This document shows positions 1 through 64,000 of a stretch of DNA of 64,000 nucleotides, in pieces; position 1 is the first letter of the stretch, and each line of letters opens with the position of its first letter. The notes below the pieces were generated by a model. It was not told where the DNA came from and ran no database searches. It was given only the letters and a program-made list of their open reading frames with translations. Origin of the DNA: a virus. A program made the translations under genes and the position numbers. The stretch lies in IMG/VR virus record IMGVR_UViG_3300045921_000484, positions 25,258 to 89,257 of that record, one strand, 5' to 3'.

Positions 1-99
1 ATCTTCATTTATAGTCCAATTTTGGATACCATATTCCTCACATATCGACTCAATATCTCCGGTAGATTCAAATAATCTATATTTAATTAAATATTTCAT
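1..99 (-). CDS. leucine-rich-repeat-like protein, 5' end only (cut by window edge)
   Basis: Thirty-three codons run from an ATG at 97-99 off the left edge. The protein opens MKYLIKYRLFES and continues with DIESIC and GIQNWTINED. The gene at 110..876 opens almost identically (MKNLIKYRLFES, DIESIC, GIQNWTINEDG), so the two are tandem paralogues. The opening matches the basic/aromatic leader found on many proteins here. A TAATATATA element (104..112, minus) ends 4 nt before the ATG, so the mRNA may be leaderless. The repeat domain itself lies outside the window and is inferred from the neighbour. Confidence 0.6.
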   Translation of the reverse strand, partial: MKYLIKYRLFESTGDIESICEEYGIQNWTINED

Positions 100-103
100 A
101 ATG

Positions 104-112
104 TATATATTA
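104..112 (-). promoter_or_regulatory. TAATATATA promoter-like element, 4 nt before ATG
   Basis: Exact copy of the 9-bp element seen before many starts. The very short gap to the ATG at 99 belongs to the 'leaderless' spacing class. Confidence 0.45.
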
Positions 113-876
113 AAGGATAAATTTATAATCCTTAATAACCCTTCTTAATTCTTCTTCACTTTTAGGCTTGCCTATTTGGTCTAGAAAATCGATTAATCTA
201 TTAAGAATAATTGAATCCCCTTGAATAATATCCATATCATTAAATAATTCTATTTTATCCTTATCCTCAAATAATTCCCATATCTGTTTTACTGGATTAT
301 TAACACAGTAGAAATATCCACCAATTGATTCCGGAGCACCTTCTAGTGAAATTAGTTTGTTATTGTGACAGTCGAAATGACCACCAACCGATTTAGGACC
401 GCCTTCTAGTGAGGTTAGGTTGTTATTGTAGCAGTTGAAATCCCTACCAACCGATTTAGGACCACCTTCTAGTGAGGTTAGGTTGTTATTGTAGCAGTTG
501 AAATCCCTACCAACCGATTTAGGACCACCTTCTAGTGAAGTTATTTTGTTATTGTGGCAGTAGAAATTCCACACGATCGATTTAGGGACTCCTTTTAGTG
601 AAGTTAGATTGTTATAGGAACAAATAAAATCCCCAAGAATCAATTTAGGACATCCCTCTAGTGAAGTTAGATTGTTACTGTAACAGTAGAAATTACCGGT
701 AACATTTCTAAATTTAATAGGTAGCTTATCTAATCCTTTTTTGGATAGATCACATTACCATTTACGTCAATAGATCCGTCTTCATTTATAGTCCAATTTT
801 GTATACCATATTTCTTGCAGATAGATTCAATATCCTGATTAGACTCAAATAATCTGTATTTAATTAGGTTTTTCAT
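110..876 (-). pseudogene. leucine-rich-repeat-like protein with a one-base frameshift
   Basis: Two frames together make one protein. The first (876 to a TAG at 730-732) gives a 48-aa start, MKNLIKYRLFES..., with the phage's leader motif. The second, ending at 110, carries about seven repeats of roughly 21 residues (core LTSLEGGPKSV, then a C-x-x-N-N turn) and a 60-aa helical tail. Translating across the join near 750-755 with one base added gives a seamless reading (GLDKLPIKFRNVTGNFYC), so a base is missing there. From the first ATG in the repeat frame the open part is 177 aa (110..643). Such repeats resemble LRR/BspA-like ladders. It could be a true pseudogene, a sequencing error or a phase-variable gene. 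Function unknown. Confidence 0.6.
320..700 (-). repeat. 63-bp tandem repeats coding the LRR-like ladder
   Basis: The string accaaccgatttagga recurs at 383, 446 and 509, exactly 63 bp (21 codons) apart. The central copies are almost identical at the DNA level, and flanking copies are diverged. Near-identity suggests recent unequal exchange. Confidence 0.8.
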
Positions 877-882
877 TTATTA

Positions 883-963
883 CTAATTGTTATTTTTTAT
901 ATAATCAATTATCATTGTGTGATAATCTATAATAGGTATTTCCTTAAATTCAACACATTCATG
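883..963 (-). pseudogene. C-terminal coding remnant, possibly of the hydrolase at 2643..3260
   Basis: An open stretch with no start codon of its own reads HECVEFKEIPIIDYH, then TMIIDYIKNNN and TAG, ten bases from the next gene's ATG. It lies just downstream of the homing-endonuclease gene. The hydrolase upstream of that endonuclease ends abruptly in ...YSASH-CPIK. Joining the hydrolase at YSASH to this remnant keeps frame. I infer the endonuclease gene entered the 3' end of the hydrolase gene and cut off about 25 codons. Confidence 0.35.
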
Positions 964-1009
964 TTATTTAATTGGTTTTTTATTCTTACTTTAAGTCTTT
1001 CACAAGTTA

Positions 1010-2635
1010 TCACTCATTGTTTTTTTTATTAATTATGAATTTATAATGTCCGCTGTTATATACTCTATTAATCCCAAGCCTTCTCATGCATTCTTGTTCA
1101 GTCTCATTTTCTTTTAATAAATTAAGTTTTATTAAATTAGACTTTCTCCATTTGAATCTATGTTCTCTTTTATTATTAATTATATAATAATAAGTTGGCT
1201 TTATCATTGAATGGTATTTAAACCCAATTTTTAAATATAAATTACCATTACTGATATCACAATCCGAAAAACTAATAACTGTGTTAAATTTATAATTATT
1301 AATAAAATATTTTAATAATTTACTAGCTCCTCCAATAATTATGTTGTCCTTTTTAACTGCGTATCTAGTTAGTTCATAGTCATCTTTATTTAAAGAGCCA
1401 ATACCATATCTATTCTTACTGAATGTCATTAATGAAACAAGCTCATCATTATATAATAATCCTATCTTTATACTTGATTTACAATTTCCCTGTAAATGAT
1501 TTTCTTGTAAAAATTTTTTAGTAATTTTATTATCATTATATACAATTACTTTACATTTTCTTGCAAATATTTTTTTATTTGTCAATCCTAGTTTATTTTT
1601 TATGATAGATTTTAATATATCCTTCTTATATAACCAATCATCCTCCCATATTTGGAATAATTTAATGCCACATTCTTTTGATTTTATATACTTTTTATTA
1701 TGATAAAATTTATCTTTATAAAGTTCGGAATGCCACCAAACACCATTAAATTCAAATCCTATTTTTAAATCAGGTAAATATATATCAATCTCATAAGGAT
1801 CAATTACATTTCTTACATTTCTTAATATTGTCCCATCATATATAGAGTTTATAAAATCGAAAATTTCATCTTCTTTAGAAGATCTGTTATTAATTGGATT
1901 GCAAATTGTACATAAATCTACATTATAAACATTAAGTCTTTTATATAAAACATCATTATTTATGGTATAGGTGTGATTATTTTTACAATTAATAATATAG
2001 TTATTATCATTGTCAATGGATATTAAATCTATATTAAGCCTTTTTAATTCTAGAATTCTATTATTTAGGAAATTTATATTATTATATTGTCTATAATAGT
2101 TATTTTTATTAGATTTAAAATAGTCTGTTTTGAAAAAAACAACATTTCCATATCTATCATTTATTGTTTTTTTAACTTTTTGATAAATTTCTTTATTCTT
2201 AGTTGGATTATCAACTCCATATTTTTCTAAGCAAGTTTTTTTAACTGATTTTTTAAATGAATCTAACGTGTTTGGATATTTAACTCCGTATTTTATAAGA
2301 TTTGATTCCTCTCTTTTAAGTAATATTTCTTTACTTTTAGTTGGATTATCAACACCATATCTTTCTAAACAGGTTTTTTTATTTTTTACTTGAGAACATT
2401 TAGATGAACAACAATATAGATCTCCATTTATATAAGATTTATAATATTCTCTCCAAATTATTTCTTTTTCCTTGAAACAAATATCACATTTAACATTTAT
2501 TTTTAAATGTGAACCCGGTATTAAATCCTTGGTATTTATTCTCAACTTCTTATCTGTTATATTATAACCCTTACTTTTATAGTATTCTATGTTTTTTTTA
2601 TTAACAGTTATAACAACATATTCATCAATTATCAT
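1010..2635 (-). CDS. large Hef/Vsr-like homing endonuclease (541 aa)
   Basis: Probable free-standing homing endonuclease. Residues about 45-85 hold Cys pairs (CDIC, CCSSKC) typical of a zinc-binding head. Residues about 90-170 carry three DNA-binding-type repeats with the core YGVDNPTKSKEI. Around residues 280-345 is a PD-(D/E)XK/Vsr-type nuclease block: YEIDIYLPDLKIGFEFNG, then WWHSE, and further on GIKLFQIWEDDW. The last 170 residues (GLLYNDELVSLMTFSK ... IIGGASKLL ... LYLKIGFKYH) look like an acetyltransferase-type fold; this is a weaker call. The gene at 20640..22343 is a full-length paralogue. It sits between a truncated hydrolase and that gene's apparent 3' remnant. Confidence 0.75.
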   Translation of the reverse strand: MIIDEYVVITVNKKNIEYYKSKGYNITDKKLRINTKDLIPGSHLKINVKCDICFKEKEIIWREYYKSYINGDLYCCSSKCSQVKNKKTCLERYGVDNPTKSKEILLKREESNLIKYGVKYPNTLDSFKKSVKKTCLEKYGVDNPTKNKEIYQKVKKTINDRYGNVVFFKTDYFKSNKNNYYRQYNNINFLNNRILELKRLNIDLISIDNDNNYIINCKNNHTYTINNDVLYKRLNVYNVDLCTICNPINNRSSKEDEIFDFINSIYDGTILRNVRNVIDPYEIDIYLPDLKIGFEFNGVWWHSELYKDKFYHNKKYIKSKECGIKLFQIWEDDWLYKKDILKSIIKNKLGLTNKKIFARKCKVIVYNDNKITKKFLQENHLQGNCKSSIKIGLLYNDELVSLMTFSKNRYGIGSLNKDDYELTRYAVKKDNIIIGGASKLLKYFINNYKFNTVISFSDCDISNGNLYLKIGFKYHSMIKPTYYYIINNKREHRFKWRKSNLIKLNLLKENETEQECMRRLGINRVYNSGHYKFIINKKNNE

Positions 2636-2642
2636 AATATAT

Positions 2643-3260
2643 TTATTTTATAGGGCAATGTGATGCTGAGTATATAAATTTATGATTCCTCTTTATGTTA
2701 TTACCTAATGATAATGCTGTAACATAAATGTCTTCTAAACATTCAGAATCACTTCCACCTACAATATATATTAATTTATTTTTATTTGTTTTTAATAGAT
2801 TATATAGTTTTATTGGAACATGAAACCATCTATGATTATTTCCTACATAAACAATAGCTGTTCCTTCGGTTGTTTTAAACATATCTCCCTTTTTTATTGT
2901 TTTATTTTTCTCTTTTTCTTTTAACTCTCTATAAGTATCTTTATCTAGAATTTTTTTATAGAAGTCAACATTTACATTGTAGTTATATCTCTTCTCGATC
3001 AAATCCTTTTGATTTGGGAAGTGATATAGATCATCATGTATAGGTATCTCAGGAGTGTGTTTATATAGGTAATCTTTATCAACGTGTTTACCATCGACAT
3101 GATTATCCCATATTTGATATACACTATTAAATTTTTGACAATACTTCTTTAATTCATTCAGATACTTCTCAGTAAAAAACTTTTTAAATGATTTCTGAAC
3201 ATCAACAATTATTAATATTGAACTATCAGAGTAATTTTCATATGTCTTAATATATCTCAT
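2643..3260 (-). CDS. isochorismatase/nicotinamidase-fold cysteine hydrolase-like protein, leader-bearing
   Basis: The start is set at MRYIKTYENY (205 aa) because a TAATATATA box ends 5 nt before it, and because an upstream in-frame ATG lies inside the neighbour's terminator. After the leader comes ILIIVDVQKSF, the first strand and catalytic Asp of the cysteine-hydrolase fold. Near the C terminus GGSDSECLEDIYVTALSLG matches the family's nucleophile-Cys helix. The fold is well supported but the substrate is unknown; nicotinamide or a related amide would be typical. The C terminus looks shortened by the endonuclease gene that begins 8 nt downstream. The leader suggests head packaging. Confidence 0.6.
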   Translation of the reverse strand: MRYIKTYENYSDSSILIIVDVQKSFKKFFTEKYLNELKKYCQKFNSVYQIWDNHVDGKHVDKDYLYKHTPEIPIHDDLYHFPNQKDLIEKRYNYNVNVDFYKKILDKDTYRELKEKEKNKTIKKGDMFKTTEGTAIVYVGNNHRWFHVPIKLYNLLKTNKNKLIYIVGGSDSECLEDIYVTALSLGNNIKRNHKFIYSASHCPIK

Positions 3261-3265
3261 TGTAT

Positions 3266-3274
3266 TATATATTA
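3266..3274 (-). promoter_or_regulatory. TAATATATA promoter-like element, 5 nt before ATG
   Basis: Exact 9-mer immediately before the ATG at 3260; leaderless spacing class. Confidence 0.5.
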
Positions 3275-3280
3275 AAATAT

Positions 3281-3306
3281 AAAAACCCATCATTTCTGAT
3301 GGGTTT
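3281..3306 (-). terminator. intrinsic terminator after the Gln-rich gene
   Basis: AAACCCATCA / TGATGGGTTT stem with a 4-base loop, followed on the minus strand by a U-rich run. It separates the gene at 3329..3949 from the promoter of the next one. Confidence 0.8.
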
Positions 3307-3328
3307 ATATTTTAATAACTTTATTAAA

Positions 3329-3949
3329 TTAAAGTGGAAGTTCTTCTTCACCACCTTCTTCAGTTTCTTCCTCTTCTTGAGCTTGAGCTTGACTTTGTCC
3401 TTGAGCTTGACTTTGTCCTTGAGCTTGACTTTGTCCTTGAGCTTGACTTTGTCCTTGAGCTTGACTTTGTCCTTGAGCTTGACTTTGTCCTTGAGCTTGA
3501 CTTTGTCCTTGAGCTTGTGGTTCTTCGAATTCATCTTGGTCTTCTTGACCACCTTCAGTTTGAACTTGAACTTGTGATTTAGATTGTCCTTGACTTTGTG
3601 TTTCAGTTTCTGTCTGTGTTTGAGCTTTTGTTTCAGTTTGTGTCTGTGCTTGACCTTGTCCTTGAACTCCACCAATTATTGCATCAGCTGGGATTTTATC
3701 AACATCTAAATTGTTAAGATTGATATACTTTATTATTTCTTCAGCTATATCAACATCTCCAAAGAATTGTCGTAAATTTTTACCAGTATTATCTTTAACC
3801 TTTTTAACATAAGCATTTATTAATGATTGAGGAATATCAATCATTGTTTTTACTTTGTATATATCGTTCACCTGAAGAACAGATTCTTTAATAATTTCTT
3901 CTCTATTTTTTCTGATACGATAGCTTTCAAATGTTCTAATATGCTTCAT
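3329..3949 (-). CDS. leader-bearing protein with Gln-rich hexapeptide repeats
   Basis: 206 aa. It begins MKHIRTFESYR, one of the clearest copies of the shared leader. Residues about 20-95 form a helical domain with no recognised family. The rest is low complexity: Gln/Thr/Glu-rich, then seven perfect QAQGQS hexapeptides, then an acidic tail. Such tails are flexible and probably disordered. A TAATATATA box lies 25 nt upstream and a hairpin terminator follows directly, so the gene appears monocistronic. Role unknown; an internal head protein or scaffold component would fit the leader. Confidence 0.7.
   Translation of the reverse strand: MKHIRTFESYRIRKNREEIIKESVLQVNDIYKVKTMIDIPQSLINAYVKKVKDNTGKNLRQFFGDVDIAEEIIKYINLNNLDVDKIPADAIIGGVQGQGQAQTQTETKAQTQTETETQSQGQSKSQVQVQTEGGQEDQDEFEEPQAQGQSQAQGQSQAQGQSQAQGQSQAQGQSQAQGQSQAQGQSQAQAQEEEETEEGGEEELPL
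3392..3517 (-). repeat. 18-bp minisatellite, 7 copies (QAQGQS)
   Basis: Seven head-to-tail copies of an 18-bp unit (ttgagcttgactttgtcc on the plus strand) keep the reading frame. Copy-number change by slippage would alter protein length without frameshift. The long open frames on the plus strand here are a by-product of the repeat. Confidence 0.9.
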
Positions 3950-3974
3950 TTTTTATACTATATTTTTTATAACT

Positions 3975-3983
3975 TATATATTA
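3975..3983 (-). promoter_or_regulatory. TAATATATA promoter-like element
   Basis: Exact 9-mer 25 nt before the ATG at 3949. Confidence 0.5.
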
Positions 3984-3994
3984 AAGTTAAAAAG

Positions 3995-4504
3995 TCATTT
4001 TTTTTCATTTGATATTATAATAAGAATACCACCTACTACACCTACTCCACCTACTACAAAACCAACAACTTTTTGAAATTTGTGTTTTTTAATTTCTTTT
4101 TTAAGTATTTTTATTTCTTCATCCTTGTTGTTTTTTTGATATTCACATAGGTCACTACTAGATTTTTCGTTATCTAATTGTTGTTGAAGGTTATCTATTT
4201 GTTTATCCTTATCATTTAATTGTTCTTTTAATGTCTTAACATTCAATTCTAACAATATTACTTGATTGTTTAGTTTATCAATAACTTTTAGGTAAGCAGT
4301 ATTTAGGCTATCACACTGAAGTCCTTGTTTTTCAAATAGTTTTAGTAATTCTAATTTATTATCTACCATTTGTGCTTGATGGATTGTCATAACTAGAATT
4401 TTATTACCTAGCGAATCTGTTTCTATTCTTGGATATTCTATTGTCTGTGAGAACGATAAAATAGTAAATAGCGATAATATAACTGTAACTATATTCTTTT
4501 TCAT
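3995..4504 (-). CDS. exported coiled-coil protein with C-terminal membrane segment
   Basis: 169 aa. A clear signal peptide (MKKNIVTVILSLFTILSFSQ) is followed by a long charged coiled coil (about residues 45-140, with Gln-rich heptads). It ends with a Gly/Val-rich transmembrane segment (VVGFVVGGVGVVGGILIII) and a short basic tail. It follows the N-anchored coiled-coil gene by 5 nt. The pair's topology resembles spanin-type lysis proteins, which bridge the two membranes. No lipobox Cys is present, so this would not be a classical outer-membrane spanin lipoprotein. Other membrane or envelope roles remain open. Confidence 0.65.
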   Translation of the reverse strand: MKKNIVTVILSLFTILSFSQTIEYPRIETDSLGNKILVMTIHQAQMVDNKLELLKLFEKQGLQCDSLNTAYLKVIDKLNNQVILLELNVKTLKEQLNDKDKQIDNLQQQLDNEKSSSDLCEYQKNNKDEEIKILKKEIKKHKFQKVVGFVVGGVGVVGGILIIISNEKK

Positions 4505-4509
4505 AATTA

Positions 4510-4920
4510 TTATTTTAGTTTTTCTTTAAGAGATTTTAATAGATCTTCATCATCTCTCTTGATGGGATTCTTTTTTAACTCTTCAATTTTTTTCTTAGTC
4601 TCCGCTAAGTCCTTCCTATATACATTTACTATAGCGTTTGCTGCATCTAAATCTCTTTTTGTTTTTAATAGATGTTCTTCGATATCTTTTATCTTCCTAT
4701 CTCTTTCATCAATTTTTTTTTGAATCTTATCAAATTCCGCTGATAGGTATTTATTGGCTAAATCTAAAGAGTCCCTAATTTTTTCTATCCTTAGATTCTC
4801 TTTTTCTAGTTGTTTGATTTTTTCCTTTGTTTCGGAACCCTTGAAGAACCACATTCCGAAAAATAAAATACAAGTTCCGGTAAGTACCAATATAGCTATC
4901 CATTTAACATCTAATTTCAT
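4510..4920 (-). CDS. N-terminally anchored coiled-coil protein (spanin-like candidate)
   Basis: The start is set at MKLDVKW (136 aa); an upstream in-frame ATG would only add a non-conserved hydrophobic stretch. One transmembrane helix (about residues 6-24) is followed by an uninterrupted charged coiled coil to the end (KIKQLEKENLRIEKIRDSLD and onward). This is the layout of an inner-membrane (Rz-type) spanin, and the next gene 5 nt downstream encodes a second membrane coiled-coil protein. No endolysin or holin is adjacent, so the lysis role is an inference from topology alone. Confidence 0.6.
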   Translation of the reverse strand: MKLDVKWIAILVLTGTCILFFGMWFFKGSETKEKIKQLEKENLRIEKIRDSLDLANKYLSAEFDKIQKKIDERDRKIKDIEEHLLKTKRDLDAANAIVNVYRKDLAETKKKIEELKKNPIKRDDEDLLKSLKEKLK

Positions 4921-4991
4921 AAATTTATTAAATTTTAAGATTATATATAAAAAATACATGGTCCCAACTTTAAAAAATGATATATTATATT

Positions 4992-4999
4992 TATATTTG
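4992..4999 (+). promoter_or_regulatory. host-type TATATTTG (-7) box
   Basis: Matches the Bacteroidetes TAnnTTTG element, 19 nt before the ATG at 5019. Suggests transcription by the host primary sigma factor. Confidence 0.45.
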
Positions 5000-5018
5000 T
5001 AAATTAATTTATAAATTT

Positions 5019-5603
5019 ATGATTGATAAAATAATATGCTTTGATTTTGATGGTACCCTATTTCACACATTTGATCGGTGTCAAGGTGAGAAAGTTTTTA
5101 AGGAAAAAACAGGATTGGATTGGCCGTATAATGGTTGGTGGGGTAAGCCAGAGAGTATAGATATGGATATATTTCATATTCCATTAAATGGTTGGGTGTA
5201 TCAGAGATATTTAGAGGCTGTTTCTGACCCCACAGCTCATGTTATTCTAGCAACAGGTCGTTTGGAAAAACCTATCTACATGAGGGAGAATATTGAGAGA
5301 ATTTTAGATTATCATAATCTTTCATTTGATGTTTTTGAACCTCTTAATGTTATAGAGATAGGTTCTCCCTCTAGGGTGGTTATTAGAAACGGTGTTTATC
5401 TGAATACAGGTGGAGATACATTTATGTTCAAGACTCGATTATTTGAGGATATGATGAGAAAGATGAAAGTAAATGAGTTATTGATTTATGATGATAGACA
5501 TGAACATTTGTGTAAGTTTAGTGATTGGGCTCATAAACAATCAAACTCAAAAATCACAATTTGTGATGTAGTAAATAAGAAATTTAAAACAATCGAAAAA
5601 TAA
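5019..5603 (+). CDS. HAD-superfamily phosphatase (Swiss-Army-Knife RNA-repair-like)
   Basis: The start is placed at MIDKIICFDFDGTL (194 aa); the in-frame ATG 42 nt upstream lies inside the promoter. Residues 9-13 are the HAD nucleophile motif DFDGT. WWGKPESID and the ILATGR motif II follow, and YDDRHEH near the C terminus fits the last metal-binding acidic motif. The WWGKP block is typical of the HAD domain in proteins predicted to repair RNA or DNA ends. A terminal 3'- or 5'-phosphatase on nucleic acid is likely, but the substrate is not shown. It lies 44 nt before clpS and they may share a transcript. Confidence 0.7.
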   Translation: MIDKIICFDFDGTLFHTFDRCQGEKVFKEKTGLDWPYNGWWGKPESIDMDIFHIPLNGWVYQRYLEAVSDPTAHVILATGRLEKPIYMRENIERILDYHNLSFDVFEPLNVIEIGSPSRVVIRNGVYLNTGGDTFMFKTRLFEDMMRKMKVNELLIYDDRHEHLCKFSDWAHKQSNSKITICDVVNKKFKTIEK

Positions 5604-5647
5604 TAAATATAAATAAATATATAGTTAAAATTAAAAAAAAAACAGAT

Positions 5648-5929
5648 ATGGCTACAATTACAAAGAAGAAAACAGAATCAAAGGTTGATGAGATTCTATC
5701 TAAACCTTATCGTTTAATTCTACACAACGATGATTATAACACATTTGATTGGGTTATTACTTGTCTTATGAAGGTTTGTAATCATGAATTAGAGCAAGCA
5801 ACTCAGTGTGCACATATTGTTCATTATCGAGGTAAATGTGATATTAAGTATGGTGAATTTGAAATAATTTCAGAAATGAAAGATAAGTTGAAAAATGCTG
5901 GTCTTTCTGTCACAATAGAATCTAATTAA
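5648..5929 (+). CDS. clpS: ClpS-like adaptor for the Clp protease
   Basis: 93 aa, about the normal ClpS length. ClpS binds the ClpA/ClpC N-domain and delivers substrates carrying N-degrons (Leu, Phe, Tyr, Trp). The diagnostic block LILHNDDYNTFDWVI (residues 23-37) holds the Asn-Asp-Asp that grips the substrate amino group. VHYRGK (58-63) supplies the conserved His. The position of the specificity gatekeeper, usually Met, is Phe33. The first 19 residues form the flexible N-terminal arm. It is followed at once by a strong terminator. A phage copy could retarget or block the host ClpAP/ClpCP N-degron pathway; that is inference. Confidence 0.9.
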   Translation: MATITKKKTESKVDEILSKPYRLILHNDDYNTFDWVITCLMKVCNHELEQATQCAHIVHYRGKCDIKYGEFEIISEMKDKLKNAGLSVTIESN

Positions 5930-5930
5930 T

Positions 5931-5955
5931 AAACCCCTGTTGAGGGGTTTTTTTA
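5931..5955 (+). terminator. intrinsic terminator after clpS
   Basis: AAACCCCT / AGGGGTTT stem, 4-base loop, then a T run. It lies between convergent genes; the minus-strand tail is poorer, so mainly plus. Confidence 0.85.
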
Positions 5956-8175
5956 TTTCTTTCCAAACCAATTTACTCTACCTCCCTTATATCTATTCAT
6001 TTGTTGTCTTCTAACTTTTAGTACTTGACTATAATCAACTCCTTCTACATAGTCTATATTCCTTAGACACTCATTTACATAGTTCATGAACTCTTTATCA
6101 ACAAACTTATTAGCCCAATCTTCAACCATTTCTTTATATTCGTATTTATTGAATACTGTTGTTGAGTTTACTATTGTCATGACACAATCATCATGTCCAA
6201 CGTCTGCGGCATATTTTATATTGCCAGCTGTTGTAACATGCTTAACAAATGTCGTTATCTCTCTAATATTATCTTCATTGGTTATTAAGAATCCTTTCCT
6301 CATCATTAAATCTTGATAGTCCTTAACCATTAGGTTCTTATTGTCTCCAACTTTTAGACCAATTTTTTCTTCATTTGAGTCAGACCTGTGTTTATATCTA
6401 AAGAATACAGAGGAACCGTAGTTATTGTTGCCATCAAAAACGTGTGGCATTTCTGCTAATAGTGTATTACCATAGTTATTCAATTCCAAAACTATCTTCA
6501 CATTATCAGGATTTAAATATTCGAATACAATCATGTAAAGTAGTTCAGCTAACTGTTTTACAGATATAATGTTACTTCTGTAAATACCTATTTGCTCAAG
6601 TCTAAAGAAGTCTGATATTGACTTATAAGATGCTTTTTGAATCTCTATTAGTTCTTTAGGCTTCTGTGATATTTTAAATATGTTTATAACTGAGTAATCT
6701 TGACCCAATCCTTCTGATATATCCACCGATATTATTATCTTATAGTCTTTTCTCATTAATGGTATAAACGATTCATCATCTACCCATTTTAAGTCAGAGT
6801 AATTAAATTTAAGTTTTCTGTCAAATTCTGGAATTTGTTCAAATACATAATTCTTCTTACCCTTCAATAATTCATCTATTATACTCTCACTTAAAAGTGA
6901 TTTACTTGAGTTTATAAATCTTAAACCATACTCTTGATTAAACGCATCTTCACCTCCTATATCTTTAATAGCTTCTTCCTTCCAGGTTGTTATTTCGGAT
7001 ATTGCTCTTATTGATACTTCGTGTCCATTTTTATCTATAAAGGTCATTGATCTCACATCATCCTCTGAACAAGATTCGTTATTATAGACATATATAACAT
7101 CTTTTAATTTGTCAACAATATATTTCATCTCTACTTTGGTTACATTTCCCCAAGTATCGTTTACTAACTTGAATATATCTTCTTTTGTTACACCATATTC
7201 ATGTAGTTTATGATTATTTAATCGTATATATGTTAGGAATCGACCAGGTACCTGATACCAATAAACCCTCATAGGCTTATAGTTATTCTTTTGTGGATCA
7301 CCATCTGGTCTTTCAGCATCTGTTAATAACTTATGAAATAGATTCATGCCATTTGGTGTTGATGTTATTATAATTTTTGAGTTGTTAACGGCAGATACGG
7401 TCGGGAAGGCTGCAGTATAGTATGGTTCTATGATATTTGATGGAATGTGAGCGAATTCATCTAAGTAAAGAACGTCAATGGTAAAACCTATAGCTGGCGT
7501 CTTTGTTCTTGCGGATGTTTTAATTCTACATCCATTCTCAAAGGTTAGTGATTTTTGATTCCAAGTTTTAATACCTGGTTTTAAGAAGAATGGTAGTAGA
7601 GTATAGATTGATTTAATCTTATCTACAATTTCCACAGCAGTATCACCCTTGTTAGCTACAATCATTATATTCTTATCATTATTGAATAGAATAGTATGTA
7701 ACATGAAGATTGATGATGATATAGTATTGTGTGACAGTATACCATTTGTAAAAAATCTATGGTTTGGATGAACAACCGTTAAGTCAAACATTGATGTTTT
7801 GTGATTGTCCGAAAATATTTCTTTAATAATACTATTTCCTTTTTCAGTTTTTATTATATCACCAACTCTTAAATCTTTAGTAAATATTTCATTGAATTCA
7901 CTATCAAATAATATGTGATTATCGGCACAAGTTAGTTTAAACCCATCTTCTGTAACTATATTATAATGTTTATATGGTTGAGTTATATGTATATTTGAAA
8001 CAGGTTCATATCCGGTATCAGTTTTAACCTTTATATTCATTAAGCATATAGAATTTAATATCTTTTTACTAATATCATCTTCATCTAAAGATATATTCCT
8101 ATATTCATACTTCTCTATTAATTCAATTGTATATTTAATAGTAATTATTAAATATTTTTTAAAAAATTTAAACAT
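5953..8175 (-). CDS. terL: C-terminal intein half fused to terminase large subunit C-terminal part
   Basis: 740 aa. Residues 1-150 are the C-terminal part of a split intein: intein block B (LTCADNH, with the TxxH), then DLRVGD, block F (FDLTVVHPNHRFFTNG) and the terminal HN. Residue 151 (Thr) begins the terminase extein, completing the Walker A motif left at ...SRQVGK by the gene at 9174..9713. Walker B is LYLDEFA (about 235-241), followed by the coupling motif TSTPNG. The C-terminal RNase-H-like nuclease starts at ISVDISEGLGQDYS. After trans-splicing the terminase would be about 707 aa (117 + 590). It is the motor and nuclease that packages DNA into the prohead. Its start overlaps the endonuclease stop by 8 bp. 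Confidence 0.88.
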   Translation of the reverse strand: MFKFFKKYLIITIKYTIELIEKYEYRNISLDEDDISKKILNSICLMNIKVKTDTGYEPVSNIHITQPYKHYNIVTEDGFKLTCADNHILFDSEFNEIFTKDLRVGDIIKTEKGNSIIKEIFSDNHKTSMFDLTVVHPNHRFFTNGILSHNTISSSIFMLHTILFNNDKNIMIVANKGDTAVEIVDKIKSIYTLLPFFLKPGIKTWNQKSLTFENGCRIKTSARTKTPAIGFTIDVLYLDEFAHIPSNIIEPYYTAAFPTVSAVNNSKIIITSTPNGMNLFHKLLTDAERPDGDPQKNNYKPMRVYWYQVPGRFLTYIRLNNHKLHEYGVTKEDIFKLVNDTWGNVTKVEMKYIVDKLKDVIYVYNNESCSEDDVRSMTFIDKNGHEVSIRAISEITTWKEEAIKDIGGEDAFNQEYGLRFINSSKSLLSESIIDELLKGKKNYVFEQIPEFDRKLKFNYSDLKWVDDESFIPLMRKDYKIIISVDISEGLGQDYSVINIFKISQKPKELIEIQKASYKSISDFFRLEQIGIYRSNIISVKQLAELLYMIVFEYLNPDNVKIVLELNNYGNTLLAEMPHVFDGNNNYGSSVFFRYKHRSDSNEEKIGLKVGDNKNLMVKDYQDLMMRKGFLITNEDNIREITTFVKHVTTAGNIKYAADVGHDDCVMTIVNSTTVFNKYEYKEMVEDWANKFVDKEFMNYVNECLRNIDYVEGVDYSQVLKVRRQQMNRYKGGRVNWFGKK
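7726..8175 (-). mobile_element. split intein, C-fragment (150 aa)
   Basis: Encodes the larger intein half. It carries block B, which in usual split inteins belongs to the N-half, so the split point is unusually early. The first 40 residues are extra, aromatic/basic then acidic (LDEDD), and may pair with the tail of the N-fragment. Confidence 0.85.
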
Positions 8176-9139
8176 TTTTTAATTGTTTTGTTTTTAATAT
8201 AAAGTTTACCATTTTTAAGACAACCAACTCCTTATTATTTCTATATTCCTTCTCACTTATATGTATTACTTTATAACCAGATTGTAATATATTTTGGTCT
8301 CTTTTTCTCTCTCTTTCTCTATTCTCTGGATTATCTCTATGATAATATGTCCCATCAAATTCTAAAATTAATTTCAAATCAGGTATAAAAAAATCAGGAA
8401 GTATATATGAATTATTTAACTTTAACCTAAACTCATAATTTCTATTTGTATCATGTATTTGGTTATTATCATCTAACCTAGCAAAATAAACTTTATTATC
8501 AAAACCTAATTTAACCAACTCATTATATATTGATATAAACATCTCTTGACTTATAACACTATAATTAACTTTTTTATAATTACTAAGCCATTTCTCTTGT
8601 CTATCTAACCATCTACTATAACCAATTTCTTTACCAAGTCTATCAATACACTTATCTAACGTAAATGTTCTTTGTCTCTCTTTCAATAGATTTTTAGATT
8701 CTTCAACTGAATATCCCTTATTGATATAATATTCCAATGTAGTAGGGTGTAATCTCTCTTTAATAGCTTCTTTAGCGAATTCACTTATATACTCTTCAAC
8801 ATTATATATATCCTTATACTTTATAAATTCTTTTGAAAATGGACTTCTTGATTTCCTCTCTAACTCAGTTGTTTTAGATTTATGATTAGGATTTTTTTCA
8901 CCCTTTACTTTCTCAGAAAACATTTTTTTATATTTTTCTTGTTTCATATGTTTTCCAGAGTTTTTAGTAGTATTTTTAATATCAGATAGAGCCATTATAG
9001 GAGCACCGGGAAATAATTTCTTATAATCCTCAGTGGTCATATTATTATGATTATATTTTAAGTGTTTACCATATATTCTCTTACATTGTTCGCCACATAT
9101 TCTACATGTAACAGTTTCTATATTATCATCTATTTTCAT
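8168..9139 (-). CDS. Vsr-like (EDxHD) homing endonuclease inside the fractured terL
   Basis: 323 aa. The N terminus has a zinc finger of the Ros/MucR or C2H2 kind (CRICGEQCKRIYGKHLKYNH, residues 11-30). A middle region of helical DNA-binding type follows. The C terminus holds the Vsr-like nuclease: PDFFIPDLKLILEFDG, then TYYHRD and RKRDQNILQSGYKVIHI. Free-standing endonucleases of this family are known to lie between the two halves of split-intein genes. It lies 34 bp after the N-half and overlaps the C-half start by 8 bp. It probably spreads the whole fractured arrangement by cutting intein-less terL. The gene is full length and looks active. Confidence 0.82.
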   Translation of the reverse strand: MKIDDNIETVTCRICGEQCKRIYGKHLKYNHNNMTTEDYKKLFPGAPIMALSDIKNTTKNSGKHMKQEKYKKMFSEKVKGEKNPNHKSKTTELERKSRSPFSKEFIKYKDIYNVEEYISEFAKEAIKERLHPTTLEYYINKGYSVEESKNLLKERQRTFTLDKCIDRLGKEIGYSRWLDRQEKWLSNYKKVNYSVISQEMFISIYNELVKLGFDNKVYFARLDDNNQIHDTNRNYEFRLKLNNSYILPDFFIPDLKLILEFDGTYYHRDNPENRERERKRDQNILQSGYKVIHISEKEYRNNKELVVLKMVNFILKTKQLKNV

Positions 9140-9173
9140 AAAAAATTAATTTTTTATTTATGTATTAAAAAAA

Positions 9174-9713
9174 TCATGGCTTCCTATCAAGTTGGTAAGC
9201 GTTTTCTAACCTATATAGATAATCATATAATTTAATCTTTAACTTTTCTAAAAAATTTAACTTTCTTTCTTTAGAAATCATTAAATAATAAAGCTTTCCA
9301 AATCTAATATCATATTTTATCCCATCTCGCTCTATTGAAATTATAGTATTAAAAGAAAAACATTTACCAACCTGCCTACTAGCCATTAGAATATTAAATC
9401 TATTATTTATGAAGTTATCTAATATCTCTTTTTGATAATCTCTTAATTTTATATTATTAATAGTCCCATCTTCTGTCTTTACTTTACAGTATTTTTCCGT
9501 GAAGTAGTGAACATCGAGAGCACATTTAATATATTCTTGTTGTTCTTCTTCTGTCATCTTAAATGACACACCAGATCTTCTTAGGCCAATTTCACTTTTC
9601 AGCCATGGATTTTGATATCTCTTTAAGACGATACCATCATTTATTTTATCTGTTGCTTCATCAACTAATCTTGTTGTGAACACCATTTGTCTCTCTTGTT
9701 GTTTAACTGACAT
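9174..9713 (-). CDS. terL: terminase large subunit N-terminal part fused to N-terminal intein half
   Basis: 179 aa. Residues 1-117 are the terminase N-domain, with the adenine-binding region (LRDYQKEIL) and the first part of Walker A (MASRQVGK). At residue 118 a Cys (CFSFNTIISI) starts the intein. The homologous intein part ends near residue 145 (FGKLYYLM); the remaining 34 residues are a charged helical extension. The intein therefore interrupts the P-loop between Lys and Thr, the most conserved point of the ATPase. The protein is inactive unless spliced in trans to the product of 5953..8175. It is divergently arranged with the gene at 9762. Confidence 0.88.
   Translation of the reverse strand: MSVKQQERQMVFTTRLVDEATDKINDGIVLKRYQNPWLKSEIGLRRSGVSFKMTEEEQQEYIKCALDVHYFTEKYCKVKTEDGTINNIKLRDYQKEILDNFINNRFNILMASRQVGKCFSFNTIISIERDGIKYDIRFGKLYYLMISKERKLNFLEKLKIKLYDYLYRLENAYQLDRKP
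9177..9362 (-). mobile_element. split intein, N-fragment (62 aa)
   Basis: Begins with the nucleophilic Cys and holds only block A before a helical extension. Short N-fragments of this kind are known for the atypically split inteins in TerL genes (for example AceL-TerL). Confidence 0.85.
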
Positions 9714-9732
9714 AAAGGAAAATTATTTTTTT

Positions 9733-9741
9733 TAATATATA
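9733..9741 (+). promoter_or_regulatory. TAATATATA promoter-like element
   Basis: Preceded by a run of seven T; 20 nt before the ATG at 9762. The overlapping sequence is nearly palindromic and could also serve terL on the other strand. Confidence 0.5.
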
Positions 9742-9761
9742 TTGTAAAAAACCGCCTTTCT

Positions 9762-10394
9762 ATGTCGAAAACAGAAAATGAAAGAAATAGATTACAAGAT
9801 GAGTTTGACCAAATTCAGTCAGAAAGTGGTGAATTTGATATATCTAAACACTTAGCTAAACCAGAAGATCTACCGGATTTAGGTGAAATAAAGATATATG
9901 ACTATGACTCCGATATGACTGTTGCTAGTCAACAGTCAATGGAGGTGCTTGAATCTTTAGTTGATTTATATTTGAGTGACGTTCCTCAATTAAAGCAACA
10001 TCCATATATTAGGAATAAAATGAAGGAAGATGCTATGGTTTATGCTGAATCCATTTTTTTATCCAAAATGACTAGAAAAAATTTCTTATCGCAACTAAGA
10101 CAAATTGATAATGGAGATAATTCAGCTAGGATGCATGAAGTTGTCAATCAAACTATTGCTCAAATAAGAGAGAATGCTAAGTTTTCTTCCACACAAAGAA
10201 CAGAATTGGAAAAGTTCTATAAGAATCTAAGAAAAGATTTAGGTCTTAATGATATCGAAAGTCCTGAAGTGAGGAAGGCAACACAAGAAGCATCTTCTGA
10301 TTCACAAGAGGACGAAGGTATTGGTTCTATAATAGATAATCGTAAACTAAATGATATGATTAAAGCTGCAATGAATAAGGATAAGAAGGATTAA
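9762..10394 (+). CDS. acidic helical protein divergent from terL
   Basis: 210 aa, mostly alpha-helical and charged, rich in Gln, Asp and Glu, with no transmembrane segment. No family is recognised. It lies immediately beside terL on the opposite strand with its own TAATATATA promoter. A small terminase subunit or a head-assembly factor is possible by position only. The segment of residues about 45-135 looks ordered (YDYDSDMTVASQQSMEVLES onward), while the last 35 residues look disordered. Its 3' end overlaps the convergent gene by 4 bp. Confidence 0.6.
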   Translation: MSKTENERNRLQDEFDQIQSESGEFDISKHLAKPEDLPDLGEIKIYDYDSDMTVASQQSMEVLESLVDLYLSDVPQLKQHPYIRNKMKEDAMVYAESIFLSKMTRKNFLSQLRQIDNGDNSARMHEVVNQTIAQIRENAKFSSTQRTELEKFYKNLRKDLGLNDIESPEVRKATQEASSDSQEDEGIGSIIDNRKLNDMIKAAMNKDKKD

Positions 10395-11239
10395 CCTTTC
10401 CAGTTAAAATTTTCAAATGCTTTTATCAGGTTACTCCATTCTATGTTAATTTTTGAGGTTTTAAATCTATTTATTTTATTAGGACTTACTAAGTTAACAT
10501 ATAGTATGTTATCGTTATTTTTTAGAGTTTCTTTCACTTTTAACTTTATAGATGATTCTGAATTTGATATCAATACTTGTAATATAGAGTTTGAGTTTAT
10601 TGCAAGATTAGTTGATGATGGATCATCATCATAATAATATATCTCATCATATTTTAATATTTCATTATTTGTAAACTTGTTACCATCTGTTTTTAATCCT
10701 ATTAGATGTTGTAGTAGTAGTCTAACTTTATCATGTGATATTTTATCTTCATTTCTATTATAGAATGTCTCTGATATAAAATAATAATTTTTTACAACAA
10801 GACCTTCACTCTTGAATTTATCTTCCATTTTTTTAATCATTAACTCATAATTCTTTTTATTATTTTTAGAGCAAATGATGTATATGTGATCATCCGTATT
10901 TTTAACGTGTTGTATGTTATCTGTGTTTATTTTGTACTCTATATTTTCAATCAATTCTTTATTCATGAATTCTTGCATAGAGAATCCTAAGTTAGATATA
11001 TCAGATTTGTAATTTTTACATTTAATCTTCAATACATCCATCATTTCTTTTGGTAGATAATATGATTTACCACTAAATTCTATTTTTGAATTTTGACTTT
11101 TGTATATTCCACTCTTTATCAGATTGAAGTCTGATTGTGACACTTTCATGATTGGAATGTTAGGTCTTTTTTTATCAACTATCCAAACCTTATTATCAAT
11201 AATCAATATTGTGTCTATATCAAAGAAATGGGCTTTCAT
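10391..11239 (-). CDS. HAD-like phage protein
   Basis: 282 aa. The N terminus MKAHFFDIDTILIIDNKVWI resembles the HAD nucleophile loop, with DxDT in place of DxDGT. HIYIICSKNNKKNYELMIKK fits motif II (Ser/Thr after a strand), and YYDDD (about residue 204) fits the acidic motif IV. Phages often carry such a HAD-like domain in proteins of unknown role. The missing Gly in the first motif may mean reduced or lost phosphatase activity. The downstream gene (11239..11475 lies upstream in transcription) abuts it by one base, indicating an operon. Confidence 0.55.
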   Translation of the reverse strand: MKAHFFDIDTILIIDNKVWIVDKKRPNIPIMKVSQSDFNLIKSGIYKSQNSKIEFSGKSYYLPKEMMDVLKIKCKNYKSDISNLGFSMQEFMNKELIENIEYKINTDNIQHVKNTDDHIYIICSKNNKKNYELMIKKMEDKFKSEGLVVKNYYFISETFYNRNEDKISHDKVRLLLQHLIGLKTDGNKFTNNEILKYDEIYYYDDDPSSTNLAINSNSILQVLISNSESSIKLKVKETLKNNDNILYVNLVSPNKINRFKTSKINIEWSNLIKAFENFNWKG

Positions 11240-11475
11240 TAGAAATACTTATTAATTTTATATATTATTTGATTTGGTTGATCATTGAATCTACCACCTT
11301 CATAATCTTTATCTTTCCAAGTGACCCCACCACTTAATTCATTACAAAAGCTTTCGCATTTATTGCACTCTTTTGGTTCCATTTTAATACCATCTATTAT
11401 AATCATATCATTCTCTGTATAAATGAATGTTGCTTTACACCATGGATTTCTACAAACTGATCTTAATTCTTCCAT
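11239..11475 (-). CDS. small Cys-rich (zinc-ribbon-like) protein
   Basis: 78 aa from MEELRSVC. The in-frame ATG 30 nt upstream sits in the promoter/terminator region and is not favoured. Cysteines occur as CRNPWC and later CNKCESFC, a plausible zinc site. TATATATA is positioned 4 nt before the ATG. It shares one base with the next gene downstream (HAD-like). Function unknown. Confidence 0.5.
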   Translation of the reverse strand: MEELRSVCRNPWCKATFIYTENDMIIIDGIKMEPKECNKCESFCNELSGGVTWKDKDYEGGRFNDQPNQIIYKINKYF

Positions 11476-11492
11476 AATGTATATATATAAAA

Positions 11493-11521
11493 GAAAACCC
11501 GTCATTTTTTTTGACGGGTTT
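11493..11521 (-). terminator. intrinsic terminator
   Basis: AAACCCGTCA / TGACGGGTTT stem around a T7 loop, with a U-rich minus-strand tail. Ends the transcript of 11526..11981. Confidence 0.8.
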
Positions 11522-11525
11522 ATCT

Positions 11526-11981
11526 TTACTTTATCATATTTTTACTTAATGCGAAATCATATAATATTGGTAAATTTAAATGTTTCACGAAGTTATCTCT
11601 TATATCTTTTAATTTTTTTGACCTTTTTACTATATTAACTATTAAAAATCCAAATTCTTCTTGAAAATCTAAGTAATAGTCACACCAAGGTTTATTATAA
11701 TGATCTAGAGTTCTCCATTCTGAATAACCACCAGTTAGCCAAAACAGTGATTTCTCCGGTGTTATTTCTTCATATACTATATCTTTTAATTCGACTTCCC
11801 ACACAGGACTGTCCCATTCTACTTTTCTCATTAGTATCGTTACTGCCTCTGCTACATCTGTCGTTAATTCTTTTCCAATTTCAAAATAGTATTCATTTCC
11901 TTCTTTATTAATTCTAATGATGTTATCGTCATATACACCATTTGCTCTTCTTGTCTCTAGAGCAACTCTTCTTTTTTTCAT
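11526..11981 (-). CDS. hypothetical protein, 151 aa
   Basis: No recognised family. It opens with a basic stretch (MKKRRVALETRR). The middle is rich in aromatic residues (EWDSPVWEVEL, GGYSEWRTLDHYNKPWCDYY), compatible with a compact alpha/beta domain. It lies 8 nt after the MORN-like gene on the same strand and ends at a strong terminator, so both probably share a transcript. Confidence 0.5.
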   Translation of the reverse strand: MKKRRVALETRRANGVYDDNIIRINKEGNEYYFEIGKELTTDVAEAVTILMRKVEWDSPVWEVELKDIVYEEITPEKSLFWLTGGYSEWRTLDHYNKPWCDYYLDFQEEFGFLIVNIVKRSKKLKDIRDNFVKHLNLPILYDFALSKNMIK

Positions 11982-11989
11982 AGTGATTT

Positions 11990-12292
11990 TTAATTTTTTA
12001 TATCTTTAACAAGATTAATGCCGCTATGCCATTTACCGCTAAAATTGCCGTTTTCAAATATCCCATTTTCCCAATTGCCATAAAATTCTCCATTTTTAAA
12101 AATACCGTAATGCCAATCACCCGAATAGAATGATCCATTATGCCATATTAATGTGTTTTTCTTGATTTCTAATTTAGCTCCTTCTATCTCAGAATCTATT
12201 AGCCAGAATAGACCATTTTCTTGAAGTATTTTGTTTATTTGATGTTCACTTTTGTATGTTTTACCATCAACTAACAATTCTAAATATCTCAT
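11990..12292 (-). CDS. MORN-repeat-like small protein
   Basis: 100 aa. The C-terminal half has four ladder repeats of the type W-x-x-G-x-F-x-x-G (NGSFYSGDWHYGIF, NGEFYGNWENGIF, NGNFSGKWHSGI), as in MORN-like beta-hairpin repeats. The N-terminal 45 residues (YLELLVDGKTYKSEHQINK) form a separate small domain. Such proteins are common as accessory genes of Bacteroidetes phages; role unknown. A mildly AT-rich region but no exact TAATATATA box precedes it. Confidence 0.55.
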   Translation of the reverse strand: MRYLELLVDGKTYKSEHQINKILQENGLFWLIDSEIEGAKLEIKKNTLIWHNGSFYSGDWHYGIFKNGEFYGNWENGIFENGNFSGKWHSGINLVKDIKN

Positions 12293-12406
12293 AACCGAAG
12301 TTAAATTTATACATTATATATTTGATTTTCATCTCTGGAAATTCACCACCATTGTTTTTTGAAGAAAAATGAATATATTATTGAAAAAAAATTATTTAAA
12401 AAAATA

Positions 12407-12432
12407 AAACCGAGATTTCTCTCGGTTTTTTT
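12407..12432 (-). terminator. intrinsic terminator after 12459..12809
   Basis: AAAACCGAG / CTCGGTTTT stem with flanking A and T runs. By position it ends the minus-strand gene at 12459. The rest of the 12293-12458 gap holds only AT-rich sequence. Confidence 0.8.
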
Positions 12433-12458
12433 AAGGTTTGTGAAAAAAGTCATTTTTT

Positions 12459-12809
12459 TTAATTTGAATTTTCATCAAGAAATTTCTTTTCAGTCACACT
12501 CAAAGATTCAATTCCATATAAGTTAATCTTATCAAGAATTGTATCGATAGTCATTTCCTTAGGAGCTTTTTTCTTAGCTTCAAATGGTTTGATAGCTTTA
12601 AGCATTTCATCTAAACAAGATGTGTAACCTATTGTGGGATCTATCTTTTGTGTATATGCTATTCCTTGACCATTTAATATGTAAATTTTAGCAAAACCTC
12701 TCTCTTTGTTGGTAATTAACATTTTTGAATCAATATTCAATTCTTTTGCAATTTGAATAAGTTTTTCATTGTTGTACATTGTAACGTCTATACAGATAAT
12801 GTTTTTCAT
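12459..12809 (-). CDS. tandem-duplicated small protein, copy 2
   Basis: 116 aa from MKNIICIDVTMYNNEKL. The copy at 12868..13212 is related over its whole length (shared IICID.TMYNNEKL, GFAK.YI, SLDE or CLDE, then ILDKIN.YGIE.L). The C-terminal motif ILDKINLYGIESLSVTEKKFL resembles a short module at the end of many Bacteroidetes proteins, where the pattern is DKI..G..SL..EE..FL. Function unknown. A host-type TATATTTG box lies 24 nt upstream, so the gene is a candidate for early expression. Confidence 0.6.
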   Translation of the reverse strand: MKNIICIDVTMYNNEKLIQIAKELNIDSKMLITNKERGFAKIYILNGQGIAYTQKIDPTIGYTSCLDEMLKAIKPFEAKKKAPKEMTIDTILDKINLYGIESLSVTEKKFLDENSN

Positions 12810-12833
12810 TGTGTATTGAATTAATTTATAATA

Positions 12834-12841
12834 CAAATATA
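12834..12841 (-). promoter_or_regulatory. host-type TATATTTG (-7) box
   Basis: 24 nt before the ATG at 12809, minus strand. Confidence 0.45.
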
Positions 12842-12867
12842 AGTATATTTTATTAATTTACCTAATT

Positions 12868-13212
12868 TTAAGAATTTTTTTCTAAAAAATCTATTTCAGT
12901 TTTTGTAAGTGTTTCAATTCCATATTTATTTATCTTATCAAGTATTGAATCGACTGTCATTACAGAAGGTTCTTCTATTGTAAATGGTACTATTTTTGAT
13001 ATTTCTTCATCTAAAGATGGTGTATATACTATTGTTTCTTTGTTCTTTTTTGTTGTGAATGCTAAAACTTTACCTTCATTGATATATAGTTTAGCGAAAC
13101 CTAATTTTTTATTTTCTAATAAAGTTTCTGATTTTATATTTAACTCATTGGCAATACTAACAAGTTTTTCATTATTATACATTGTTAGGTCTATACATAT
13201 AATATTTTCCAT
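12868..13212 (-). CDS. tandem-duplicated small protein, copy 1
   Basis: 114 aa, MENIICIDLTMYNNEKL. Paralogue of the next gene downstream, with the same N-terminal block and C-terminal ILDKINKYGIETL motif. Each copy has its own TATATTTG box rather than a shared transcript start. The duplication is diverged enough to be old. It may reflect dosage or diversification against a variable host target, but this is speculation. Confidence 0.6.
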   Translation of the reverse strand: MENIICIDLTMYNNEKLVSIANELNIKSETLLENKKLGFAKLYINEGKVLAFTTKKNKETIVYTPSLDEEISKIVPFTIEEPSVMTVDSILDKINKYGIETLTKTEIDFLEKNS

Positions 13213-13226
13213 ATATAAATATAATT

Positions 13227-13288
13227 AATTTAGATATATATCAATTTTTTACAAATATAATAATAATTTAGATATATATCAATTTTTT
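13227..13288. repeat. 24-bp direct repeat in the divergent promoter region
   Basis: aatttagatatatatcaatt followed by tttt occurs at 13227..13250 and 13265..13288, 38 bp apart. It flanks the TATATTTG box of the gene at 13212 and precedes the TAATATATA box of the gene at 13337. It may be an operator or a duplicated promoter part. Confidence 0.7.
13252..13259 (-). promoter_or_regulatory. host-type TATATTTG (-7) box
   Basis: 39 nt before the ATG at 13212. A TTG about 20 nt further upstream, inside the 24-bp repeat, could be the -33 element. Confidence 0.45.
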
Positions 13289-13304
13289 TTAGGAATATTA
13301 TTTT

Positions 13305-13313
13305 TAATATATA
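13305..13313 (+). promoter_or_regulatory. TAATATATA promoter-like element
   Basis: After a T5 run, 23 nt before the ATG at 13337. Confidence 0.5.
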
Positions 13314-13336
13314 CTTTGTAAAAAATAAATACATAT

Positions 13337-15997
13337 ATGAGGTATCTTAAGCAAAGAGAACTTTTTCTTAAAGAGATAAATATTGGTGTCGTTAAATACA
13401 GTGAAGGTGATTTAAAGATAATTAATGAAGTCTTGAAAAATGATATTCCTTGGGGAGATTCTCTTTTAGGAAGGCTTATAAATTCTATTATACGAAAGGC
13501 TAAGATCGGTGTTAATCTAGTTAGAATGGATCATGTTAGTAAATCATTATACTCATTTTTTGATTCATTGATATCTGAAAATGCTATGTCAAATATTCAA
13601 GCATCTAGTAAGATAAAGCTTATTAGATTTGCTATGATAAGACTAATAGCTGAAGTTGAAAAGTTATCTGCTGCTAAGGTGGATATGATAATAAATGAAA
13701 ATCCAGAAATTCCTGAAAGTATTAAGGAATTAAAGGATATCACTGATAAAGTGATTAATAATAGTGGACCTGAGATAGATAGGATTATAAATGAGTCGAT
13801 AAAAAACTTATCTGATAAGGATGTTAAAGATTTACAGAAGGACAAGGAAGAGATGTTAGCTGCTTTGAAGGATTTTAGAGATTCTTTGAATAAGATAGAA
13901 CAAGATAATGTTGCTGATGAGGTAGATAAAAAATCAGATGTTGTATTATCTGATGATATTTTTCCAAAAATATTAGCCAATTTTAAAAGTTTATACCACA
14001 TACTATATCTATATCACGAATTAAAGATGAAGGCAGCTAAGGATGCTCCAAATAAACAAAACGTTGATATTAAAAACGTTAGTAAAGATGTAAGACATGG
14101 TCAAAGCTTTGAAAAAGGTACAAAGATAAATCAGAAAGAAAAAGATAAAAATTTAATAAGTACTGATAAGATTGAAGATTCATATATAATTGATGGTTTA
14201 TCAAAGTATCTTATGATAAATGAGCAACAATCATCCGAAGTACTTAAGCTAATAAAATCAATATACAACTATACTAAACAATATTTAAGTTTTGGATTTA
14301 AAGATAGTGATAAGAGAACAATTGGTGAAAAGTTAAAGCAAGCTTCTGCCGAATTTGAAACTGCTGCTAAGACGAACAAGGACGCTTTAATGAAGGTTTA
14401 CTCACATATAATTAGAAAATCAGTGGTTAATGAGGGTGTCACAGAGTTATTAACTAGACCTGAGGCTATAGGCGATAAAATATTAAAATTGTATAATGTT
14501 ACTAAATCAAATAAGGGTGTTAGTGGTTCTGATGTGATATATGCTGATATGAATAGATATATTCGTGAATTTAATACAACAATGGCTAGTATATTATCAA
14601 GTAAAAAACCTGAGATTAAGAAAGAAGAAGGTGATAGTAAAGATAAATTGAAAAAAGAATCTAAATTACATAGATATTATGAGTTTATAAACGAGAATGC
14701 CGAGCTGGATGTGCCGGATTGGTATGTGAAGGTTAATGAGTTTTGGAAATCTATCTTCCTTACTAATTTTGGTGAGAAAATGAAGAAATATAATCTTACA
14801 AATGAGCAAGTTGATAAACTTAATTTTGAATTAGATTCTATGTCTAAGGATGCTAAGTTTATAAAGATTTCAGGAATGGATCCAATCATGGAAGTAGTTA
14901 GGTTGTTTAACAGGGCTTATAGGCTACATACAGTTGCTACTATTCCGTCTGGTAGATCTGGTGGGAAGGTTTCTAATAGGACATTTAGAGAATATGATAA
15001 TATTGGTAAAGAAGGATATGGAACTCCTGATAATCCAGGATATGGACCTTATAGAAATAAAGTTTTATTTTCGAAATGGGAAAATGCTGTATTGGATATA
15101 TTAAGTAGTTCTAAATATAGAGTTATTTTTGATAAAGATACAACTATTAAGGTCGGTGATGCTGATCCCAAACCAGGATTTGGTCCTAAATTTAAATCAT
15201 TTATGAATGATATGTTGTATGGTGATAACCAACAATATGGGAAAAATCAACATAAATTTATTGAGAAATATTTTGAAATTGATGGTGTTAATCCCGAAGA
15301 AACTAGCTTCCCAGGTACTGATGATTCTGATTTTAATTCTAATATATCTAAAAATGTTAAACCAACAAAGCAGTTGGAATTTAAAGATGTTGATGATTTT
15401 GAGTTGGTAAATGGTAAAATTGTTAAGATATTATACAGAGATGATAATAATAATGAGAGAAACATATATGGTTATGTCTACTCAGATAAGCCGGATAAGT
15501 TTTATATGAAACTAGGTGATAATACTTTATTTTTCAGAAAGTATATGCCATCGACGCATAATATTAAAACTAAACTAAATATTCGATCTAATGATATATT
15601 CTTGGTTAAGTTAAAGGATGGTAAGTTAAATAAGGGTGTTGATTATACATTCAATAATTCTTTAAATATATCTAAATATACTAATGATAAGACTATTGAG
15701 AAGAAGAGTATAAATTTAAAACCAATTAAAATATCAGTGTTGAAGGATGGTGAGGATGATTATATTATTAAAAATCCAGTTGATTATTATTCTAAAAAGG
15801 ATTCAAAAAATAAGTGGATAGAAATCTATAATGGAATTATTGATACGAAAGATTCTGATATTGAATCTGATGCGTTGAAGGCTTTGTTGAAGTTGGGTAT
15901 TAAAGAAAAGGACGCCAAGGTTAAAATAGATAACGCTTTGAAGTCGGGTAAATATACCACCGCTGATGATCTTGTTAAGGCGGCTCTTAAAAAATAA
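13337..15997 (+). CDS. large leader-bearing structural-type protein (886 aa)
   Basis: The protein begins MRYLKQRELFLKE, a version of the shared leader. Residues 20-470 are mainly helical with coiled-coil stretches (about 120-210). Residues 480-740 include a Gly/Pro-rich part (GYGTPDNPGYGPYRNK). The last 40 residues (ALKALLKLGIKEKDAKVKID to DDLVKAALKK) resemble the RuvA C-terminal/UBA-like three-helix domain. No family fits the whole protein. It stands at the head of the sheath operon, followed by a leader-bearing coiled-coil gene. A head or neck internal protein is a reasonable guess. Confidence 0.6.
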   Translation: MRYLKQRELFLKEINIGVVKYSEGDLKIINEVLKNDIPWGDSLLGRLINSIIRKAKIGVNLVRMDHVSKSLYSFFDSLISENAMSNIQASSKIKLIRFAMIRLIAEVEKLSAAKVDMIINENPEIPESIKELKDITDKVINNSGPEIDRIINESIKNLSDKDVKDLQKDKEEMLAALKDFRDSLNKIEQDNVADEVDKKSDVVLSDDIFPKILANFKSLYHILYLYHELKMKAAKDAPNKQNVDIKNVSKDVRHGQSFEKGTKINQKEKDKNLISTDKIEDSYIIDGLSKYLMINEQQSSEVLKLIKSIYNYTKQYLSFGFKDSDKRTIGEKLKQASAEFETAAKTNKDALMKVYSHIIRKSVVNEGVTELLTRPEAIGDKILKLYNVTKSNKGVSGSDVIYADMNRYIREFNTTMASILSSKKPEIKKEEGDSKDKLKKESKLHRYYEFINENAELDVPDWYVKVNEFWKSIFLTNFGEKMKKYNLTNEQVDKLNFELDSMSKDAKFIKISGMDPIMEVVRLFNRAYRLHTVATIPSGRSGGKVSNRTFREYDNIGKEGYGTPDNPGYGPYRNKVLFSKWENAVLDILSSSKYRVIFDKDTTIKVGDADPKPGFGPKFKSFMNDMLYGDNQQYGKNQHKFIEKYFEIDGVNPEETSFPGTDDSDFNSNISKNVKPTKQLEFKDVDDFELVNGKIVKILYRDDNNNERNIYGYVYSDKPDKFYMKLGDNTLFFRKYMPSTHNIKTKLNIRSNDIFLVKLKDGKLNKGVDYTFNNSLNISKYTNDKTIEKKSINLKPIKISVLKDGEDDYIIKNPVDYYSKKDSKNKWIEIYNGIIDTKDSDIESDALKALLKLGIKEKDAKVKIDNALKSGKYTTADDLVKAALKK

Positions 15998-16006
15998 AAA
16001 GTTTAG

Positions 16007-16555
16007 ATGAAATATCTTAAAGAATATAGGACTTTCGAGGAAGCTGAATTTGACATTTCTCCTAATGATACTTTAAATGTAAAGAAGTCTAAAGAACAAT
16101 TGAGTGTTGTTAGAGATTATATTAATGAGTATAATAGAGTTAAGTCTAAACTGGATCTTATCTATAAGAACTCTAAAACTGATGATGAGATATCAAAGAA
16201 GGTTGATGAATTGGTTGGTAAGGATAAAGAGAAGAGAAATCCTTTTCTTGTATCTTACTTAACTGTGTGTGAAGACGAAAGAAGACTTCAGAAGTTGATA
16301 GATAGTCTTTCTGAGGATGAGATGGCTAAAAGTAAGTTGAAGGATATGATTAATATGACTACTGATAGTAAGCAGAAGCAGAATATTAATATATCTATTA
16401 ATGAAATAAACAATCGTTCCGCAAGAACAAAAGCTGATATATCTAAGTTAAAATTGGATATTCAGAAAAGGAGAAAAGATATAGAATTAAAAATGAAGGA
16501 TGTTATGAAAGACATTCAAGATGATATAAAGAATATTGCCAAAGGTCAAAAATAG
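16007..16555 (+). CDS. leader-bearing coiled-coil protein
   Basis: 182 aa starting MKYLKEYRTFEEAEFD, a clear leader copy. The rest is almost wholly alpha-helical with long coiled coils (about 20-60 and 120-175), Lys/Asp-rich, without Cys or Trp. It lies 9 nt after the 886-aa gene, so they are co-transcribed. A prohead core or scaffold-like role would fit both leader and coiled coil, but no homology is recognised. Confidence 0.6.
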   Translation: MKYLKEYRTFEEAEFDISPNDTLNVKKSKEQLSVVRDYINEYNRVKSKLDLIYKNSKTDDEISKKVDELVGKDKEKRNPFLVSYLTVCEDERRLQKLIDSLSEDEMAKSKLKDMINMTTDSKQKQNINISINEINNRSARTKADISKLKLDIQKRRKDIELKMKDVMKDIQDDIKNIAKGQK

Positions 16556-16616
16556 AAAAAATATGGTTTTTTAGATTTTATATATAAGATATAAAACAAA
16601 AATTAAAAGAATAAAT

Positions 16617-19600
16617 ATGGCAATTCAAATTGGAAAATACAAAAGACCTGGTATCTTTATCGAAGAATTTGACCAATCCGTGATAAGTTCACCAAGATTT
16701 GAAGGTATCAATAACCTTGTTATTGGTGTTTCTAAGAAGGGTCCGGTTAATACACCTATTTTATTGAAAAATATAAATGATTTGGAAGCGGTATTTGGTC
16801 AATTGGATAGAAATATGGAGAGAAAGGGTTCATATTTTCATAGAACTATTGCGAAAATGTTGGAATCTAGTCCAGTATACGCCCTCAATCTATTATTGAC
16901 TGATGATAATTTAGATACTATTGAATACCAGTCACTTTCAGCCGCATCAAATTATACGAATGATGTTGAGAGAGAAGGTCCTTATAGAAGATTTTTTGAT
17001 ACTACTGGTTTTTGGAAAAGAGATACAGAGTCTTTTATTAATTTAACAAAGAATAATACAGGATATGCCGAAAGAATTATTAATTTCACTAACTTATCTG
17101 ATAAGTATATTACTGTATTTATTGTTAAATCTAAACTAACAGGATTTGATAGAACTCTTATCGAGTGGTATGGTTCTGTTGAGAAGATGCCACCTTATGT
17201 TAATAGTAATGATTATGCTTCTGACTACATGGTGGATGTTGTGGTTGTTGGTGGTGATTGGTCAAATTATCAAGAATTAGCCGTGGATAATAGATGGAGC
17301 GCATACTTTAATAGCTCAGGTCTTAGAAAAGAACAATTAAGAAATTTCGCTAATGATAGAAATGTTACTTTACTTGCATACTACGAAGGGTTGTCATTAA
17401 TTCCATATTTTAGAGATAGTAATGGTAGAAATATTTTTATTGAAACAGTTATAAATAGAGATACTGATAGAACAGGTCTATTCTGTGCATTTAATTCAGA
17501 ATTGCTTGAAACTGATTACCCTAATGGTCTTGTTGATCTTTTAGGTAATGGTATTGCTCAATCAGAAGAAATGGATATTAATTTCCTTTCATATAAAGAG
17601 ACTATAACTGAATCAGTTGTTTTACCAAATGTTATTCTTGATAGACCAGGAAATGTTATATCTTTTGGTGGTACTGCATATGGTAACCCATCAAGAAGTC
17701 AATTACATGGTAGAAACGTAGGTCTTTCAAATATTCCATCGGTTGATGGTACTGTTAAGAACGGTAACAGAACAGGTTGGTATGCTGAAGATTTTGTATT
17801 TAATACAAAATTGTCGGCTATTTCTTCAACAACCGCTTCAATAGTTGTTTCTTACGGTGAAGTATCACCTGGTGATGGTATGTATGCTGTTGTAGGTGGT
17901 AAATCCTTAGTTATTGAGGGTGCTACATTTTCAATACAAGCTTCAAGTTATCCGCCATCTGGTGTAACCGCTTCTTTTACAGTTGCTTTTGTTGTAGATG
18001 GTACTGGTAATTTTGTGATGGTTGATAATATATTGACATCAAGTAATCCAGTTGTTAATTCAAGTGATATTGTATTAGGATATGTAACATTTAATATAAC
18101 AAACAATGTAATTGATACTGGTAGTGTAACATATAATCCAGTTTCAATTGATTCGTCCGGATTTGTTGACTTAGTTTTAGGTGTTGATTACCAAGTTACT
18201 GAGTCTACTCCAGGTTCAATAACTATTGAGTTACTTAACACAGCTAATTCACCTAATTCTTCAAATTACGAGCAATTTAGAAAGATTAAATATTTCAATA
18301 AACTATTAGATGGTGTTGATGGATCTTCTAAAAATAGAATGAGTATGATTATTAATTACTCCTCAATGACTAAGAAGTCATTGGAGAATATGTCAGTTAC
18401 AAATATAGTAACTGCTTCTACTCAAAATAAATCTCTTACAATCAATACAGGATTGACAAGTGCTGAGATAGCTGATATTGTTAATGAAGGTTACTTACTA
18501 TTCTACTTAAATGATGATGAGTTTATAGTTGGTCCTTATAAAGTTGAGACTAAAGATGGTATTGCTATTCTTACTGGTACTTCTTCAACATCTGATGGTG
18601 GTGTAGTATCTAAGTATTCAGATTTATATATTAAGTATATAAATGGTATTATTAATAGTGGTGACTATTTCTGGTCAAATTTAGTTAATTCTGATCCAGA
18701 ATCATCAGCTTATGGTGTTCCTGAGGCTATCACATTTATTGATGGTGAAGATGTTCCATCTGGTACAGCTTCAGCTTCTGGATATGATTATATTATATTC
18801 TATTCTTCCGGAACATTCTCTGGTTCAGCTTTAGCTAACTTGAGTGTTAATGATGTAATTTCAGTTCCATCCTCTTCACTGAATAAAGGAACATTCACAA
18901 TACTCACTGGTGGTGGAGCTGCGGCTGCTACATTAGCTGCTCAGTTAGGATATATCGGTTCTGGATATTATGCTTATAAAGTTAATGAAGAGACTGTATC
19001 AGAAACCTTATTTGAGTCTAATGGTCAAACAGGTGTTGTTTATAATTATTTAAAGAAACATTATTTAAGAATGTATATAGATGGATTAAATAGATTATCT
19101 GTATCATTTATGGATCCATTGTTGCAGTCTTATGAACCTGTTGATGTTGATACAAACCAAGTTTTATTTATACAGTCTAATATTAGTAACTATAAACAAT
19201 CTGTTGAGATTGAGACTAATGTTAATGGATATATACAGCAACCAAATAAAATACTTGTTAATGGATCTAGATATACTGAGGTTAAAGTAGGTGATTTCTT
19301 AGAAGCTTATGTTGATACAACAACATTGGTTCCTGGTGAAGTACCAAGAAGACTTACTAGAATTTTAAGTAAGAGAGCTTATGCTGGTGACCCAACGTTA
19401 ACTGAGATTACTTGTGACTCAAGAATTGCGACATATAATTTTAATGGTGATTATCAAACATTCAGATATACAACTATCGAAGATTATGTATCTACTTATA
19501 AAGCTATTACACTTAAAGGGTTTAGAGTAAGACAAGATTCTTTACCTGATGGCACTGAAGTTAAACAAAATCAAATTTTAAACCTTGTTGCGAAAGGAAC

Positions 19601-20543
19601 ACCTTTATTTAAGGCTTTAATTAACAAGGAATCATTTGACTTCAGATATTTAGTTGATTCGTTTGGTTTAGGCTTAACTGAAAGATCTAAGCAACAGTTA
19701 GTTGATATTTGTGGTAATAGGTTAGATGTATTTGGTTTCATAAATATGCCGTCTTTAAGACAGTTTAAGAATTCTACATCTCCATCATTTGTTAACTCTG
19801 AGGGTGTTTTACAGATAGAATATGTTTCTAAGGGTGGTGATCCTGAGTCTAATCCAGCTTTCCTTTATTCATTCGGTGATGGTCCTGGTACAACTTGTAC
19901 AGGTTACTTCACACCTTATGTGACAGTAAACGATAACGGTAGACCAATAGATGTTCCACCAGCTATGTTTGTAGCAACAACTTATATGAGAAAGCATACA
20001 TCTAATGTATCGGCTATAACTCCTTGGACAATTGCTGCTGGTGTTACAAATGGTAAAGTAACGAATATTGCTGGTCTTGAAATGGACTTCACTCTTGAAG
20101 ATATCGAGTGGTTAAATCAAGCTCAAATGAATCCAATTGTTTTCAAGAGAAATAGAGGTTGGATCATTGAGACTGAAAATACAGCTCAAACTCTTTACAA
20201 GTCAGCTCTTTCTTACATACACGTTAGAGAGGTATTAATTGAACTTGAGAGAGAACTTTCAAGAATGTTATTAGACTTCCAGTGGAAGTTCAATACACCT
20301 GAGGTTAGAGCAGAGATTAAGTTGAGAGCAGACGTTATTTGTGAAACTTATGTAAGTAGAAATGGTTTATATAACTACTTCAACAAAATTGATGAGGAGA
20401 ATAATACTCCTGAGATAATCGATAACCAAATTGGTGTTCTTGATACCTATGTAGAACCAATTAAGGGTATGGGAATAATTGTAAATAATATAACTATACT
20501 AAGAACGGGAGCAATAAGTGCAGGTGGTTTTATAAATGGATAA
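16617..20543 (+). CDS. contractile tail sheath protein (gp18-like), 1308 aa
   Basis: The N terminus has the typical sheath start IGKYKRPGIFIEEFDQS and VIGVSKKGPVNTPILL. The C terminus has the conserved sheath fold: TPWTIAAGVTNG, EWLNQAQMNPIVF, then LLDFQWKFNTPEVRAEI and a final GMGIIVNNITILRTG strand. Sheath subunits polymerise around the tail tube and contract to drive DNA injection. It is about twice the length of T4 gp18 (659 aa). The extra sequence is a beta-rich, Ser/Thr/Gly-rich insertion of about residues 380-930, probably several surface domains outside the sheath. It has its own terminator. Confidence 0.92.
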   Translation: MAIQIGKYKRPGIFIEEFDQSVISSPRFEGINNLVIGVSKKGPVNTPILLKNINDLEAVFGQLDRNMERKGSYFHRTIAKMLESSPVYALNLLLTDDNLDTIEYQSLSAASNYTNDVEREGPYRRFFDTTGFWKRDTESFINLTKNNTGYAERIINFTNLSDKYITVFIVKSKLTGFDRTLIEWYGSVEKMPPYVNSNDYASDYMVDVVVVGGDWSNYQELAVDNRWSAYFNSSGLRKEQLRNFANDRNVTLLAYYEGLSLIPYFRDSNGRNIFIETVINRDTDRTGLFCAFNSELLETDYPNGLVDLLGNGIAQSEEMDINFLSYKETITESVVLPNVILDRPGNVISFGGTAYGNPSRSQLHGRNVGLSNIPSVDGTVKNGNRTGWYAEDFVFNTKLSAISSTTASIVVSYGEVSPGDGMYAVVGGKSLVIEGATFSIQASSYPPSGVTASFTVAFVVDGTGNFVMVDNILTSSNPVVNSSDIVLGYVTFNITNNVIDTGSVTYNPVSIDSSGFVDLVLGVDYQVTESTPGSITIELLNTANSPNSSNYEQFRKIKYFNKLLDGVDGSSKNRMSMIINYSSMTKKSLENMSVTNIVTASTQNKSLTINTGLTSAEIADIVNEGYLLFYLNDDEFIVGPYKVETKDGIAILTGTSSTSDGGVVSKYSDLYIKYINGIINSGDYFWSNLVNSDPESSAYGVPEAITFIDGEDVPSGTASASGYDYIIFYSSGTFSGSALANLSVNDVISVPSSSLNKGTFTILTGGGAAAATLAAQLGYIGSGYYAYKVNEETVSETLFESNGQTGVVYNYLKKHYLRMYIDGLNRLSVSFMDPLLQSYEPVDVDTNQVLFIQSNISNYKQSVEIETNVNGYIQQPNKILVNGSRYTEVKVGDFLEAYVDTTTLVPGEVPRRLTRILSKRAYAGDPTLTEITCDSRIATYNFNGDYQTFRYTTIEDYVSTYKAITLKGFRVRQDSLPDGTEVKQNQILNLVAKGTPLFKALINKESFDFRYLVDSFGLGLTERSKQQLVDICGNRLDVFGFINMPSLRQFKNSTSPSFVNSEGVLQIEYVSKGGDPESNPAFLYSFGDGPGTTCTGYFTPYVTVNDNGRPIDVPPAMFVATTYMRKHTSNVSAITPWTIAAGVTNGKVTNIAGLEMDFTLEDIEWLNQAQMNPIVFKRNRGWIIETENTAQTLYKSALSYIHVREVLIELERELSRMLLDFQWKFNTPEVRAEIKLRADVICETYVSRNGLYNYFNKIDEENNTPEIIDNQIGVLDTYVEPIKGMGIIVNNITILRTGAISAGGFING

Positions 20544-20559
20544 TAATAATTAAAATTAT

Positions 20560-20595
20560 AAAACGGATATATTTAAAATATATCCGTTTTTTTTT
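20560..20595 (+). terminator. intrinsic terminator after the sheath gene
   Basis: AAAACGGATATAT / ATATATCCGTTTT stem followed by T9. Confidence 0.85.
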
Positions 20596-20612
20596 AACCA
20601 AATAGGAGTTTT

Positions 20613-20621
20613 TAATATATA
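20613..20621 (+). promoter_or_regulatory. TAATATATA promoter-like element
   Basis: After T5; 18 nt before the ATG at 20640. Confidence 0.5.
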
Positions 20622-20639
20622 TCTTAAACAGTATGTCTT

Positions 20640-22343
20640 ATGAATTTAGAAATATTTAAGCAAAGTGATCCTTCTGGGAGGTTTTTTAAGGAATCCTTTT
20701 TACTAAATAATTACCCAGAAGAGTATGAATATATCATGAATTTTTGTAAGATAAATGGCATATCTGATATTCCTTTTAAAGAAAAGGTATATTTAGCTAT
20801 AAATAATTTGAAAAATAAACCAATTTGCAGAAATCCAAATTGTCAAAATGAAACAAAATATAAAAATTCTACATTAGGGTATAATAAATATTGTTCCAAT
20901 AAGTGTATGTCATCTGATCCTTTTATTAAATCAATAAAACAAGAAAAGTCATATCAAAAATACGGAACAAAAACTCCAGCGGAATCTAAGGAAGTTAGAG
21001 AAAAAATAATAAAGACGAATCAATTAAGATATGGAAATAACTCACCCATGTGTTTGAGTGAAATTCAAGATAAATCAAGAAAAACATTAGTTAAAAATTA
21101 TGGTGTTGATAATCCAAGTAAATCAAAAGAATTGATAGATAAAAGAATAAAGTCTTTTAAATTAAGTGGATATAAAGAAACCTATAAAAAAACATCAAAT
21201 GAAAAGTATGGAGTTAATCACCCATGGATGAATAAAGAAATTCATAAAAAAACTATAGATTTTTTTTATTCTGATTATAGAAAAAGAATTGAAAGTAAAA
21301 TAAATTCGGATTTTACTTTTATAGATTTTAAAAAGGTTGGAATATCTACAAAATTATTATTTCATTGTAATAATTGCAATAAAGACTTTGATATATTACC
21401 TTATCAATTTTATTATAGAATAAATAGTAATATTAATATATGCACAAATTGTTTTCCAATCTCGGAAAACAAATCAATATCACAGATAGAAGTTTATAAT
21501 TTTATTAAAAAAAATTATTCCAATGAGGTTATAATTAATTGTAAAGATGTCATAAAGCCATATGAAGTCGATATATATCTACCTGAATTGAAGATTGGAT
21601 TTGAATTTAATGGTGTTTGGTGGCATTCTGAAAAATATAAAGAAGAAAATTATCATTTAAATAAATATAGATTATCTGAAACAAATGGCATAGATATTTA
21701 TACTATATGGGAAGATGATTGGAACACAAAAAGGGAGATATGTGAGTCGTTTATTTTAAATAAATTAGGTAAGAGTAATAAAATATTTGCCAGAAAATGT
21801 GAAATAAAAGAGGTAAGTTATAATGAATCTAGACTTTTCTTAAATAATAATCACTTACAGGGAGATTGTAAATCATCAATTAGAATAGGATTATTTTACA
21901 ATAATACAATGGTTAGCTTAATGACATTTTCAAAATTAAGATTGCCGTTACAGAGATTTTCAAAAAATAGAAATAAATCAGATTATTATGAATTGACTAG
22001 ATTTTGTAATAAAATAAACAATGTTGTTATTGGAGGAGCATCTAAGATATTAAATTATTTTATTAATAAATACAAACCAATTCAGATAGAAACATATTCT
22101 GATAATTTAATCTCAAAAGGGGTTTTATATGAAAAGTTAGGGTTTGTTTATTCACATACGTCAAAACCAGGATATTGGTATGTAATAGACGGAATAAGGG
22201 AGCATAGATTTAATTGGAGAAAACAAAATCTAGTGAGATTAGGATATGATGCTAATAAAACAGAGGAAGAAATAATGTCTGAAATTGGGTATTATAGAAT
22301 TTATAATGCTGGTAATAAGAAGTGGGTTTTTCATAAAGGATAA
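20640..22343 (+). CDS. large Hef/Vsr-like homing endonuclease (567 aa)
   Basis: Paralogue of the gene at 1010..2635. Cys pairs (CRNPNC, CSNKC) lie near residues 60-92, and YGVDNPSKSKEL-type repeats near 100-190. A second Cys cluster (CNNCNK, CTNC) follows. The nuclease block YEVDIYLPELKIGFEFNG with WWHSEKY is at about residues 305-330, followed by GIDIYTIWEDDW. The C-terminal domain (LFYNNTMVSLMTFSK, VVIGGASKIL, YEKLGFVYSH) matches that of its paralogue and ends in EHRFNWRKQNLVRLG. It sits between the sheath terminator and the baseplate-hub gene, two conserved structural genes, as expected for intergenic homing. It appears intact. Confidence 0.78.
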   Translation: MNLEIFKQSDPSGRFFKESFLLNNYPEEYEYIMNFCKINGISDIPFKEKVYLAINNLKNKPICRNPNCQNETKYKNSTLGYNKYCSNKCMSSDPFIKSIKQEKSYQKYGTKTPAESKEVREKIIKTNQLRYGNNSPMCLSEIQDKSRKTLVKNYGVDNPSKSKELIDKRIKSFKLSGYKETYKKTSNEKYGVNHPWMNKEIHKKTIDFFYSDYRKRIESKINSDFTFIDFKKVGISTKLLFHCNNCNKDFDILPYQFYYRINSNINICTNCFPISENKSISQIEVYNFIKKNYSNEVIINCKDVIKPYEVDIYLPELKIGFEFNGVWWHSEKYKEENYHLNKYRLSETNGIDIYTIWEDDWNTKREICESFILNKLGKSNKIFARKCEIKEVSYNESRLFLNNNHLQGDCKSSIRIGLFYNNTMVSLMTFSKLRLPLQRFSKNRNKSDYYELTRFCNKINNVVIGGASKILNYFINKYKPIQIETYSDNLISKGVLYEKLGFVYSHTSKPGYWYVIDGIREHRFNWRKQNLVRLGYDANKTEEEIMSEIGYYRIYNAGNKKWVFHKG

Positions 22344-22393
22344 AGTATTAAACTTTTCCTCTTTTTTTCTTATAATGGAGAGGACGCTATGCG

Positions 22394-22402
22394 TAATATA
22401 TA
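22394..22402 (+). promoter_or_regulatory. TAATATATA promoter-like element
   Basis: 20 nt before the ATG at 22423; gives the hub gene its own start after the endonuclease. Confidence 0.5.
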
Positions 22403-22422
22403 ATAAAAAATAACAACATTAT

Positions 22423-23364
22423 ATGTCTGATAATAATAAGAAAGAAATGTCTGAAGAGGAATATCTAAGAAAACATCTAGAGAGTGTAGATAATAATCAC
22501 ATGAATACTGATATATCATTCAACAATGCTAAGCCAGTTGTTGAATCAAGTAAATCTACTGATTTAACCTTTTTTAACTTTGATGCTAAGGAAATGCCAT
22601 GTGGTAGATATTATCCAACCGGTACAATTATTATGGTTAGACCGGCTCAAGTTAGAGAAATACAGGCATATTCTATGGTTGATGATAATAATTTTTATGA
22701 TATTGTTGAGAAGATGAATGATATGTTGCAAGCTTGTGTGAGAATTAAATATCCAAATGGAAATTTAGCATCATATTTGGAGTTAAAAGACCAAGATAGA
22801 CTATTCTTAATATTCATGATTAGAGAAATGACATTTCAACAGGGTAATTCATTGGCTGTTAATGTTAGATGTACTTGTGGAAATGAGATGAAAATTGAAA
22901 TGAATAGAAAGAATTTTGTTTTCCACGAGATTGATGAGAAGATGAATAAGTTCTTTGATAATTCAACTAGATCATTTAAATTTAAGATTCAGAATGGTAA
23001 GGAGTATGAATTGTCACCACCTTCTATTGGTATACAAAAGGCATTTACTGAATATATTATTAAGGAGAATCAGGAAAAGAGATCACCTAATTTAGCATTC
23101 TTGAAAATTATACCATTTATGTTAACTGGTAGAAATACTATAACAATTGATGGTATAAAGGCTAAATTGCAAGAATTTGAGAAGATAGATGATATATCAT
23201 TCCAATTCCTAAATGCTGCTGTTAGTAAAATGACATTTGGGTTGAAGGAGTTAAAAGGTATTTGTAGCTGCGGTATGGAGGTGCGCAGTGATATGACATT
23301 TCCCAACGGAGCGTCAGGTATTTTCGTTATTCATGATGCCTTTGAGGCATATATTAAAGAATAA
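22423..23364 (+). CDS. baseplate hub protein (T4 gp26-like family)
   Basis: 313 aa. Resembles the T4-type baseplate protein family with a helical core and two zinc-type Cys pairs: VRCTCGNEMKIEM (about residues 148-160) and ICSCGMEVRSDMTF (about 282-295). The N-terminal 45 residues are acidic and probably disordered. Conserved-looking segments are MPCGRYYPTGT and DRLFLIFMIREMTF. The protein likely belongs to the central baseplate hub or its assembly. The reading frame stops at 23364, but the family usually continues into a helical C-terminal arm. That arm is found in the +1 frame immediately after (23333..23584), which suggests a frameshifted fusion. Confidence 0.6.
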   Translation: MSDNNKKEMSEEEYLRKHLESVDNNHMNTDISFNNAKPVVESSKSTDLTFFNFDAKEMPCGRYYPTGTIIMVRPAQVREIQAYSMVDDNNFYDIVEKMNDMLQACVRIKYPNGNLASYLELKDQDRLFLIFMIREMTFQQGNSLAVNVRCTCGNEMKIEMNRKNFVFHEIDEKMNKFFDNSTRSFKFKIQNGKEYELSPPSIGIQKAFTEYIIKENQEKRSPNLAFLKIIPFMLTGRNTITIDGIKAKLQEFEKIDDISFQFLNAAVSKMTFGLKELKGICSCGMEVRSDMTFPNGASGIFVIHDAFEAYIKE

Positions 23365-23584
23365 GCTTTTATTACAAAAGCACTTTAATACTCAAGAGAT
23401 ATCCATGGATGAATGGCCATATTGGATGTTCGAAGAAAACATTAAGCTGGTTAACGAGATTATTGAAGAGGAAGAAAAGCATAGAAAGAAAGAGGAAGAA
23501 AAACAACAATCGAGTATGCCTAACTTTAATGTGAATTCAATGATGAGGGATGCCGGTAATATGGCTAGTAAATTTAAGAAATAA
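23333..23584 (+). CDS. C-terminal arm of the hub protein in the +1 frame, or a separate small gene
   Basis: The frame overlaps the hub gene's 3' end by 32 bp. Read as a fusion, the hub C terminus DAFEAYI continues smoothly into KNKLLLQKHFNTQEIS and then MDEWPYWMFEENIKLVNEII, a helical arm of the kind found at the end of hub and tail-chaperone proteins. As a separate gene it could start at 23333 (83 aa) or at the ATG 23405 (59 aa, MDEWPYWMF). The remainder is a charged helix (EEEEKHRKKEEEK) and a short tail. I favour translation by +1 frameshifting, or a one-base sequence change, over an independent start. Confidence 0.5.
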   Translation: MMPLRHILKNKLLLQKHFNTQEISMDEWPYWMFEENIKLVNEIIEEEEKHRKKEEEKQQSSMPNFNVNSMMRDAGNMASKFKK

Positions 23585-23585
23585 A

Positions 23586-23617
23586 AAAAAAGAGAGATTT
23601 TCATCTCTCTTTTTTGT
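23586..23617. terminator. bidirectional intrinsic terminator
   Basis: AAGAGAGAT / ATCTCTCTT stem between A and T runs, separating the convergent hub and tail-tube genes. Confidence 0.85.
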
Positions 23618-23636
23618 TTTAAATAAAATTTATTTA

Positions 23637-24254
23637 TTAATATCCAGAAATTATTGGAGGAGTGATAGCGAAGTTATTATCTATATACTCATCAATCCAG
23701 TAATCAGCTACGAATCCGGCATCTACACTCCAAATATCACTACCTTCCCAATTAAGAGAAGCACCAGATATGTTTTTAATTTGGCAGTTTTGGAAAGTAA
23801 CTCTTCTTAGAACAAATCCTTTTTTATCATGTTGATTAACAATGATAGTGCCAATTATATCACTCTTATAGTGAAGATAACCTGTTTGAGAATTCCATAC
23901 TAAATCATACCATGCTTTTAGGGTATTCCAGTTTTCCATTGAGCCACCGTCATTTACATTAATTTGAAAGTTTATATTAAACTCAATGTGAGTTTGAGCA
24001 GGACCAGCTGACATGAAAGCTCTAGTTGAATACTTGAACCTTTGAGTCTTAGTTTCAATAGCTTCTGTTAAGTTAAGATCTATTTTAGTAGCGTTCTCTA
24101 ATAATAATAGAGGATTTCTACCTTGTGCTTGTAATATAACCGGTAACACAAATGTAATCTCAAACAAGTTAAGATATACTGGTTCTTCTGGCTTTGTACC
24201 TGGACCCCCTGGTGATCCTACGTTTGATAAATTGGTAAAATGTGGTAATGGCAT
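23637..24254 (-). CDS. tail tube protein (gp19-like)
   Basis: 205 aa. Forms the inner tube of contractile tails. Typical features are the strand NLFEITFVLPVIL after a Pro/Gly-rich arm, AIETKTQRFKYSTRAFMS, a central NWNTLKAWYDLVWN helix and GFVLRRVTFQNCQI before the final beta-strands. In T4-like phages the tube follows the sheath. Here it faces the sheath/hub operon across a shared terminator and has its own promoter with a longer 46-nt leader. Confidence 0.82.
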   Translation of the reverse strand: MPLPHFTNLSNVGSPGGPGTKPEEPVYLNLFEITFVLPVILQAQGRNPLLLLENATKIDLNLTEAIETKTQRFKYSTRAFMSAGPAQTHIEFNINFQINVNDGGSMENWNTLKAWYDLVWNSQTGYLHYKSDIIGTIIVNQHDKKGFVLRRVTFQNCQIKNISGASLNWEGSDIWSVDAGFVADYWIDEYIDNNFAITPPIISGY

Positions 24255-24300
24255 TTTATTTTTATTATTTTTTAGTTAATTTGTTTAACAAACTATAAGA

Positions 24301-24309
24301 TATATATTA
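24301..24309 (-). promoter_or_regulatory. TAATATATA promoter-like element
   Basis: 46 nt before the tail-tube ATG at 24254. The 24255-24436 intergenic space also holds a TATCTTTG box (24335..24342, plus), an AAATAGAA/TTCTATTT hairpin (24363..24382) and CAATATATA (24410..24418), 18 nt before the gp47 ATG. Confidence 0.45.
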
Positions 24310-24436
24310 ATTATTTTTATGTCTCTATATTATATATCTTTGCTTTTATATATTATTATTCCAAATAGAATTTTTTCTATTTCTGCAAATTGAAACTTTA
24401 CTGTTATGTCAATATATAAAAAATAAAATTCATTTA

Positions 24437-25549
24437 ATGAGGGTATTTATAACTAGTGATTGGCATTTTGGTGTTTACCTTAATAATTTAGATAAATGGT
24501 TGGATATGATGGAAGACTATTTCTATAATTCTTTTATACCATATATAAAAGAAAATGCCAAAGAAGGTGATATAATGATACACTGTGGTGACCTTTATGA
24601 TAACAGAACATCAATCCCTATAATAGCTTCATATAAAGCTGAAAAAATACTTCTAGAGCTTTCTAAAATAATGCCGTTGCACATAATTGTTGGTAATCAC
24701 GATCTTTGGAATAAGGGAACAAATGATGTTAATTCTGTGAGATTATTCAATCATATTAGTAATATTCACGTTTACACCGAAACAACATCAATCGAAGTTA
24801 TGGGTAAGAAGTTAGTACTTATGCCTTGGGTTGAAAATAGATTAGATATGATTAAGGAAATTAAATCTAATCCAGGTGATTATTTATTTTGTCACTCTGA
24901 TTTGAATGGGTGTAGGATGCATTTAAACTCAGTTGCTCATAGAAATGCTGATAAGATTGATGTTGTGGAGTTTAGTGGATATAAGCATGTATTTTCTGGA
25001 CATATACATATACGTCAACAAAATGAGAACTTTTCTTTTGTTGGTTCTCCTTATCAAATGGATAGAAATGACATGGGTGATCAAAAGGGTATCACTATAC
25101 TTGACCTATCAACTGGTAAAATTGATTTTGAACCTAATAAATATTCACCGGTATTCAGAAAGTTTTCTATTAGAACCGAAGAAGACGTTGATAGATTAGA
25201 TGAACTAAAAGACACTAAGGATTACATAGATTTATCTATTTCGAATAATTTATTAGTTACTAATAGAAAACTTCGTAGAAAGCTAGAGGTTATGCTTGAG
25301 AAAGGTAACTTTGCTTCTGTTGAGTATATTGATGATATTGTGAGTGAAGATACAACTGAAAATAATGAGTCTATTGAAGTTAAGGAAGATGAATTAGATG
25401 TCTCTATACAATTTGAATATGAAGAGTATATTAAAGAATATATCCTTAGACAAAAGTATGATAATGATAAATTCAAGAATGGTGTTCTTACTGAATATGA
25501 TGAGATTGTTAAGATATTTAATGAGAACTATAAATCTAAGACAGACTAA
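24437..25549 (+). CDS. SbcD/gp47-like recombination nuclease subunit
   Basis: 370 aa metallophosphoesterase. Metal-binding motifs appear in order: D8-x-H10 (TSDWHF), G51-D52 (CGDLYDNR), GNHD (86-89), H153 (FCHSD) and GHIH (188-191). The C-terminal 150 residues form the capping/coiled region that contacts the SMC-type partner. With a gp46/SbcC ATPase this enzyme trims double-strand ends for recombination-dependent replication. No gp46 gene is in the window. The stop overlaps the next ATG (TAATGA). Confidence 0.88.
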   Translation: MRVFITSDWHFGVYLNNLDKWLDMMEDYFYNSFIPYIKENAKEGDIMIHCGDLYDNRTSIPIIASYKAEKILLELSKIMPLHIIVGNHDLWNKGTNDVNSVRLFNHISNIHVYTETTSIEVMGKKLVLMPWVENRLDMIKEIKSNPGDYLFCHSDLNGCRMHLNSVAHRNADKIDVVEFSGYKHVFSGHIHIRQQNENFSFVGSPYQMDRNDMGDQKGITILDLSTGKIDFEPNKYSPVFRKFSIRTEEDVDRLDELKDTKDYIDLSISNNLLVTNRKLRRKLEVMLEKGNFASVEYIDDIVSEDTTENNESIEVKEDELDVSIQFEYEEYIKEYILRQKYDNDKFKNGVLTEYDEIVKIFNENYKSKTD

Positions 25550-25773
25550 TGATCGACTACTTATTTGAACTAGAAAGTAAGAGATATCCGTTTTATAATG
25601 TTATTAAAATAGATGTAATATCGAATGAGAATGGTATTATAACTTATAGAGTTCTTATTGATTCTAAATTTGAAACAGGTAAGTGGATAAAGCAGGAACC
25701 AACAAGAACTATTAGGTTATCTGAATTAGTTGCTGAAATGAGAGATGAGAAAATTAAAAAGATATTAGAGTGA
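25549..25773 (+). CDS. small protein co-translated with the gp47-like nuclease
   Basis: 74 aa starting MIDYLFELESKRYPFY. Its ATG overlaps the nuclease stop, so translation is probably coupled. It is predicted alpha/beta with a beta-rich centre (YNVIKIDVISNENGIITYR) and a charged helix at the end. No family recognised. A link with recombination is suggested by position only. Confidence 0.55.
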   Translation: MIDYLFELESKRYPFYNVIKIDVISNENGIITYRVLIDSKFETGKWIKQEPTRTIRLSELVAEMRDEKIKKILE

Positions 25774-25775
25774 TT

Positions 25776-26042
25776 TCAAAGCTTTTGTATCCTTATTTTA
25801 AGATCACCGGTTCCTTTTATTATTCTATGATATACACCTTTTGGTATAAATATTTTACCATCAATTTTTTTCGGAAGATCATCATCTATTTGAAATAACC
25901 AATCTGTTTCGCCAATCGATTCGATTATTCTATCTTCAAAATCTCTGTGCCACATAAATTCTCCGGAATCGGTTTCTTGCTTAAATTCTCTAATAAATAT
26001 ATTTTCTGATAATTTAGTTTCGGTAAATGGTAGGGGTATCAT
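25776..26042 (-). CDS. small cupin-like protein
   Basis: 88 aa, the size of single-domain cupins. MWHRDFEDRIIE, GKIFIPKGVYHRIIKG and a final DLKIRI strand fit the two cupin motifs, with His at the metal site (HRD, YHR). Its ATG overlaps the stop of the flavin reductase upstream, so the two are one operon. Small cupins of this kind are frequent in T4-like phages; substrate unknown. Confidence 0.6.
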   Translation of the reverse strand: MIPLPFTETKLSENIFIREFKQETDSGEFMWHRDFEDRIIESIGETDWLFQIDDDLPKKIDGKIFIPKGVYHRIIKGTGDLKIRIQKL

Positions 26043-26764
26043 TAAAAATCTTTAAATTTTATAATATCATCTCTAAGCATGCTCATGAATTTATCTTCAA
26101 AATATTTTGAGTCTTTTTTGTATCCTGATTTACTTTCATCATTCGGGTCTTTTGTCCATTGATACGACCAAAATAAATCGGTTGGTGTTTTAAATCCAAA
26201 GAAAGAAAGCACTTTCTTTTCTAAATCAATAGCCTCATTACCATTCCAGTTATGTCCGACAGAGATAACACCTGCTTCTATATCTTTTATAATATTACTC
26301 TCACCTAAAGTTTTATGTCTATTTTCTAACCAGGTCAATCTTTCGATCAATTTAGTGTAGATTGAATTCATCTTGCCCCATCTTATAGATCCAAAAAATA
26401 AAACCGCTTCGGATATCAATAATTCATTTACAATTTTATATAACTCATCATCTGAATTGTTATAAGATGCCCAACATCTATGTTCACCGGTTTTATCTTT
26501 ATTACCCTTTAATAGAGCCTCTTTTACACCACAACTATTTCCGTTTTTACCACTAACATTTCCTTCACATACATGTATATTTAGCTTAGAAACGTCAATT
26601 ATAGTAACATTATTCTTGCCAAGATGTTCCCGCATTTGATAAGCTATTAATGATGATTTAGGTAATTCATCATGTCCTTCCCATCTATTAGATGTTAGCA
26701 GGAAAAGAACTTTTTTCTTTTTCCTTAAATGACTTATTGTTTTTTTGTATTTTGTAATAGACAT
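26042..26764 (-). CDS. NAD(P)H-dependent FMN reductase / flavodoxin-fold protein
   Basis: 240 aa. The N-terminal strand KVLFLLTSNRWEGHDELPKS is followed by a phosphate-binding region, and AVLFFGSIRWGKMNSIYTKL fits the flavin-binding loop and helix of the NADPH-dependent FMN reductase family. CEGNVSGKNGNSCG adds two Cys. It probably reduces a flavin or quinone; its role in the phage is unknown. The first residues (MSITKYKKTISHLRK) are basic but do not match the leader well. It is co-transcribed with the cupin. Confidence 0.68.
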   Translation of the reverse strand: MSITKYKKTISHLRKKKKVLFLLTSNRWEGHDELPKSSLIAYQMREHLGKNNVTIIDVSKLNIHVCEGNVSGKNGNSCGVKEALLKGNKDKTGEHRCWASYNNSDDELYKIVNELLISEAVLFFGSIRWGKMNSIYTKLIERLTWLENRHKTLGESNIIKDIEAGVISVGHNWNGNEAIDLEKKVLSFFGFKTPTDLFWSYQWTKDPNDESKSGYKKDSKYFEDKFMSMLRDDIIKFKDF

Positions 26765-26854
26765 GCTTAATTAATATATTTTTTTATGAAAGGCATATTT
26801 TTGTATATTTTTATATTATATAAGGACAAAACATTTAAGTAATATGCAAATATT

Positions 26855-27577
26855 TTACCAATAACCAGGGTAAGTTTTACCACCCCAGAGATGTCCGTAT
26901 TTATTTATTCTACATGCCCAGTACCCTGCTTTAGTCTTATCTTTTTTGGTAGAACATTGATGTCTTGCTGCGAATGATTTTCTAGCTTCTGGATTTGATA
27001 CTTTAGCACTTAATCCAGTTGTATCTCCGAAAGAAATTTTTTTAACATTTCCGCTTTTTGGATCTTTCACATAAACGTAGTATTTCTTAGATCCTCCTCT
27101 CATTGGGTGATTTAATTTAACTTCTTTACCCTTATATTTAGCCTCATTAATATCCTCGGTGTATTCCATTGGAATATCTAAAGGTACTATTTCATCATTA
27201 AATTTTGCAAATCTTCCTATATCGGTGCATTCAAATAGTTCTTTATCTTCTTTTAATAGTTCGATTTGACCTTTATCGAATAAGTTTCTAGCTTCTTTTA
27301 ATAGGTTAAAAAATGAATTAGATCCAGGTCTGAATACATTTTCAACAATTGATTTTTTGTTATCGATGTGATACTGAAGTTTTTCACTTATCATTGATGA
27401 TGCATTACTAAATGATTCGAACTTCTCAACTTTATCAAGTTCTTTTTTGAAATTTTTATCATTATTTTTAGGATCATTAGTAAATTCAATTATTTCATCA
27501 TCAGCTATTGATTTATCGTTAAATCCTTGGTCTTTAATTTTTTTATCTGATTCATTGAATCTTTTAATATGTTTCAT
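26855..27577 (-). CDS. leader-bearing protein with conserved viral C-terminal domain (DUF5872-like)
   Basis: 240 aa from MKHIKRFNES, whose ATG overlaps the stop of the upstream gene (TAATG); an upstream in-frame ATG inside that gene is rejected. After the leader comes a helical, Lys/Asp-rich region. The last 95 residues are a conserved module with KLNHPMRGGSKKYYVYV, KISFGDTTGL, RKSFAARHQC and YWACRINKYG. I recognise this module as one seen in phage and algal-virus proteins; the family name is from memory. It is often found in head-associated proteins, which fits the leader. Confidence 0.6.
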   Translation of the reverse strand: MKHIKRFNESDKKIKDQGFNDKSIADDEIIEFTNDPKNNDKNFKKELDKVEKFESFSNASSMISEKLQYHIDNKKSIVENVFRPGSNSFFNLLKEARNLFDKGQIELLKEDKELFECTDIGRFAKFNDEIVPLDIPMEYTEDINEAKYKGKEVKLNHPMRGGSKKYYVYVKDPKSGNVKKISFGDTTGLSAKVSNPEARKSFAARHQCSTKKDKTKAGYWACRINKYGHLWGGKTYPGYW

Positions 27578-27948
27578 TATCTTTCGCTTAATTTTTTGAC
27601 GATTAATGCGCACTTTTCATACTCTTCATTATCTTCTAATTCTTTTTTATAATCTAAAAGTTGTTGTCTATCAGATAATTCTAATCTAATTCTGAATCTA
27701 ACTTCTTCTAATTCACTCATGCTGTTCACAGAGTTATCGATAATATTATCTATTACATATTTATCAAATTTACCAACGCTTATGAAATCATTCCAGTCAT
27801 TTATATCATTTTCTTTTAGAAATTTAATAATAGTATTAACACAGTCGTCTATTCTATTATTAGAATCTTTTTTCTTTTTTTTGAAAATCTTTTTGAAGAA
27901 TTCTTCATTTATGAATTCTCCATATTTTATAACATTTCTTTTTCTCAT
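27577..27948 (-). CDS. leader-bearing helical protein
   Basis: 123 aa. It begins MRKRNVIKYGEFINEEFF, a longer variant of the leader ending in F-I-N-E. A basic run (KKIFKKKKK) follows, then helices. The C terminus LLDYKKELEDNEEYEKCALI resembles a UVR-type helical hairpin. It is translationally coupled to the next gene. A TAATATATA box ends 5 nt before the ATG. Confidence 0.55.
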   Translation of the reverse strand: MRKRNVIKYGEFINEEFFKKIFKKKKKDSNNRIDDCVNTIIKFLKENDINDWNDFISVGKFDKYVIDNIIDNSVNSMSELEEVRFRIRLELSDRQQLLDYKKELEDNEEYEKCALIVKKLSER

Positions 27949-27953
27949 ATAAT

Positions 27954-27962
27954 TATATATTA
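27954..27962 (-). promoter_or_regulatory. TAATATATA promoter-like element, 5 nt before ATG
   Basis: Leaderless spacing class; drives 27948. It lies 26 bp from the plus-strand copy at 27989. Confidence 0.5.
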
Positions 27963-27988
27963 ATTTTCATCATCAAGAAATACGAAAT

Positions 27989-27997
27989 TAATATATA
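27989..27997 (+). promoter_or_regulatory. TAATATATA promoter-like element
   Basis: 22 nt before the ATG at 28020. Confidence 0.5.
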
Positions 27998-28019
27998 AAC
28001 AAAAGCATTAACACTATAA

Positions 28020-31000
28020 ATGTCAAATCACAAAAATCTAATTTGGTTCAATAAAGAGGGTGACTATTTGAATTTCAGATATGAACCTACAACAGACAGA
28101 TTTGAGGGTAATATATTATTTCATGAAAATTCAACCGATACATTTAAGACATATGGTTTATATATGTTTGAGAAAGTTCCATCTTTTGAATATGAATTGC
28201 CAGGTGAACTAACACTTGATAAGTTTCAATTGTTTAACGAATATGGAATTGATATTTATGGATCTAAATACCAATTAGAGAAGATTGATAAAATAGAGCC
28301 TGTTAATAATGATCCTACATATTATTCTAAATGGATATATGGTGTTGATTTCGAGAAGAAGTTCCCTATAGGAACACACCTTGTTTTTAACAGTCCAGTG
28401 ATGGAGTTTACAAACTTATCACAAACTTATATAGTTGTGTCGAGCAAGAAGAATGCTGTAATGATTCTGAGTGCAATGAATAATGCTACATTTGAGTCAA
28501 CATATCTTGTTACATATAACGACCCAAATACATATAATAATTTATATATCTCTGGTATTAACGCAATAGGTATTTATAACTATGTAGACTCTTTATATAA
28601 TAACAATTTATCCAATTGGTCAGAACCGAACTTCTATGATAAGTATTATGTTGGTAGAAGACTTAATTTAATAAATACCGATAAGAATAAAAATGAAAAT
28701 TCAAGATTTAAGCAAAAAATAGTTACCATTAGTGATGATTCATTAAGTGATACTGTTTATTTTGAATATGATGTTAGTACTAATGTTTTACCTACTCAAT
28801 CTAACTTAATTATAGAACTTAATACAAAAACAGATTTACCTTTAGTATATACTGGTCAGTTGAGTGTTTCAACTTATAGTATAACATTCGTTGGTGGAGT
28901 TGTTCCTGCAATAATGAAGCCAGGTCAGTCATTTAAGATAAATGGTTCAGTGAATAACACATCTGAATATACTGTTGCTTTTATTCCGGAGTTCACTGCT
29001 AATAATCAATATTACTTTTATGCTACACAATCAATTGTTATGTGGAATGGTAGAGTTTATGAATGCATTCAAGCATATACACAAAGTGGTGTTGATCCTG
29101 GTAATAGTGAGTATTGGACAGCTGCTGTTGGTTTGTCCAGTGGTTATGAGATAGATCCTGATAATACTAGTTATTGGCAATTATCATCATATGTTCCTGT
29201 TGTTGAACCAATGATTTCTGAGTCTATTTTGTATTCTCAGATTTATTTAGTTACTGATAAGTTGTATTTTGAGCAAGCATATACACAAAGTGCTGCTGTT
29301 ACATTAGCATCTGCTGCGGAGAAATATGCTGATGAATTTAAGTTATTTAATATAGATCTTTATTTTGATAAAAATAAATTAAGGGCCGATCTTATATATC
29401 CAACAAATTATGCAATTGTTAATTATTATCATACCCAAGTAGGGCCTACATATGCAATAGGTAATGTTATACAAACAACTGAGAGAGTTGTAAGAGTTGA
29501 AGAACAATTGAATACCGAACTAAATTATAATATATCTGAGAATTATAATTATAATATAGTATTTACTGATATAGATGAGTATGGTATAGTTATTAGAATT
29601 AATAAGATGGTTTATCAAGAGGAAATATCTTGGGTTTACTCAGGTATGACTATCGATATGGAAAGAACCATAGATAGAACACTCAGAAACTGGTTAACTA
29701 GACATTATGCTAGATTATTTACTTTGGGTATTTTACCTGAGTTACAATATATTGGTAATTTTACTTCTATATTTTATAATTCAATAAAATTAAGAACAGA
29801 ATATCCAAATGTTCCTATTGAGTTTGATGTTACTGTCGGTGATACCGCTAATTTTTATATTGAACACTCAAGAGTTCTGTTTAATGATATGGGTGGGTAT
29901 TTTGGTGTTAAGATTAATAATAGAGATTATAGTATATCGGCTTCATTTTCCGGTGCCACTGTTAGTATTCCTAATACATTAAAAGCTTGGTGTGATGAGT
30001 ATAGTGATATATTGAAAGAATATGGCATATATGTTACTAATGTTAATAACTTGTTAAAATTTGATGTTAAAGAGCAATATAAAAGACTTGATTATTCCTT
30101 TACGATAGGAAAGTCTACCTTACCAGGATTACCTGGATACACCATAACTAAAAAGATAAAAGGCAATGAGGGTATGATAATAACCTCAAATGAAACAAAA
30201 CTACCATCTAGTAGCAATGGATCTTTTATAGATGCTGGATTCTCAACAGGTATGGTATTTTCAGTTAATAATACATTATACCCATTCAATAATCAGGAGT
30301 ATGTTATACTTGATTTAGATAGTGATACATTGAATATGAGTTACGAAGGTCCATTTTGGGGTCTTACTGATTCAGCTTGTTCATCTTCTCCATTTGTTAA
30401 TATAGCATTTAATATCGGATTTGGTCAGACAGGTTGTTCGGTTTCTGCTGGTCCGACTGCTGGTAACGTTGGTGGTCCGTTTGATCCTTCTATGTTTAGT
30501 ACGGCTATGTTTACATTGGTTTATAATCCAAATGTTTATGTTGTCAATAATTATAATCTTAATAGCTATCCTGGTTCTTCTAATCTTGTTGATATAACTT
30601 ATATACAATTATCCAACTCGATATATGCTCTTGGTGATGATATTATTGTATTTGATGCTTACTTAGCACAGTATTTAAATACAATTACACTACCGGGTAA
30701 TACACAAAGTATTAAATTGGAATTCAATCCAGTTAATGGGTATTTATACGCTTTATCTTTAAATAGACTATATGTTATAGATCCTCTACTGAATACGGTT
30801 ATTTCTTCGAGTATATTATCTTGGAACGCTTCAGATATTATTATCAATTCGTTGAATGGTGATATTTATATCTCATATAGTAATACTGAGAGGGTTGATA
30901 TTTTTAACTCAAGTAATAACTTGGTTAATAGTATAAACTCTTGGGGAGCTTCGTTTTCGGGTGGTGCGTTTAACATGGCTTATAATGTCTTTGAAAATGA

Positions 31001-33875
31001 TATTTATGTTGTCACCAATGATACATCTGATATAGTATTAAGAATAGATGGATCAACAAGAACTTTACAGACAACATATAATATACCTGGATTATCTGGT
31101 ATGTCAGCATCTCAGTATAATATCTATTATGAACCTGTTAATGAGTCTATTTATGTTTGGGGTAGCGCTAGTTTATATAAGATAGATAATAGTTTGCCTA
31201 TACCTATACCTAATATATCTACACAAGCATTTAATTATATATTATTTAATAACTTAACTGGACAGATGTATATTTCCGATTCATCCAATCAATTCACACA
31301 ATTGGATTTGAATACTAATGCTACTTTATTTACATCGGGAGTTTCAAATTATGGATATATTCAATTAAATCAATATGACGGTGATATTTATTTATCATCT
31401 CAAAATACAAATTCAGTTATTGTTGTTAATCCAATAAATGGTAGTGTTAAATACACTTCTCCTATGTCAGCACCTACTGGTAAGATTATTTATAATCCTG
31501 AGAGAAAGAGTATGTGGACTATACAACCAAGTACTAATTCAATTGTTGAAGTTGAAGTTGAATTAAATAGCTATTTAAATATTTATAATGTTACTAGTAA
31601 AACAGTTGATGGTTATAATTATGGTACTTTAGATCCTAACTTTCAAGAAAGACCAGGTCTATGGTTGAAGACTAGAGAGTATATAAGAAGACCTAGAGAG
31701 AATTTTGATGATGAGCCAAGGGTAAAATATTATTACAAGTGGTTAACTGATAATGTTCCTGAGATATTTTTATATGACATAAGTGGTCAACAATTAGCTA
31801 CCGCTGGATCTTACTCATATACTGGACCTAAACCACTTGAGGGTGATATTTTTTTAAATAAAACTCCTAATAGAAATATAAACAGAGTTTCCGATCCAGC
31901 AGCTCAACAAACTGTATTTGATAGACTTTATTATTCATTGGAATATATAAATGAAGAGATAACTGATATATTCTTAGATCCAGAGCCTATACAGACATTT
32001 ATAGGATTTAATTCTACACAAGAGGGAGTCCTTAGATCTGTATTGCAGATATTTAAGAGAGAAGATATTATCTTTGATATACAGAGTTCAAATCTAGTAA
32101 ATGATGTTATTACATTTACTACTAAAATAGATCCTATAACTGGAAATAAAATAGGTGAGATTAAGTTAAATTCCTTATCTACATCATTATTTGTTACTGA
32201 TTCTTTTAATAATAAGAGAGGTCTTAAACCGGGTCAATTATTAAGAATAGATGTTTATGATAGAACTAATAAAAAGAAACAGTATATCTCTAGAAATAGC
32301 GGTAGAATTTTTAGAATAAAAGAAGTTTACAATAGAACACTTGTTCTTGAATTCTTGAAGAAAGAAGATTCTCTTATAGAAGAAACTACTATTATTTCTA
32401 ATTATCCCAAGTTTGGAGAGACTACTTATCTAGGGGTTAGATTTACTGTTGTTGATAGAGAAATTGGTAGATTTAATGTTATTGGTCAGACTGAAGAAGA
32501 GGATGTTAGATTTAAGATTGAATTAGGTAATGTCGGTAAGAACATTGGTAGCGATGAAGTATTTATATTCAGGGAATATGATATCTATGAAGGTGGTTCT
32601 GACTGGGTTTACTTAAATAAGAAGAGAAAAGAAATGCTCATGCAAAAGCATTTGATTTATCCTTATATCGGATCTTATAAATCTATTATTAATGCTATTA
32701 ATTTCTTCGGATATAATGATTTAGAGTTAAATGAGTATTATAAAAATATAAATGAGAATTCCGATAACTTTGGTAAGCTATTTAAGATCGAGATACCTGA
32801 TATATTTGATAATACAGTTGAAGGATGGACAGAAAACGATTTTATAAAACATACATTTCCTAATGAGAATTTTGAAACAACTAATTTATTTAACCTTACT
32901 TATAGGATAACCGACAAAGAAGGTACTAATGTATTGATTTACACATTAAGAGAGGTTCAAATAAAACTTCAGGGATTAAAGTACTGGTTACAAAGAAATA
33001 TAATACCATTAACACATAAGATATTAGATATTACCGGTAGAGCAGATTTTGTTGGTGTTAACACAATTCAACATAGATCATATGATATTAAGATATTTAA
33101 TATGAATCAATCAATGTGTCCGGTTACATTTAAGTTAAATGAGGCATATTTGATGCCTATTAATAGTGGCTCTACTCAGTACAACTGTGTTTTGGATTTT
33201 TATGTATTAGATAGTGCATCTTACTCATCTAACCTATCAACATTCCCTTTACCATCTAAGAATTTGTTACCTGATAATTATAGCATAACTGTTAAGACAT
33301 ATAAGACTTATCAAGAATGGGTCCCATTTAAAACATATCAGATGGGTGATAGAGTTATCTATTATGGTAAATTATATGAGTCTGTGATAAATAATAACAA
33401 GACTAATAATCCTAGAAAGTATGAAAGTGTTGTTAAATGGGGTTACCCGGATAATAATCCAGAGTTCAAATATAATGTTGGTCAGGTTTATAAATATGAT
33501 AGAGATTACTATGTATATACAGGAATAGCTATTTCGAGTGCTACATCATCTACATTTTCGACAGTTACTCCTAATAAGGACTCCGGAAATTGGTTAAATA
33601 TCACAGAATGGAGACAAATAGATTATGAGCCAGTTCAGAGATTTAGTGAATTTAGGAATATATCTAATTTATTACCGTATAATTTTACAATTGACTCTAA
33701 TATAGATCCTTTCTTGGTTATAGAGGTTACATCTGATAATGGTTATGGTCAGGTTTACAGAGATAAGAAGAATTATGAAATTAGAGGATTGTTGGATATA
33801 AGAGATGAGGTTACTGGATTAGATCCAATTGAACCTTTTAAACCAATTAGTCCAGTTACTAATTTATTAACATAA
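28020..33875 (+). CDS. giant baseplate/tail-fibre-type protein with carbohydrate-binding and beta-propeller modules (1951 aa)
   Basis: The longest gene in the window. At about residues 336-395 are two short modules of chitin-binding (CBM5/12) type (WNGRVYECIQAYTQSG, then a closing Y-W). Residues about 840-1180 form a beta-propeller of YVTN/SMP-30 kind, with repeated I/V-Y-V-x-D/N strands (LYVIDPLLN, GDIYISYSN, NDIYVVTND). A helical/beta structural region follows (about 1200-1700). A second CBM5/12-like module (WVPFKTYQMGDRVIYYGKLY) lies near residue 1766. Sugar-binding plus propeller modules on a huge structural protein point to host-surface contact from the baseplate. It has its own promoter and terminator. 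Confidence 0.6.
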   Translation: MSNHKNLIWFNKEGDYLNFRYEPTTDRFEGNILFHENSTDTFKTYGLYMFEKVPSFEYELPGELTLDKFQLFNEYGIDIYGSKYQLEKIDKIEPVNNDPTYYSKWIYGVDFEKKFPIGTHLVFNSPVMEFTNLSQTYIVVSSKKNAVMILSAMNNATFESTYLVTYNDPNTYNNLYISGINAIGIYNYVDSLYNNNLSNWSEPNFYDKYYVGRRLNLINTDKNKNENSRFKQKIVTISDDSLSDTVYFEYDVSTNVLPTQSNLIIELNTKTDLPLVYTGQLSVSTYSITFVGGVVPAIMKPGQSFKINGSVNNTSEYTVAFIPEFTANNQYYFYATQSIVMWNGRVYECIQAYTQSGVDPGNSEYWTAAVGLSSGYEIDPDNTSYWQLSSYVPVVEPMISESILYSQIYLVTDKLYFEQAYTQSAAVTLASAAEKYADEFKLFNIDLYFDKNKLRADLIYPTNYAIVNYYHTQVGPTYAIGNVIQTTERVVRVEEQLNTELNYNISENYNYNIVFTDIDEYGIVIRINKMVYQEEISWVYSGMTIDMERTIDRTLRNWLTRHYARLFTLGILPELQYIGNFTSIFYNSIKLRTEYPNVPIEFDVTVGDTANFYIEHSRVLFNDMGGYFGVKINNRDYSISASFSGATVSIPNTLKAWCDEYSDILKEYGIYVTNVNNLLKFDVKEQYKRLDYSFTIGKSTLPGLPGYTITKKIKGNEGMIITSNETKLPSSSNGSFIDAGFSTGMVFSVNNTLYPFNNQEYVILDLDSDTLNMSYEGPFWGLTDSACSSSPFVNIAFNIGFGQTGCSVSAGPTAGNVGGPFDPSMFSTAMFTLVYNPNVYVVNNYNLNSYPGSSNLVDITYIQLSNSIYALGDDIIVFDAYLAQYLNTITLPGNTQSIKLEFNPVNGYLYALSLNRLYVIDPLLNTVISSSILSWNASDIIINSLNGDIYISYSNTERVDIFNSSNNLVNSINSWGASFSGGAFNMAYNVFENDIYVVTNDTSDIVLRIDGSTRTLQTTYNIPGLSGMSASQYNIYYEPVNESIYVWGSASLYKIDNSLPIPIPNISTQAFNYILFNNLTGQMYISDSSNQFTQLDLNTNATLFTSGVSNYGYIQLNQYDGDIYLSSQNTNSVIVVNPINGSVKYTSPMSAPTGKIIYNPERKSMWTIQPSTNSIVEVEVELNSYLNIYNVTSKTVDGYNYGTLDPNFQERPGLWLKTREYIRRPRENFDDEPRVKYYYKWLTDNVPEIFLYDISGQQLATAGSYSYTGPKPLEGDIFLNKTPNRNINRVSDPAAQQTVFDRLYYSLEYINEEITDIFLDPEPIQTFIGFNSTQEGVLRSVLQIFKREDIIFDIQSSNLVNDVITFTTKIDPITGNKIGEIKLNSLSTSLFVTDSFNNKRGLKPGQLLRIDVYDRTNKKKQYISRNSGRIFRIKEVYNRTLVLEFLKKEDSLIEETTIISNYPKFGETTYLGVRFTVVDREIGRFNVIGQTEEEDVRFKIELGNVGKNIGSDEVFIFREYDIYEGGSDWVYLNKKRKEMLMQKHLIYPYIGSYKSIINAINFFGYNDLELNEYYKNINENSDNFGKLFKIEIPDIFDNTVEGWTENDFIKHTFPNENFETTNLFNLTYRITDKEGTNVLIYTLREVQIKLQGLKYWLQRNIIPLTHKILDITGRADFVGVNTIQHRSYDIKIFNMNQSMCPVTFKLNEAYLMPINSGSTQYNCVLDFYVLDSASYSSNLSTFPLPSKNLLPDNYSITVKTYKTYQEWVPFKTYQMGDRVIYYGKLYESVINNNKTNNPRKYESVVKWGYPDNNPEFKYNVGQVYKYDRDYYVYTGIAISSATSSTFSTVTPNKDSGNWLNITEWRQIDYEPVQRFSEFRNISNLLPYNFTIDSNIDPFLVIEVTSDNGYGQVYRDKKNYEIRGLLDIRDEVTGLDPIEPFKPISPVTNLLT

Positions 33876-33879
33876 ATAG

Positions 33880-33906
33880 AAAACCCTCTCAACTGAGAGG
33901 GTTTTG
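33880..33906. terminator. bidirectional intrinsic terminator
   Basis: AAAACCCTCTCA / TGAGAGGGTTTT stem between convergent genes. Confidence 0.88.
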
Positions 33907-34587
33907 TTATTTTGTTTTTTCCTTTTTAGGACTTAGAACTTTTACTTCACCTGTATCTTTATTAATTACATCTTCTGATACAACACCATCTTCAAATGTA
34001 GCAACCCAATCTTGGATTTCTGTTGCTAGGTTCTTAGCGGTTGTGTCATAGTAGTTAATTATTTTGCTAATATTTCCGATTCTTCTCAATATTTGAGCAA
34101 ATGTGTATGCATCTTTTGTCAATCCTTTAATCTTATGTTTTTGTATAAGATGGTAAATATATGTGATCTCTGTTGCGTTTACTGGAAAAGCAATTAGAGT
34201 CTTATCATCTGTGTATTTAACTTTCTTCATGTTACCTAACATATCAGTTAGCTCAATTGCGAAAAATACCGTATTCACATCATATTCGATTTTTTGAAGA
34301 ATTAGATTTGTTAGAAAATTCCACTGAGTTCTATTTAGATGAAAATTATATTTAGCATCTCTAAGACATGATTGATATTCTTTCCAGATTTGTTGAGATT
34401 CTGCATAAATTTTATTTTTCTCATCTTCGGATTTTCCCTTACCGACTGTATTTTTCATGAATGTTTCAACATTATTTATTTTTTCATCAAGAGATTTTTC
34501 AACCTCTGCTGTTAGTATCACGTGTTCTGATTCGTTTTCAAAAAACTTAGTTTCTGGTTTTACCACATTTGTTTCTATCTTTTGCAT
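33907..34587 (-). CDS. tail-operon hypothetical protein, 226 aa
   Basis: Last gene of the tape-measure transcript. Helical, with a charged N-terminal 55 residues and a more hydrophobic middle (WNFLTNLILQKIEYDVNTVF). The tail is Lys-rich. No family is recognised. By order (tape measure, membrane-tailed protein, two small proteins) it may be a tail-assembly chaperone or a baseplate component, but nothing in the sequence proves this. Confidence 0.55.
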   Translation of the reverse strand: MQKIETNVVKPETKFFENESEHVILTAEVEKSLDEKINNVETFMKNTVGKGKSEDEKNKIYAESQQIWKEYQSCLRDAKYNFHLNRTQWNFLTNLILQKIEYDVNTVFFAIELTDMLGNMKKVKYTDDKTLIAFPVNATEITYIYHLIQKHKIKGLTKDAYTFAQILRRIGNISKIINYYDTTAKNLATEIQDWVATFEDGVVSEDVINKDTGEVKVLSPKKEKTK

Positions 34588-34609
34588 AATTTATTTTTAT
34601 TTTATTTTT

Positions 34610-35041
34610 TTAAGCTATAAATTCTTCATCAGTTTGACTATCTTTAATTTGTTGTTGATATAACTCTTCAACCTTGTTAGCCCTTGCTACTTTATCTACG
34701 CCATATTTGTTAATAAGTGATGAGAAGGTTGTTAGGTCAGGCTTAATCATTTTTATTTTACCTGTTTCGATATTCATATGAATCTTGTCAATTTCTTGTT
34801 CAAATAGAATTGTTACAGATTCTTCATCAAACGCATCTAATATTGTTTCATTTATTGAAACAAGTAATTCCTTTTCTAAAAGAAAAGAATATTTAGGGGG
34901 TATAATTGATATCTTTATCAATTCCTTTTGTTTTTTGTCTCCCTCAAATTGAAATTTGATAGGTAATGGGAATGATTTTTTTTGAAATACTTCAAAAAAT
35001 CTTTCCTTTGTCTCATCTGATAGATGGTAAAAGTTTTCCAT
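34610..35041 (-). CDS. tail-operon hypothetical protein, 143 aa
   Basis: Alpha/beta protein with a helix-rich start (HLSDETKERFFEVFQKKSFP) and a beta strand block (PIKFQFEGDKKQKELIKISI). The C terminus is a helix with Gln repeats (EELYQQQIKDSQ). It is spaced 22 nt before 34587 on the same strand. Unknown function; position suggests a tail or baseplate assembly role. Confidence 0.55.
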   Translation of the reverse strand: MENFYHLSDETKERFFEVFQKKSFPLPIKFQFEGDKKQKELIKISIIPPKYSFLLEKELLVSINETILDAFDEESVTILFEQEIDKIHMNIETGKIKMIKPDLTTFSSLINKYGVDKVARANKVEELYQQQIKDSQTDEEFIA

Positions 35042-35092
35042 GTTAAATTATTTTTTTATTTTTATTTATAGGTTATAAACTATAAAAGTTTA

Positions 35093-35527
35093 TTATATAA
35101 GAAAAATTAGAGCTAAAATAGTTGACAGTATAATTACAGATGGTATTATTTTATAATAGATGTTATTATAGTATTCATGGCTTCTGAATAGTGAGAATCC
35201 GATAACTATTAAATAGGAGTATTTTCCCACTTTATCTACTTTATAGAAATCATACATCTCTTGTAGACCTTTTGAATCCAAAAATCTAGCAACTTGCATT
35301 GAGTACTCTCTAATGAATTTTTCTGCTATTTTATCAATATCTGATTTTCTGATATTGTATGGTTCACCAATTAGTTCCTCTGGAATATTTAGCACGGTGT
35401 ACATTCTTTTAGCGTTATCTATTCTTATATTGAATCTTTTCTCTAACTCATTTCTATTTAGTTTAAGAGTTTTTTTGAATGTGTTAAAGATTTTAATCTT
35501 CTTAAATATTGAAATATCTTTATTCAT
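35093..35527 (-). CDS. small protein with C-terminal membrane segment, tail operon
   Basis: 144 aa. Helical and basic N-terminal 100 residues are followed by one or two hydrophobic stretches (YSYLIVIGFSLF, and IIPSVIILSTILALIFLI at the very end). It lies directly downstream of the tape measure. A near-match promoter (TGATATATA, 35534..35542) ends 6 nt before the ATG. A tail protein with a membrane-active end or an inner-membrane protein are both possible. Confidence 0.5.
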   Translation of the reverse strand: MNKDISIFKKIKIFNTFKKTLKLNRNELEKRFNIRIDNAKRMYTVLNIPEELIGEPYNIRKSDIDKIAEKFIREYSMQVARFLDSKGLQEMYDFYKVDKVGKYSYLIVIGFSLFRSHEYYNNIYYKIIPSVIILSTILALIFLI

Positions 35528-35556
35528 ATTAATTATATATCAGTATTTCGCTTTGT

Positions 35557-38500
35557 TTATTTTTTAATTTTAATACCTTGTCCTGTTCTTAACTCATTGG
35601 TGTAGTCTGCTAATGTAGATGAGTTTCTAGCAATTGTTCCTAGTTTAGAATCCATAGATGATAATATCTGCAGCATTTTTTGTTGTGTTTGATCTTGTTT
35701 ATCTGATACTGTTGATTGCTTAACACCTGTTACACTTTTTTTATTATTATTTTCTGTTGCTGAGTTCATGTCATTTATTATATCGGTGAATAACCCAGCT
35801 TTTTTCTCTAATTTATCTAGCATTTCTTCGAATGCTCCGGGATCCATAAATGACATTAGAATTACATTTGATGTGAATGCTCTTATAGTAGATAATTTTT
35901 CAGCATCTATACCATTTATCGCATTTCCAAAGTTACTAATTGACTTACTTAACATATTATAAGCAACTCCAAGTTTAACCATTCCATCTATGACTCTATC
36001 CATTGGATTCTTTGTTGATTCTTCACCAAATAGAAAACCAGATATTGCACCTGCTACTCCACCTTTTCCAGATGGTAGGTTCCCATCAACAAATTTAGCT
36101 AGCGCTACATAACTTATAACATTCGATGTCAAGTTTTTCATAAAATTAGGATCTATTTTGGTGCCCCATATATTCTTATTTTTAAATATCAGTCTGGCAA
36201 AACGGGTCATATCTCCTATTATATGAAATAATGATGGTCTCAATTTTTTTAGATCATCTCTATTCAATCCGGTATCATATAATAAATTATATACCTCACT
36301 GAATCCTTTCACGGCAGAACCTACACCTTCACCCCAATTTTTCGTAGGATAGTTGCCAGTAAAAGGTACTTTATTATTATTGAAGAATTTAGCAACATCA
36401 ACTATACCTTCTGATATAGTCATCATTGCTTGTTTCATTTTATCTGGTGTTACATTTGTGCCGAATAAAGATCCAAGTAATGATTGGTCAGTAAGTATTT
36501 TATAAACTGGGGCGAATGCTCCTATTGCTAATCCAACTCCTCTGGCCCACTCTTCTGGTGGCCCACCTTTCCAAACAGTTACTCCTGCATTGGAAAATAA
36601 CTGACCAGCTTGAACAATGCCCTCTGATATCATTTTTATCGCTTTTGTGAACCCTTCAGCTGCGTTCTCGCCCTTTAATATACTAAGGAAACTTTGACCC
36701 TCTTGTAATTTGAAGTAAACATACGAGAATGCCGCAATTGCTCTTGATACACCATATGCCCATTCAATTTTTGGACCATCTTTATAATTACCGCTCGCTA
36801 ATGTTATTGAAACTGATTTTATTGTTTCAGCTATTTGAACCATCATATTTTTTGCCAATTCAAATGGATCTGGGCCTCCAAAGAAACTCATTATAGAACC
36901 CACTATACCCATAGCTCCAAGGAATACCATTATAGGTGTGAATGTCATATATAAAAGAGCTACACCTTTTGCCCAAGGTAATAGGTTTCCTCCATATGTG
37001 AAGTCACCTTTAGATAATATTTTAGATATCTCCATAATTGTTGCTGCTATCACAATCATCGTTCCAAGACCTAATAACATGGCGGCGAATCCCACTCCAC
37101 TCATTGCTATGAATCCAATTGTTGCTGATAGTAGTGCAAATGATCCGATTGATAGAATAACTCCTAATCCCCAATCTAAACTTGGGGCATTATCATAAGT
37201 TCCTTCACCTATCAACCAAGAAGATGTCATTATAACACCAGCTGTTAGTATAACAAGTGCTGATCCGATTAGGAAATTAACCGGGTTCTTAATGAATCCC
37301 ATTTTATCCATAGTCCATATTGTTGCTGCCACTGCTATAGTAGATATAGACAATGCAATACTCATAACAACAATATTAAATAATAATCCATAATCAACTG
37401 GTGTTGTTTTGGACAAGAATTCAGATGAATACATTATAGCCATTGACATTCCTACAAATAGTATAGGTAGTATAATTGATGCTTTCAGTGCTTTAGCTGG
37501 ACTTATGTCACCAAGAGATTTGAATATCATTGACATTGCGAATGATAGTGCTACAAATATTATTGAAATACCCAGTGCTGTTAAGAATTGATTAAATTTA
37601 ATAGGTTGTATTTTTGCAAAGTTATATGATGATTGCATCATTGCAAAAGACATGGCAATGAATAGTATTGGTAGTACTACCGCAGCGACAATAGATCCCG
37701 CTAACGCATTTTCTCCGCCAAAGGTTGTTATTATATTTTTAATTCCAAATGCTAATACTGTAAATACTCCAGATATTAGTATAGCTGTTAGTCCTTGCAT
37801 TAGTGTTATCGGTTTCACTTTAGATAGAATATGGGATGATGATGTTATTGCTATTGATATTCCCGTCATTACTATTGGTAATGCTAATGCTGCTATAATT
37901 GCTGTTTTCCAACTTATACCTTTTGATTTAAATCCCATTCCAAATGCTGAACCATTTTGTTCAGACATAATTCCTGATATCAACGCACTAATTGATGGCG
38001 CTATTAATGCGAATATGAATCCAATTCCAATTGCAGTCAATGCTTGCGGTATTGATATTGGTCTAACCTTAGATAGAATATATGATGATGTTAAAATACT
38101 TAGTGATATACTAGACATTAGTAGTGGTAACATTGCTGATGCTGCTAGTACCTGGCTGAATTTTAGACCCCTTGATTTGAATTTCATCCCATTATATTCA
38201 AATTCATCTTCGGATTCCATTGACTTTATCAATGTTGCTATAGCTGGTGCTATAAATGTAAACATACCTGCTATTCCAATTGCGGTTAATGCTTGAGCAA
38301 ATGATATTGGTTTTACCATTGATAATATCCAAGATGTTGCTGTTATACCAGCTGCCGCCACTGTTAGTATTAATGATGTCATTGCTGCATCTTTTACAGA
38401 CATTTTTAGTTTGGCTATCTTTTCAAATGCGATTGCTACAAGAACCATGGCGAGTGATAATCCAACAACTGATAGAAAGTCTACTTTACCAATTAACTTA

Positions 38501-38856
38501 AATGCCATTCCTATTGCTAATACACCAGCCGCTATAATTAAAACTATTGAAACACCAGTCTTAATTAGTTTTTGCATGTCTTTGTCTCCGGCTTTTTGGA
38601 ATGGATCGGTTTTTTTATCATTTTCCTTTTTCTTAGATAAAGCAAGTATTGTTTCCTGATTTTTTATAATCTTTTGATTATCAGCTTGTATCTTTTTTAT
38701 ACCTTCATTTATTTCCTTAATTTGGCTTACGAAGTCTCCTTCTTCTAAAGCTTTCGCAGTTGGGGATTGAGCACTGTTTTTTTCACTTAGTACCTGCGCA
38801 ATTAAATCCAATGATTCGGATAAATTATTTAGTGCATCTAATAACTTCTTGTCCAT
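35557..38856 (-). CDS. tape measure protein candidate (1099 aa)
   Basis: Length, hydrophobicity and position fit a tail tape measure, which sets tail length and enters the membrane during ejection. Residues 1-90 are a coiled coil. From about 100 to 600 there are many membrane-type segments arranged as internal repeats: K-V/I-x-P-I/V-x...-L-T-A-I-G-I begins at residues 181, 264, 347, 415 and 483. The second half has repeats of the kind W-x-x-G-V-x-x-A-x-x-x-F-x-x-V-Y. The C-terminal 100 residues are Ser/Asn/Gln-rich. Exact homology is not recognised. An upstream TTATATATA-type box lies about 25 nt before the ATG. Confidence 0.68.
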   Translation of the reverse strand: MDKKLLDALNNLSESLDLIAQVLSEKNSAQSPTAKALEEGDFVSQIKEINEGIKKIQADNQKIIKNQETILALSKKKENDKKTDPFQKAGDKDMQKLIKTGVSIVLIIAAGVLAIGMAFKLIGKVDFLSVVGLSLAMVLVAIAFEKIAKLKMSVKDAAMTSLILTVAAAGITATSWILSMVKPISFAQALTAIGIAGMFTFIAPAIATLIKSMESEDEFEYNGMKFKSRGLKFSQVLAASAMLPLLMSSISLSILTSSYILSKVRPISIPQALTAIGIGFIFALIAPSISALISGIMSEQNGSAFGMGFKSKGISWKTAIIAALALPIVMTGISIAITSSSHILSKVKPITLMQGLTAILISGVFTVLAFGIKNIITTFGGENALAGSIVAAVVLPILFIAMSFAMMQSSYNFAKIQPIKFNQFLTALGISIIFVALSFAMSMIFKSLGDISPAKALKASIILPILFVGMSMAIMYSSEFLSKTTPVDYGLLFNIVVMSIALSISTIAVAATIWTMDKMGFIKNPVNFLIGSALVILTAGVIMTSSWLIGEGTYDNAPSLDWGLGVILSIGSFALLSATIGFIAMSGVGFAAMLLGLGTMIVIAATIMEISKILSKGDFTYGGNLLPWAKGVALLYMTFTPIMVFLGAMGIVGSIMSFFGGPDPFELAKNMMVQIAETIKSVSITLASGNYKDGPKIEWAYGVSRAIAAFSYVYFKLQEGQSFLSILKGENAAEGFTKAIKMISEGIVQAGQLFSNAGVTVWKGGPPEEWARGVGLAIGAFAPVYKILTDQSLLGSLFGTNVTPDKMKQAMMTISEGIVDVAKFFNNNKVPFTGNYPTKNWGEGVGSAVKGFSEVYNLLYDTGLNRDDLKKLRPSLFHIIGDMTRFARLIFKNKNIWGTKIDPNFMKNLTSNVISYVALAKFVDGNLPSGKGGVAGAISGFLFGEESTKNPMDRVIDGMVKLGVAYNMLSKSISNFGNAINGIDAEKLSTIRAFTSNVILMSFMDPGAFEEMLDKLEKKAGLFTDIINDMNSATENNNKKSVTGVKQSTVSDKQDQTQQKMLQILSSMDSKLGTIARNSSTLADYTNELRTGQGIKIKK

Positions 38857-38905
38857 TAAAGAATATAAATTTTACAATGTATATATAAAATATAGATATA
38901 CTTCT

Positions 38906-38914
38906 TAATATATA
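38906..38914 (+). promoter_or_regulatory. TAATATATA promoter-like element
   Basis: 22 nt before the ATG at 38937. Confidence 0.5.
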
Positions 38915-38936
38915 AGATTAAGAATTTACTAAACAA

Positions 38937-39407
38937 ATGAGAGTTATGAAGTTTTCAAAATTTATCAAACACTACATTCTAGGTGAATCTATTAAAGATA
39001 TAGAGATGAATAGAATATTGGACAAAATGAATAAGAATATGGAGCTTACTGACAGAGAGAAGAGGTTTAGAGATTTATATAGTCAATTAAGTGATGAAGA
39101 CTTCAAAGACTATATGTACTTATCTAAAAATTCAGCCTTTGATGTTTTAAGTAAGCTATTAAATAATAATAAGAAGGTAATTTGTGACTTACATGATAGA
39201 AATGGTAAGTTTGGCCTTCAAGTAATTGATATTACTAATGATTTCGAGAATGAGACTTGTATCATTACGATGAAAGGTAATGAGAAGCATGAACTACACG
39301 ATAGATATCTTTATAATATTATCTATAATAATATAAAAGATGAGTATTCATTACAAGAACAAGATGAGTACTTTGAAAAAATTCCAGTTGGTAAGGATGA
39401 ATATTAA
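38937..39407 (+). CDS. leader-bearing hypothetical protein, 156 aa
   Basis: Begins MRVMKFSKFIKHYILGES; the ATG three codons in (MKFSKFIKHYILGES, 38946) gives an even better leader and may be the true start. The rest is an alpha/beta domain with charged helices (KMNKNMELTDREKRFRDLY) and a beta-rich part (GKFGLQVIDITND). No family recognised. The next leader gene starts inside its last codons. Confidence 0.55.
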   Translation: MRVMKFSKFIKHYILGESIKDIEMNRILDKMNKNMELTDREKRFRDLYSQLSDEDFKDYMYLSKNSAFDVLSKLLNNNKKVICDLHDRNGKFGLQVIDITNDFENETCIITMKGNEKHELHDRYLYNIIYNNIKDEYSLQEQDEYFEKIPVGKDEY

Positions 39408-39669
39408 GAATTTTAGGCAATTTTTCGAGGCTATTTCTGGAACAGAACTTGTTGGTCCTGTTGGACCGGCTTATGGTGAAACTAGATTGCAGAATAAGAA
39501 TGTATATAAACATCACACTAATGTTATCTATTCAGATTTAGATGATAAATTTTATACCATTGATGAATATAACGATTTATACGGTGAGTATCTTAAAAAT
39601 GGAGGCAGTCCACTCATTGGTTTTAGTAAGGAAAATATAGACAAGATATTAATATACTTAAAAGAGTAA
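39397..39669 (+). CDS. small leader-bearing protein, 90 aa
   Basis: The start is set at MNIKNFRQFFEAISGTE. It overlaps the previous gene by 11 bp and gives a leader strikingly like T4 internal proteins (MKTYQEFIAEA). An upstream in-frame ATG would bury the leader inside the protein and is rejected. The short mature part has a Gly/Pro-rich segment (LVGPVGPAYGETR) and Tyr/Asp-rich helices. Function unknown; a candidate internal head protein. Confidence 0.6.
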   Translation: MNIKNFRQFFEAISGTELVGPVGPAYGETRLQNKNVYKHHTNVIYSDLDDKFYTIDEYNDLYGEYLKNGGSPLIGFSKENIDKILIYLKE

Positions 39670-39676
39670 ATTTTTT

Positions 39677-39685
39677 TAATATATA
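39677..39685 (+). promoter_or_regulatory. TAATATATA promoter-like element
   Basis: After T7; 24 nt before the ATG at 39710. Confidence 0.5.
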
Positions 39686-39709
39686 TTTTTTGATAAAAAC
39701 AAAAATCAA

Positions 39710-41062
39710 ATGAATCAATATAACAACGACATGAGTAAATTAGTAACATTAAATGGTATTGACGATCAGGAATTACTTAATGAGTTATTCAATGATGAGA
39801 TAACTGTCTTTGAAGATGTGCAGGGGAGTAAAATATGGGTTAATTGGAACGGTAAAGAGTTTATAATTAAACCAAAGTCAATATCAAATGATCCCATTAG
39901 TCTTATAGATTTAGCAATGCAGAATTACTATAATCCTGCTATTAATTATTTTAATTCTCTCGATGAAAGAATTAAGGGACTTCTAAATAAGAAATGGTGG
40001 TTTTGTTTTGAGTATTTTCCTGATAATCAACCAGCTAATATTGAATACTCAAGAGTTCCAAAGAATAATTTAGTATTAACTTCTATTAATAAGGGTGGTA
40101 ATAAATATGAACTCAATCTTGAAGAGATAGATGAGTATTCTAGATTATTTGATGTTGATATGATACCGGTTGTCTTTCAAGGTAAATTGACTGAGAGAAT
40201 GATAGAGGCTATTAAGTATTTTATTAATACGAGTGAGAAAGACCTTGAATATATATTTGGTGAGAAATCATTTTCCTTTTTCTTTTATAAGATATTGAAT
40301 CCAAGATCAAATGGTTCTTTCTTAATGGAGGATGAATATCAAAGTAATTTAGAAAAATTAATAATAAGAACTAAATCAAAAGATATTTCATTTGAGCTTC
40401 TTAATCCTTTATATAAAAGGATAAGTGATAATAATTCAACCGAGTTTGTTGAAATATACACACTAATACTTGTTAACTTTCTTAGTTTTTGTCAATCGGT
40501 TGATATGTCTGATATTAAATTGAAAGGTGATAAGAAAGATGAAGTTTATCTATACCTAATGTGTAAGTTATTCAACATATATGTTTCTGAGGTTAAACAA
40601 GACTTGCTGAATTTTGAATTTACAGTTCCAGCATTCTTTGATAAGGAGAAATTCAAAATTAATACTGAGTTAATACCAAATAAATTGACAAAAGAATATA
40701 TACAAGAAAGTGATAAATTAGAGTACATTTTCAAAGTTATACTTGGTTCATTTAATAAAAAGAGAAAGAAAGCAATAGGTGTTTTTACAGATAACACCGT
40801 TTCGATATTTAATAGTTTTGTTGATGATATATCAAATTACATTGAGAAGTACCTAAATAAAATACATGAGGTTGAACTTAATAGAGCAGGTCTACTTGAC
40901 TTTGGAGATTTTTTTGAGATTAAGTATGATCAAGATGGTGAAGGTGAAATTTATCCTGATGTCTATTCTGAGTTTGAAAAAGGAGTTTCTGATGAAAAGA
41001 AGAAAAAAGGTGGAATTAAAGGTAAAGTTCCACCATCTGAACCTACTGAAAGCACTAAATAA
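39710..41062 (+). CDS. nucleotidyltransferase/RNA-ligase-like protein (tentative)
   Basis: 450 aa. Several blocks resemble the covalent nucleotidyltransferase (ligase) fold: WNGKEFIIKP near residue 50 could hold the nucleotide-binding Lys, WWFCFEYFPD (about 96-105) the motif III strand, EKLIIRTKSK the motif IV strand, and FELLNPLYK the motif V Lys. The usual KxDG-type active site is not clear, so activity is uncertain. The C-terminal 200 residues are helical and end in a disordered Lys/Pro-rich tail. It has its own TAATATATA promoter and its stop overlaps the next ATG. It could instead be a structural protein. Confidence 0.42.
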   Translation: MNQYNNDMSKLVTLNGIDDQELLNELFNDEITVFEDVQGSKIWVNWNGKEFIIKPKSISNDPISLIDLAMQNYYNPAINYFNSLDERIKGLLNKKWWFCFEYFPDNQPANIEYSRVPKNNLVLTSINKGGNKYELNLEEIDEYSRLFDVDMIPVVFQGKLTERMIEAIKYFINTSEKDLEYIFGEKSFSFFFYKILNPRSNGSFLMEDEYQSNLEKLIIRTKSKDISFELLNPLYKRISDNNSTEFVEIYTLILVNFLSFCQSVDMSDIKLKGDKKDEVYLYLMCKLFNIYVSEVKQDLLNFEFTVPAFFDKEKFKINTELIPNKLTKEYIQESDKLEYIFKVILGSFNKKRKKAIGVFTDNTVSIFNSFVDDISNYIEKYLNKIHEVELNRAGLLDFGDFFEIKYDQDGEGEIYPDVYSEFEKGVSDEKKKKGGIKGKVPPSEPTESTK

Positions 41063-41244
41063 TGAATATGGGAGAAGTTAAAGTTGGTACCTTTTCTGTT
41101 AAGGCGGAATTTACTAGAATAATGGTTGATGATTTAAACAATATGAAACCATTTGATATTGCTAAGATTGAAGATGAAATATTAAAGAGACTTAATCGAC
41201 CCTCTTATAGAAAAAAAATAATAAATAAAATTTTTAATTTATAA
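41062..41244 (+). CDS. small protein coupled to the ligase-like gene
   Basis: 60 aa, MNMGEVKVGTFSVKAEF..., ending in a basic helix (KRLNRPSYRKKIINKIF). Its ATG overlaps the upstream stop, so it is probably translated by re-initiation. No family recognised; the basic C terminus could bind nucleic acid. Confidence 0.5.
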   Translation: MNMGEVKVGTFSVKAEFTRIMVDDLNNMKPFDIAKIEDEILKRLNRPSYRKKIINKIFNL

Positions 41245-41274
41245 ACATCATGAATTTTAATTCATAAAATTTCT

Positions 41275-42510
41275 ATGAGTGTTTTAAGTGTAGTTAATAT
41301 ATCTGATATCAAAGGATATAAGTCAATAAGACAGAAGTTAGAGTCCAAAAAGAGCAGTCTTCAATTTTTACCACAACAATTAGAGGTTCTTTCTAAAGAA
41401 AAGACCTTTATCTATAAAGGTCAGAAACTAAAATCAGCTTATATAATTGATATCATGCATAATCTTATACTAAAGTATTACTTTAAGAAGGAAAATAAGT
41501 TCCATTTATCATCCTTGATTCTTAAAGAGAAGTATGGATATCTATATAATTACTATATGGACTATTTATTAGATACTGGAATGCTTGTTCTGCTATTAAA
41601 GCATCAAAAAGGTAAGAATTCTAGAATATACGCTATAAGAGAAACCGTATTACGTTCGAAGATTTCTAGATATAATAACTCAGACAAATCTCTTCTTAGA
41701 AAATATAAGAACAAATTTTCACAGGTTGAAGAAGATGGAATAGAAAATTCACTAATTGATACTGATATTAAGACTAAGCTTGTTAATGATCTTTTCCACA
41801 TAGACATTCAATTTGACAAATCTATATTCTATCTTGATAATATAAAAGAAGATGATGTTGATATTTATAATAGAAATAAGTATAGTGTTGAGTGTATAAA
41901 TGACAAACACATTTTCTATCACTTTGATAATTATGGTAGAATGCACACAAACTTTACAATCCTTAAATCATTTATTAGAAAGAATTGTTTACTTATAGAT
42001 GGTGAGTGCACACATGAAATAGACATTAAGAATAGTCAACCTTTGTTTTTAACAAAACTTATTCAAGATAGTAATACTAAATGGGTATTACCTGATGAAT
42101 TTGAGTTATTCAAGGCACTTACTATAAGTGGTAGGTATTATCAATATATAATGGACAATTTTGGTATAAAAGATAAATCTACTGTTAAGGAATTAACATA
42201 TAAAGTTCTATTTGGTCGAAACGGATCTAATAGTAAGGCTGATAAGATGTTCTCCAAACTTTTCCCAACAATACATAATTTCATAAAACTATATAAGAAG
42301 GAAAATGGGGATTATAGAGTTTTGGCATATGAACTACAAAAGGCTGAATCTAATTTAATTTTTAATAAAATTATACGACAAATAATGACTTTATATCCTG
42401 ATATAAAGATAGTTACTGTACATGATAGTATCATCGTTCCGATAAGTAGAAAAGATGAGGTTAATGCCATTTTTAAGGTTAAACTATATGAGGAATTTGG
42501 ACTAATTTAG
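41275..42510 (+). CDS. family-A-polymerase-palm-like protein
   Basis: 411 aa. The C-terminal half carries a run of motifs like those of family A DNA polymerases and single-subunit RNA polymerases. HEIDIKNSQPLFL (about residues 247-259) is like motif A with its Asp. YKVLFGRNGSNSK (about 310-322) is like motif B. IKIVTVHDSIIVP (about 382-394) is like motif C, where HDS replaces HDE. The N-terminal 200 residues are helical and basic with no 3'-5' exonuclease. Proteins with D-I-x-N-S-Q-P and V-H-D-S occur in Bacteroidetes mobile elements, as far as I recall. A primer-making or repair polymerase is possible. It follows the small gene by 30 nt. Confidence 0.5.
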   Translation: MSVLSVVNISDIKGYKSIRQKLESKKSSLQFLPQQLEVLSKEKTFIYKGQKLKSAYIIDIMHNLILKYYFKKENKFHLSSLILKEKYGYLYNYYMDYLLDTGMLVLLLKHQKGKNSRIYAIRETVLRSKISRYNNSDKSLLRKYKNKFSQVEEDGIENSLIDTDIKTKLVNDLFHIDIQFDKSIFYLDNIKEDDVDIYNRNKYSVECINDKHIFYHFDNYGRMHTNFTILKSFIRKNCLLIDGECTHEIDIKNSQPLFLTKLIQDSNTKWVLPDEFELFKALTISGRYYQYIMDNFGIKDKSTVKELTYKVLFGRNGSNSKADKMFSKLFPTIHNFIKLYKKENGDYRVLAYELQKAESNLIFNKIIRQIMTLYPDIKIVTVHDSIIVPISRKDEVNAIFKVKLYEEFGLI

Positions 42511-42585
42511 TATTTTTATATAAATAAACACATTATGAAGACATTTTATCTTTAAGTAAAACTAACAAATCTTATATTTTAAAAA

Positions 42586-42690
42586 GTGGATGCTGACTTT
42601 ATAAGTAAATTATTGAAATCGGAAAATATATTCAAAAGACTATCAAAAGAAGATCTATTAAAGATATTTTTCGTCACATATAAGGTATAA
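42586..42690 (+). CDS. possible small ORF with GTG start (34 aa)
   Basis: The 200-bp gap before 42711 holds one coherent frame: VDADFISKLLKSENIFKRL, then SKEDLLKIFFVTYKV and stop. Amphipathic helical composition looks protein-like, but there is no ATG and no promoter close by. It could also be the 3' remnant of a longer gene. The stop lies directly before the TTTTTTTAATATATA box. Confidence 0.25.
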   Translation: MDADFISKLLKSENIFKRLSKEDLLKIFFVTYKV

Positions 42691-42696
42691 TTTTTT

Positions 42697-42705
42697 TAAT
42701 ATATA
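42697..42705 (+). promoter_or_regulatory. TAATATATA promoter-like element, 5 nt before ATG
   Basis: After T7; the ATG at 42711 follows within 5 nt, the clearest plus-strand example of leaderless spacing. Confidence 0.5.
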
Positions 42706-42710
42706 CCACC

Positions 42711-43253
42711 ATGATGATAGGCTTAGAGCAACCAAACACATCCTATATTATTTTATCTTCTGATAAGTTAGAAGATATGATTTCTATTCTTTATGCAAAA
42801 GATTATCAAATAATTCCAATAAAAGGTTATTACCGAGGCCAGTATGAGGATTCTGTTATGGCATTTGGTAGAGTCGATAATGATAATTTAAGAAAGGATG
42901 TATTATTCTTATTAAATCATTTTCACCAAGAATGTGCTATAATTAAGTATTTGGATGAGACCAAAGCTAAGAAGATATTTAAGGATGGGTCTGAGAAGCC
43001 ATTAGGCATTGTTATGTATAATACAGATTCTGAGAACAAATCATATCTATATAATGGCCTTTCATTTTCGTTTGTGGAAGCTGTTAGATATTGGAAGCCA
43101 ACTAAAAAAGAAGACTTTAAGGTTGGTATGATAGTAGAGTACCTAAATAACAATAAGTGGTACGAGAAAAAAGTAGAAAATCCTTCAGAAGAATATGAGA
43201 GGCTTTACAAGCTTTTAATTAAATATGATAAAGTTAGAGTTGCTTCTAAATAA
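42711..43253 (+). CDS. hypothetical protein, 180 aa
   Basis: No recognised family. It starts MMIGLEQPNTSYIILSSDKL and looks like an alpha/beta protein (SVMAFGRVDNDNLRKDVLF, ECAIIKYLDETKAKKIF). The C-terminal third contains FKVGMIVEYLNNNKWYEKKV, which resembles a small SH3-like barrel. The 3' end overlaps the convergent gene by 8 bp. If the promoter assignment is right the mRNA begins at or next to the ATG. Confidence 0.5.
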   Translation: MMIGLEQPNTSYIILSSDKLEDMISILYAKDYQIIPIKGYYRGQYEDSVMAFGRVDNDNLRKDVLFLLNHFHQECAIIKYLDETKAKKIFKDGSEKPLGIVMYNTDSENKSYLYNGLSFSFVEAVRYWKPTKKEDFKVGMIVEYLNNNKWYEKKVENPSEEYERLYKLLIKYDKVRVASK

Positions 43254-43995
43254 CATCAAACCATTGAATTTTATTTTCCCACTTACCTAATTCACTTAGG
43301 AAATAATGATCACTTGTCAGACTTTTAACAAGTGTTAATCCTGTTTCTATTTTTTTCTCAGTCCTCATAATTATGACTTTATTTGGTGATATATTAGGAT
43401 CTATTACAACATCCATTCCAGCAATTTTTTTTAGCGAAATAATTGATTCAGTGATATTAACAGATTGTGTGAAATGATGATCGAATGGTATTAAATGTGA
43501 TATTGCGTTATATCCAGATATGACCGTTGTTCCGGGACCAGTTCTTCCTTTTGATGCTATTAGATTACTTAATAGTAAACATTTGGTTATTATTTTTCTA
43601 CAAAGTACATCTGCATCCATACCAGATGAATATATTGGTTGATGTGGAGATGGCGTTAAAGTTAATGATTCTAACTTTTTAATTACTTCTTTCCATAAAT
43701 CATCATAATTTGTAAATATATTAGAGGATATATTCTTTGACATCATTCTCGGTGAGATTGAAGGTATATACATCTCATTGTCTATTTGATTTTCAGATGA
43801 AAACTTCTCAAATTCATCAACTTTATTATCAATTATAGCATCTATTACCTTTTCCCTTCTTTCACTAATAATCTGTCTTTTTTCCTCGTCTTCATCATAT
43901 ATAAAATCCATATATGATATTTTTATAACTGGTAATCCATTTGTGTTTAATTCGGAATAATTACATATTAATTGTAAATCATATTTGGTTATCAT
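43246..43995 (-). CDS. hypothetical protein with capsid-protein-like C-terminal half (weak)
   Basis: 249 aa. The C-terminal 110 residues resemble the late part of HK97-fold major capsid proteins of the gp23 type: ASKGRTGPGTTVISGYNAIS recalls the R-R-G-x-G-N-x-x-I-x-S-x-x-V-A block. IAGMDVVIDPNISPNKVIIM recalls the G-x-x-V-x-V-D-P strand, and GLTLV follows. The N-terminal part is unlike a capsid protein and the whole is too short. It may be a capsid-derived or decoration protein, or the likeness may be chance. It closes the glycosyltransferase operon, its start overlapping the gene before it by 17 bp. Confidence 0.4.
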   Translation of the reverse strand: MITKYDLQLICNYSELNTNGLPVIKISYMDFIYDEDEEKRQIISERREKVIDAIIDNKVDEFEKFSSENQIDNEMYIPSISPRMMSKNISSNIFTNYDDLWKEVIKKLESLTLTPSPHQPIYSSGMDADVLCRKIITKCLLLSNLIASKGRTGPGTTVISGYNAISHLIPFDHHFTQSVNITESIISLKKIAGMDVVIDPNISPNKVIIMRTEKKIETGLTLVKSLTSDHYFLSELGKWENKIQWFDVI

Positions 43996-44746
43996 ACTTA
44001 TTTTTCATTCCTATTTTTTGAAGATTATTTGGATTTATAGTTTTAGCCAAATCTTCTTTAGTCATTGCTCCAAATTTTTGCAACAGTTGTAGGTTTCTTT
44101 GATATAGTCTCATATCAGGATTCTCCCTAGTATGATATAAGTGATAGCACTTATATGGTAGTTCCGTGTAGTTTAAAAAATGTTTAACTTTCAAAGATAC
44201 GAAATCATCTTCAGCTCCCCATCCAATAAAATCTTCATTCCATCCTCCTATTTTTATAATAGCATCTTTTCTAAACATACAAATTCCACCACATAAAGGT
44301 ACTTTTTGATGATCGGTTTCTCCTCTACCTGGTCTATCTATTTTTAGAATATTTTCTAATGGTAAATTAGACTCATTAGCATTTAAATCAATTACTGATT
44401 TATAAGGATTAACCATTTCATATTGTTGAAGAGCTTTTAGACCCTCAATAAACTGATTGGGATCCATAATTAGATCCGAGTCAGCATATACTATGATTGG
44501 AGAATTTGAGTATTTAATTGCTACATTAAATGCCCAAGATTTATTATATGGTATGTTTGATTTTAAGAAAATATGTTTTGCTCTAAGATTTAGATGTTTA
44601 ATTTTAGAGTGTTTATCTTGTTCTATTAGAAGAACTTCGACACCTTGGAATCCATTAATCCATTCAAGTACTCTTTTTAGATTATTCAATCTGTCTGGCT
44701 TGTGTCTATACCCTATTACATAAGTGAAAGCATATGGTTGAATCAT
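43979..44746 (-). CDS. GT-A glycosyltransferase (family 2 / galactosyltransferase C-terminal type)
   Basis: 255 aa. FTYVIGYRHKPDRLNNLKRV is the N-terminal nucleotide-sugar strand. IIVYADSDLIMDP carries the metal-binding DxD. PLCGGICMFRKDAIIKIGGW and NEDFIGWGAEDDF match the acceptor/catalytic region of the galactosyltransferase C-terminal domain. It probably transfers a hexose to a phage structural glycoprotein, to DNA, or to a host surface glycan. It is transcribed with the following capsid-like gene. Confidence 0.78.
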   Translation of the reverse strand: MIQPYAFTYVIGYRHKPDRLNNLKRVLEWINGFQGVEVLLIEQDKHSKIKHLNLRAKHIFLKSNIPYNKSWAFNVAIKYSNSPIIVYADSDLIMDPNQFIEGLKALQQYEMVNPYKSVIDLNANESNLPLENILKIDRPGRGETDHQKVPLCGGICMFRKDAIIKIGGWNEDFIGWGAEDDFVSLKVKHFLNYTELPYKCYHLYHTRENPDMRLYQRNLQLLQKFGAMTKEDLAKTINPNNLQKIGMKNKYDNQI

Positions 44747-44792
44747 TAAATAATATTATTTTTTTTATTTATACTAATGTATTTCAAATTGT

Positions 44793-45311
44793 TTATTTTT
44801 TTATACCATAAAAGTATAAATCCTTATGGTGATAATTTATTTCAAATTCAAATAATTCAAATTGATCTGTATTAAGATGTGATTTAATATCATCTATATT
44901 TAGATTTTTATAATAATCGCCTACAAATGGCGCGTCATTAGGTGATGTTCTTTTTGTTCCGTGCTCAGGTCTACCTTCGGTTGCACATGTTATTATCATT
45001 AGTCCTCCACTTTTTGTTAATTCAAACATCTTTTTAATAGTTAAATAATAAAATTCATCATGCTCTAAACATTCTGTTGATATTACAATATCAAACTTAT
45101 TTTCTGTTTCATATTCATGTGCTCTGCATATAACATCAACGTTATTACCTTCACCTATATCTATACCTATGTATGTATATTCTTTAAAAAGATAGTGGTT
45201 GTTTCCGTTTATATCTAATGATCCAATATCGATTACGCTACAGTTCTCGAATTTTTCAGGAAATTTTTTTTTTATCTTTAGTAGGAAATCTACTTGATCC
45301 TTATGTGCCAT
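44793..45311 (-). CDS. class I SAM-dependent methyltransferase
   Basis: 172 aa from MAHKDQVDFLL, whose ATG overlaps the upstream stop (TAATG); a start four codons earlier is less likely. CSVIDIGSLDINGNNHYLF is motif I, YIGIDIGEG motif II with the ribose-binding Asp, and FDIVISTECLEHDEFY motif IV. The size fits small sugar or polyketide-type methyltransferases. Adjacent to an FkbM methyltransferase and glycosyltransferases, it likely O-methylates a glycan. Confidence 0.75.
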   Translation of the reverse strand: MAHKDQVDFLLKIKKKFPEKFENCSVIDIGSLDINGNNHYLFKEYTYIGIDIGEGNNVDVICRAHEYETENKFDIVISTECLEHDEFYYLTIKKMFELTKSGGLMIITCATEGRPEHGTKRTSPNDAPFVGDYYKNLNIDDIKSHLNTDQFELFEFEINYHHKDLYFYGIKK

Positions 45312-45970
45312 TACTTCCACCAATTTTTATTATATAAGTCCTTTCTAATCCAAACCGAATCTGTTTGTGGCCAAGCTGACTTTATAGCGGTTAGTATAAA
45401 TCCTTTATCTATTAAATATTTTTCAACTTCACTGTATGTTATTTGGTTACTCCATACCGGTATATGTTCATTTTCAATATGAATACATTTTACCTTTTTT
45501 ATTTCATCGCCAAATCCTTCTAGAACTTCCATGCTATGACCCTCTACGTCTATTTTTAAAATATCTATCGATGATATTCCGTTATTGATCATAAATGAAT
45601 CCATTCTTTTACCTGTTATAAAATACTTTGTATAATTAACACCATTTCTATCATGTATTGATGATATTCCTTGATTCTTTATACCATCATTCACACCATT
45701 GAATTCTATTTCACAATCTTTGTTTGTGGCTGCAAATTCATATACTTTGAATTTTGGATATTTTTGCTTTATTTTCTTTGAATATACCGGATGAGCTTCT
45801 ATTATATTTATATCAATGTTTTTGAAAATATCACTTAATATTTTCATATCATTTCCGTGTAGAGACCCAATCTCCACTACTACTTTTGGATCTATTGTTT
45901 TTTGTAATATTATAATGTCTGAAAGCTCATACATATTTATTAGTATTCTATGATAAAGGTGTTCGTGCAT
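45311..45970 (-). CDS. FkbM-family methyltransferase
   Basis: 219 aa. VVVEIGSLHGNDMKIL is the SAM-binding motif I, and INIIEAHPVYSKKIKQKYP the acidic loop. SIDILKIDVEGHSMEVLEGF is the signature of the FkbM family, whose members O-methylate sugars. Its first codons overlap the upstream glycosyltransferase-like gene by 23 bp and its stop overlaps the next ATG, so the operon is tightly coupled. Confidence 0.85.
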   Translation of the reverse strand: MHEHLYHRILINMYELSDIIILQKTIDPKVVVEIGSLHGNDMKILSDIFKNIDINIIEAHPVYSKKIKQKYPKFKVYEFAATNKDCEIEFNGVNDGIKNQGISSIHDRNGVNYTKYFITGKRMDSFMINNGISSIDILKIDVEGHSMEVLEGFGDEIKKVKCIHIENEHIPVWSNQITYSEVEKYLIDKGFILTAIKSAWPQTDSVWIRKDLYNKNWWK

Positions 45971-46712
45971 TGTAATTATCTATTTTTTTAAATATCTCTT
46001 TCATATTATCACTTGATATTGATTCTAATTCAAGAAAATCTTTAGAATTTCTAAACTTTATCCATTTTTTCTTCCACTTTTCTATACCCCATCCTGCTGG
46101 ATCTCTATTTGGCGAAACATGTATTCCATGTACTGGTCTCATAGTTTTTTCATAATCAATTCTATTTTTACTTTTTACAAATTCATATAGGAAGACTTCA
46201 TCATGATTCAGCATTCCTTTTTTTGCATATATCTCTATATCACCAATCGGATAGTAGTTTTCCCATTTAGTGAAGTGTAGTCCGGTCATCCTTCTCCATC
46301 CTGAATTATCATTTTTTGGCCTAACTATATTACTATACCCTAAACCAGATGATTTCATATCTTCTATATGAAATTTAGATACATCCTCTAAAGAAATTAT
46401 ATCCACATCACTTATGTAAACATATTCATTTTTTGTTATAGGCTCTTCTATAAATCTTATAATGTTGGCGCAAGGTTTATATTCTTTACCATTGATTTTT
46501 TTATTTGAAAAATCTACCTCTCTTATTATGAAGTTACTATAATTATTACTTATTAGATTAAGAGAATTTGATGTGTATTTATCAATATCCATGATACTAT
46601 CAACTCCAATTTCTATAAACGCGTCTTTATTGAAGTATAAGGATGATAGTATAAATATTGGAATAAATTCTTTATATTTACCGTTACAACAAGTGTATAT
46701 TGTTAAATTCAT
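45948..46712 (-). CDS. glycosyltransferase-like protein (GT-A, DxD)
   Basis: 254 aa. MNLTIYTCCNGKYKEFIPIF is a GT-A-type first strand. NEYVYISDVDIISL contains the DxD. GWRRMTGLHFTKWENYY and HVSPNRDPAGWG look like acceptor-site loops. No exact family is recognised. It lies between a family 2 transferase fragment-sized gene and the methyltransferases, in a chain of overlapping genes. Confidence 0.62.
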   Translation of the reverse strand: MNLTIYTCCNGKYKEFIPIFILSSLYFNKDAFIEIGVDSIMDIDKYTSNSLNLISNNYSNFIIREVDFSNKKINGKEYKPCANIIRFIEEPITKNEYVYISDVDIISLEDVSKFHIEDMKSSGLGYSNIVRPKNDNSGWRRMTGLHFTKWENYYPIGDIEIYAKKGMLNHDEVFLYEFVKSKNRIDYEKTMRPVHGIHVSPNRDPAGWGIEKWKKKWIKFRNSKDFLELESISSDNMKEIFKKIDNYNARTPLS

Positions 46713-47257
46713 AGTAAGTGTGTTTTGTTTTTTGGATCAGGCCATCGATACCAATGATAGATGTACACACCTTTCATAAGATATATTTTTTCACCATTCT
46801 TTTGTATTTTCCAGTGTAAGTCATTATCTATACCTAACATACCACCCTCTTCGAACTTTCCAATTTTTTCCCATATATCTTTTCTAAGTAATATCATAAC
46901 ACCACTCATTACTTCATTTCTATTTACATTTGATACGTCTATACAATTAGTTCCAAATATTGTTTGGAGTGATAATCCAAATTCCCTATGATATTCTATA
47001 TCATTTGATTGTGTATCCACACCTGGTGCTATTTGCCATTTACATCCGACTCTGTTTGTGTAGCAAGTGAAACAACCAACTTCCGGATTTTCAGATACTA
47101 CTTTTTCAATTATGTGTCCATAATTTGATGTGGTAAATATTGTATCTCCGTCAACAAAACAAGCAAAGTCATCTTTATTTGGTAGATTCTCCATGAATTG
47201 GTTATAATATTTTCCAATGTTTTTTTCTGTGCTATACGGTATTGAATAATATATCAT
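46709..47257 (-). CDS. short family-2-type glycosyltransferase
   Basis: 182 aa. DDFACFVDGDTIFTT holds the DxD, GVMILLRKDIWEKIGKFEE is the typical GT2 acceptor helix region, and GIDNDLHWKI supplies the catalytic acidic residue. It lacks a full N-terminal nucleotide-binding strand, opening instead MIYYSIPYSTEKNIGKYYN, which is a usual variant in phage sugar clusters. It overlaps both neighbours by 4 bp (ATGA). Confidence 0.72.
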   Translation of the reverse strand: MIYYSIPYSTEKNIGKYYNQFMENLPNKDDFACFVDGDTIFTTSNYGHIIEKVVSENPEVGCFTCYTNRVGCKWQIAPGVDTQSNDIEYHREFGLSLQTIFGTNCIDVSNVNRNEVMSGVMILLRKDIWEKIGKFEEGGMLGIDNDLHWKIQKNGEKIYLMKGVYIYHWYRWPDPKNKTHLL

Positions 47258-50031
47258 ACTTCTTTTCCATTTATATAATTTTTAATATCATCATAACCTT
47301 TTCTCAGCTTGATGATTTCTCCGTTGTGTTTGTATATTTGAAAGTATTTACTACAAATAATAGATGGTTTCATTATATCTATTATAAATTCTTTATTCCA
47401 TATAACATAATTAAATGATAGCTGATCCCTTTTTGAGTATTTATAGATTTGATCCCACCACAATTCGCCAATTTCTCTAGAATATTGATTGTTATTCCTG
47501 ATGATTATACCAGATTGTACTAATCCATTATCTTTCGGATACCCCATTTTCATATATTGAGACATTTGTTCGTTTACAACATCAGATTTATCTTTATTTA
47601 ATAAAATAACAGCATTTGACTCATCATATATGCATTTTCTATCTGGGTGTTTTGCTATAGCAAAATAATTTATTAGATTATTAGATATAAATTCGTTTAT
47701 ATTGCCTATAACTTGAATATTTCCATCCACCCATACAGTTGTCTCATATTCTTTTAGAAAAATATGAGGTAATGTCTTAACACATCTAGCTATTTTGGCT
47801 TGATCAACTTCATTCATATATTCCGGAATTTTTCTTATTTCCCAGGTCTCGCTTTCTATTTCTCTATCAGTATAACATATATAATCTATGTTATTCTCAA
47901 CATTTAAAACTTCCTTCAATATATCATATCCACCTGATATACAAGTGTAGATCGCAATTTTATTTCTATTTTTAATTTTTGATAGCTTTTTATACCTATT
48001 ATTGTAATTTCTATCACTTAAATTTCCATGATATAAGTGATTGATAGTTTCATTTAGATATCCGATGGTATATTTACCAAGTGAATCAATCCAACTTATT
48101 GAGTTTTTCCATATTTTGTAATTATTCTCCTTTACTTTACTAAGTGTCCATCCGTTCTTTACATTGAATAATCCATATAGAAATATGGTGTCACCACCAC
48201 CCACATACATTTGTTCAAATAGTTTCTTTTCTTTTAGTATTCTTACTTTACCCATCCATGATCCACCCGGTTTGTATCCTTTCTCCAATAAATAGTCTAT
48301 ATTTTTTGAATCCGGATTAGCTGACATTATTGATTTATGTGATTCCAATAATTCACCATTTTCACCTAAGTAATTAATCTTATTAAATAGTTGAACGAAA
48401 TCGTATCCTTTTGATATTGAGTCTAAATTATTTAACCAATCGAGATTTTCATATATTAAATCACCATCTATCCATATTAGATAGTCGGTATTTACTTTTT
48501 CTAAAATTTTATTTATTAATATTTCTTTTGACCATATTTTATTATCTATATCACCATCAATTATTAACTTTTCACAAGGTATTTCAAAATCTATATCTCC
48601 ATAATTAATAACACCGACAATCATCTTATCATAATAATCCTTAAATTGATCTAAGAATTTTATGAAGTTATTTTTTTGTCTTATATCATTTCGAAAATTG
48701 AAGTAATATGAACAAATTGTATATGTTGTTTTTTTATTAAATAGTCTATTTATTTCTTCATCATTTATGAACATTTCGGTTTCTCTACCTTTCCAGTTAG
48801 AATAGGCTTTCCCTAAGTGTATGACAGATATATTTATATCTACCCTATTGTTAAATTTATTTCTAAATGATAAGTCACTCCAAGAGGCATCATCTGATGT
48901 TTCAGGGAAAATGGGATTTCTACCGAATATCGCACTACTGTTTACATTGAATAATTGAAAATATCCAAAACCTTTAGATGATTCTATCTTACCAACTTGT
49001 TCACCGTTAATCCATCTTTGATAATCATCGTAGTTTTCTATGATATTTCTACTGCATATATGTAGAGCGTCCTTCTTAAATATATTGGAGTTTATTATTT
49101 CACTCCAGTTATTTGGTAGTATAATATCTGCATCGAGTAGTAATATCCATTCTGGATTTTGAATAGATTTTATACCTTCATTAATAGCCTTCCCCTTATT
49201 AAACTTCGCTCCATCCTCATACATTCTATCCGTTATTACACATTTAACTCCGAATTTATCACATATTTCCTTACATAATGTATCACTAGTGGAAGTAACA
49301 ACCGTTATATTTTCTAAGTATTTTATATTATTCTTTAATGTTAGAATTAAAAAATCATTATAATCTACTGAGACTATAACTGCATCAATTTTATTAATTT
49401 TTATTCCTGGATCAGCCTTTATATCTTCTTTTTTGGCGACTTGTCTTCTTGATTGTAGATTAACAATTTGGCTTTCAATGTTTGATTCTTTTTGTATATT
49501 CCTTCTTGGTATTATATCGAAGTTCTTGGTTTGTGTTTGTATTGGTTTTGAATAGTACGATGGTCTTTTATTATTCACTATAATACTTAATGATACATCA
49601 ATTCGTTCACCTATTAGAGACTCATATATTGTTTGTTTAGATTCATCCAATATTATATTATCAAATATTAAAGTATCGATTGATCCTTTATTCAATAATC
49701 CATTAGAGTATGAACTTAGTTGAATTATCTTTCCTTTACCAATACTATTTACCTTCATTAGAGTGTGATTAAAAATGGCATATGGGTTTGCCCATATTAT
49801 TGTTTCATTCTTATGTATATTACTAACATATTTAAGAATATCAACTTCACTATATCCTTTTTTTATTGAGAAATTTATTTTGTTATTTTTAGGTAGTCCA
49901 GGTATGTCTAAGTCTGAAAATATCAATATTTTTGATATAAGGCTATTAGATATGTTTTGTCTAAGTGATTCCAAATAGTCAATCTTATATGGTTCTAATT
50001 CTCTGTATTGTATTTTATGGACAAGTATCAT
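47254..50031 (-). CDS. multi-domain glycosyltransferase, three catalytic-type domains (925 aa)
   Basis: Residues 1-130 are an N-terminal alpha/beta domain, and 130-210 a linker rich in Gln/Arg. Domain 1 (about 214-425) is GT-A: DAVIVSVDYNDF, then NPEWILLLDADIILP near 297. Domain 2 (about 430-680) has TYTICSYYFNFR and YLIWIDGDLIY near 520, then KPGGSWMGKV and GGGDTIFLYG. Domain 3 (about 692-925) resembles the DUF616/TOD1 type: KIAIYTCISGGYDI, CYTDREIES and TTVWVDGNIQV near 767. Three enzymes in one chain could assemble an oligosaccharide processively. It is first in the operon. Confidence 0.78.
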   Translation of the reverse strand: MILVHKIQYRELEPYKIDYLESLRQNISNSLISKILIFSDLDIPGLPKNNKINFSIKKGYSEVDILKYVSNIHKNETIIWANPYAIFNHTLMKVNSIGKGKIIQLSSYSNGLLNKGSIDTLIFDNIILDESKQTIYESLIGERIDVSLSIIVNNKRPSYYSKPIQTQTKNFDIIPRRNIQKESNIESQIVNLQSRRQVAKKEDIKADPGIKINKIDAVIVSVDYNDFLILTLKNNIKYLENITVVTSTSDTLCKEICDKFGVKCVITDRMYEDGAKFNKGKAINEGIKSIQNPEWILLLDADIILPNNWSEIINSNIFKKDALHICSRNIIENYDDYQRWINGEQVGKIESSKGFGYFQLFNVNSSAIFGRNPIFPETSDDASWSDLSFRNKFNNRVDINISVIHLGKAYSNWKGRETEMFINDEEINRLFNKKTTYTICSYYFNFRNDIRQKNNFIKFLDQFKDYYDKMIVGVINYGDIDFEIPCEKLIIDGDIDNKIWSKEILINKILEKVNTDYLIWIDGDLIYENLDWLNNLDSISKGYDFVQLFNKINYLGENGELLESHKSIMSANPDSKNIDYLLEKGYKPGGSWMGKVRILKEKKLFEQMYVGGGDTIFLYGLFNVKNGWTLSKVKENNYKIWKNSISWIDSLGKYTIGYLNETINHLYHGNLSDRNYNNRYKKLSKIKNRNKIAIYTCISGGYDILKEVLNVENNIDYICYTDREIESETWEIRKIPEYMNEVDQAKIARCVKTLPHIFLKEYETTVWVDGNIQVIGNINEFISNNLINYFAIAKHPDRKCIYDESNAVILLNKDKSDVVNEQMSQYMKMGYPKDNGLVQSGIIIRNNNQYSREIGELWWDQIYKYSKRDQLSFNYVIWNKEFIIDIMKPSIICSKYFQIYKHNGEIIKLRKGYDDIKNYINGKEV

Positions 50032-50061
50032 AAAATTATATATAAAGAAAAATCGTCTCTA

Positions 50062-50472
50062 ATGGAGAAAAAAGTGGGTAGAAAAGAGGTAATTTCTTTT
50101 CCAGATTTAGGAATAGAAAAGATTAAAGCCAAGGTTGATACCGGAGCTTATGGTATAGCTTTACATGTTGATGGTGTAGAAGTCGTTGATGATAAAATTT
50201 ATTTTTGGATTGGAGATAAAAGTCGTATATTTGTATTTGATAAGTACAAAAAAATAAAAGTTAAAAGTTCTTTTGGAAGAGAACAGGAAAGATATTCCAT
50301 TTTAACTAGAATAAAATTAGGCGATAGAATTTATAAATTTTATGTATCATTAACCGATAGAAAGAATATGAGATATCCGGTATTAATAGGTCGTAGATTT
50401 CTTTATAAGTTTGACTTTTTAGTGGATGTGAGAAAAATAAATCTACATTATGATAGAGATAAAAAGGTGTAA
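50062..50472 (+). CDS. RimK-associated retropepsin-like aspartic protease (ATP-dependent zinc protease family)
   Basis: 136 aa from MEKKVGRKEVISFPDLG; the in-frame ATG 54 nt upstream overlaps the divergent promoter and is not favoured. The family signature KAKVDTGAYGIALH holds the catalytic DTGA at residues 26-29. MRYPVLIGRRFL near the C terminus is the second conserved block. Cellular members of this family act with RimK-type ATP-grasp ligases in glutamylation/deglutamylation of proteins. No ATP-grasp gene is in this window. The next gene overlaps by 23 bp. Confidence 0.82.
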   Translation: MEKKVGRKEVISFPDLGIEKIKAKVDTGAYGIALHVDGVEVVDDKIYFWIGDKSRIFVFDKYKKIKVKSSFGREQERYSILTRIKLGDRIYKFYVSLTDRKNMRYPVLIGRRFLYKFDFLVDVRKINLHYDRDKKV

Positions 50473-50992
50473 TTATATAACTGGACATGATGTCAGTTCC
50501 GTTTCTTTTGGGTTAACAAAGATTGTCGACTTCCTTGAAGCATCTGGTAGAACACCCCTATTTTTATCCAAACCAGATAATAAAACATCATTAAAATCAT
50601 TTATAAAATCTTCAAAGTTTGAATTTAAAAATCGGCATGAGTTTGAAGTGATAATAACAAACAAAGGTAATCTATTTAGAGTTGACTTATTGATAGTTGA
50701 TCTATGGCATTTAAGTACCGTTTCATCAGTACTTGATTATAAAAAAATTTTGGATAAACTAAATATTGATTATATGATAGTTTGTACTAAGTATCACTAT
50801 AAAGTTGATGATAATAACACTAGAGTCTATCATATAGACAAAGAGGTTATTGATACGGTTTCTTGGATAAAGAATTATAATTATATTATAAGTGAGAAAG
50901 TTGATGGGTGGAAGTCAACCATAGATGATTTGATACTATCTTATAAGAGAGATAAGAAGATTGATGATATCTTTGGTGAAAATTCTATTTAA
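50450..50992 (+). CDS. hypothetical protein coupled to the aspartic protease
   Basis: 180 aa, MIEIKRCNYITGHDVSSVSF. It appears alpha/beta, with strand-helix alternation (VIITNKGNLFRVDLLIVDLW, LNIDYMIVCTKYHY) like a nucleotide-binding or response-regulator-like fold, but without a P-loop. No family recognised. The 23-bp overlap with the protease gene argues for a shared function. Confidence 0.5.
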   Translation: MIEIKRCNYITGHDVSSVSFGLTKIVDFLEASGRTPLFLSKPDNKTSLKSFIKSSKFEFKNRHEFEVIITNKGNLFRVDLLIVDLWHLSTVSSVLDYKKILDKLNIDYMIVCTKYHYKVDDNNTRVYHIDKEVIDTVSWIKNYNYIISEKVDGWKSTIDDLILSYKRDKKIDDIFGENSI

Positions 50993-51018
50993 AATCTTTC
51001 TAAATTAATTTTTTTCCT

Positions 51019-51026
51019 TATATTTG
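51019..51026 (+). promoter_or_regulatory. host-type TATATTTG (-7) box
   Basis: 19 nt before the ATG at 51046. Confidence 0.45.
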
Positions 51027-51045
51027 TATTATAAAATCATAATTG

Positions 51046-52179
51046 ATGAGAATTAGACGAAAATTTCTGCAACTTACTCGAAAAACATTTCCTTACGGCT
51101 ACGAAAGTGAACTAGTAAAGTATTTACCTGATGGATCTTCTGTTGATGAACATGGTAATTATTTTTATATAGTTGGAGATAATCCAACAACTATGTTCAC
51201 TTGTCACCTAGACACTGCTTGTGATGAACAGAAGTTTGTAAAACACGTTTATTCTGATAGAATTATTAAAACAGATGGTACCACTATCTTAGGTGCTGAT
51301 GATAAGGCAGGTATGGTTGTTCTTCTTTATATGATCGAGAAGAAAGTCCCAGGTCTTTACTATTTTTTTATTGGTGAGGAAGTTGGTTGTATTGGTTCCA
51401 GTAAACTGGCAGAGGATTGGGAGAATTTCGAATATAAGGATTCTATTAAGAAAGTCGTTTCTTTTGACCGTAGAGGCACAAAATCTGTTATTACTCATCA
51501 ATTGTATGGTCGTTGTTGTTCTGATGAATTTGCTGAAGAACTATCTTTTCGTTTAAATACAGCTGGATATGATTTGAATCTTGAACCGGATGATACTGGT
51601 ATTATGACTGATTCTGCTAAGTTTATTGACCTTGTTCCAGAGTGTACAAATATTTCTGTTGGTTATTATAAAGAACATACATATGGTGAAAGTCAAGATA
51701 TTGAATATTTGACAAGACTTTGTAGATCAGTTGTTCTAATTGATTGGGAAACATTACCAGTTGAGAGAGATCCTTATATTAACTATGAGTATTATGAAGA
51801 GGAATATGATGCGTATAACTATGGTAACTATGATAATGGTCGTTATTTCAGTCCAAATAACTGGACTTGGGTAAACACCAAGACAGGTGTTAAGAAGATG
51901 TATATATCAAGTAGTCAGATAGATAAAGAAAAGTCTATGATATATTCCTGGTTATTTAATAGTGGTTTGTATCACAGTGTCATGAGTATTTCTTGGAATG
52001 GAAATACACTTTATATTGAGAATCAAAGAGGTGATATGGAATATGTTGGTGGTAGAATGGATGTTTGTGAAATGGTTCCGGATTTGAAATTTATATCTTC
52101 TAGTCAGTTATCTGATAAACCTACAAGAAAATCAAATTTACTTTTTGGGCGAGTTCAAAAAAAAGAATTCCTGATGTAA
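51046..52179 (+). CDS. M20/M28-type metallopeptidase
   Basis: 377 aa from ATG; a TTG one codon earlier is not needed. Di-zinc site residues appear in order: H54-x-D56 (TCHLDTAC), D85 (GADDKAG), E111-E112 (FIGEEVGCIGS) and D141 (VSFDRRG). The last metal His is probably in YYKEHTYGESQDIEYL. This is the core of an aminopeptidase/tripeptidase-like enzyme. Residues after about 240 form an extra Tyr/Asn-rich domain not usual in the family. It likely trims peptides, with ClpS and the aspartic protease making a set of proteolysis genes. Transcribed from a host-type promoter. Confidence 0.78.
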   Translation: MRIRRKFLQLTRKTFPYGYESELVKYLPDGSSVDEHGNYFYIVGDNPTTMFTCHLDTACDEQKFVKHVYSDRIIKTDGTTILGADDKAGMVVLLYMIEKKVPGLYYFFIGEEVGCIGSSKLAEDWENFEYKDSIKKVVSFDRRGTKSVITHQLYGRCCSDEFAEELSFRLNTAGYDLNLEPDDTGIMTDSAKFIDLVPECTNISVGYYKEHTYGESQDIEYLTRLCRSVVLIDWETLPVERDPYINYEYYEEEYDAYNYGNYDNGRYFSPNNWTWVNTKTGVKKMYISSSQIDKEKSMIYSWLFNSGLYHSVMSISWNGNTLYIENQRGDMEYVGGRMDVCEMVPDLKFISSSQLSDKPTRKSNLLFGRVQKKEFLM

Positions 52180-52197
52180 TTAATCAAGAATTCTTTT
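52161..52197. terminator. hairpin at the end of the peptidase gene
   Basis: AAAAGAATTCCTGAT pairs with ATCAAGAATTCTTTT with one mismatch. It overlaps the stop codons of both convergent genes and probably works both ways. Confidence 0.6.
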
Positions 52198-52783
52198 AAT
52201 CAAATCTTTTATTTGGATCACAGAAATCATTATATGTTTCAACTGATACGGCCTTGTAAGCATCATCTAATTTATATGTTTTAGGATTTCCTCTTCTACC
52301 AGCCACCATTGCTGTGTAATCATCTTCTTTCCATCCCAATTTAAATGGTTCTCTTGATATTATTTTAAGTTTACATCTATAAATGGAGTATCCACCATCG
52401 AAATAAATTAAAATAACATCATCTCCTTCTTTTAAATATCTTCTCTCATCACTTAAATTTTTAAGAGCTTCTATATCTATATTTGATGATTTAACTTTTG
52501 AAAAGTCCTCGCCTAAATTTTGACATACTTGCTTAGATATTAGCTTAGCTAATTTCTTTTGTAACTCATTTAATTTACTTTCTTGTTCCGGTGTAATATC
52601 ACCTGATACGGTATTAAACTTTTGATGAACATTAATTAAGATATCATTTATCTTATCATCAATTAGTTTTAGAGCGTAGTTGTATATATCTTCTTCGGTT
52701 TTATCCAATCGATATATTGGATTAGTTCCATCAGAAGAGGATATTTTTGACTCACTAAAATATTCAGTCCAATTCTTAATCAT
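52196..52783 (-). CDS. leader-bearing hypothetical protein, 195 aa
   Basis: Begins MIKNWTEYFSES, a leader variant. A helical region follows (residues 25-110), then a beta-rich C-terminal domain (EGDDVILIYFDGGYSIYRC, LGWKEDDYTAMVAG), perhaps an SH3-like barrel. No family recognised. It overlaps the small gene upstream by 4 bp. Confidence 0.55.
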   Translation of the reverse strand: MIKNWTEYFSESKISSSDGTNPIYRLDKTEEDIYNYALKLIDDKINDILINVHQKFNTVSGDITPEQESKLNELQKKLAKLISKQVCQNLGEDFSKVKSSNIDIEALKNLSDERRYLKEGDDVILIYFDGGYSIYRCKLKIISREPFKLGWKEDDYTAMVAGRRGNPKTYKLDDAYKAVSVETYNDFCDPNKRFD

Positions 52784-52974
52784 CCTAAAATAATTCCAGG
52801 TGTTTTGTACTCTTTTTGAGTTGCGATTTCTAGCATTTGTGATGTTGATAATTCTTTAGGATTCCATCCTTTTTTTTTAGAATATTCATTAATAAATTTC
52901 TCTCTTAATAGAGATATTTCTTCTTTTGTTAGTACTTGGTTACCTTTTAATAAGTCGAATTTTCTCTCGTTCAT
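52780..52974 (-). CDS. small helical protein, 64 aa
   Basis: MNERKFDLLKGNQVLTKEEI..., helical and basic, with KKGWNPKELSTSQMLEIATQ typical of a short helix-turn-helix-like or LysM-unrelated adaptor; no family is assigned. It is co-translated with the leader-bearing gene through an ATGA overlap. Confidence 0.5.
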   Translation of the reverse strand: MNERKFDLLKGNQVLTKEEISLLREKFINEYSKKKGWNPKELSTSQMLEIATQKEYKTPGIILG

Positions 52975-52993
52975 AAAAATTTATTTTTTTTTA

Positions 52994-53419
52994 TTATAGG
53001 AATAAGAACATAAATATTTGAGCTAAAACGCCCAACATCATAAATATTGTTCTATTTCTATATGTCATGATTTTTGTCATTTTTGCGGTAGATGTAGTTG
53101 ATTGGTCAGACCATCTTTTCACATAAAGTCTATCATCTAACTTATGTCTTGTATAATAATATGATCCGTTATGAAAGTAACTAAATATTAACATCATTGA
53201 AATAACTGATATTATTGATTGCCATCCTATGAATGTGTATAATAGAATTCCTATCAATGTTAGTACTATTCCTCTTTGTATCGAGAATATAGGATGTATT
53301 TCGAAGTTACAATCTTTTCTACTATTTGTTTTAAAGTGCCAATAGAATCCTTCTCTTAGTCCTTCTAGTATAGAATATAATATCCAAGCTATATTTATAG
53401 ATAAAGCAACTAATATCAT
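52994..53419 (-). CDS. integral membrane protein, 141 aa
   Basis: Four hydrophobic segments: LVALSINIAWILYSILEG, GIVLTLIGILLYTFIGW, IISVISMMLIFSYF and TIFMMLGVLAQIFMFLFL. Charged loops hold Arg/Lys/His. The family is not recognised. It overlaps the upstream membrane-protein gene by 4 bp. A role in superinfection exclusion or lysis is conceivable, but there is no direct evidence. Confidence 0.55.
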   Translation of the reverse strand: MILVALSINIAWILYSILEGLREGFYWHFKTNSRKDCNFEIHPIFSIQRGIVLTLIGILLYTFIGWQSIISVISMMLIFSYFHNGSYYYTRHKLDDRLYVKRWSDQSTTSTAKMTKIMTYRNRTIFMMLGVLAQIFMFLFL

Positions 53420-53703
53420 CTTGATACTCCTTTCTTACCGTTAGTATAATCCTGTCTTATTTTGTAGGATATTAATAGCGATGATATTGTAAAAAATATA
53501 CCAACCGCTATTCCTATTTTATCGGATTCTTTTGAAAATATTTCCCATCCTTTATATGCAAAGAACATGTTACCTAATAGAATAATAACATACCATTTTC
53601 TCATCCAAAGTAACCAGGGACCGAATTCATAACCACCTGTGTAGTCTTTGATCTTAAAAGATGCTTCTATTTCTTCTTCCGTTCTTTTTCTCCATTTTCC
53701 CAT
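53416..53703 (-). CDS. integral membrane protein, 95 aa
   Basis: Two transmembrane helices (WYVIILLGNMFFAYKGW and IGIAVGIFFTISSLLISY) follow a charged N-terminal domain (MGKWRKRTEEEIEASFK). Co-transcribed with the next membrane protein. A TAATATATA box lies 24 nt upstream. Confidence 0.55.
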   Translation of the reverse strand: MGKWRKRTEEEIEASFKIKDYTGGYEFGPWLLWMRKWYVIILLGNMFFAYKGWEIFSKESDKIGIAVGIFFTISSLLISYKIRQDYTNGKKGVSR

Positions 53704-53727
53704 AATTGATAATAATTTTGTTTCTTG

Positions 53728-53736
53728 TATATATTA
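53728..53736 (-). promoter_or_regulatory. TAATATATA promoter-like element
   Basis: 24 nt before the ATG at 53703; lies back to back with the TATATTTG box at 53748. Confidence 0.5.
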
Positions 53737-53747
53737 AAAAAATTTAG

Positions 53748-53755
53748 TATATTTG
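53748..53755 (+). promoter_or_regulatory. host-type TATATTTG (-7) box, 4 nt before ATG
   Basis: Ends 4 nt before the ATG at 53760, so the transcript may be leaderless. Thus a 33-bp divergent region pairs the two promoter types. Confidence 0.4.
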
Positions 53756-53759
53756 TTTA

Positions 53760-54254
53760 ATGTTTGAACTGAAAGGTAAAATAGAATTCGACCCAATTAA
53801 TGTGACTAGAAAGCATCACAGTCAATCTATTTGGAAGAAAGTTGCATTGGTTAAATTTGATTGTGATATAGCTGAGTACTACTCTTGGTTCATTGAAAAT
53901 AGATTCAACTTTGCCAAAAATGAAAGAACTGGTTTAATTCTTAATAAACCACTTCGTGGAACACACATAACTATTATTAATGATCGTGTCGATGATGAGA
54001 TTTATTCGCAAGCTAGAGAAATATTTCATGGAAAAGAAATAATTTTATTCTATGATCCAACCTATATTAGAGCTAACAATAAAGGTCATTGGTGGATTAA
54101 AGTTTATTCTGATGATGCTAGAAATATCAGAACTGCTATGGGGCTATCTCCGGATCCATACTTTGGATTACACCTAACTCTTGGTAGAGTTACCGATTTA
54201 AGATTAGAACAATCTAACTATATTGTGGAACAATGCAAAAGATTCAATCTGTAA
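53760..54254 (+). CDS. 2H phosphoesterase-like protein (LigT / 2'-5' RNA ligase superfamily)
   Basis: 164 aa. Two H-x-T/S motifs, RGTHITII (H69, T71) and GLHLTLG (H138, T140), are spaced as in the 2H fold, which opens or makes 2',5' or cyclic phosphodiesters. Phage 2H enzymes can degrade cyclic-oligonucleotide signals of anti-phage defence (CBASS, Thoeris-type) or repair tRNA ends; either role is possible here. It has a host-type promoter, as expected for an early anti-defence gene. The next gene overlaps by 22 bp. Confidence 0.72.
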   Translation: MFELKGKIEFDPINVTRKHHSQSIWKKVALVKFDCDIAEYYSWFIENRFNFAKNERTGLILNKPLRGTHITIINDRVDDEIYSQAREIFHGKEIILFYDPTYIRANNKGHWWIKVYSDDARNIRTAMGLSPDPYFGLHLTLGRVTDLRLEQSNYIVEQCKRFNL

Positions 54255-54730
54255 TAACACACTTAGAGAGAGTCTATGGTTTAGAGGTCGTTCCTTGTTC
54301 AATTCCAAGGAACGACTTTCAACGCCTTAAAAGAATTTTTTACCTATTTATTCATAATAAGATAAGTGAGGATTTATTTTACTTCCTGAGAGATAAAGTA
54401 TCTCCTATTAAATATCTAGCTGAAAGACCTGAGGGTGAAATTTGGTTAAGAAAGAGAAACGGACAAGGTAGGATTGAATTTGAGATAGAACTAAAACCTT
54501 TACCAATAGAAGCTTGTATCTATTGTGTTGGTTCTGAAAATCCACTATTAGATATTAATATAGGTGATAATTATAGGGTTAGAGTATATCATCAAATGAA
54601 TGAGATTGAAACAATTGAGTTTGTTGTAAATCATTATCGAGGAATTGAAATATTCAATCAGAATTTATCAGAAATTCCACAATTTAAGCAACTATATAGA
54701 GATTATAAATTGAGTAAGATACTCAATTAG
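54233..54730 (+). CDS. hypothetical protein coupled to the 2H enzyme
   Basis: 165 aa, MQKIQSVITHLERVYGLEVV. Alpha/beta, with a central beta-rich block (GEIWLRKRNGQGRIEFEIEL) and CIYC. No family recognised. The overlapping start suggests translational coupling to the phosphoesterase. Its 3' end overlaps the convergent leader-bearing gene by 8 bp. Confidence 0.5.
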   Translation: MQKIQSVITHLERVYGLEVVPCSIPRNDFQRLKRIFYLFIHNKISEDLFYFLRDKVSPIKYLAERPEGEIWLRKRNGQGRIEFEIELKPLPIEACIYCVGSENPLLDINIGDNYRVRVYHQMNEIETIEFVVNHYRGIEIFNQNLSEIPQFKQLYRDYKLSKILN

Positions 54731-55922
54731 CCTTCATAAGGGCTGTTAAAGCTTGCTTCCTTATTTCAGCTGTATTAACACCACCCTCAATTCCTTTAAG
54801 TATTATACCACTAACTTCACTTACTCCGTTTAGATGTGATATGCCTTGCCATATACCCATACCAGCTAAAGAAACCATTGTTATTGAGTAAATAACATTT
54901 GCTACTTTCTCTCTGAACTGTTCGTCTCGTAGTTTAGAATCTTTTTTAGTTAACTTTGACATACCCAAAAGAGCTAGTCTTATAGGTGATGTGTATGCAT
55001 GATGTAATTCATGTCCTTTTTCTTTTAACCAATTACCAAATGATGTTCCAAATAGTTTATCTCTTATAGCCTTTAGTTTAGCTATTTCTCCTTCAAGTAA
55101 TTTCTTGTCCGCATTTGTACCAGTTACTTTTGCTTTCTCAGATTCAAATATAAGAGATTCTTTTACTTCCTTTTTAGTAGCCTCAGTTTTTGCAGTTTGT
55201 TCAGTTTTTACTTCTTGCTTAACATCTGGTTTAGTTTCTGATTTAGTTTCACTAGTATCTTCTTTATTTGTTTCTTTGTGTTCATCTTTTAAGTGTCTAT
55301 GACCGTGATTAAGAAATTCACTTCCTTTACCAAATTGAACCGATTCATTACCGGTGAGTTCTGATAATTTCGATCCTAATTCAGTCCAATTTTTCCAATT
55401 ATAATCAATGCCTACAAATTTAGCAGATCCTTTGGTAATTATTTTTTTGTATGATGTGATGGCATCATTATAATATTTTACCTGTTTTAGTTGATCTTCA
55501 GATAAATTAATTCCAAATTTTCTTTTAAGTAGATTACTTAGACTACCAACGGCTTCCATCGCGACTGGAATTAAGGATGCAATAGTTATTGATAATAAAA
55601 CAGCGCCTTCATTTTTACTTTCACCCTCATCTTTTTTATTTTCAGGATTTTCACCCTCATTTTTCTTATCTTCGGGGTTTTCACCTGATGACTTTTCTTG
55701 AGGACTTGGCGCCTTATCTAAATCTATATCTTGTTTGAAATGTTTTTTTATTAAGTTTTCTATTTTAGACTTCTCATTTTCTGATGAATTAGCCAACAAT
55801 TCTTTATCAGATTCAATATTTGTTGGTGCTATTGTTCCTTCAAATAACATTTCAGTTCCCTCTAAAATAGAGTCAATTTCTCTTTTCTCGCAGAATCTTC
55901 TATAATTAGATAGATGCTTCAT
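54723..55922 (-). CDS. leader-bearing membrane-active-type protein, 399 aa
   Basis: Begins MKHLSNYRRFCEKREID, a leader copy. A low-complexity acidic segment with repeated GENPEDKKNEGE units lies at about 80-105. Hydrophobic helices follow (about 107-125, VLLSITIASLIPVAMEAVGS; about 355-370, VIYSITMVSLAGMGIWQG). A second disordered region rich in Glu/Lys/Thr lies at about 210-255 (ETKSETKPDVKQEVKTEQ). No family recognised. A packaged protein with membrane segments could act during DNA entry. The gene shares a palindromic promoter with the one at 55972. Confidence 0.55.
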   Translation of the reverse strand: MKHLSNYRRFCEKREIDSILEGTEMLFEGTIAPTNIESDKELLANSSENEKSKIENLIKKHFKQDIDLDKAPSPQEKSSGENPEDKKNEGENPENKKDEGESKNEGAVLLSITIASLIPVAMEAVGSLSNLLKRKFGINLSEDQLKQVKYYNDAITSYKKIITKGSAKFVGIDYNWKNWTELGSKLSELTGNESVQFGKGSEFLNHGHRHLKDEHKETNKEDTSETKSETKPDVKQEVKTEQTAKTEATKKEVKESLIFESEKAKVTGTNADKKLLEGEIAKLKAIRDKLFGTSFGNWLKEKGHELHHAYTSPIRLALLGMSKLTKKDSKLRDEQFREKVANVIYSITMVSLAGMGIWQGISHLNGVSEVSGIILKGIEGGVNTAEIRKQALTALMKAN

Positions 55923-55941
55923 ATAATCAAAATCAATTTTT

Positions 55942-55953
55942 TAATATATATTA
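55942..55953. promoter_or_regulatory. palindromic divergent promoter TAATATATATTA
   Basis: One 12-bp palindrome gives an exact TAATATATA on each strand: 55942..55950 is 21 nt before the ATG at 55972, and 55945..55953 (minus) is 22 nt before the ATG at 55922. Both flanking genes encode leader-bearing proteins with membrane segments. Confidence 0.55.
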
Positions 55954-55971
55954 AAAATCAAATACTATTTT

Positions 55972-56409
55972 ATGAAACACTTATGTAGATTTAAGTCATT
56001 TGAAAATGTCGATAATAGTAAAGAAGAAATAGCTGAATACACACAGAATTATATATCCAAACTAAGTGAAAGTGAACTTGAAGAGGTAAAAAGTGAGTTA
56101 GAAAAATTTGCTATGGACAATAATTGTTCAGTTGATGATTTGGCTAATCCGGAGTTTGTTAAAAAAATCCTATCTTCTAATATAGAAGAGGGAATCGGCA
56201 CTTGGATAAAAGATAACTGGTATAAATTATGTAATTATATAGGAATAGGAGGTAAGATAGCTGGTATAATTACATTTGTTGGATCAATAGCACTTCATTA
56301 TATGAATGGAATAGATACAATTACTGGTGTTAAAGTCGGAGTTGCTGCTTATATTATATCTAGTATTGTTCAATCACTTAGAGAACTTGAAGTTCTAAAA
56401 GAAAATTAA
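55972..56409 (+). CDS. leader-bearing protein with membrane segment, 145 aa
   Basis: Begins MKHLCRFKSFENVDNSKE. A helical region follows (TQNYISKLSESELEEVKSEL). Two hydrophobic stretches near the C terminus (GGKIAGIITFVGSIALHYM, GVKVGVAAYIISSIVQSL) may span the membrane. It is divergent from and similar in plan to the 399-aa protein, suggesting the two work together. Function unknown. Confidence 0.55.
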   Translation: MKHLCRFKSFENVDNSKEEIAEYTQNYISKLSESELEEVKSELEKFAMDNNCSVDDLANPEFVKKILSSNIEEGIGTWIKDNWYKLCNYIGIGGKIAGIITFVGSIALHYMNGIDTITGVKVGVAAYIISSIVQSLRELEVLKEN

Positions 56410-56441
56410 AACAATTTATGGTATACTTAATATCATGAAAT

Positions 56442-57227
56442 ATGCCAGAATTAGTTGAAGTTAAAATAATGTCTGATTATATCAATCAGAATTCAAAGAA
56501 TCGTAAATTTTCCAAATTATATCACGTTGAAAGGGGAAATAATCCAGTCGATTCCAAATTAATTGAAGATTTTAGTGTTGAGTCAGATTCAAATGGTAAA
56601 GAGTTACTGTTAAGAGTATATCATGATTTTGCAGATCTTAAATTCTCTGTATTTATGGGCATGAGTGGTAATTGGAAGTTTGTTCCAACTATTGAGTGGA
56701 ACAATACTAATTTTGTTAGGATGAGATTAGACACATTTGATGGATATTCATTAATCTTATATGGTGGGTATATGGGGCCTAAATATAAGCTTGGTGGATT
56801 TACTGGTGTTAAGAGAGGGCCAGATCCAACAAAAGAATTTGACACATTTAAGGCTAATGTTCTTAATAATCTAGAAAATAAGGCATTTGATAAACCAATT
56901 TGTGAAGCATTATTGAATCAATCATATTTTAATGGAATAGGTAATTACCTAAGAAGTACAATACTATATTATCTTGATATTAATCCGTTTGAGAAAGCTC
57001 GATATGTAATAAATAAATATCCGAAAATTTTAGATATGTGTAGAGACATTCCTAATAAAGCATATCAATTAAATGGTGGTCAATTAAGAGATTGGAAGAA
57101 CCCATTTGATACGGATTATGATAAGTTTATTGAATGGGTTTTTTATCAGAAAGGAATCTCTTGTAAAGATAAGACAGGTAGAACATTTTGGTATAATGAG
57201 AAGTGGAAAGATGAATGCCCCTATTAA
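56442..57227 (+). CDS. Fpg/Nei-type DNA glycosylase, zincless
   Basis: 261 aa. The mature N terminus P2-E3 (MPELVEV) is the catalytic pair of formamidopyrimidine/endonuclease VIII glycosylases. K53 (NGKELLL) fits the conserved beta-strand Lys. ALLNQSYFNGIGNYLRSTIL (about 155-174) is the helix-two-turn-helix. The C-terminal finger keeps the functional Arg (TGRTFWY) but lacks the four-Cys zinc site, as in viral and plant zincless relatives. It removes oxidised bases and nicks the strand. It lies 32 nt after the leader-bearing gene. Confidence 0.88.
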   Translation: MPELVEVKIMSDYINQNSKNRKFSKLYHVERGNNPVDSKLIEDFSVESDSNGKELLLRVYHDFADLKFSVFMGMSGNWKFVPTIEWNNTNFVRMRLDTFDGYSLILYGGYMGPKYKLGGFTGVKRGPDPTKEFDTFKANVLNNLENKAFDKPICEALLNQSYFNGIGNYLRSTILYYLDINPFEKARYVINKYPKILDMCRDIPNKAYQLNGGQLRDWKNPFDTDYDKFIEWVFYQKGISCKDKTGRTFWYNEKWKDECPY

Positions 57228-57257
57228 ACATTTTATTTATTATGATATATAAATCCT

Positions 57258-57746
57258 GTGTTTGATTGTAACTTTAATATAATAATGGGTGATAGAATGT
57301 CTGGTAAAACAACATACTTAGTGTGTTTATCAAATTTGATGATGATTGGTGGATTAAGAGTTTGTTTTATAGGAGGTTCTACTGAGCTGGAAAATTCACC
57401 AAATGTGCAAAATACAGCTAACATTGTTAGATTTATTAAAGGCTCCGGGACGAATTCTGATAAGTGTAATCTAAAGATGTTAGAGTCTATAAGAGAAATA
57501 TCACATAGAGATAAATATGATTTTATTTTGGTTGATGACTTTGATCTATTATCAAAAAAATGTATTGAGTTATTAAAGTCTATCAAAATTAAAAAAATAG
57601 TAACTTGCTCGATGAATGAAATACCTATTTTGAATGAATCAATATCAACATATCAACTATCTGACTATAAAATAGACAAATTTGGATTTATGGATTTATC
57701 AAGAATATTGATAAGAGATAAAAAAATAAAAGAAATATTAAAATGA
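57258..57746 (+). CDS. P-loop NTPase adjacent to thyA
   Basis: 162 aa if read from GTG (57258). The first ATG in frame (57285) would remove the strand before the P-loop, so the GTG start is preferred. Walker A is IIMGDRMSGKTT, and Walker B is YDFILVDDFDLL. The order and size recall thymidine-kinase-like or RecA-like small NTPases, but no zinc ribbon is present. It overlaps thyA by 4 bp (ATGA), suggesting a nucleotide-metabolism role. Kinase activity is unproven. Confidence 0.6.
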   Translation: MFDCNFNIIMGDRMSGKTTYLVCLSNLMMIGGLRVCFIGGSTELENSPNVQNTANIVRFIKGSGTNSDKCNLKMLESIREISHRDKYDFILVDDFDLLSKKCIELLKSIKIKKIVTCSMNEIPILNESISTYQLSDYKIDKFGFMDLSRILIRDKKIKEILK

Positions 57747-58795
57747 ATAATAACGTAGATAGACAATATTTTGAACTTATTAGACATATTCTAAATAATG
57801 GTACAAAGAAAATAGATAGAACAGGCACAGGCACAATTTCCGTATTTGATTATACGATGAGATTTAATATGAGTGAGGGTTTCCCCTTACTCACTTCAAA
57901 AAAAATGTTTATCAAGGGGATTATACATGAACTGATTTGGTTCCTTCGAGGAGATACTAATATTAAGTATCTTGTTGACAATGATGTTCACATTTGGGAT
58001 GGAGATGCTTATAAGAACTATCTAAATCGATATCGCAATGTAAATAATCATCCTTTATCAAAAGAAGAATTCATTAATAAAATAAAAACCGATGATGAGT
58101 TTGCTAAGAAGTGGGGTGAATTAGGTCCTATTTACGGGGCACAGTGGCGTAACTGGGGAAGGAATTATATTTCTGATTCATCTATCAGTTTAAGTCATTC
58201 AAAATTATCGGGTGGTAAATATATCGACCAAATTGCAAATTTAATTAATGAGCTTAAAAATAATCCAGATTCAAGAAGATTGATGGTGTCTGCTTGGAAT
58301 GTTGGTGAGTTAGACCAAATGGCTCTTCCTCCCTGTCATTATGGGTTTCAGTGTTATACACAAGAAATGAATATGTTTGAGAGAAAAAAGTATTGGTGTG
58401 ATTCGATCGGTAAGAGCATTAATTATGCTGAGGATTTCACAGATATTGAATTGGACAATATGGGAATCCCTAAGAGAAGAATAAGTTTGAAGTGGACTCA
58501 AAGATCTTGCGATGTGCCACTTGGAATTCCGTTTAATATTGCCTCTTACGGGTTTTTATTACATTTATTGGCTAGAGAGGTAAATATGATTCCACATGAA
58601 TTAATATTTTCAGGAGGTGATTGTCATATTTATTTAAATCAAATAGATGCTATTAAGGATCAACTAAATAATAAGACTTTTACCTTACCTAAATTAGTTT
58701 TGAATAATAAATCAATAGATGATTTGAGATATGAGGATTTTCAAATAATCGGATACCAATCTTCTGATTCCGTTAAAATTCCTTTATCAAACTAA
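57743..58795 (+). CDS. thyA: thymidylate synthase (ThyA type)
   Basis: 350 aa, longer than E. coli ThyA (264) and T4 Td (286). It makes dTMP from dUMP with methylenetetrahydrofolate. RTGTGTISVFDYTMRF is the dUMP-phosphate loop. MALPPCHYGFQ holds the catalytic Cys (near residue 200), RSCDVPLGIPFNIASYG the second conserved block, and GDCHIYLNQ the end of the active site. The extra length comes from an insertion near residues 95-125 and one of about 40 residues after GFQCY (FERKKYWCDSIGKSIN onward). No intron is present, unlike T4 td. Confidence 0.93.
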   Translation: MNNNVDRQYFELIRHILNNGTKKIDRTGTGTISVFDYTMRFNMSEGFPLLTSKKMFIKGIIHELIWFLRGDTNIKYLVDNDVHIWDGDAYKNYLNRYRNVNNHPLSKEEFINKIKTDDEFAKKWGELGPIYGAQWRNWGRNYISDSSISLSHSKLSGGKYIDQIANLINELKNNPDSRRLMVSAWNVGELDQMALPPCHYGFQCYTQEMNMFERKKYWCDSIGKSINYAEDFTDIELDNMGIPKRRISLKWTQRSCDVPLGIPFNIASYGFLLHLLAREVNMIPHELIFSGGDCHIYLNQIDAIKDQLNNKTFTLPKLVLNNKSIDDLRYEDFQIIGYQSSDSVKIPLSN

Positions 58796-58827
58796 ACTTT
58801 ACCCTTAAAAAAATAAAATAAATAAAA

Positions 58828-59313
58828 ATGAGTAATACTAAATCATATCTTGACAATATTATTGAGAGTATAAAAAGTATAGATACCGATAATCTCTCAG
58901 ATGAAGTATCAAAGGATGTAATAACTAAAATAGTTGAAGAGCAAAAAGTATATTTTTGGATTAGACTTTATTTAAAAGATGAGGATCCAAATATTCAAGT
59001 AGGTGATGATATTATAATTGAATATGTGCCGAGTGGTGAAGAGTTGATTACTAAGTTTATATGTTACGATAAACAAGGATTAAGTACTGATCATCAAGGT
59101 GAAATTACCAATTACAATCCAGAAGACAATAAAAAGGTTTTATGTTTAATGGTTGATACAAAAATGGTCAATTATAATGATGATATACCTTTTATAAGGA
59201 CACTATTTAAGATGAGTTATCATTATAATTACCAATTAGTAAAAAGAGATGAGCTTTTATTCATTAATGGTAAAAATGGTATGTTGCTTGACTATTTCGA
59301 TGTTGATTTTTAA
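58828..59313 (+). CDS. hypothetical protein, 161 aa
   Basis: MSNTKSYLDNIIESIKSIDT starts a helical N terminus of about 45 residues. A beta-rich domain follows (FWIRLYLKDEDPNIQVGDDI, FICYDKQGLSTDHQG). No family recognised. It lies 32 nt after thyA and ends in a terminator, so it is probably the last gene of the Fpg/thyA transcript. Confidence 0.5.
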   Translation: MSNTKSYLDNIIESIKSIDTDNLSDEVSKDVITKIVEEQKVYFWIRLYLKDEDPNIQVGDDIIIEYVPSGEELITKFICYDKQGLSTDHQGEITNYNPEDNKKVLCLMVDTKMVNYNDDIPFIRTLFKMSYHYNYQLVKRDELLFINGKNGMLLDYFDVDF

Positions 59314-59316
59314 TAG

Positions 59317-59343
59317 AAAAGTATAAAAAATTATACTTTTTTT
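59317..59343 (+). terminator. AT-rich intrinsic terminator
   Basis: AAAAGTATAA / TTATACTTTT stem with a T run. The rest of the 59314-59564 gap shows only AT-rich sequence with small hairpins. No exact promoter 9-mer was found there. Confidence 0.6.
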
Positions 59344-59564
59344 AAAATTTTTGAAATCTATTCAGTTAGTTAAGAAAAAGGATTGTTCTTCATTTATTTT
59401 ATATTTATAAGAATTTAACATATTTATATGTTAAAGTATAAAAGTCATTTTTTTGTCTTTTAAACTTTTTAAACTTTTTTGATAAAATTTTAAATCAAAT
59501 ACACCATAGAATCTATTCTGTGTTTTATTTGTACGAATTCATGATAAAAAAATGATTTATTTAA

Positions 59565-61229
59565 ATGTTAATTGAAACGCAGTATTTAACAAATAGTAAG
59601 AAATTAGTAGTAAGTTACGTTGATAAGAGTGGAGATATAAAGCTTAAGTACTTTAATTGGGATACACCAATGAAATATGTTTCTTGTGAGGACTCAGATC
59701 CACAGAAGCACCCAAGATTTAAATCTTGGGATGGTAAGTCTGTAAAACAAATAGAGGTTAATCAACCAGATAGATATGCTATTTATGAGTTCCTTGATGC
59801 TTTACCAGAAGATGAGAAGAATGAAATATTCGAATTTAATCTACCTAAGATATATTTTATAGATATCGAGACCGAGATTATTGATGGGTTTCCTGAAGCA
59901 TCTGAGGCCAATACGAGAGTATTATCAATTTCAATTGTTTATGATAATAAAATAATTCTTTTGGGTCTTAAAGAGATGTCACAAGAGATGCAGGATAGAA
60001 TAATTAATAACACAAATAAGTACTTTGAGAAGTTCAATGCTGATTATAAGTTCAAATACATCAAATATGAAGATGAGTTTGATATGTTATATGCGTTTTT
60101 CTATAAAATGGTTCCTAAAATGCCACTTCTAACTGGTTGGAACTTTTTAAATTATGACTGGACATATTTAGTTAATCGTTCAAGAAAAATATCTAAATGG
60201 GTTAATGGTAAGGAATATAAAATTGATCCAGCTGTTTCTTCTTTGACTAAGAGATTGAATAAAATTTGGGCAACTGAATATGAAGTACCTGCACATCGAA
60301 TGATATTTGACTATATGCAATTGTACGAGATATGTGATACCTCTATTAAGGTAAAAGAATCATCATCATTAGATTTCGTTTCTAGTAAATTGGTTGGAAT
60401 TGAGAAGATTAAGTATGTTAGTTCAATTTATAAGTTGAAGGATGATTCAACTATAATGGGTTATTCTTTTAAGAAGGGTGATATTTGTAGAAATGATAAA
60501 GAAGGATTCTATATGTATATTGGTACTAAAAGGATAAATATACCTGATGACAAATTTATTTCTTTAAAACACTTATTTGAGGAAATAAACGTATCTAACT
60601 TACAGAAGTTATATGATACAGACTTTGAAATCTATATGTACTATAATACGGTCGACTCCGTTCTTGTTCAGAAGATACATGAAGCCAGAAACTATATCTC
60701 AATAATTTATGCGATTTCATCATTGGCTCAAATTAGAATAGTTGACGTAGTTTCACAGATGAATAATGCACTTGGCTCACTTGCTATTACAGAGGGAGTT
60801 CTTAGAAATAGATTCAGAGATATGGATAATATAGTACTCTTCAAAGATGAAAGAGGAGACACTGAATCTACTATTGCTGGTGGTTGGGTTAAAGACCCCG
60901 TTGTTGGATTGAATCAGTGGGTTGTTTGTTATGACTTCGCATCACTTTATCCTACGACACAAAGACAATTCTATATTGCTCCAGAGACATTTGTTGGTGT
61001 TCAGAGATCTGATAATCCTAAATACTGTGATAATGGTAAAGAAATTGACCTTGAGAAGCATGTGGTTTGTGTTAATGGTGTTGTATTTGAGAAAAGAAAA
61101 TCACCAACACTTCAAATGCTTGAAGATGTTTATGCTGACCGTAAGAAAAACAAAAATATAATGATGGATAAAAAGGAAGAACTTAAAAAAGTTCTTGATG
61201 AAATTAAGAAGTTAGAAGCTGAATTGTAA
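59565..61229 (+). CDS. family B DNA polymerase, N-terminal half (gp43A-like)
   Basis: 554 aa. Exonuclease motifs: Exo I YFIDIETEI (D100, E102), Exo II GWNFLNYDWT (D198), Exo III YNTVDSVLV (near 360). Polymerase motif A is YDFASLYPTT (D457). The protein then continues into the fingers (EDVYADRKKNKNIMMD) and stops in a charged helix before motif B (KxxxNSxYG) and motif C (YGDTDS). The rest of the palm and the thumb are not in this window. T4-like phages with polymerase split into gp43A and gp43B at about this point are known. No stop-suppressing frame continues the gene: the next genes are unrelated. Confidence 0.9.
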   Translation: MLIETQYLTNSKKLVVSYVDKSGDIKLKYFNWDTPMKYVSCEDSDPQKHPRFKSWDGKSVKQIEVNQPDRYAIYEFLDALPEDEKNEIFEFNLPKIYFIDIETEIIDGFPEASEANTRVLSISIVYDNKIILLGLKEMSQEMQDRIINNTNKYFEKFNADYKFKYIKYEDEFDMLYAFFYKMVPKMPLLTGWNFLNYDWTYLVNRSRKISKWVNGKEYKIDPAVSSLTKRLNKIWATEYEVPAHRMIFDYMQLYEICDTSIKVKESSSLDFVSSKLVGIEKIKYVSSIYKLKDDSTIMGYSFKKGDICRNDKEGFYMYIGTKRINIPDDKFISLKHLFEEINVSNLQKLYDTDFEIYMYYNTVDSVLVQKIHEARNYISIIYAISSLAQIRIVDVVSQMNNALGSLAITEGVLRNRFRDMDNIVLFKDERGDTESTIAGGWVKDPVVGLNQWVVCYDFASLYPTTQRQFYIAPETFVGVQRSDNPKYCDNGKEIDLEKHVVCVNGVVFEKRKSPTLQMLEDVYADRKKNKNIMMDKKEELKKVLDEIKKLEAEL

Positions 61230-61269
61230 TTGAATTATTGAACTAAAAATATTCAAACATTAAATAAAA

Positions 61270-61500
61270 ATGAAAGCGATTTGTATAAAAAGTAAAATAT
61301 TTGACTTTGGATCCTCTTATGGAGGTACTCAATTCAAAGTGGAAAAAGGAAAAGTGTATGAATACATAAAGGATAATTTTGGATTTAATATACAAGATGA
61401 AGATAGAAGAAATCTTTATTATACTATAATAAATTTTCATGAATTTTTCATAGATATTATTGAATATAGAGAACAAAAAATAAATAAAATATTGAATTAA
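61270..61500 (+). CDS. small hypothetical protein after the split polymerase
   Basis: 76 aa, MKAICIKSKIFDFGSSYGGT. A beta-rich start (TQFKVEKGKVYEYI) is followed by a helix. It looks like the small SH3-like proteins common in Bacteroidetes phages, but no family is assigned. It occupies the position where the polymerase C-terminal half would be expected. Confidence 0.45.
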   Translation: MKAICIKSKIFDFGSSYGGTQFKVEKGKVYEYIKDNFGFNIQDEDRRNLYYTIINFHEFFIDIIEYREQKINKILN

Positions 61501-61592
61501 ACCTAACGGTTCTCAGATATATGTGTTTTTAACACAAAATTTAATAAAATGGAAAAATTAAAATTATATTTAATATAAAGGAAATAAATAAA

Positions 61593-61619
61593 AAAAATCC
61601 ACCAAATGGTGGATTTTTT
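61593..61619. terminator. bidirectional intrinsic terminator
   Basis: AATCCACC / GGTGGATT stem between A and T runs. It ends the helicase gene on the minus strand and the polymerase transcript on the plus strand. Confidence 0.85.
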
Positions 61620-63285
61620 ATTCACTTATTTTAACATTAATCTTTCTTATAGCTTCTTGTATCCAGTCAGGTAAGAAGTGTGAACTATGTTTAATAACAT
61701 CACCAAATGATGCATCTATGATAATTGTATCAGCATAATCCATCTCAGAACGAACCGGTCTACCTGTCATCTGAATCAAACCGGAAACTGTCTTCCATGC
61801 GTACCAATCAGGATTATTTTTCTGTCTCAATTTATTTTTTTGTGATCCTAAACTAGGATAAGGAACTTTAGCAATTATCTGAAATCTAGCAGAATCATTA
61901 TCAAATGACACACCAGTATCCATACTCGGACTAACAATAACAGTTGGCTCTTCTGATTCCATGTGCATTCTCAACATCTCATCTTTATTAGATGAATCGT
62001 GAAATATTAATCTTGGATCTTTAATAGAATCCTCTATCCACTTAGACAATTCAAATGAGTTAGTATGTATGATTCCTTTCTTATTTTTATACTTTTCTAG
62101 TAACTTCTTTATATACGGAATATACTTTTTGAATGTTTCACCTTTAGTCTTATATGACATTTTACCAATAGGCATATAATATATTAATCTATTCTTAACG
62201 TTGAATGGTGATGGTATAGAGTAATAAACTGCTTTTGTAACATCAAGACCATTTAATTGACAAAATAGGTTTTTATCAAGAATAGTACCAGACATTAGGA
62301 ATACCATGTCATATCTACTAAATACATACTTATCTAAGTAATCATATGCCCAAATTGGTTCTAATGATAATTCTTTCTGATTCAACTTCTCATTATAATA
62401 GGTCTCTAATACCCAGTTATTTGGATTATCCTTATATTCTTTCAAGAAAACCTCAATCTTCAACTGATACTGTCTAAGATCGGTAATCATTTGCATGAAC
62501 TTGACATCAGAGTTTTTACTATTTAAAAGTTTAGATAGCTTCAAATCTCTTTTATCAGACTTAGCACTTCTATGAACTGAGATCATACCTTTTTCCATCT
62601 CATCAATTGTGACTATAATTTCATTATTTAGATATTTTAAAAAGTCAACATATTGGCTTATGGAAGTAACACCTTTTAATGTCTTAATGATATCATACTC
62701 ATTAGCGAACTTGTATTTCTTAATAACATTCTCTGTTATCTTTATAGATATAAAGTCACTCATAACATCATCAAATTCGTGCGCTTCATCCACAATTAAC
62801 ACTCTAGAATCTCTAGCATCCATAAATTTAGAGTTATAGATAGCATAAAGTATGTACAAGTAGAAATTAGTTAATGATATACCACCACTTATAAATGATT
62901 CACGAGCACTTGAGTATGGACAAGTCTCACAAGATGTCTTATTAAGACGGTTAAACTCAGCACCTTGGGCACAAGAACAAGAATAACTCTCACATTCATA
63001 GTTTTCTTTACCTTTTAGATCATTAATAGATTCATATGTATTAACGTATTGGTCTTGTAAGATTTTACTGTTTGTTATAATATCAATCTTAGACATTTTA
63101 TTGACATTTTTCCTATACCAGTCAGCTATCATTAGGGCTAAATGTGATTTACCACTTCCAACTGGTAGGTTGAGTAGGAAAAACTTATTTAGTTTATTCT
63201 TTTGATATTCTTTATCAATAAATTCAAGAGCCTCTTTTTGTTCCTTTCTGGGCTTATATTTAGCTAAATCTTTTTTAAGCGACAT
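61618..63285 (-). CDS. XPD/DinG-type helicase with iron-sulphur cluster
   Basis: 555 aa superfamily 2 helicase. Walker A LPVGSGKSH (residues 40-48). Cysteines C98, C103/C105, C119 and C122 between motifs I and II form the 4Fe-4S site of XPD/DinG enzymes. DEAH is at 166-169. The C-terminal motor has SPSMDTGVSF and QMTGRPVRSEMDYADT (motif VI). Such enzymes unwind DNA 5'-3', resolve R-loops or G4s and take part in repair. The position next to the polymerase suggests a replication role. TAATATACA ends just before the ATG, close to the promoter element. Confidence 0.85.
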   Translation of the reverse strand: MSLKKDLAKYKPRKEQKEALEFIDKEYQKNKLNKFFLLNLPVGSGKSHLALMIADWYRKNVNKMSKIDIITNSKILQDQYVNTYESINDLKGKENYECESYSCSCAQGAEFNRLNKTSCETCPYSSARESFISGGISLTNFYLYILYAIYNSKFMDARDSRVLIVDEAHEFDDVMSDFISIKITENVIKKYKFANEYDIIKTLKGVTSISQYVDFLKYLNNEIIVTIDEMEKGMISVHRSAKSDKRDLKLSKLLNSKNSDVKFMQMITDLRQYQLKIEVFLKEYKDNPNNWVLETYYNEKLNQKELSLEPIWAYDYLDKYVFSRYDMVFLMSGTILDKNLFCQLNGLDVTKAVYYSIPSPFNVKNRLIYYMPIGKMSYKTKGETFKKYIPYIKKLLEKYKNKKGIIHTNSFELSKWIEDSIKDPRLIFHDSSNKDEMLRMHMESEEPTVIVSPSMDTGVSFDNDSARFQIIAKVPYPSLGSQKNKLRQKNNPDWYAWKTVSGLIQMTGRPVRSEMDYADTIIIDASFGDVIKHSSHFLPDWIQEAIRKINVKISE

Positions 63286-63395
63286 CTGTATATTAATTTT
63301 TTATAAAAATTATATAAATTATTCTCATTTAGTTTCAAAAATCTATTTTTTATTGGTTTTTTTACGAATATATATAAAGAAAATAATATCCGGTT

Positions 63396-63584
63396 ATGTA
63401 TCATCAAATTATAGACTACGATGAGTTTAACATCTACACAACAATTGAAGATGTTAAAAATTATATTATATCCTTAATTCAAAAAGGATATGATTCTAGA
63501 GAAGAAATATATAATATGTGTTTAGAGTACTTTGGTCAAAATTATATAAGTATTATAGAGGACTTGATGAATGATGAGGATTAA
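63396..63584 (+). CDS. small hypothetical protein, 62 aa
   Basis: MYHQIIDYDEFNIYTTIEDV..., acidic and helical; it contains DSREEIYNMCLEYFGQNYIS. No family recognised. It is the first gene of a plus-strand unit and overlaps the HAD gene by 14 bp. An AATATATATAAAG box lies about 20 nt upstream. Confidence 0.5.
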   Translation: MYHQIIDYDEFNIYTTIEDVKNYIISLIQKGYDSREEIYNMCLEYFGQNYISIIEDLMNDED

Positions 63585-64000
63585 GACATTTGAAAGTTTC
63601 AATAATTCAAATACACTATACATATTTGATTTTGATGATACTTTAGTTAAAACTCCAAATTTCTTGGATTTATCTATTGAATTTTTAAAAGAAGGCAATA
63701 CAATAAAAGATATACTTATTTCATCAACTAATAAAATCGGAGTTAGATTGGATGATTTAAGATGGGAGAATGGGAAAATATATGTAAGTGATCCACAGAA
63801 TAAACTAAACCAAAAATCAAACTGGGTAAGAAAGGGTAATAGACTCTATCTTACAATGCCTAGTAAATTTCCATATATGGATATTAGCTTACCAAGTCAA
63901 CTAAAAGAGACTGCTAAACTATATAACAGTGTTGAAAACAAATGTATTGTAACAGCTAGACCCGAAGATATCAGAGGAAAAATAATCGATACTCTAAATA
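63571..64000 (+). CDS. leader-bearing HAD-superfamily protein (3' end outside window)
   Basis: Starts at 63571 or, better, 63574 (MRIKTFESFNNSN), a clear leader directly joined to a HAD domain: LYIFDFDDTLVKTP contains DxDDT. KCIVTARPEDI is motif II. Between them is a beta-rich cap (RWENGKIYVSDPQ). A phosphatase of the phage HAD type, perhaps acting on nucleic-acid ends; substrate unknown. The gene continues past position 64000. Confidence 0.65.
   Translation, partial: MMRIKTFESFNNSNTLYIFDFDDTLVKTPNFLDLSIEFLKEGNTIKDILISSTNKIGVRLDDLRWENGKIYVSDPQNKLNQKSNWVRKGNRLYLTMPSKFPYMDISLPSQLKETAKLYNSVENKCIVTARPEDIRGKIIDTLN

What the first reader, a model, noticed from the sequence alone, without database searches (positions are those of the whole stretch)
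59565..61229. DNA polymerase ends between motifs A and B: a split polymerase whose other half is not adjacent
The frame holds all exonuclease motifs and DFASLYP, then stops in the fingers. Neither NSxYG nor DTDS follows within the window; a small gene and a helicase on the other strand occupy the space. Split gp43A/gp43B pairs, with homing endonucleases at the break, are known in some T4-like phages, but there the halves are close neighbours.
Basis: partly seen in the sequence, partly recalled or inferred. Interest (0 to 1): 0.6.

Follow-up and report, generated by a model that had tools for sequence, protein, structure and literature searches.

The report
Split phage polymerase with distant halves
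A giant bacterial virus makes its DNA-copying enzyme from two genes that in its relatives lie some 80 to 280 thousand bases apart, and in most close relatives the second gene carries a roughly 40-base structured gap that the ribosome would have to jump over, a trick proven in only one other phage gene.

Summary
Window 59565-61229 encodes the N-terminal half (exonuclease, palm motif A, first fingers helix) of a T4-like family-B DNA polymerase. The 195-kb contig holds no second half. It is not decay: dN/dS is 0.08-0.12, and 75 of 77 IMG/VR relatives end at the same point. The contig is a fragment of a ~640-kb Mahaphage-like genome. In complete relatives the C-half lies 101-281 kb away on the other strand, just outside the stretch this contig covers. 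Both halves match RB69 gp43; the break is at the tip of the fingers hairpin and carries no intein. Split PolB of this lineage is already visible in phage PAU and Chryseobacterium phage MA9V-2, there 2-4 kb apart.

Following the missing half gave something larger. In 31 distinct relatives the C-half gene is interrupted inside the motif-B codons by a 36-48-nt insert: stop codon, perfect GC hairpin, and usually synonymous codons at both edges. Flanking coding sequence forms matching RNA stems. The frame beyond is under strong purifying selection, and the insert plus leader moves as a cassette. This closely resembles T4 gene 60 translational bypassing. Bypass itself is inferred, not shown, and whether this window's own phage carries the insert is unknown.

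The parts
59565..61229 (+). N-terminal half of a split T4-like family-B DNA polymerase, 554 aa
   Evidence: AlphaFold model pLDDT 84.5, best PDB matches RB69 gp43 E 1e-21; dN/dS 0.08-0.12 against relatives
59862..59870 (+). Exo I motif D100-I-E102
   Evidence: invariant in 22 homologues
60141..60158 (+). Exo II motif N193..D198 (W-N-F-L-N-Y-D)
   Evidence: D198 invariant, N193 nearly invariant
60426..60599 (+). about 58-residue insertion (residues 288-345) before Exo III, absent from most relatives, shared with L184
   Evidence: alignment; comparison
60642..60656 (+). Exo III motif Y360..D364
   Evidence: invariant
60933..60953 (+). polymerase motif A, D457-FASLYP463 (first catalytic Asp)
61104..61226 (+). 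terminal helix, residues 514-553: first helix of the fingers; the protein stops at the fingers tip
   Evidence: AlphaFold/DSSP; the same end point in 75 of 77 relatives
61270..61500 (+). small ORF, 76 aa, no family; not the C-half
61618..63285 (-). neighbouring DNA helicase (phrog_2488); conserved near the N-half in relatives
   Evidence: synteny

Best explanation
The window gene encodes the N-terminal subunit of a two-gene family-B replicative DNA polymerase of a huge Bacteroidetes-type (Mahaphage-like) phage. It supplies the proofreading exonuclease, the palm strand with the motif-A aspartate and the first fingers helix. A separate C-half, off the end of this contig, supplies the second fingers helix with motif B, the motif-C aspartates and the thumb. 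The chains most likely assemble without covalent joining by re-forming the antiparallel fingers hairpin and the palm (shown: domain content and break point; inferred: assembly). In most close relatives the C-half gene is further interrupted within the motif-B codons by a 36-48-nt structured insert. That insert is best explained as a T4-gene-60-like translational bypass element: the ribosome stalls ~37-46 codons in, leaves a take-off codon just before a stop codon and hairpin, lands on a usually synonymous codon beyond the hairpin and continues (inferred; about 0.65). Whether this phage's own C-half carries one is unknown.
For: Split: only the N-half on the contig; separate C-half in all 8 related records; 75 of 77 IMG/VR N-half ORFs stop 90-118 aa after motif A, one full-length outgroup of 950 aa. 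Contig collinear with LR745206 ~165-325 kb and LR756502 ~175-358 kb, whose C-halves lie outside at 131 and 121 kb. No PolA or PolIII alpha in the contig or the two relatives. dN/dS 0.08-0.12. N-half ends in a 40-residue helix, C-half starts with a 44-residue helix carrying motif B; both match RB69 gp43. Insert: 30 distinct inserts vs 21 uninterrupted sequences of exactly 54 nt, plus one more in L352. In-frame stop within two codons of take-off in 28/30; synonymous codons at both edges in all 22 inserts at A, L, V or S. Hairpin stem paired in 142/142 cells of the L-site set, 8/12 pairs with compensatory changes. Upstream coding 75 nt folds at -23.8 kcal (z -4.2) vs -8.8 (z -0.4) in uninterrupted relatives. 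Downstream dN/dS about 0.03-0.16. Cassette-like replacement.
Against: The C-half of this very phage was not found, and no protein or RNA data exist. Eight inserts after Tyr have no matched landing codon, and in two of them the landing position is itself a stop triplet. A nascent-peptide signal was not testable. Covariation counts for the two coding-sequence stems are modest beyond simple conservation: shuffle controls 23-33/1000 for P2 and 161/1000 for P1.
Confidence: 0.88

Rival explanations
1. The window ORF is a truncated, decaying copy, with a full-length polymerase elsewhere in the genome.
For: The contig is only a fragment, so absence on it alone is not proof.
Against: Purifying selection dN/dS 0.08-0.12; all exonuclease and motif-A residues kept; the ~635-642-kb relatives hold no full-length PolB, PolA or PolIII alpha; 75 relatives stop at the same place.
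Confidence: 0.02
2. The halves are joined covalently in trans, by a split intein or trans-spliced RNA.
For: Split inteins occur in the C-half at motif C in several relatives and in LR756500 and Lak; split DnaE inteins with distant halves are known (own knowledge).
Against: The N-half ends in fingers helix and the C-half begins with fingers helix, with no intein blocks at this break in the sequences examined.
Confidence: 0.04
3. In relatives the motif-B insert is removed from RNA by an unknown excision/ligation (mini-intron) rather than bypassed by the ribosome.
For: The stems bring the two edges together in several folds; Tyr-site inserts lack matched codons; huge phages are reported to carry tRNA ligation genes (PMC7162821).
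Against: 36-48 nt is far below group I/II size and no Rfam family matches. An in-frame stop right after take-off is kept in 28/30 as TAA, TAG or TGA, a feature meaningful only to translation; codons at both edges are synonymous in 22/22 non-Tyr inserts.
Confidence: 0.17
4. The insert further splits the C-half into a ~37-46-aa leader peptide and a separate polypeptide started downstream, i.e. another fission rather than recoding.
For: Stop codon plus GC hairpin looks like a gene end; some inserts hold an ATG after the hairpin.
Against: That ATG is in the wrong frame and is absent in others; no conserved start codon lies in the motif-B frame; the cut would fall in the middle of the motif-B helix that AlphaFold predicts as one 44-residue helix; leader and downstream protein stay conserved across interrupted and uninterrupted forms.
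Confidence: 0.09
5. The inserts are assembly errors or pseudogenes.
For: Sequences are metagenomic.
Against: Identical inserts in assemblies of different datasets (e.g. L107=L108=L109, L142=L143); >30 distinct sequences; downstream dN/dS about 0.03-0.16; one C-half locus only on contigs holding both halves.
Confidence: 0.02

Closest known systems
Sphingomonas phage PAU gp105/gp110 and Chryseobacterium phage MA9V-2 split PolB
   Same: Same lineage by PHROG (phrog_2062 / phrog_262), split between motifs A and B, two ORFs
   Different: There the halves are 2-4 kb apart on one strand; here >=80 kb apart and mostly on opposite strands in relatives
Split gene 43 (43A/43B) of Aeromonas phages 25 and 44RR (PMC2988022)
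   Same: T4-type PolB made from two polypeptides; 43A and 43B of phage 25 co-purify and have polymerase activity
   Different: Halves adjacent, separated by a seg endonuclease gene or an untranslated spacer; here dispersed, with no endonuclease gene seen at the break
T4 topoisomerase gene 39/60 with the 50-nt gene 60 bypass and mobA (PMC5009743, PMC11194080)
   Same: A replication enzyme split in two genes whose second gene carries a short structured non-coding gap about 46 codons in; stop after take-off, 5' stem-loop in coding sequence, gap hairpin, matched landing codon; homing endonuclease genes near some copies
   Different: DNA polymerase, not topoisomerase; gap 36-48 nt; six alternative positions inside motif B; scattered cassette-like distribution over >30 sequences; bypass not yet demonstrated
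Mitochondrial bypass elements of Magnusiomyces capitatus (PMC5009743)
   Same: Short inserts bypassed by the ribosome, some without perfectly matched codons
   Different: 81 instances in one yeast's mitochondrial mRNAs; here confined to one site of one gene across many phages

Membership tests
Family-B (T4 gp43-like) DNA polymerase | Exo I-III and motif A with gp43-like fold | tested here: met
Family-B (T4 gp43-like) DNA polymerase | Motifs B and C (second half of the active site) in the same genome | tested here: inconclusive
   Absent from the 195-kb fragment; present as a separate gene in all eight related records
Split PolB (43A/43B type) | Two ORFs with a break in the fingers between motifs A and B | tested here: met
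Split PolB (43A/43B type) | Halves adjacent, with endonuclease gene or spacer at the break | tested here: not met
   no C-half on the contig; 101-281 kb apart in ~635-642-kb relatives
Split PolB (43A/43B type) | Polypeptides associate and polymerise | not testable with these tools
   shown for phage 25 in PMC2988022
Split-intein-joined polymerase | Intein N part at the end of the N-half / C part at the start of the C-half | tested here: not met
T4 gene 60-type bypass (C-half of relatives) | Stop codon at or next to the codon after take-off | tested here: met
   28 of 30
T4 gene 60-type bypass (C-half of relatives) | Matched or synonymous take-off and landing codons | tested here: inconclusive
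   22/22 at A, L, V, S sites, plus GGT/GGT in L352; 0/8 at the Tyr site
T4 gene 60-type bypass (C-half of relatives) | Gap hairpin and 5' stem-loop in coding sequence | tested here: met
   T4 fold for comparison
T4 gene 60-type bypass (C-half of relatives) | Nascent-peptide stimulator | not testable with these tools
   Leader is Lys-rich, but so is that of uninterrupted relatives
T4 gene 60-type bypass (C-half of relatives) | Fusion product made from unspliced mRNA | not testable with these tools
   needs RNA and protein data

The most novel reading that the evidence does not exclude
The second polymerase gene of this phage lineage is decoded by translational bypassing. A mobile ~40-nt hairpin cassette, together with structure-forming synonymous changes in its leader, has invaded the motif-B codons at six alternative positions in many lineages, probably as immunity scars against homing endonucleases aimed at this conserved target. 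It would be the second natural phage system of programmed ribosome bypassing with strong support, and the first with dozens of natural variants.
Probability: 0.6. Interest if true: 0.9.

Novelty: new variant of a known kind. Interest (0 to 1): 0.78.

Why it matters
A replicative polymerase made of two unlinked genes is a natural test of how far an essential enzyme can be taken apart: its active site must be rebuilt from two proteins encoded ~100 kb apart on opposite strands. The motif-B inserts in relatives matter more. Programmed bypassing rests on one well-studied phage gene (T4 gene 60) and one set of yeast mitochondria; the 2016 review PMC5009743 says counterparts had long been presumed. 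Thirty-one natural variants with different gaps, stop codons, hairpins and landing codons would turn a single example into a comparative system, testable in a reconstituted E. coli translation reaction.

Tried and rejected
Motif-B-like VKMQLNSIYG at contig 125287: chance, ~70-codon frame. Inserts like those of the C-half elsewhere in the contig: only one GC hairpin of this class, in an AT-rich stretch at contig 122469. Inserts in other genes of relatives: in 2.9 Mb of loci, no insert of this form found outside the C-half; the other hits look like terminators or coding-sequence hairpins. Alternative genetic code: rejected, since all three stops occur at the same place and most inserts also shift the frame. 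A scan for GCTCTTNTTTARCCCCC gave three further new inserts; the rest were known copies or unrelated contigs without the motif-B context. Rfam: no match. Literature: no hit for 'gp43A/gp43B'; Al-Shayeb 2020 (PMC7162821) does not contain 'DNA polymerase', 'split' or 'bypass' in its main text. Iyer 2021 (PMC7824862) reports a split PolIII alpha in jumbo phages; PF07733 finds none here, but a minimal version could escape that model. AlphaFold could not be run on the two-chain complex.

Full report
WHAT IS THERE. ORF 59565-61229 (+), 554 aa, is the N-terminal half of a family-B DNA polymerase. Sequence search finds RB69/T4 gp43. The AlphaFold model (pLDDT 84.5) matches RB69 gp43 at E 1e-21. Exo I, II, III and motif A are intact. 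The chain ends with one 40-residue helix (residues 514-553), the first fingers helix. Nothing on the 195,295-base contig encodes motifs B or C: searches with PF00136, phrog_262, a C-half profile and motif strings are all negative.

WHY THE OTHER HALF IS MISSING. The closest records in the annotated collection are metagenomic phages LR745206 (634,780 b) and LR756502 (642,428 b), 71% identical in the N-half. They resemble the >634-kb genomes of the huge-phage survey whose clade Mahaphage is described in PMC7162821; that these accessions belong to it is my own knowledge. The contig is collinear in blocks with ~165-325 kb of the first and ~175-358 kb of the second. Their C-halves lie at 130.6-132.0 kb and 120.5-121.9 kb, about 33 and 53 kb outside those stretches. 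The contig is therefore probably a ~30% fragment that stops short of the partner gene.

THE SPLIT IS REAL, OLD AND CONSERVED. All eight records examined have separate halves. PAU (gp105/gp110) and MA9V-2 are split by 2-4 kb; Lak-B6 and LR756500 by roughly 6-10 kb. The others are dispersed: LR745206 101 kb, LR756502 132 kb, LR756504 281 kb, all on opposite strands, and LR756501 ~115 kb if circular. IMG/VR contigs holding both halves give 81-151 kb, mostly opposite strands. In 75 of 77 N-half loci the frame stops 90-118 residues after motif A; one is truncated by its contig and one is an unsplit 950-aa outgroup. N-half dN/dS is 0.08-0.12. No PolA or PolIII alpha was found in the contig or in the two relatives. 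So this is a functional subunit, not a relic.

HOW IT PROBABLY WORKS. C-halves begin with a ~44-residue helix that carries motif B and continue with motif C (YGDTDS), KKKY and thumb; they too match RB69 gp43, more weakly (low-confidence palm, pTM 0.43). The break is thus at the tip of the two-helix fingers. The simplest mechanism is non-covalent assembly in which the fingers hairpin and palm re-form, as shown for the adjacent halves of Aeromonas phage 25 (co-purification and activity; PMC2988022). No intein sequence is present at this break. Assembly itself is inferred.

THE SECOND FINDING: HAIRPIN INSERTS IN THE C-HALF. Many IMG/VR C-half loci matched over their full length but with a frame break. 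At nucleotide level each carries one insert of 36-48 nt inside the codons of Q-L-A-L-K-L-V-L-N-G-S-Y-G, after A (5 distinct), L (15), V (1), G (1, L352), S (1) or Y (8). Twenty-one distinct uninterrupted relatives have exactly 54 nt in this interval. The typical order is take-off codon, 0-1 codon, in-frame stop, GC hairpin, a few nt, landing codon. The stop lies within two codons of take-off in 28 of 30, as TAA, TAG or TGA. At A, L, V and S sites the codon before resumption is synonymous with the take-off codon in 22 of 22 (CTT or CTG to CTA 15 times; GCT to GCT/GCA; GTT to GTT; TCT to TCA), and L352 has GGT to GGT. Tyr-site inserts show no match. The edge was chosen to maximise agreement, so the real point is that the residue is encoded twice, once on each side. 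Gap lengths fall in all three frames.

RNA STRUCTURE. The gap hairpin is paired in 142 of 142 cells of the L-site set, with compensatory change in 8 of 12 pairs. In L- and A-site sequences the coding sequence just upstream forms a second stem ending at the take-off codon: 87-90% paired against 48% at the same positions in uninterrupted relatives. An outer stem pairs the leader with the landing region in the L set (82% against 32%). In Tyr-site sequences a different upstream stem ends at the Tyr codon (79% against 57%). Upstream 75 nt of coding sequence alone: mean -23.8 kcal, z -4.2 in A/L-site sequences; -8.8, z -0.4 in uninterrupted ones. Even the protein adapts: Ser (mostly TCA), part of the outer stem, occurs in 21 of 27 interrupted leaders and 0 of 15 uninterrupted. 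The covariation evidence for the two coding stems is weaker than for the hairpin, since shuffling leaves most of the pairing; the contrast with uninterrupted relatives is the stronger argument.

SELECTION AND MOBILITY. Downstream of the insert dN/dS is about 0.03-0.16, so it is translated as polymerase. On the C-half tree, presence or absence changes at least 15 times by parsimony (9 forced by well-supported branches). L125 (insert after A) and L127 (insert after Y) differ by synonymous pS 0.07-0.12 downstream but 1.03 in leader plus motif B; L119 (Y) and L117 (none) by 0.05-0.19 against 0.72. The insert and its leader are replaced as a block, as in homing with co-conversion. In L128 and L129 a homing-endonuclease-family gene lies ~80 nt from the C-half. 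In 2.9 Mb of relative loci no other gene shows such an insert.

INTERPRETATION. T4 gene 60 is half of a split replication enzyme (39/60), with mobA between, and carries a 50-nt gap after codon 46 with stop, take-off hairpin, 5' stem-loop in coding sequence and matched GGA codons (PMC5009743, PMC11194080). The C-half inserts share these traits at codons ~36-46. Translational bypassing is therefore the best explanation (about 0.65). Rivals are RNA-level excision and a further fission. It resembles gene 60 in how it would work; membership is not claimed, because a fusion product and a nascent-peptide signal were not tested and the Tyr-site codon match fails.

LIMITS. The window's phage is represented by one fragment; its own C-half is unseen. 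All C-half inserts come from metagenomic contigs. No experiment is available.

Noticed in passing
L107, L118, L119, L121, L124, L125, L127-L129, L133, L134, L138, L140, L142, L144, L147-L149, L151, L157, L159-L161, L164-L166, L277, L278, L280, L319, L352 (motif-B region of the C-half): 31 distinct 36-48-nt hairpin inserts with stop codons inside motif-B codons of the polymerase C-half; candidate translational bypass elements, treated in the report.
   Followed up: yes
L144:8128-11092, L151:8077-11074, L157:7758-11092, L335:4040-7188: At motif C (DTD|S) the C-half carries a split intein: an intein N part, a free-standing endonuclease-like ORF (~370 aa), then an intein C part plus the rest, so the polymerase is spread over more pieces. 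L158 has an uninterrupted mini-intein at the same site.
   Followed up: partly
L069 (LR756500 251413-252198) and L070 (Lak-B6 518824-519642): C-half ORFs end in what reads as an intein N-terminal domain right after DTDS, so these polymerases also appear to need protein trans-splicing.
   Followed up: no
L127:9439-9951: A translation initiation factor IF3 gene lies directly upstream of the C-half; similar ORFs, not tested with Pfam, are seen in L111, L116, L117 and L118.
   Followed up: partly
L128:8826-9923 (-), L129:8823-9920 (-), L128:11474-12148 (-): Homing-endonuclease-family genes (phrog_3339, phrog_12131) ~80 nt upstream of the C-half, and an endonuclease VII/HNH-like gene directly downstream in L128.
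   Followed up: partly
window 60426-60599: A ~58-residue insertion in the exonuclease domain before Exo III, shared with one 82%-identical relative checked (L184) and absent from LR745206 and LR756502.
   Followed up: partly
window 56442-57227: ORF with Fpg/Nei-type DNA glycosylase domains (H2TH 1.4e-6, Fapy_DNA_glyco 1.1e-4, both below Pfam cut-offs).
   Followed up: no
window 57743-58795: ORF that reads by eye as a thymidylate synthase with extra sequence; no family search was run on it.
   Followed up: no
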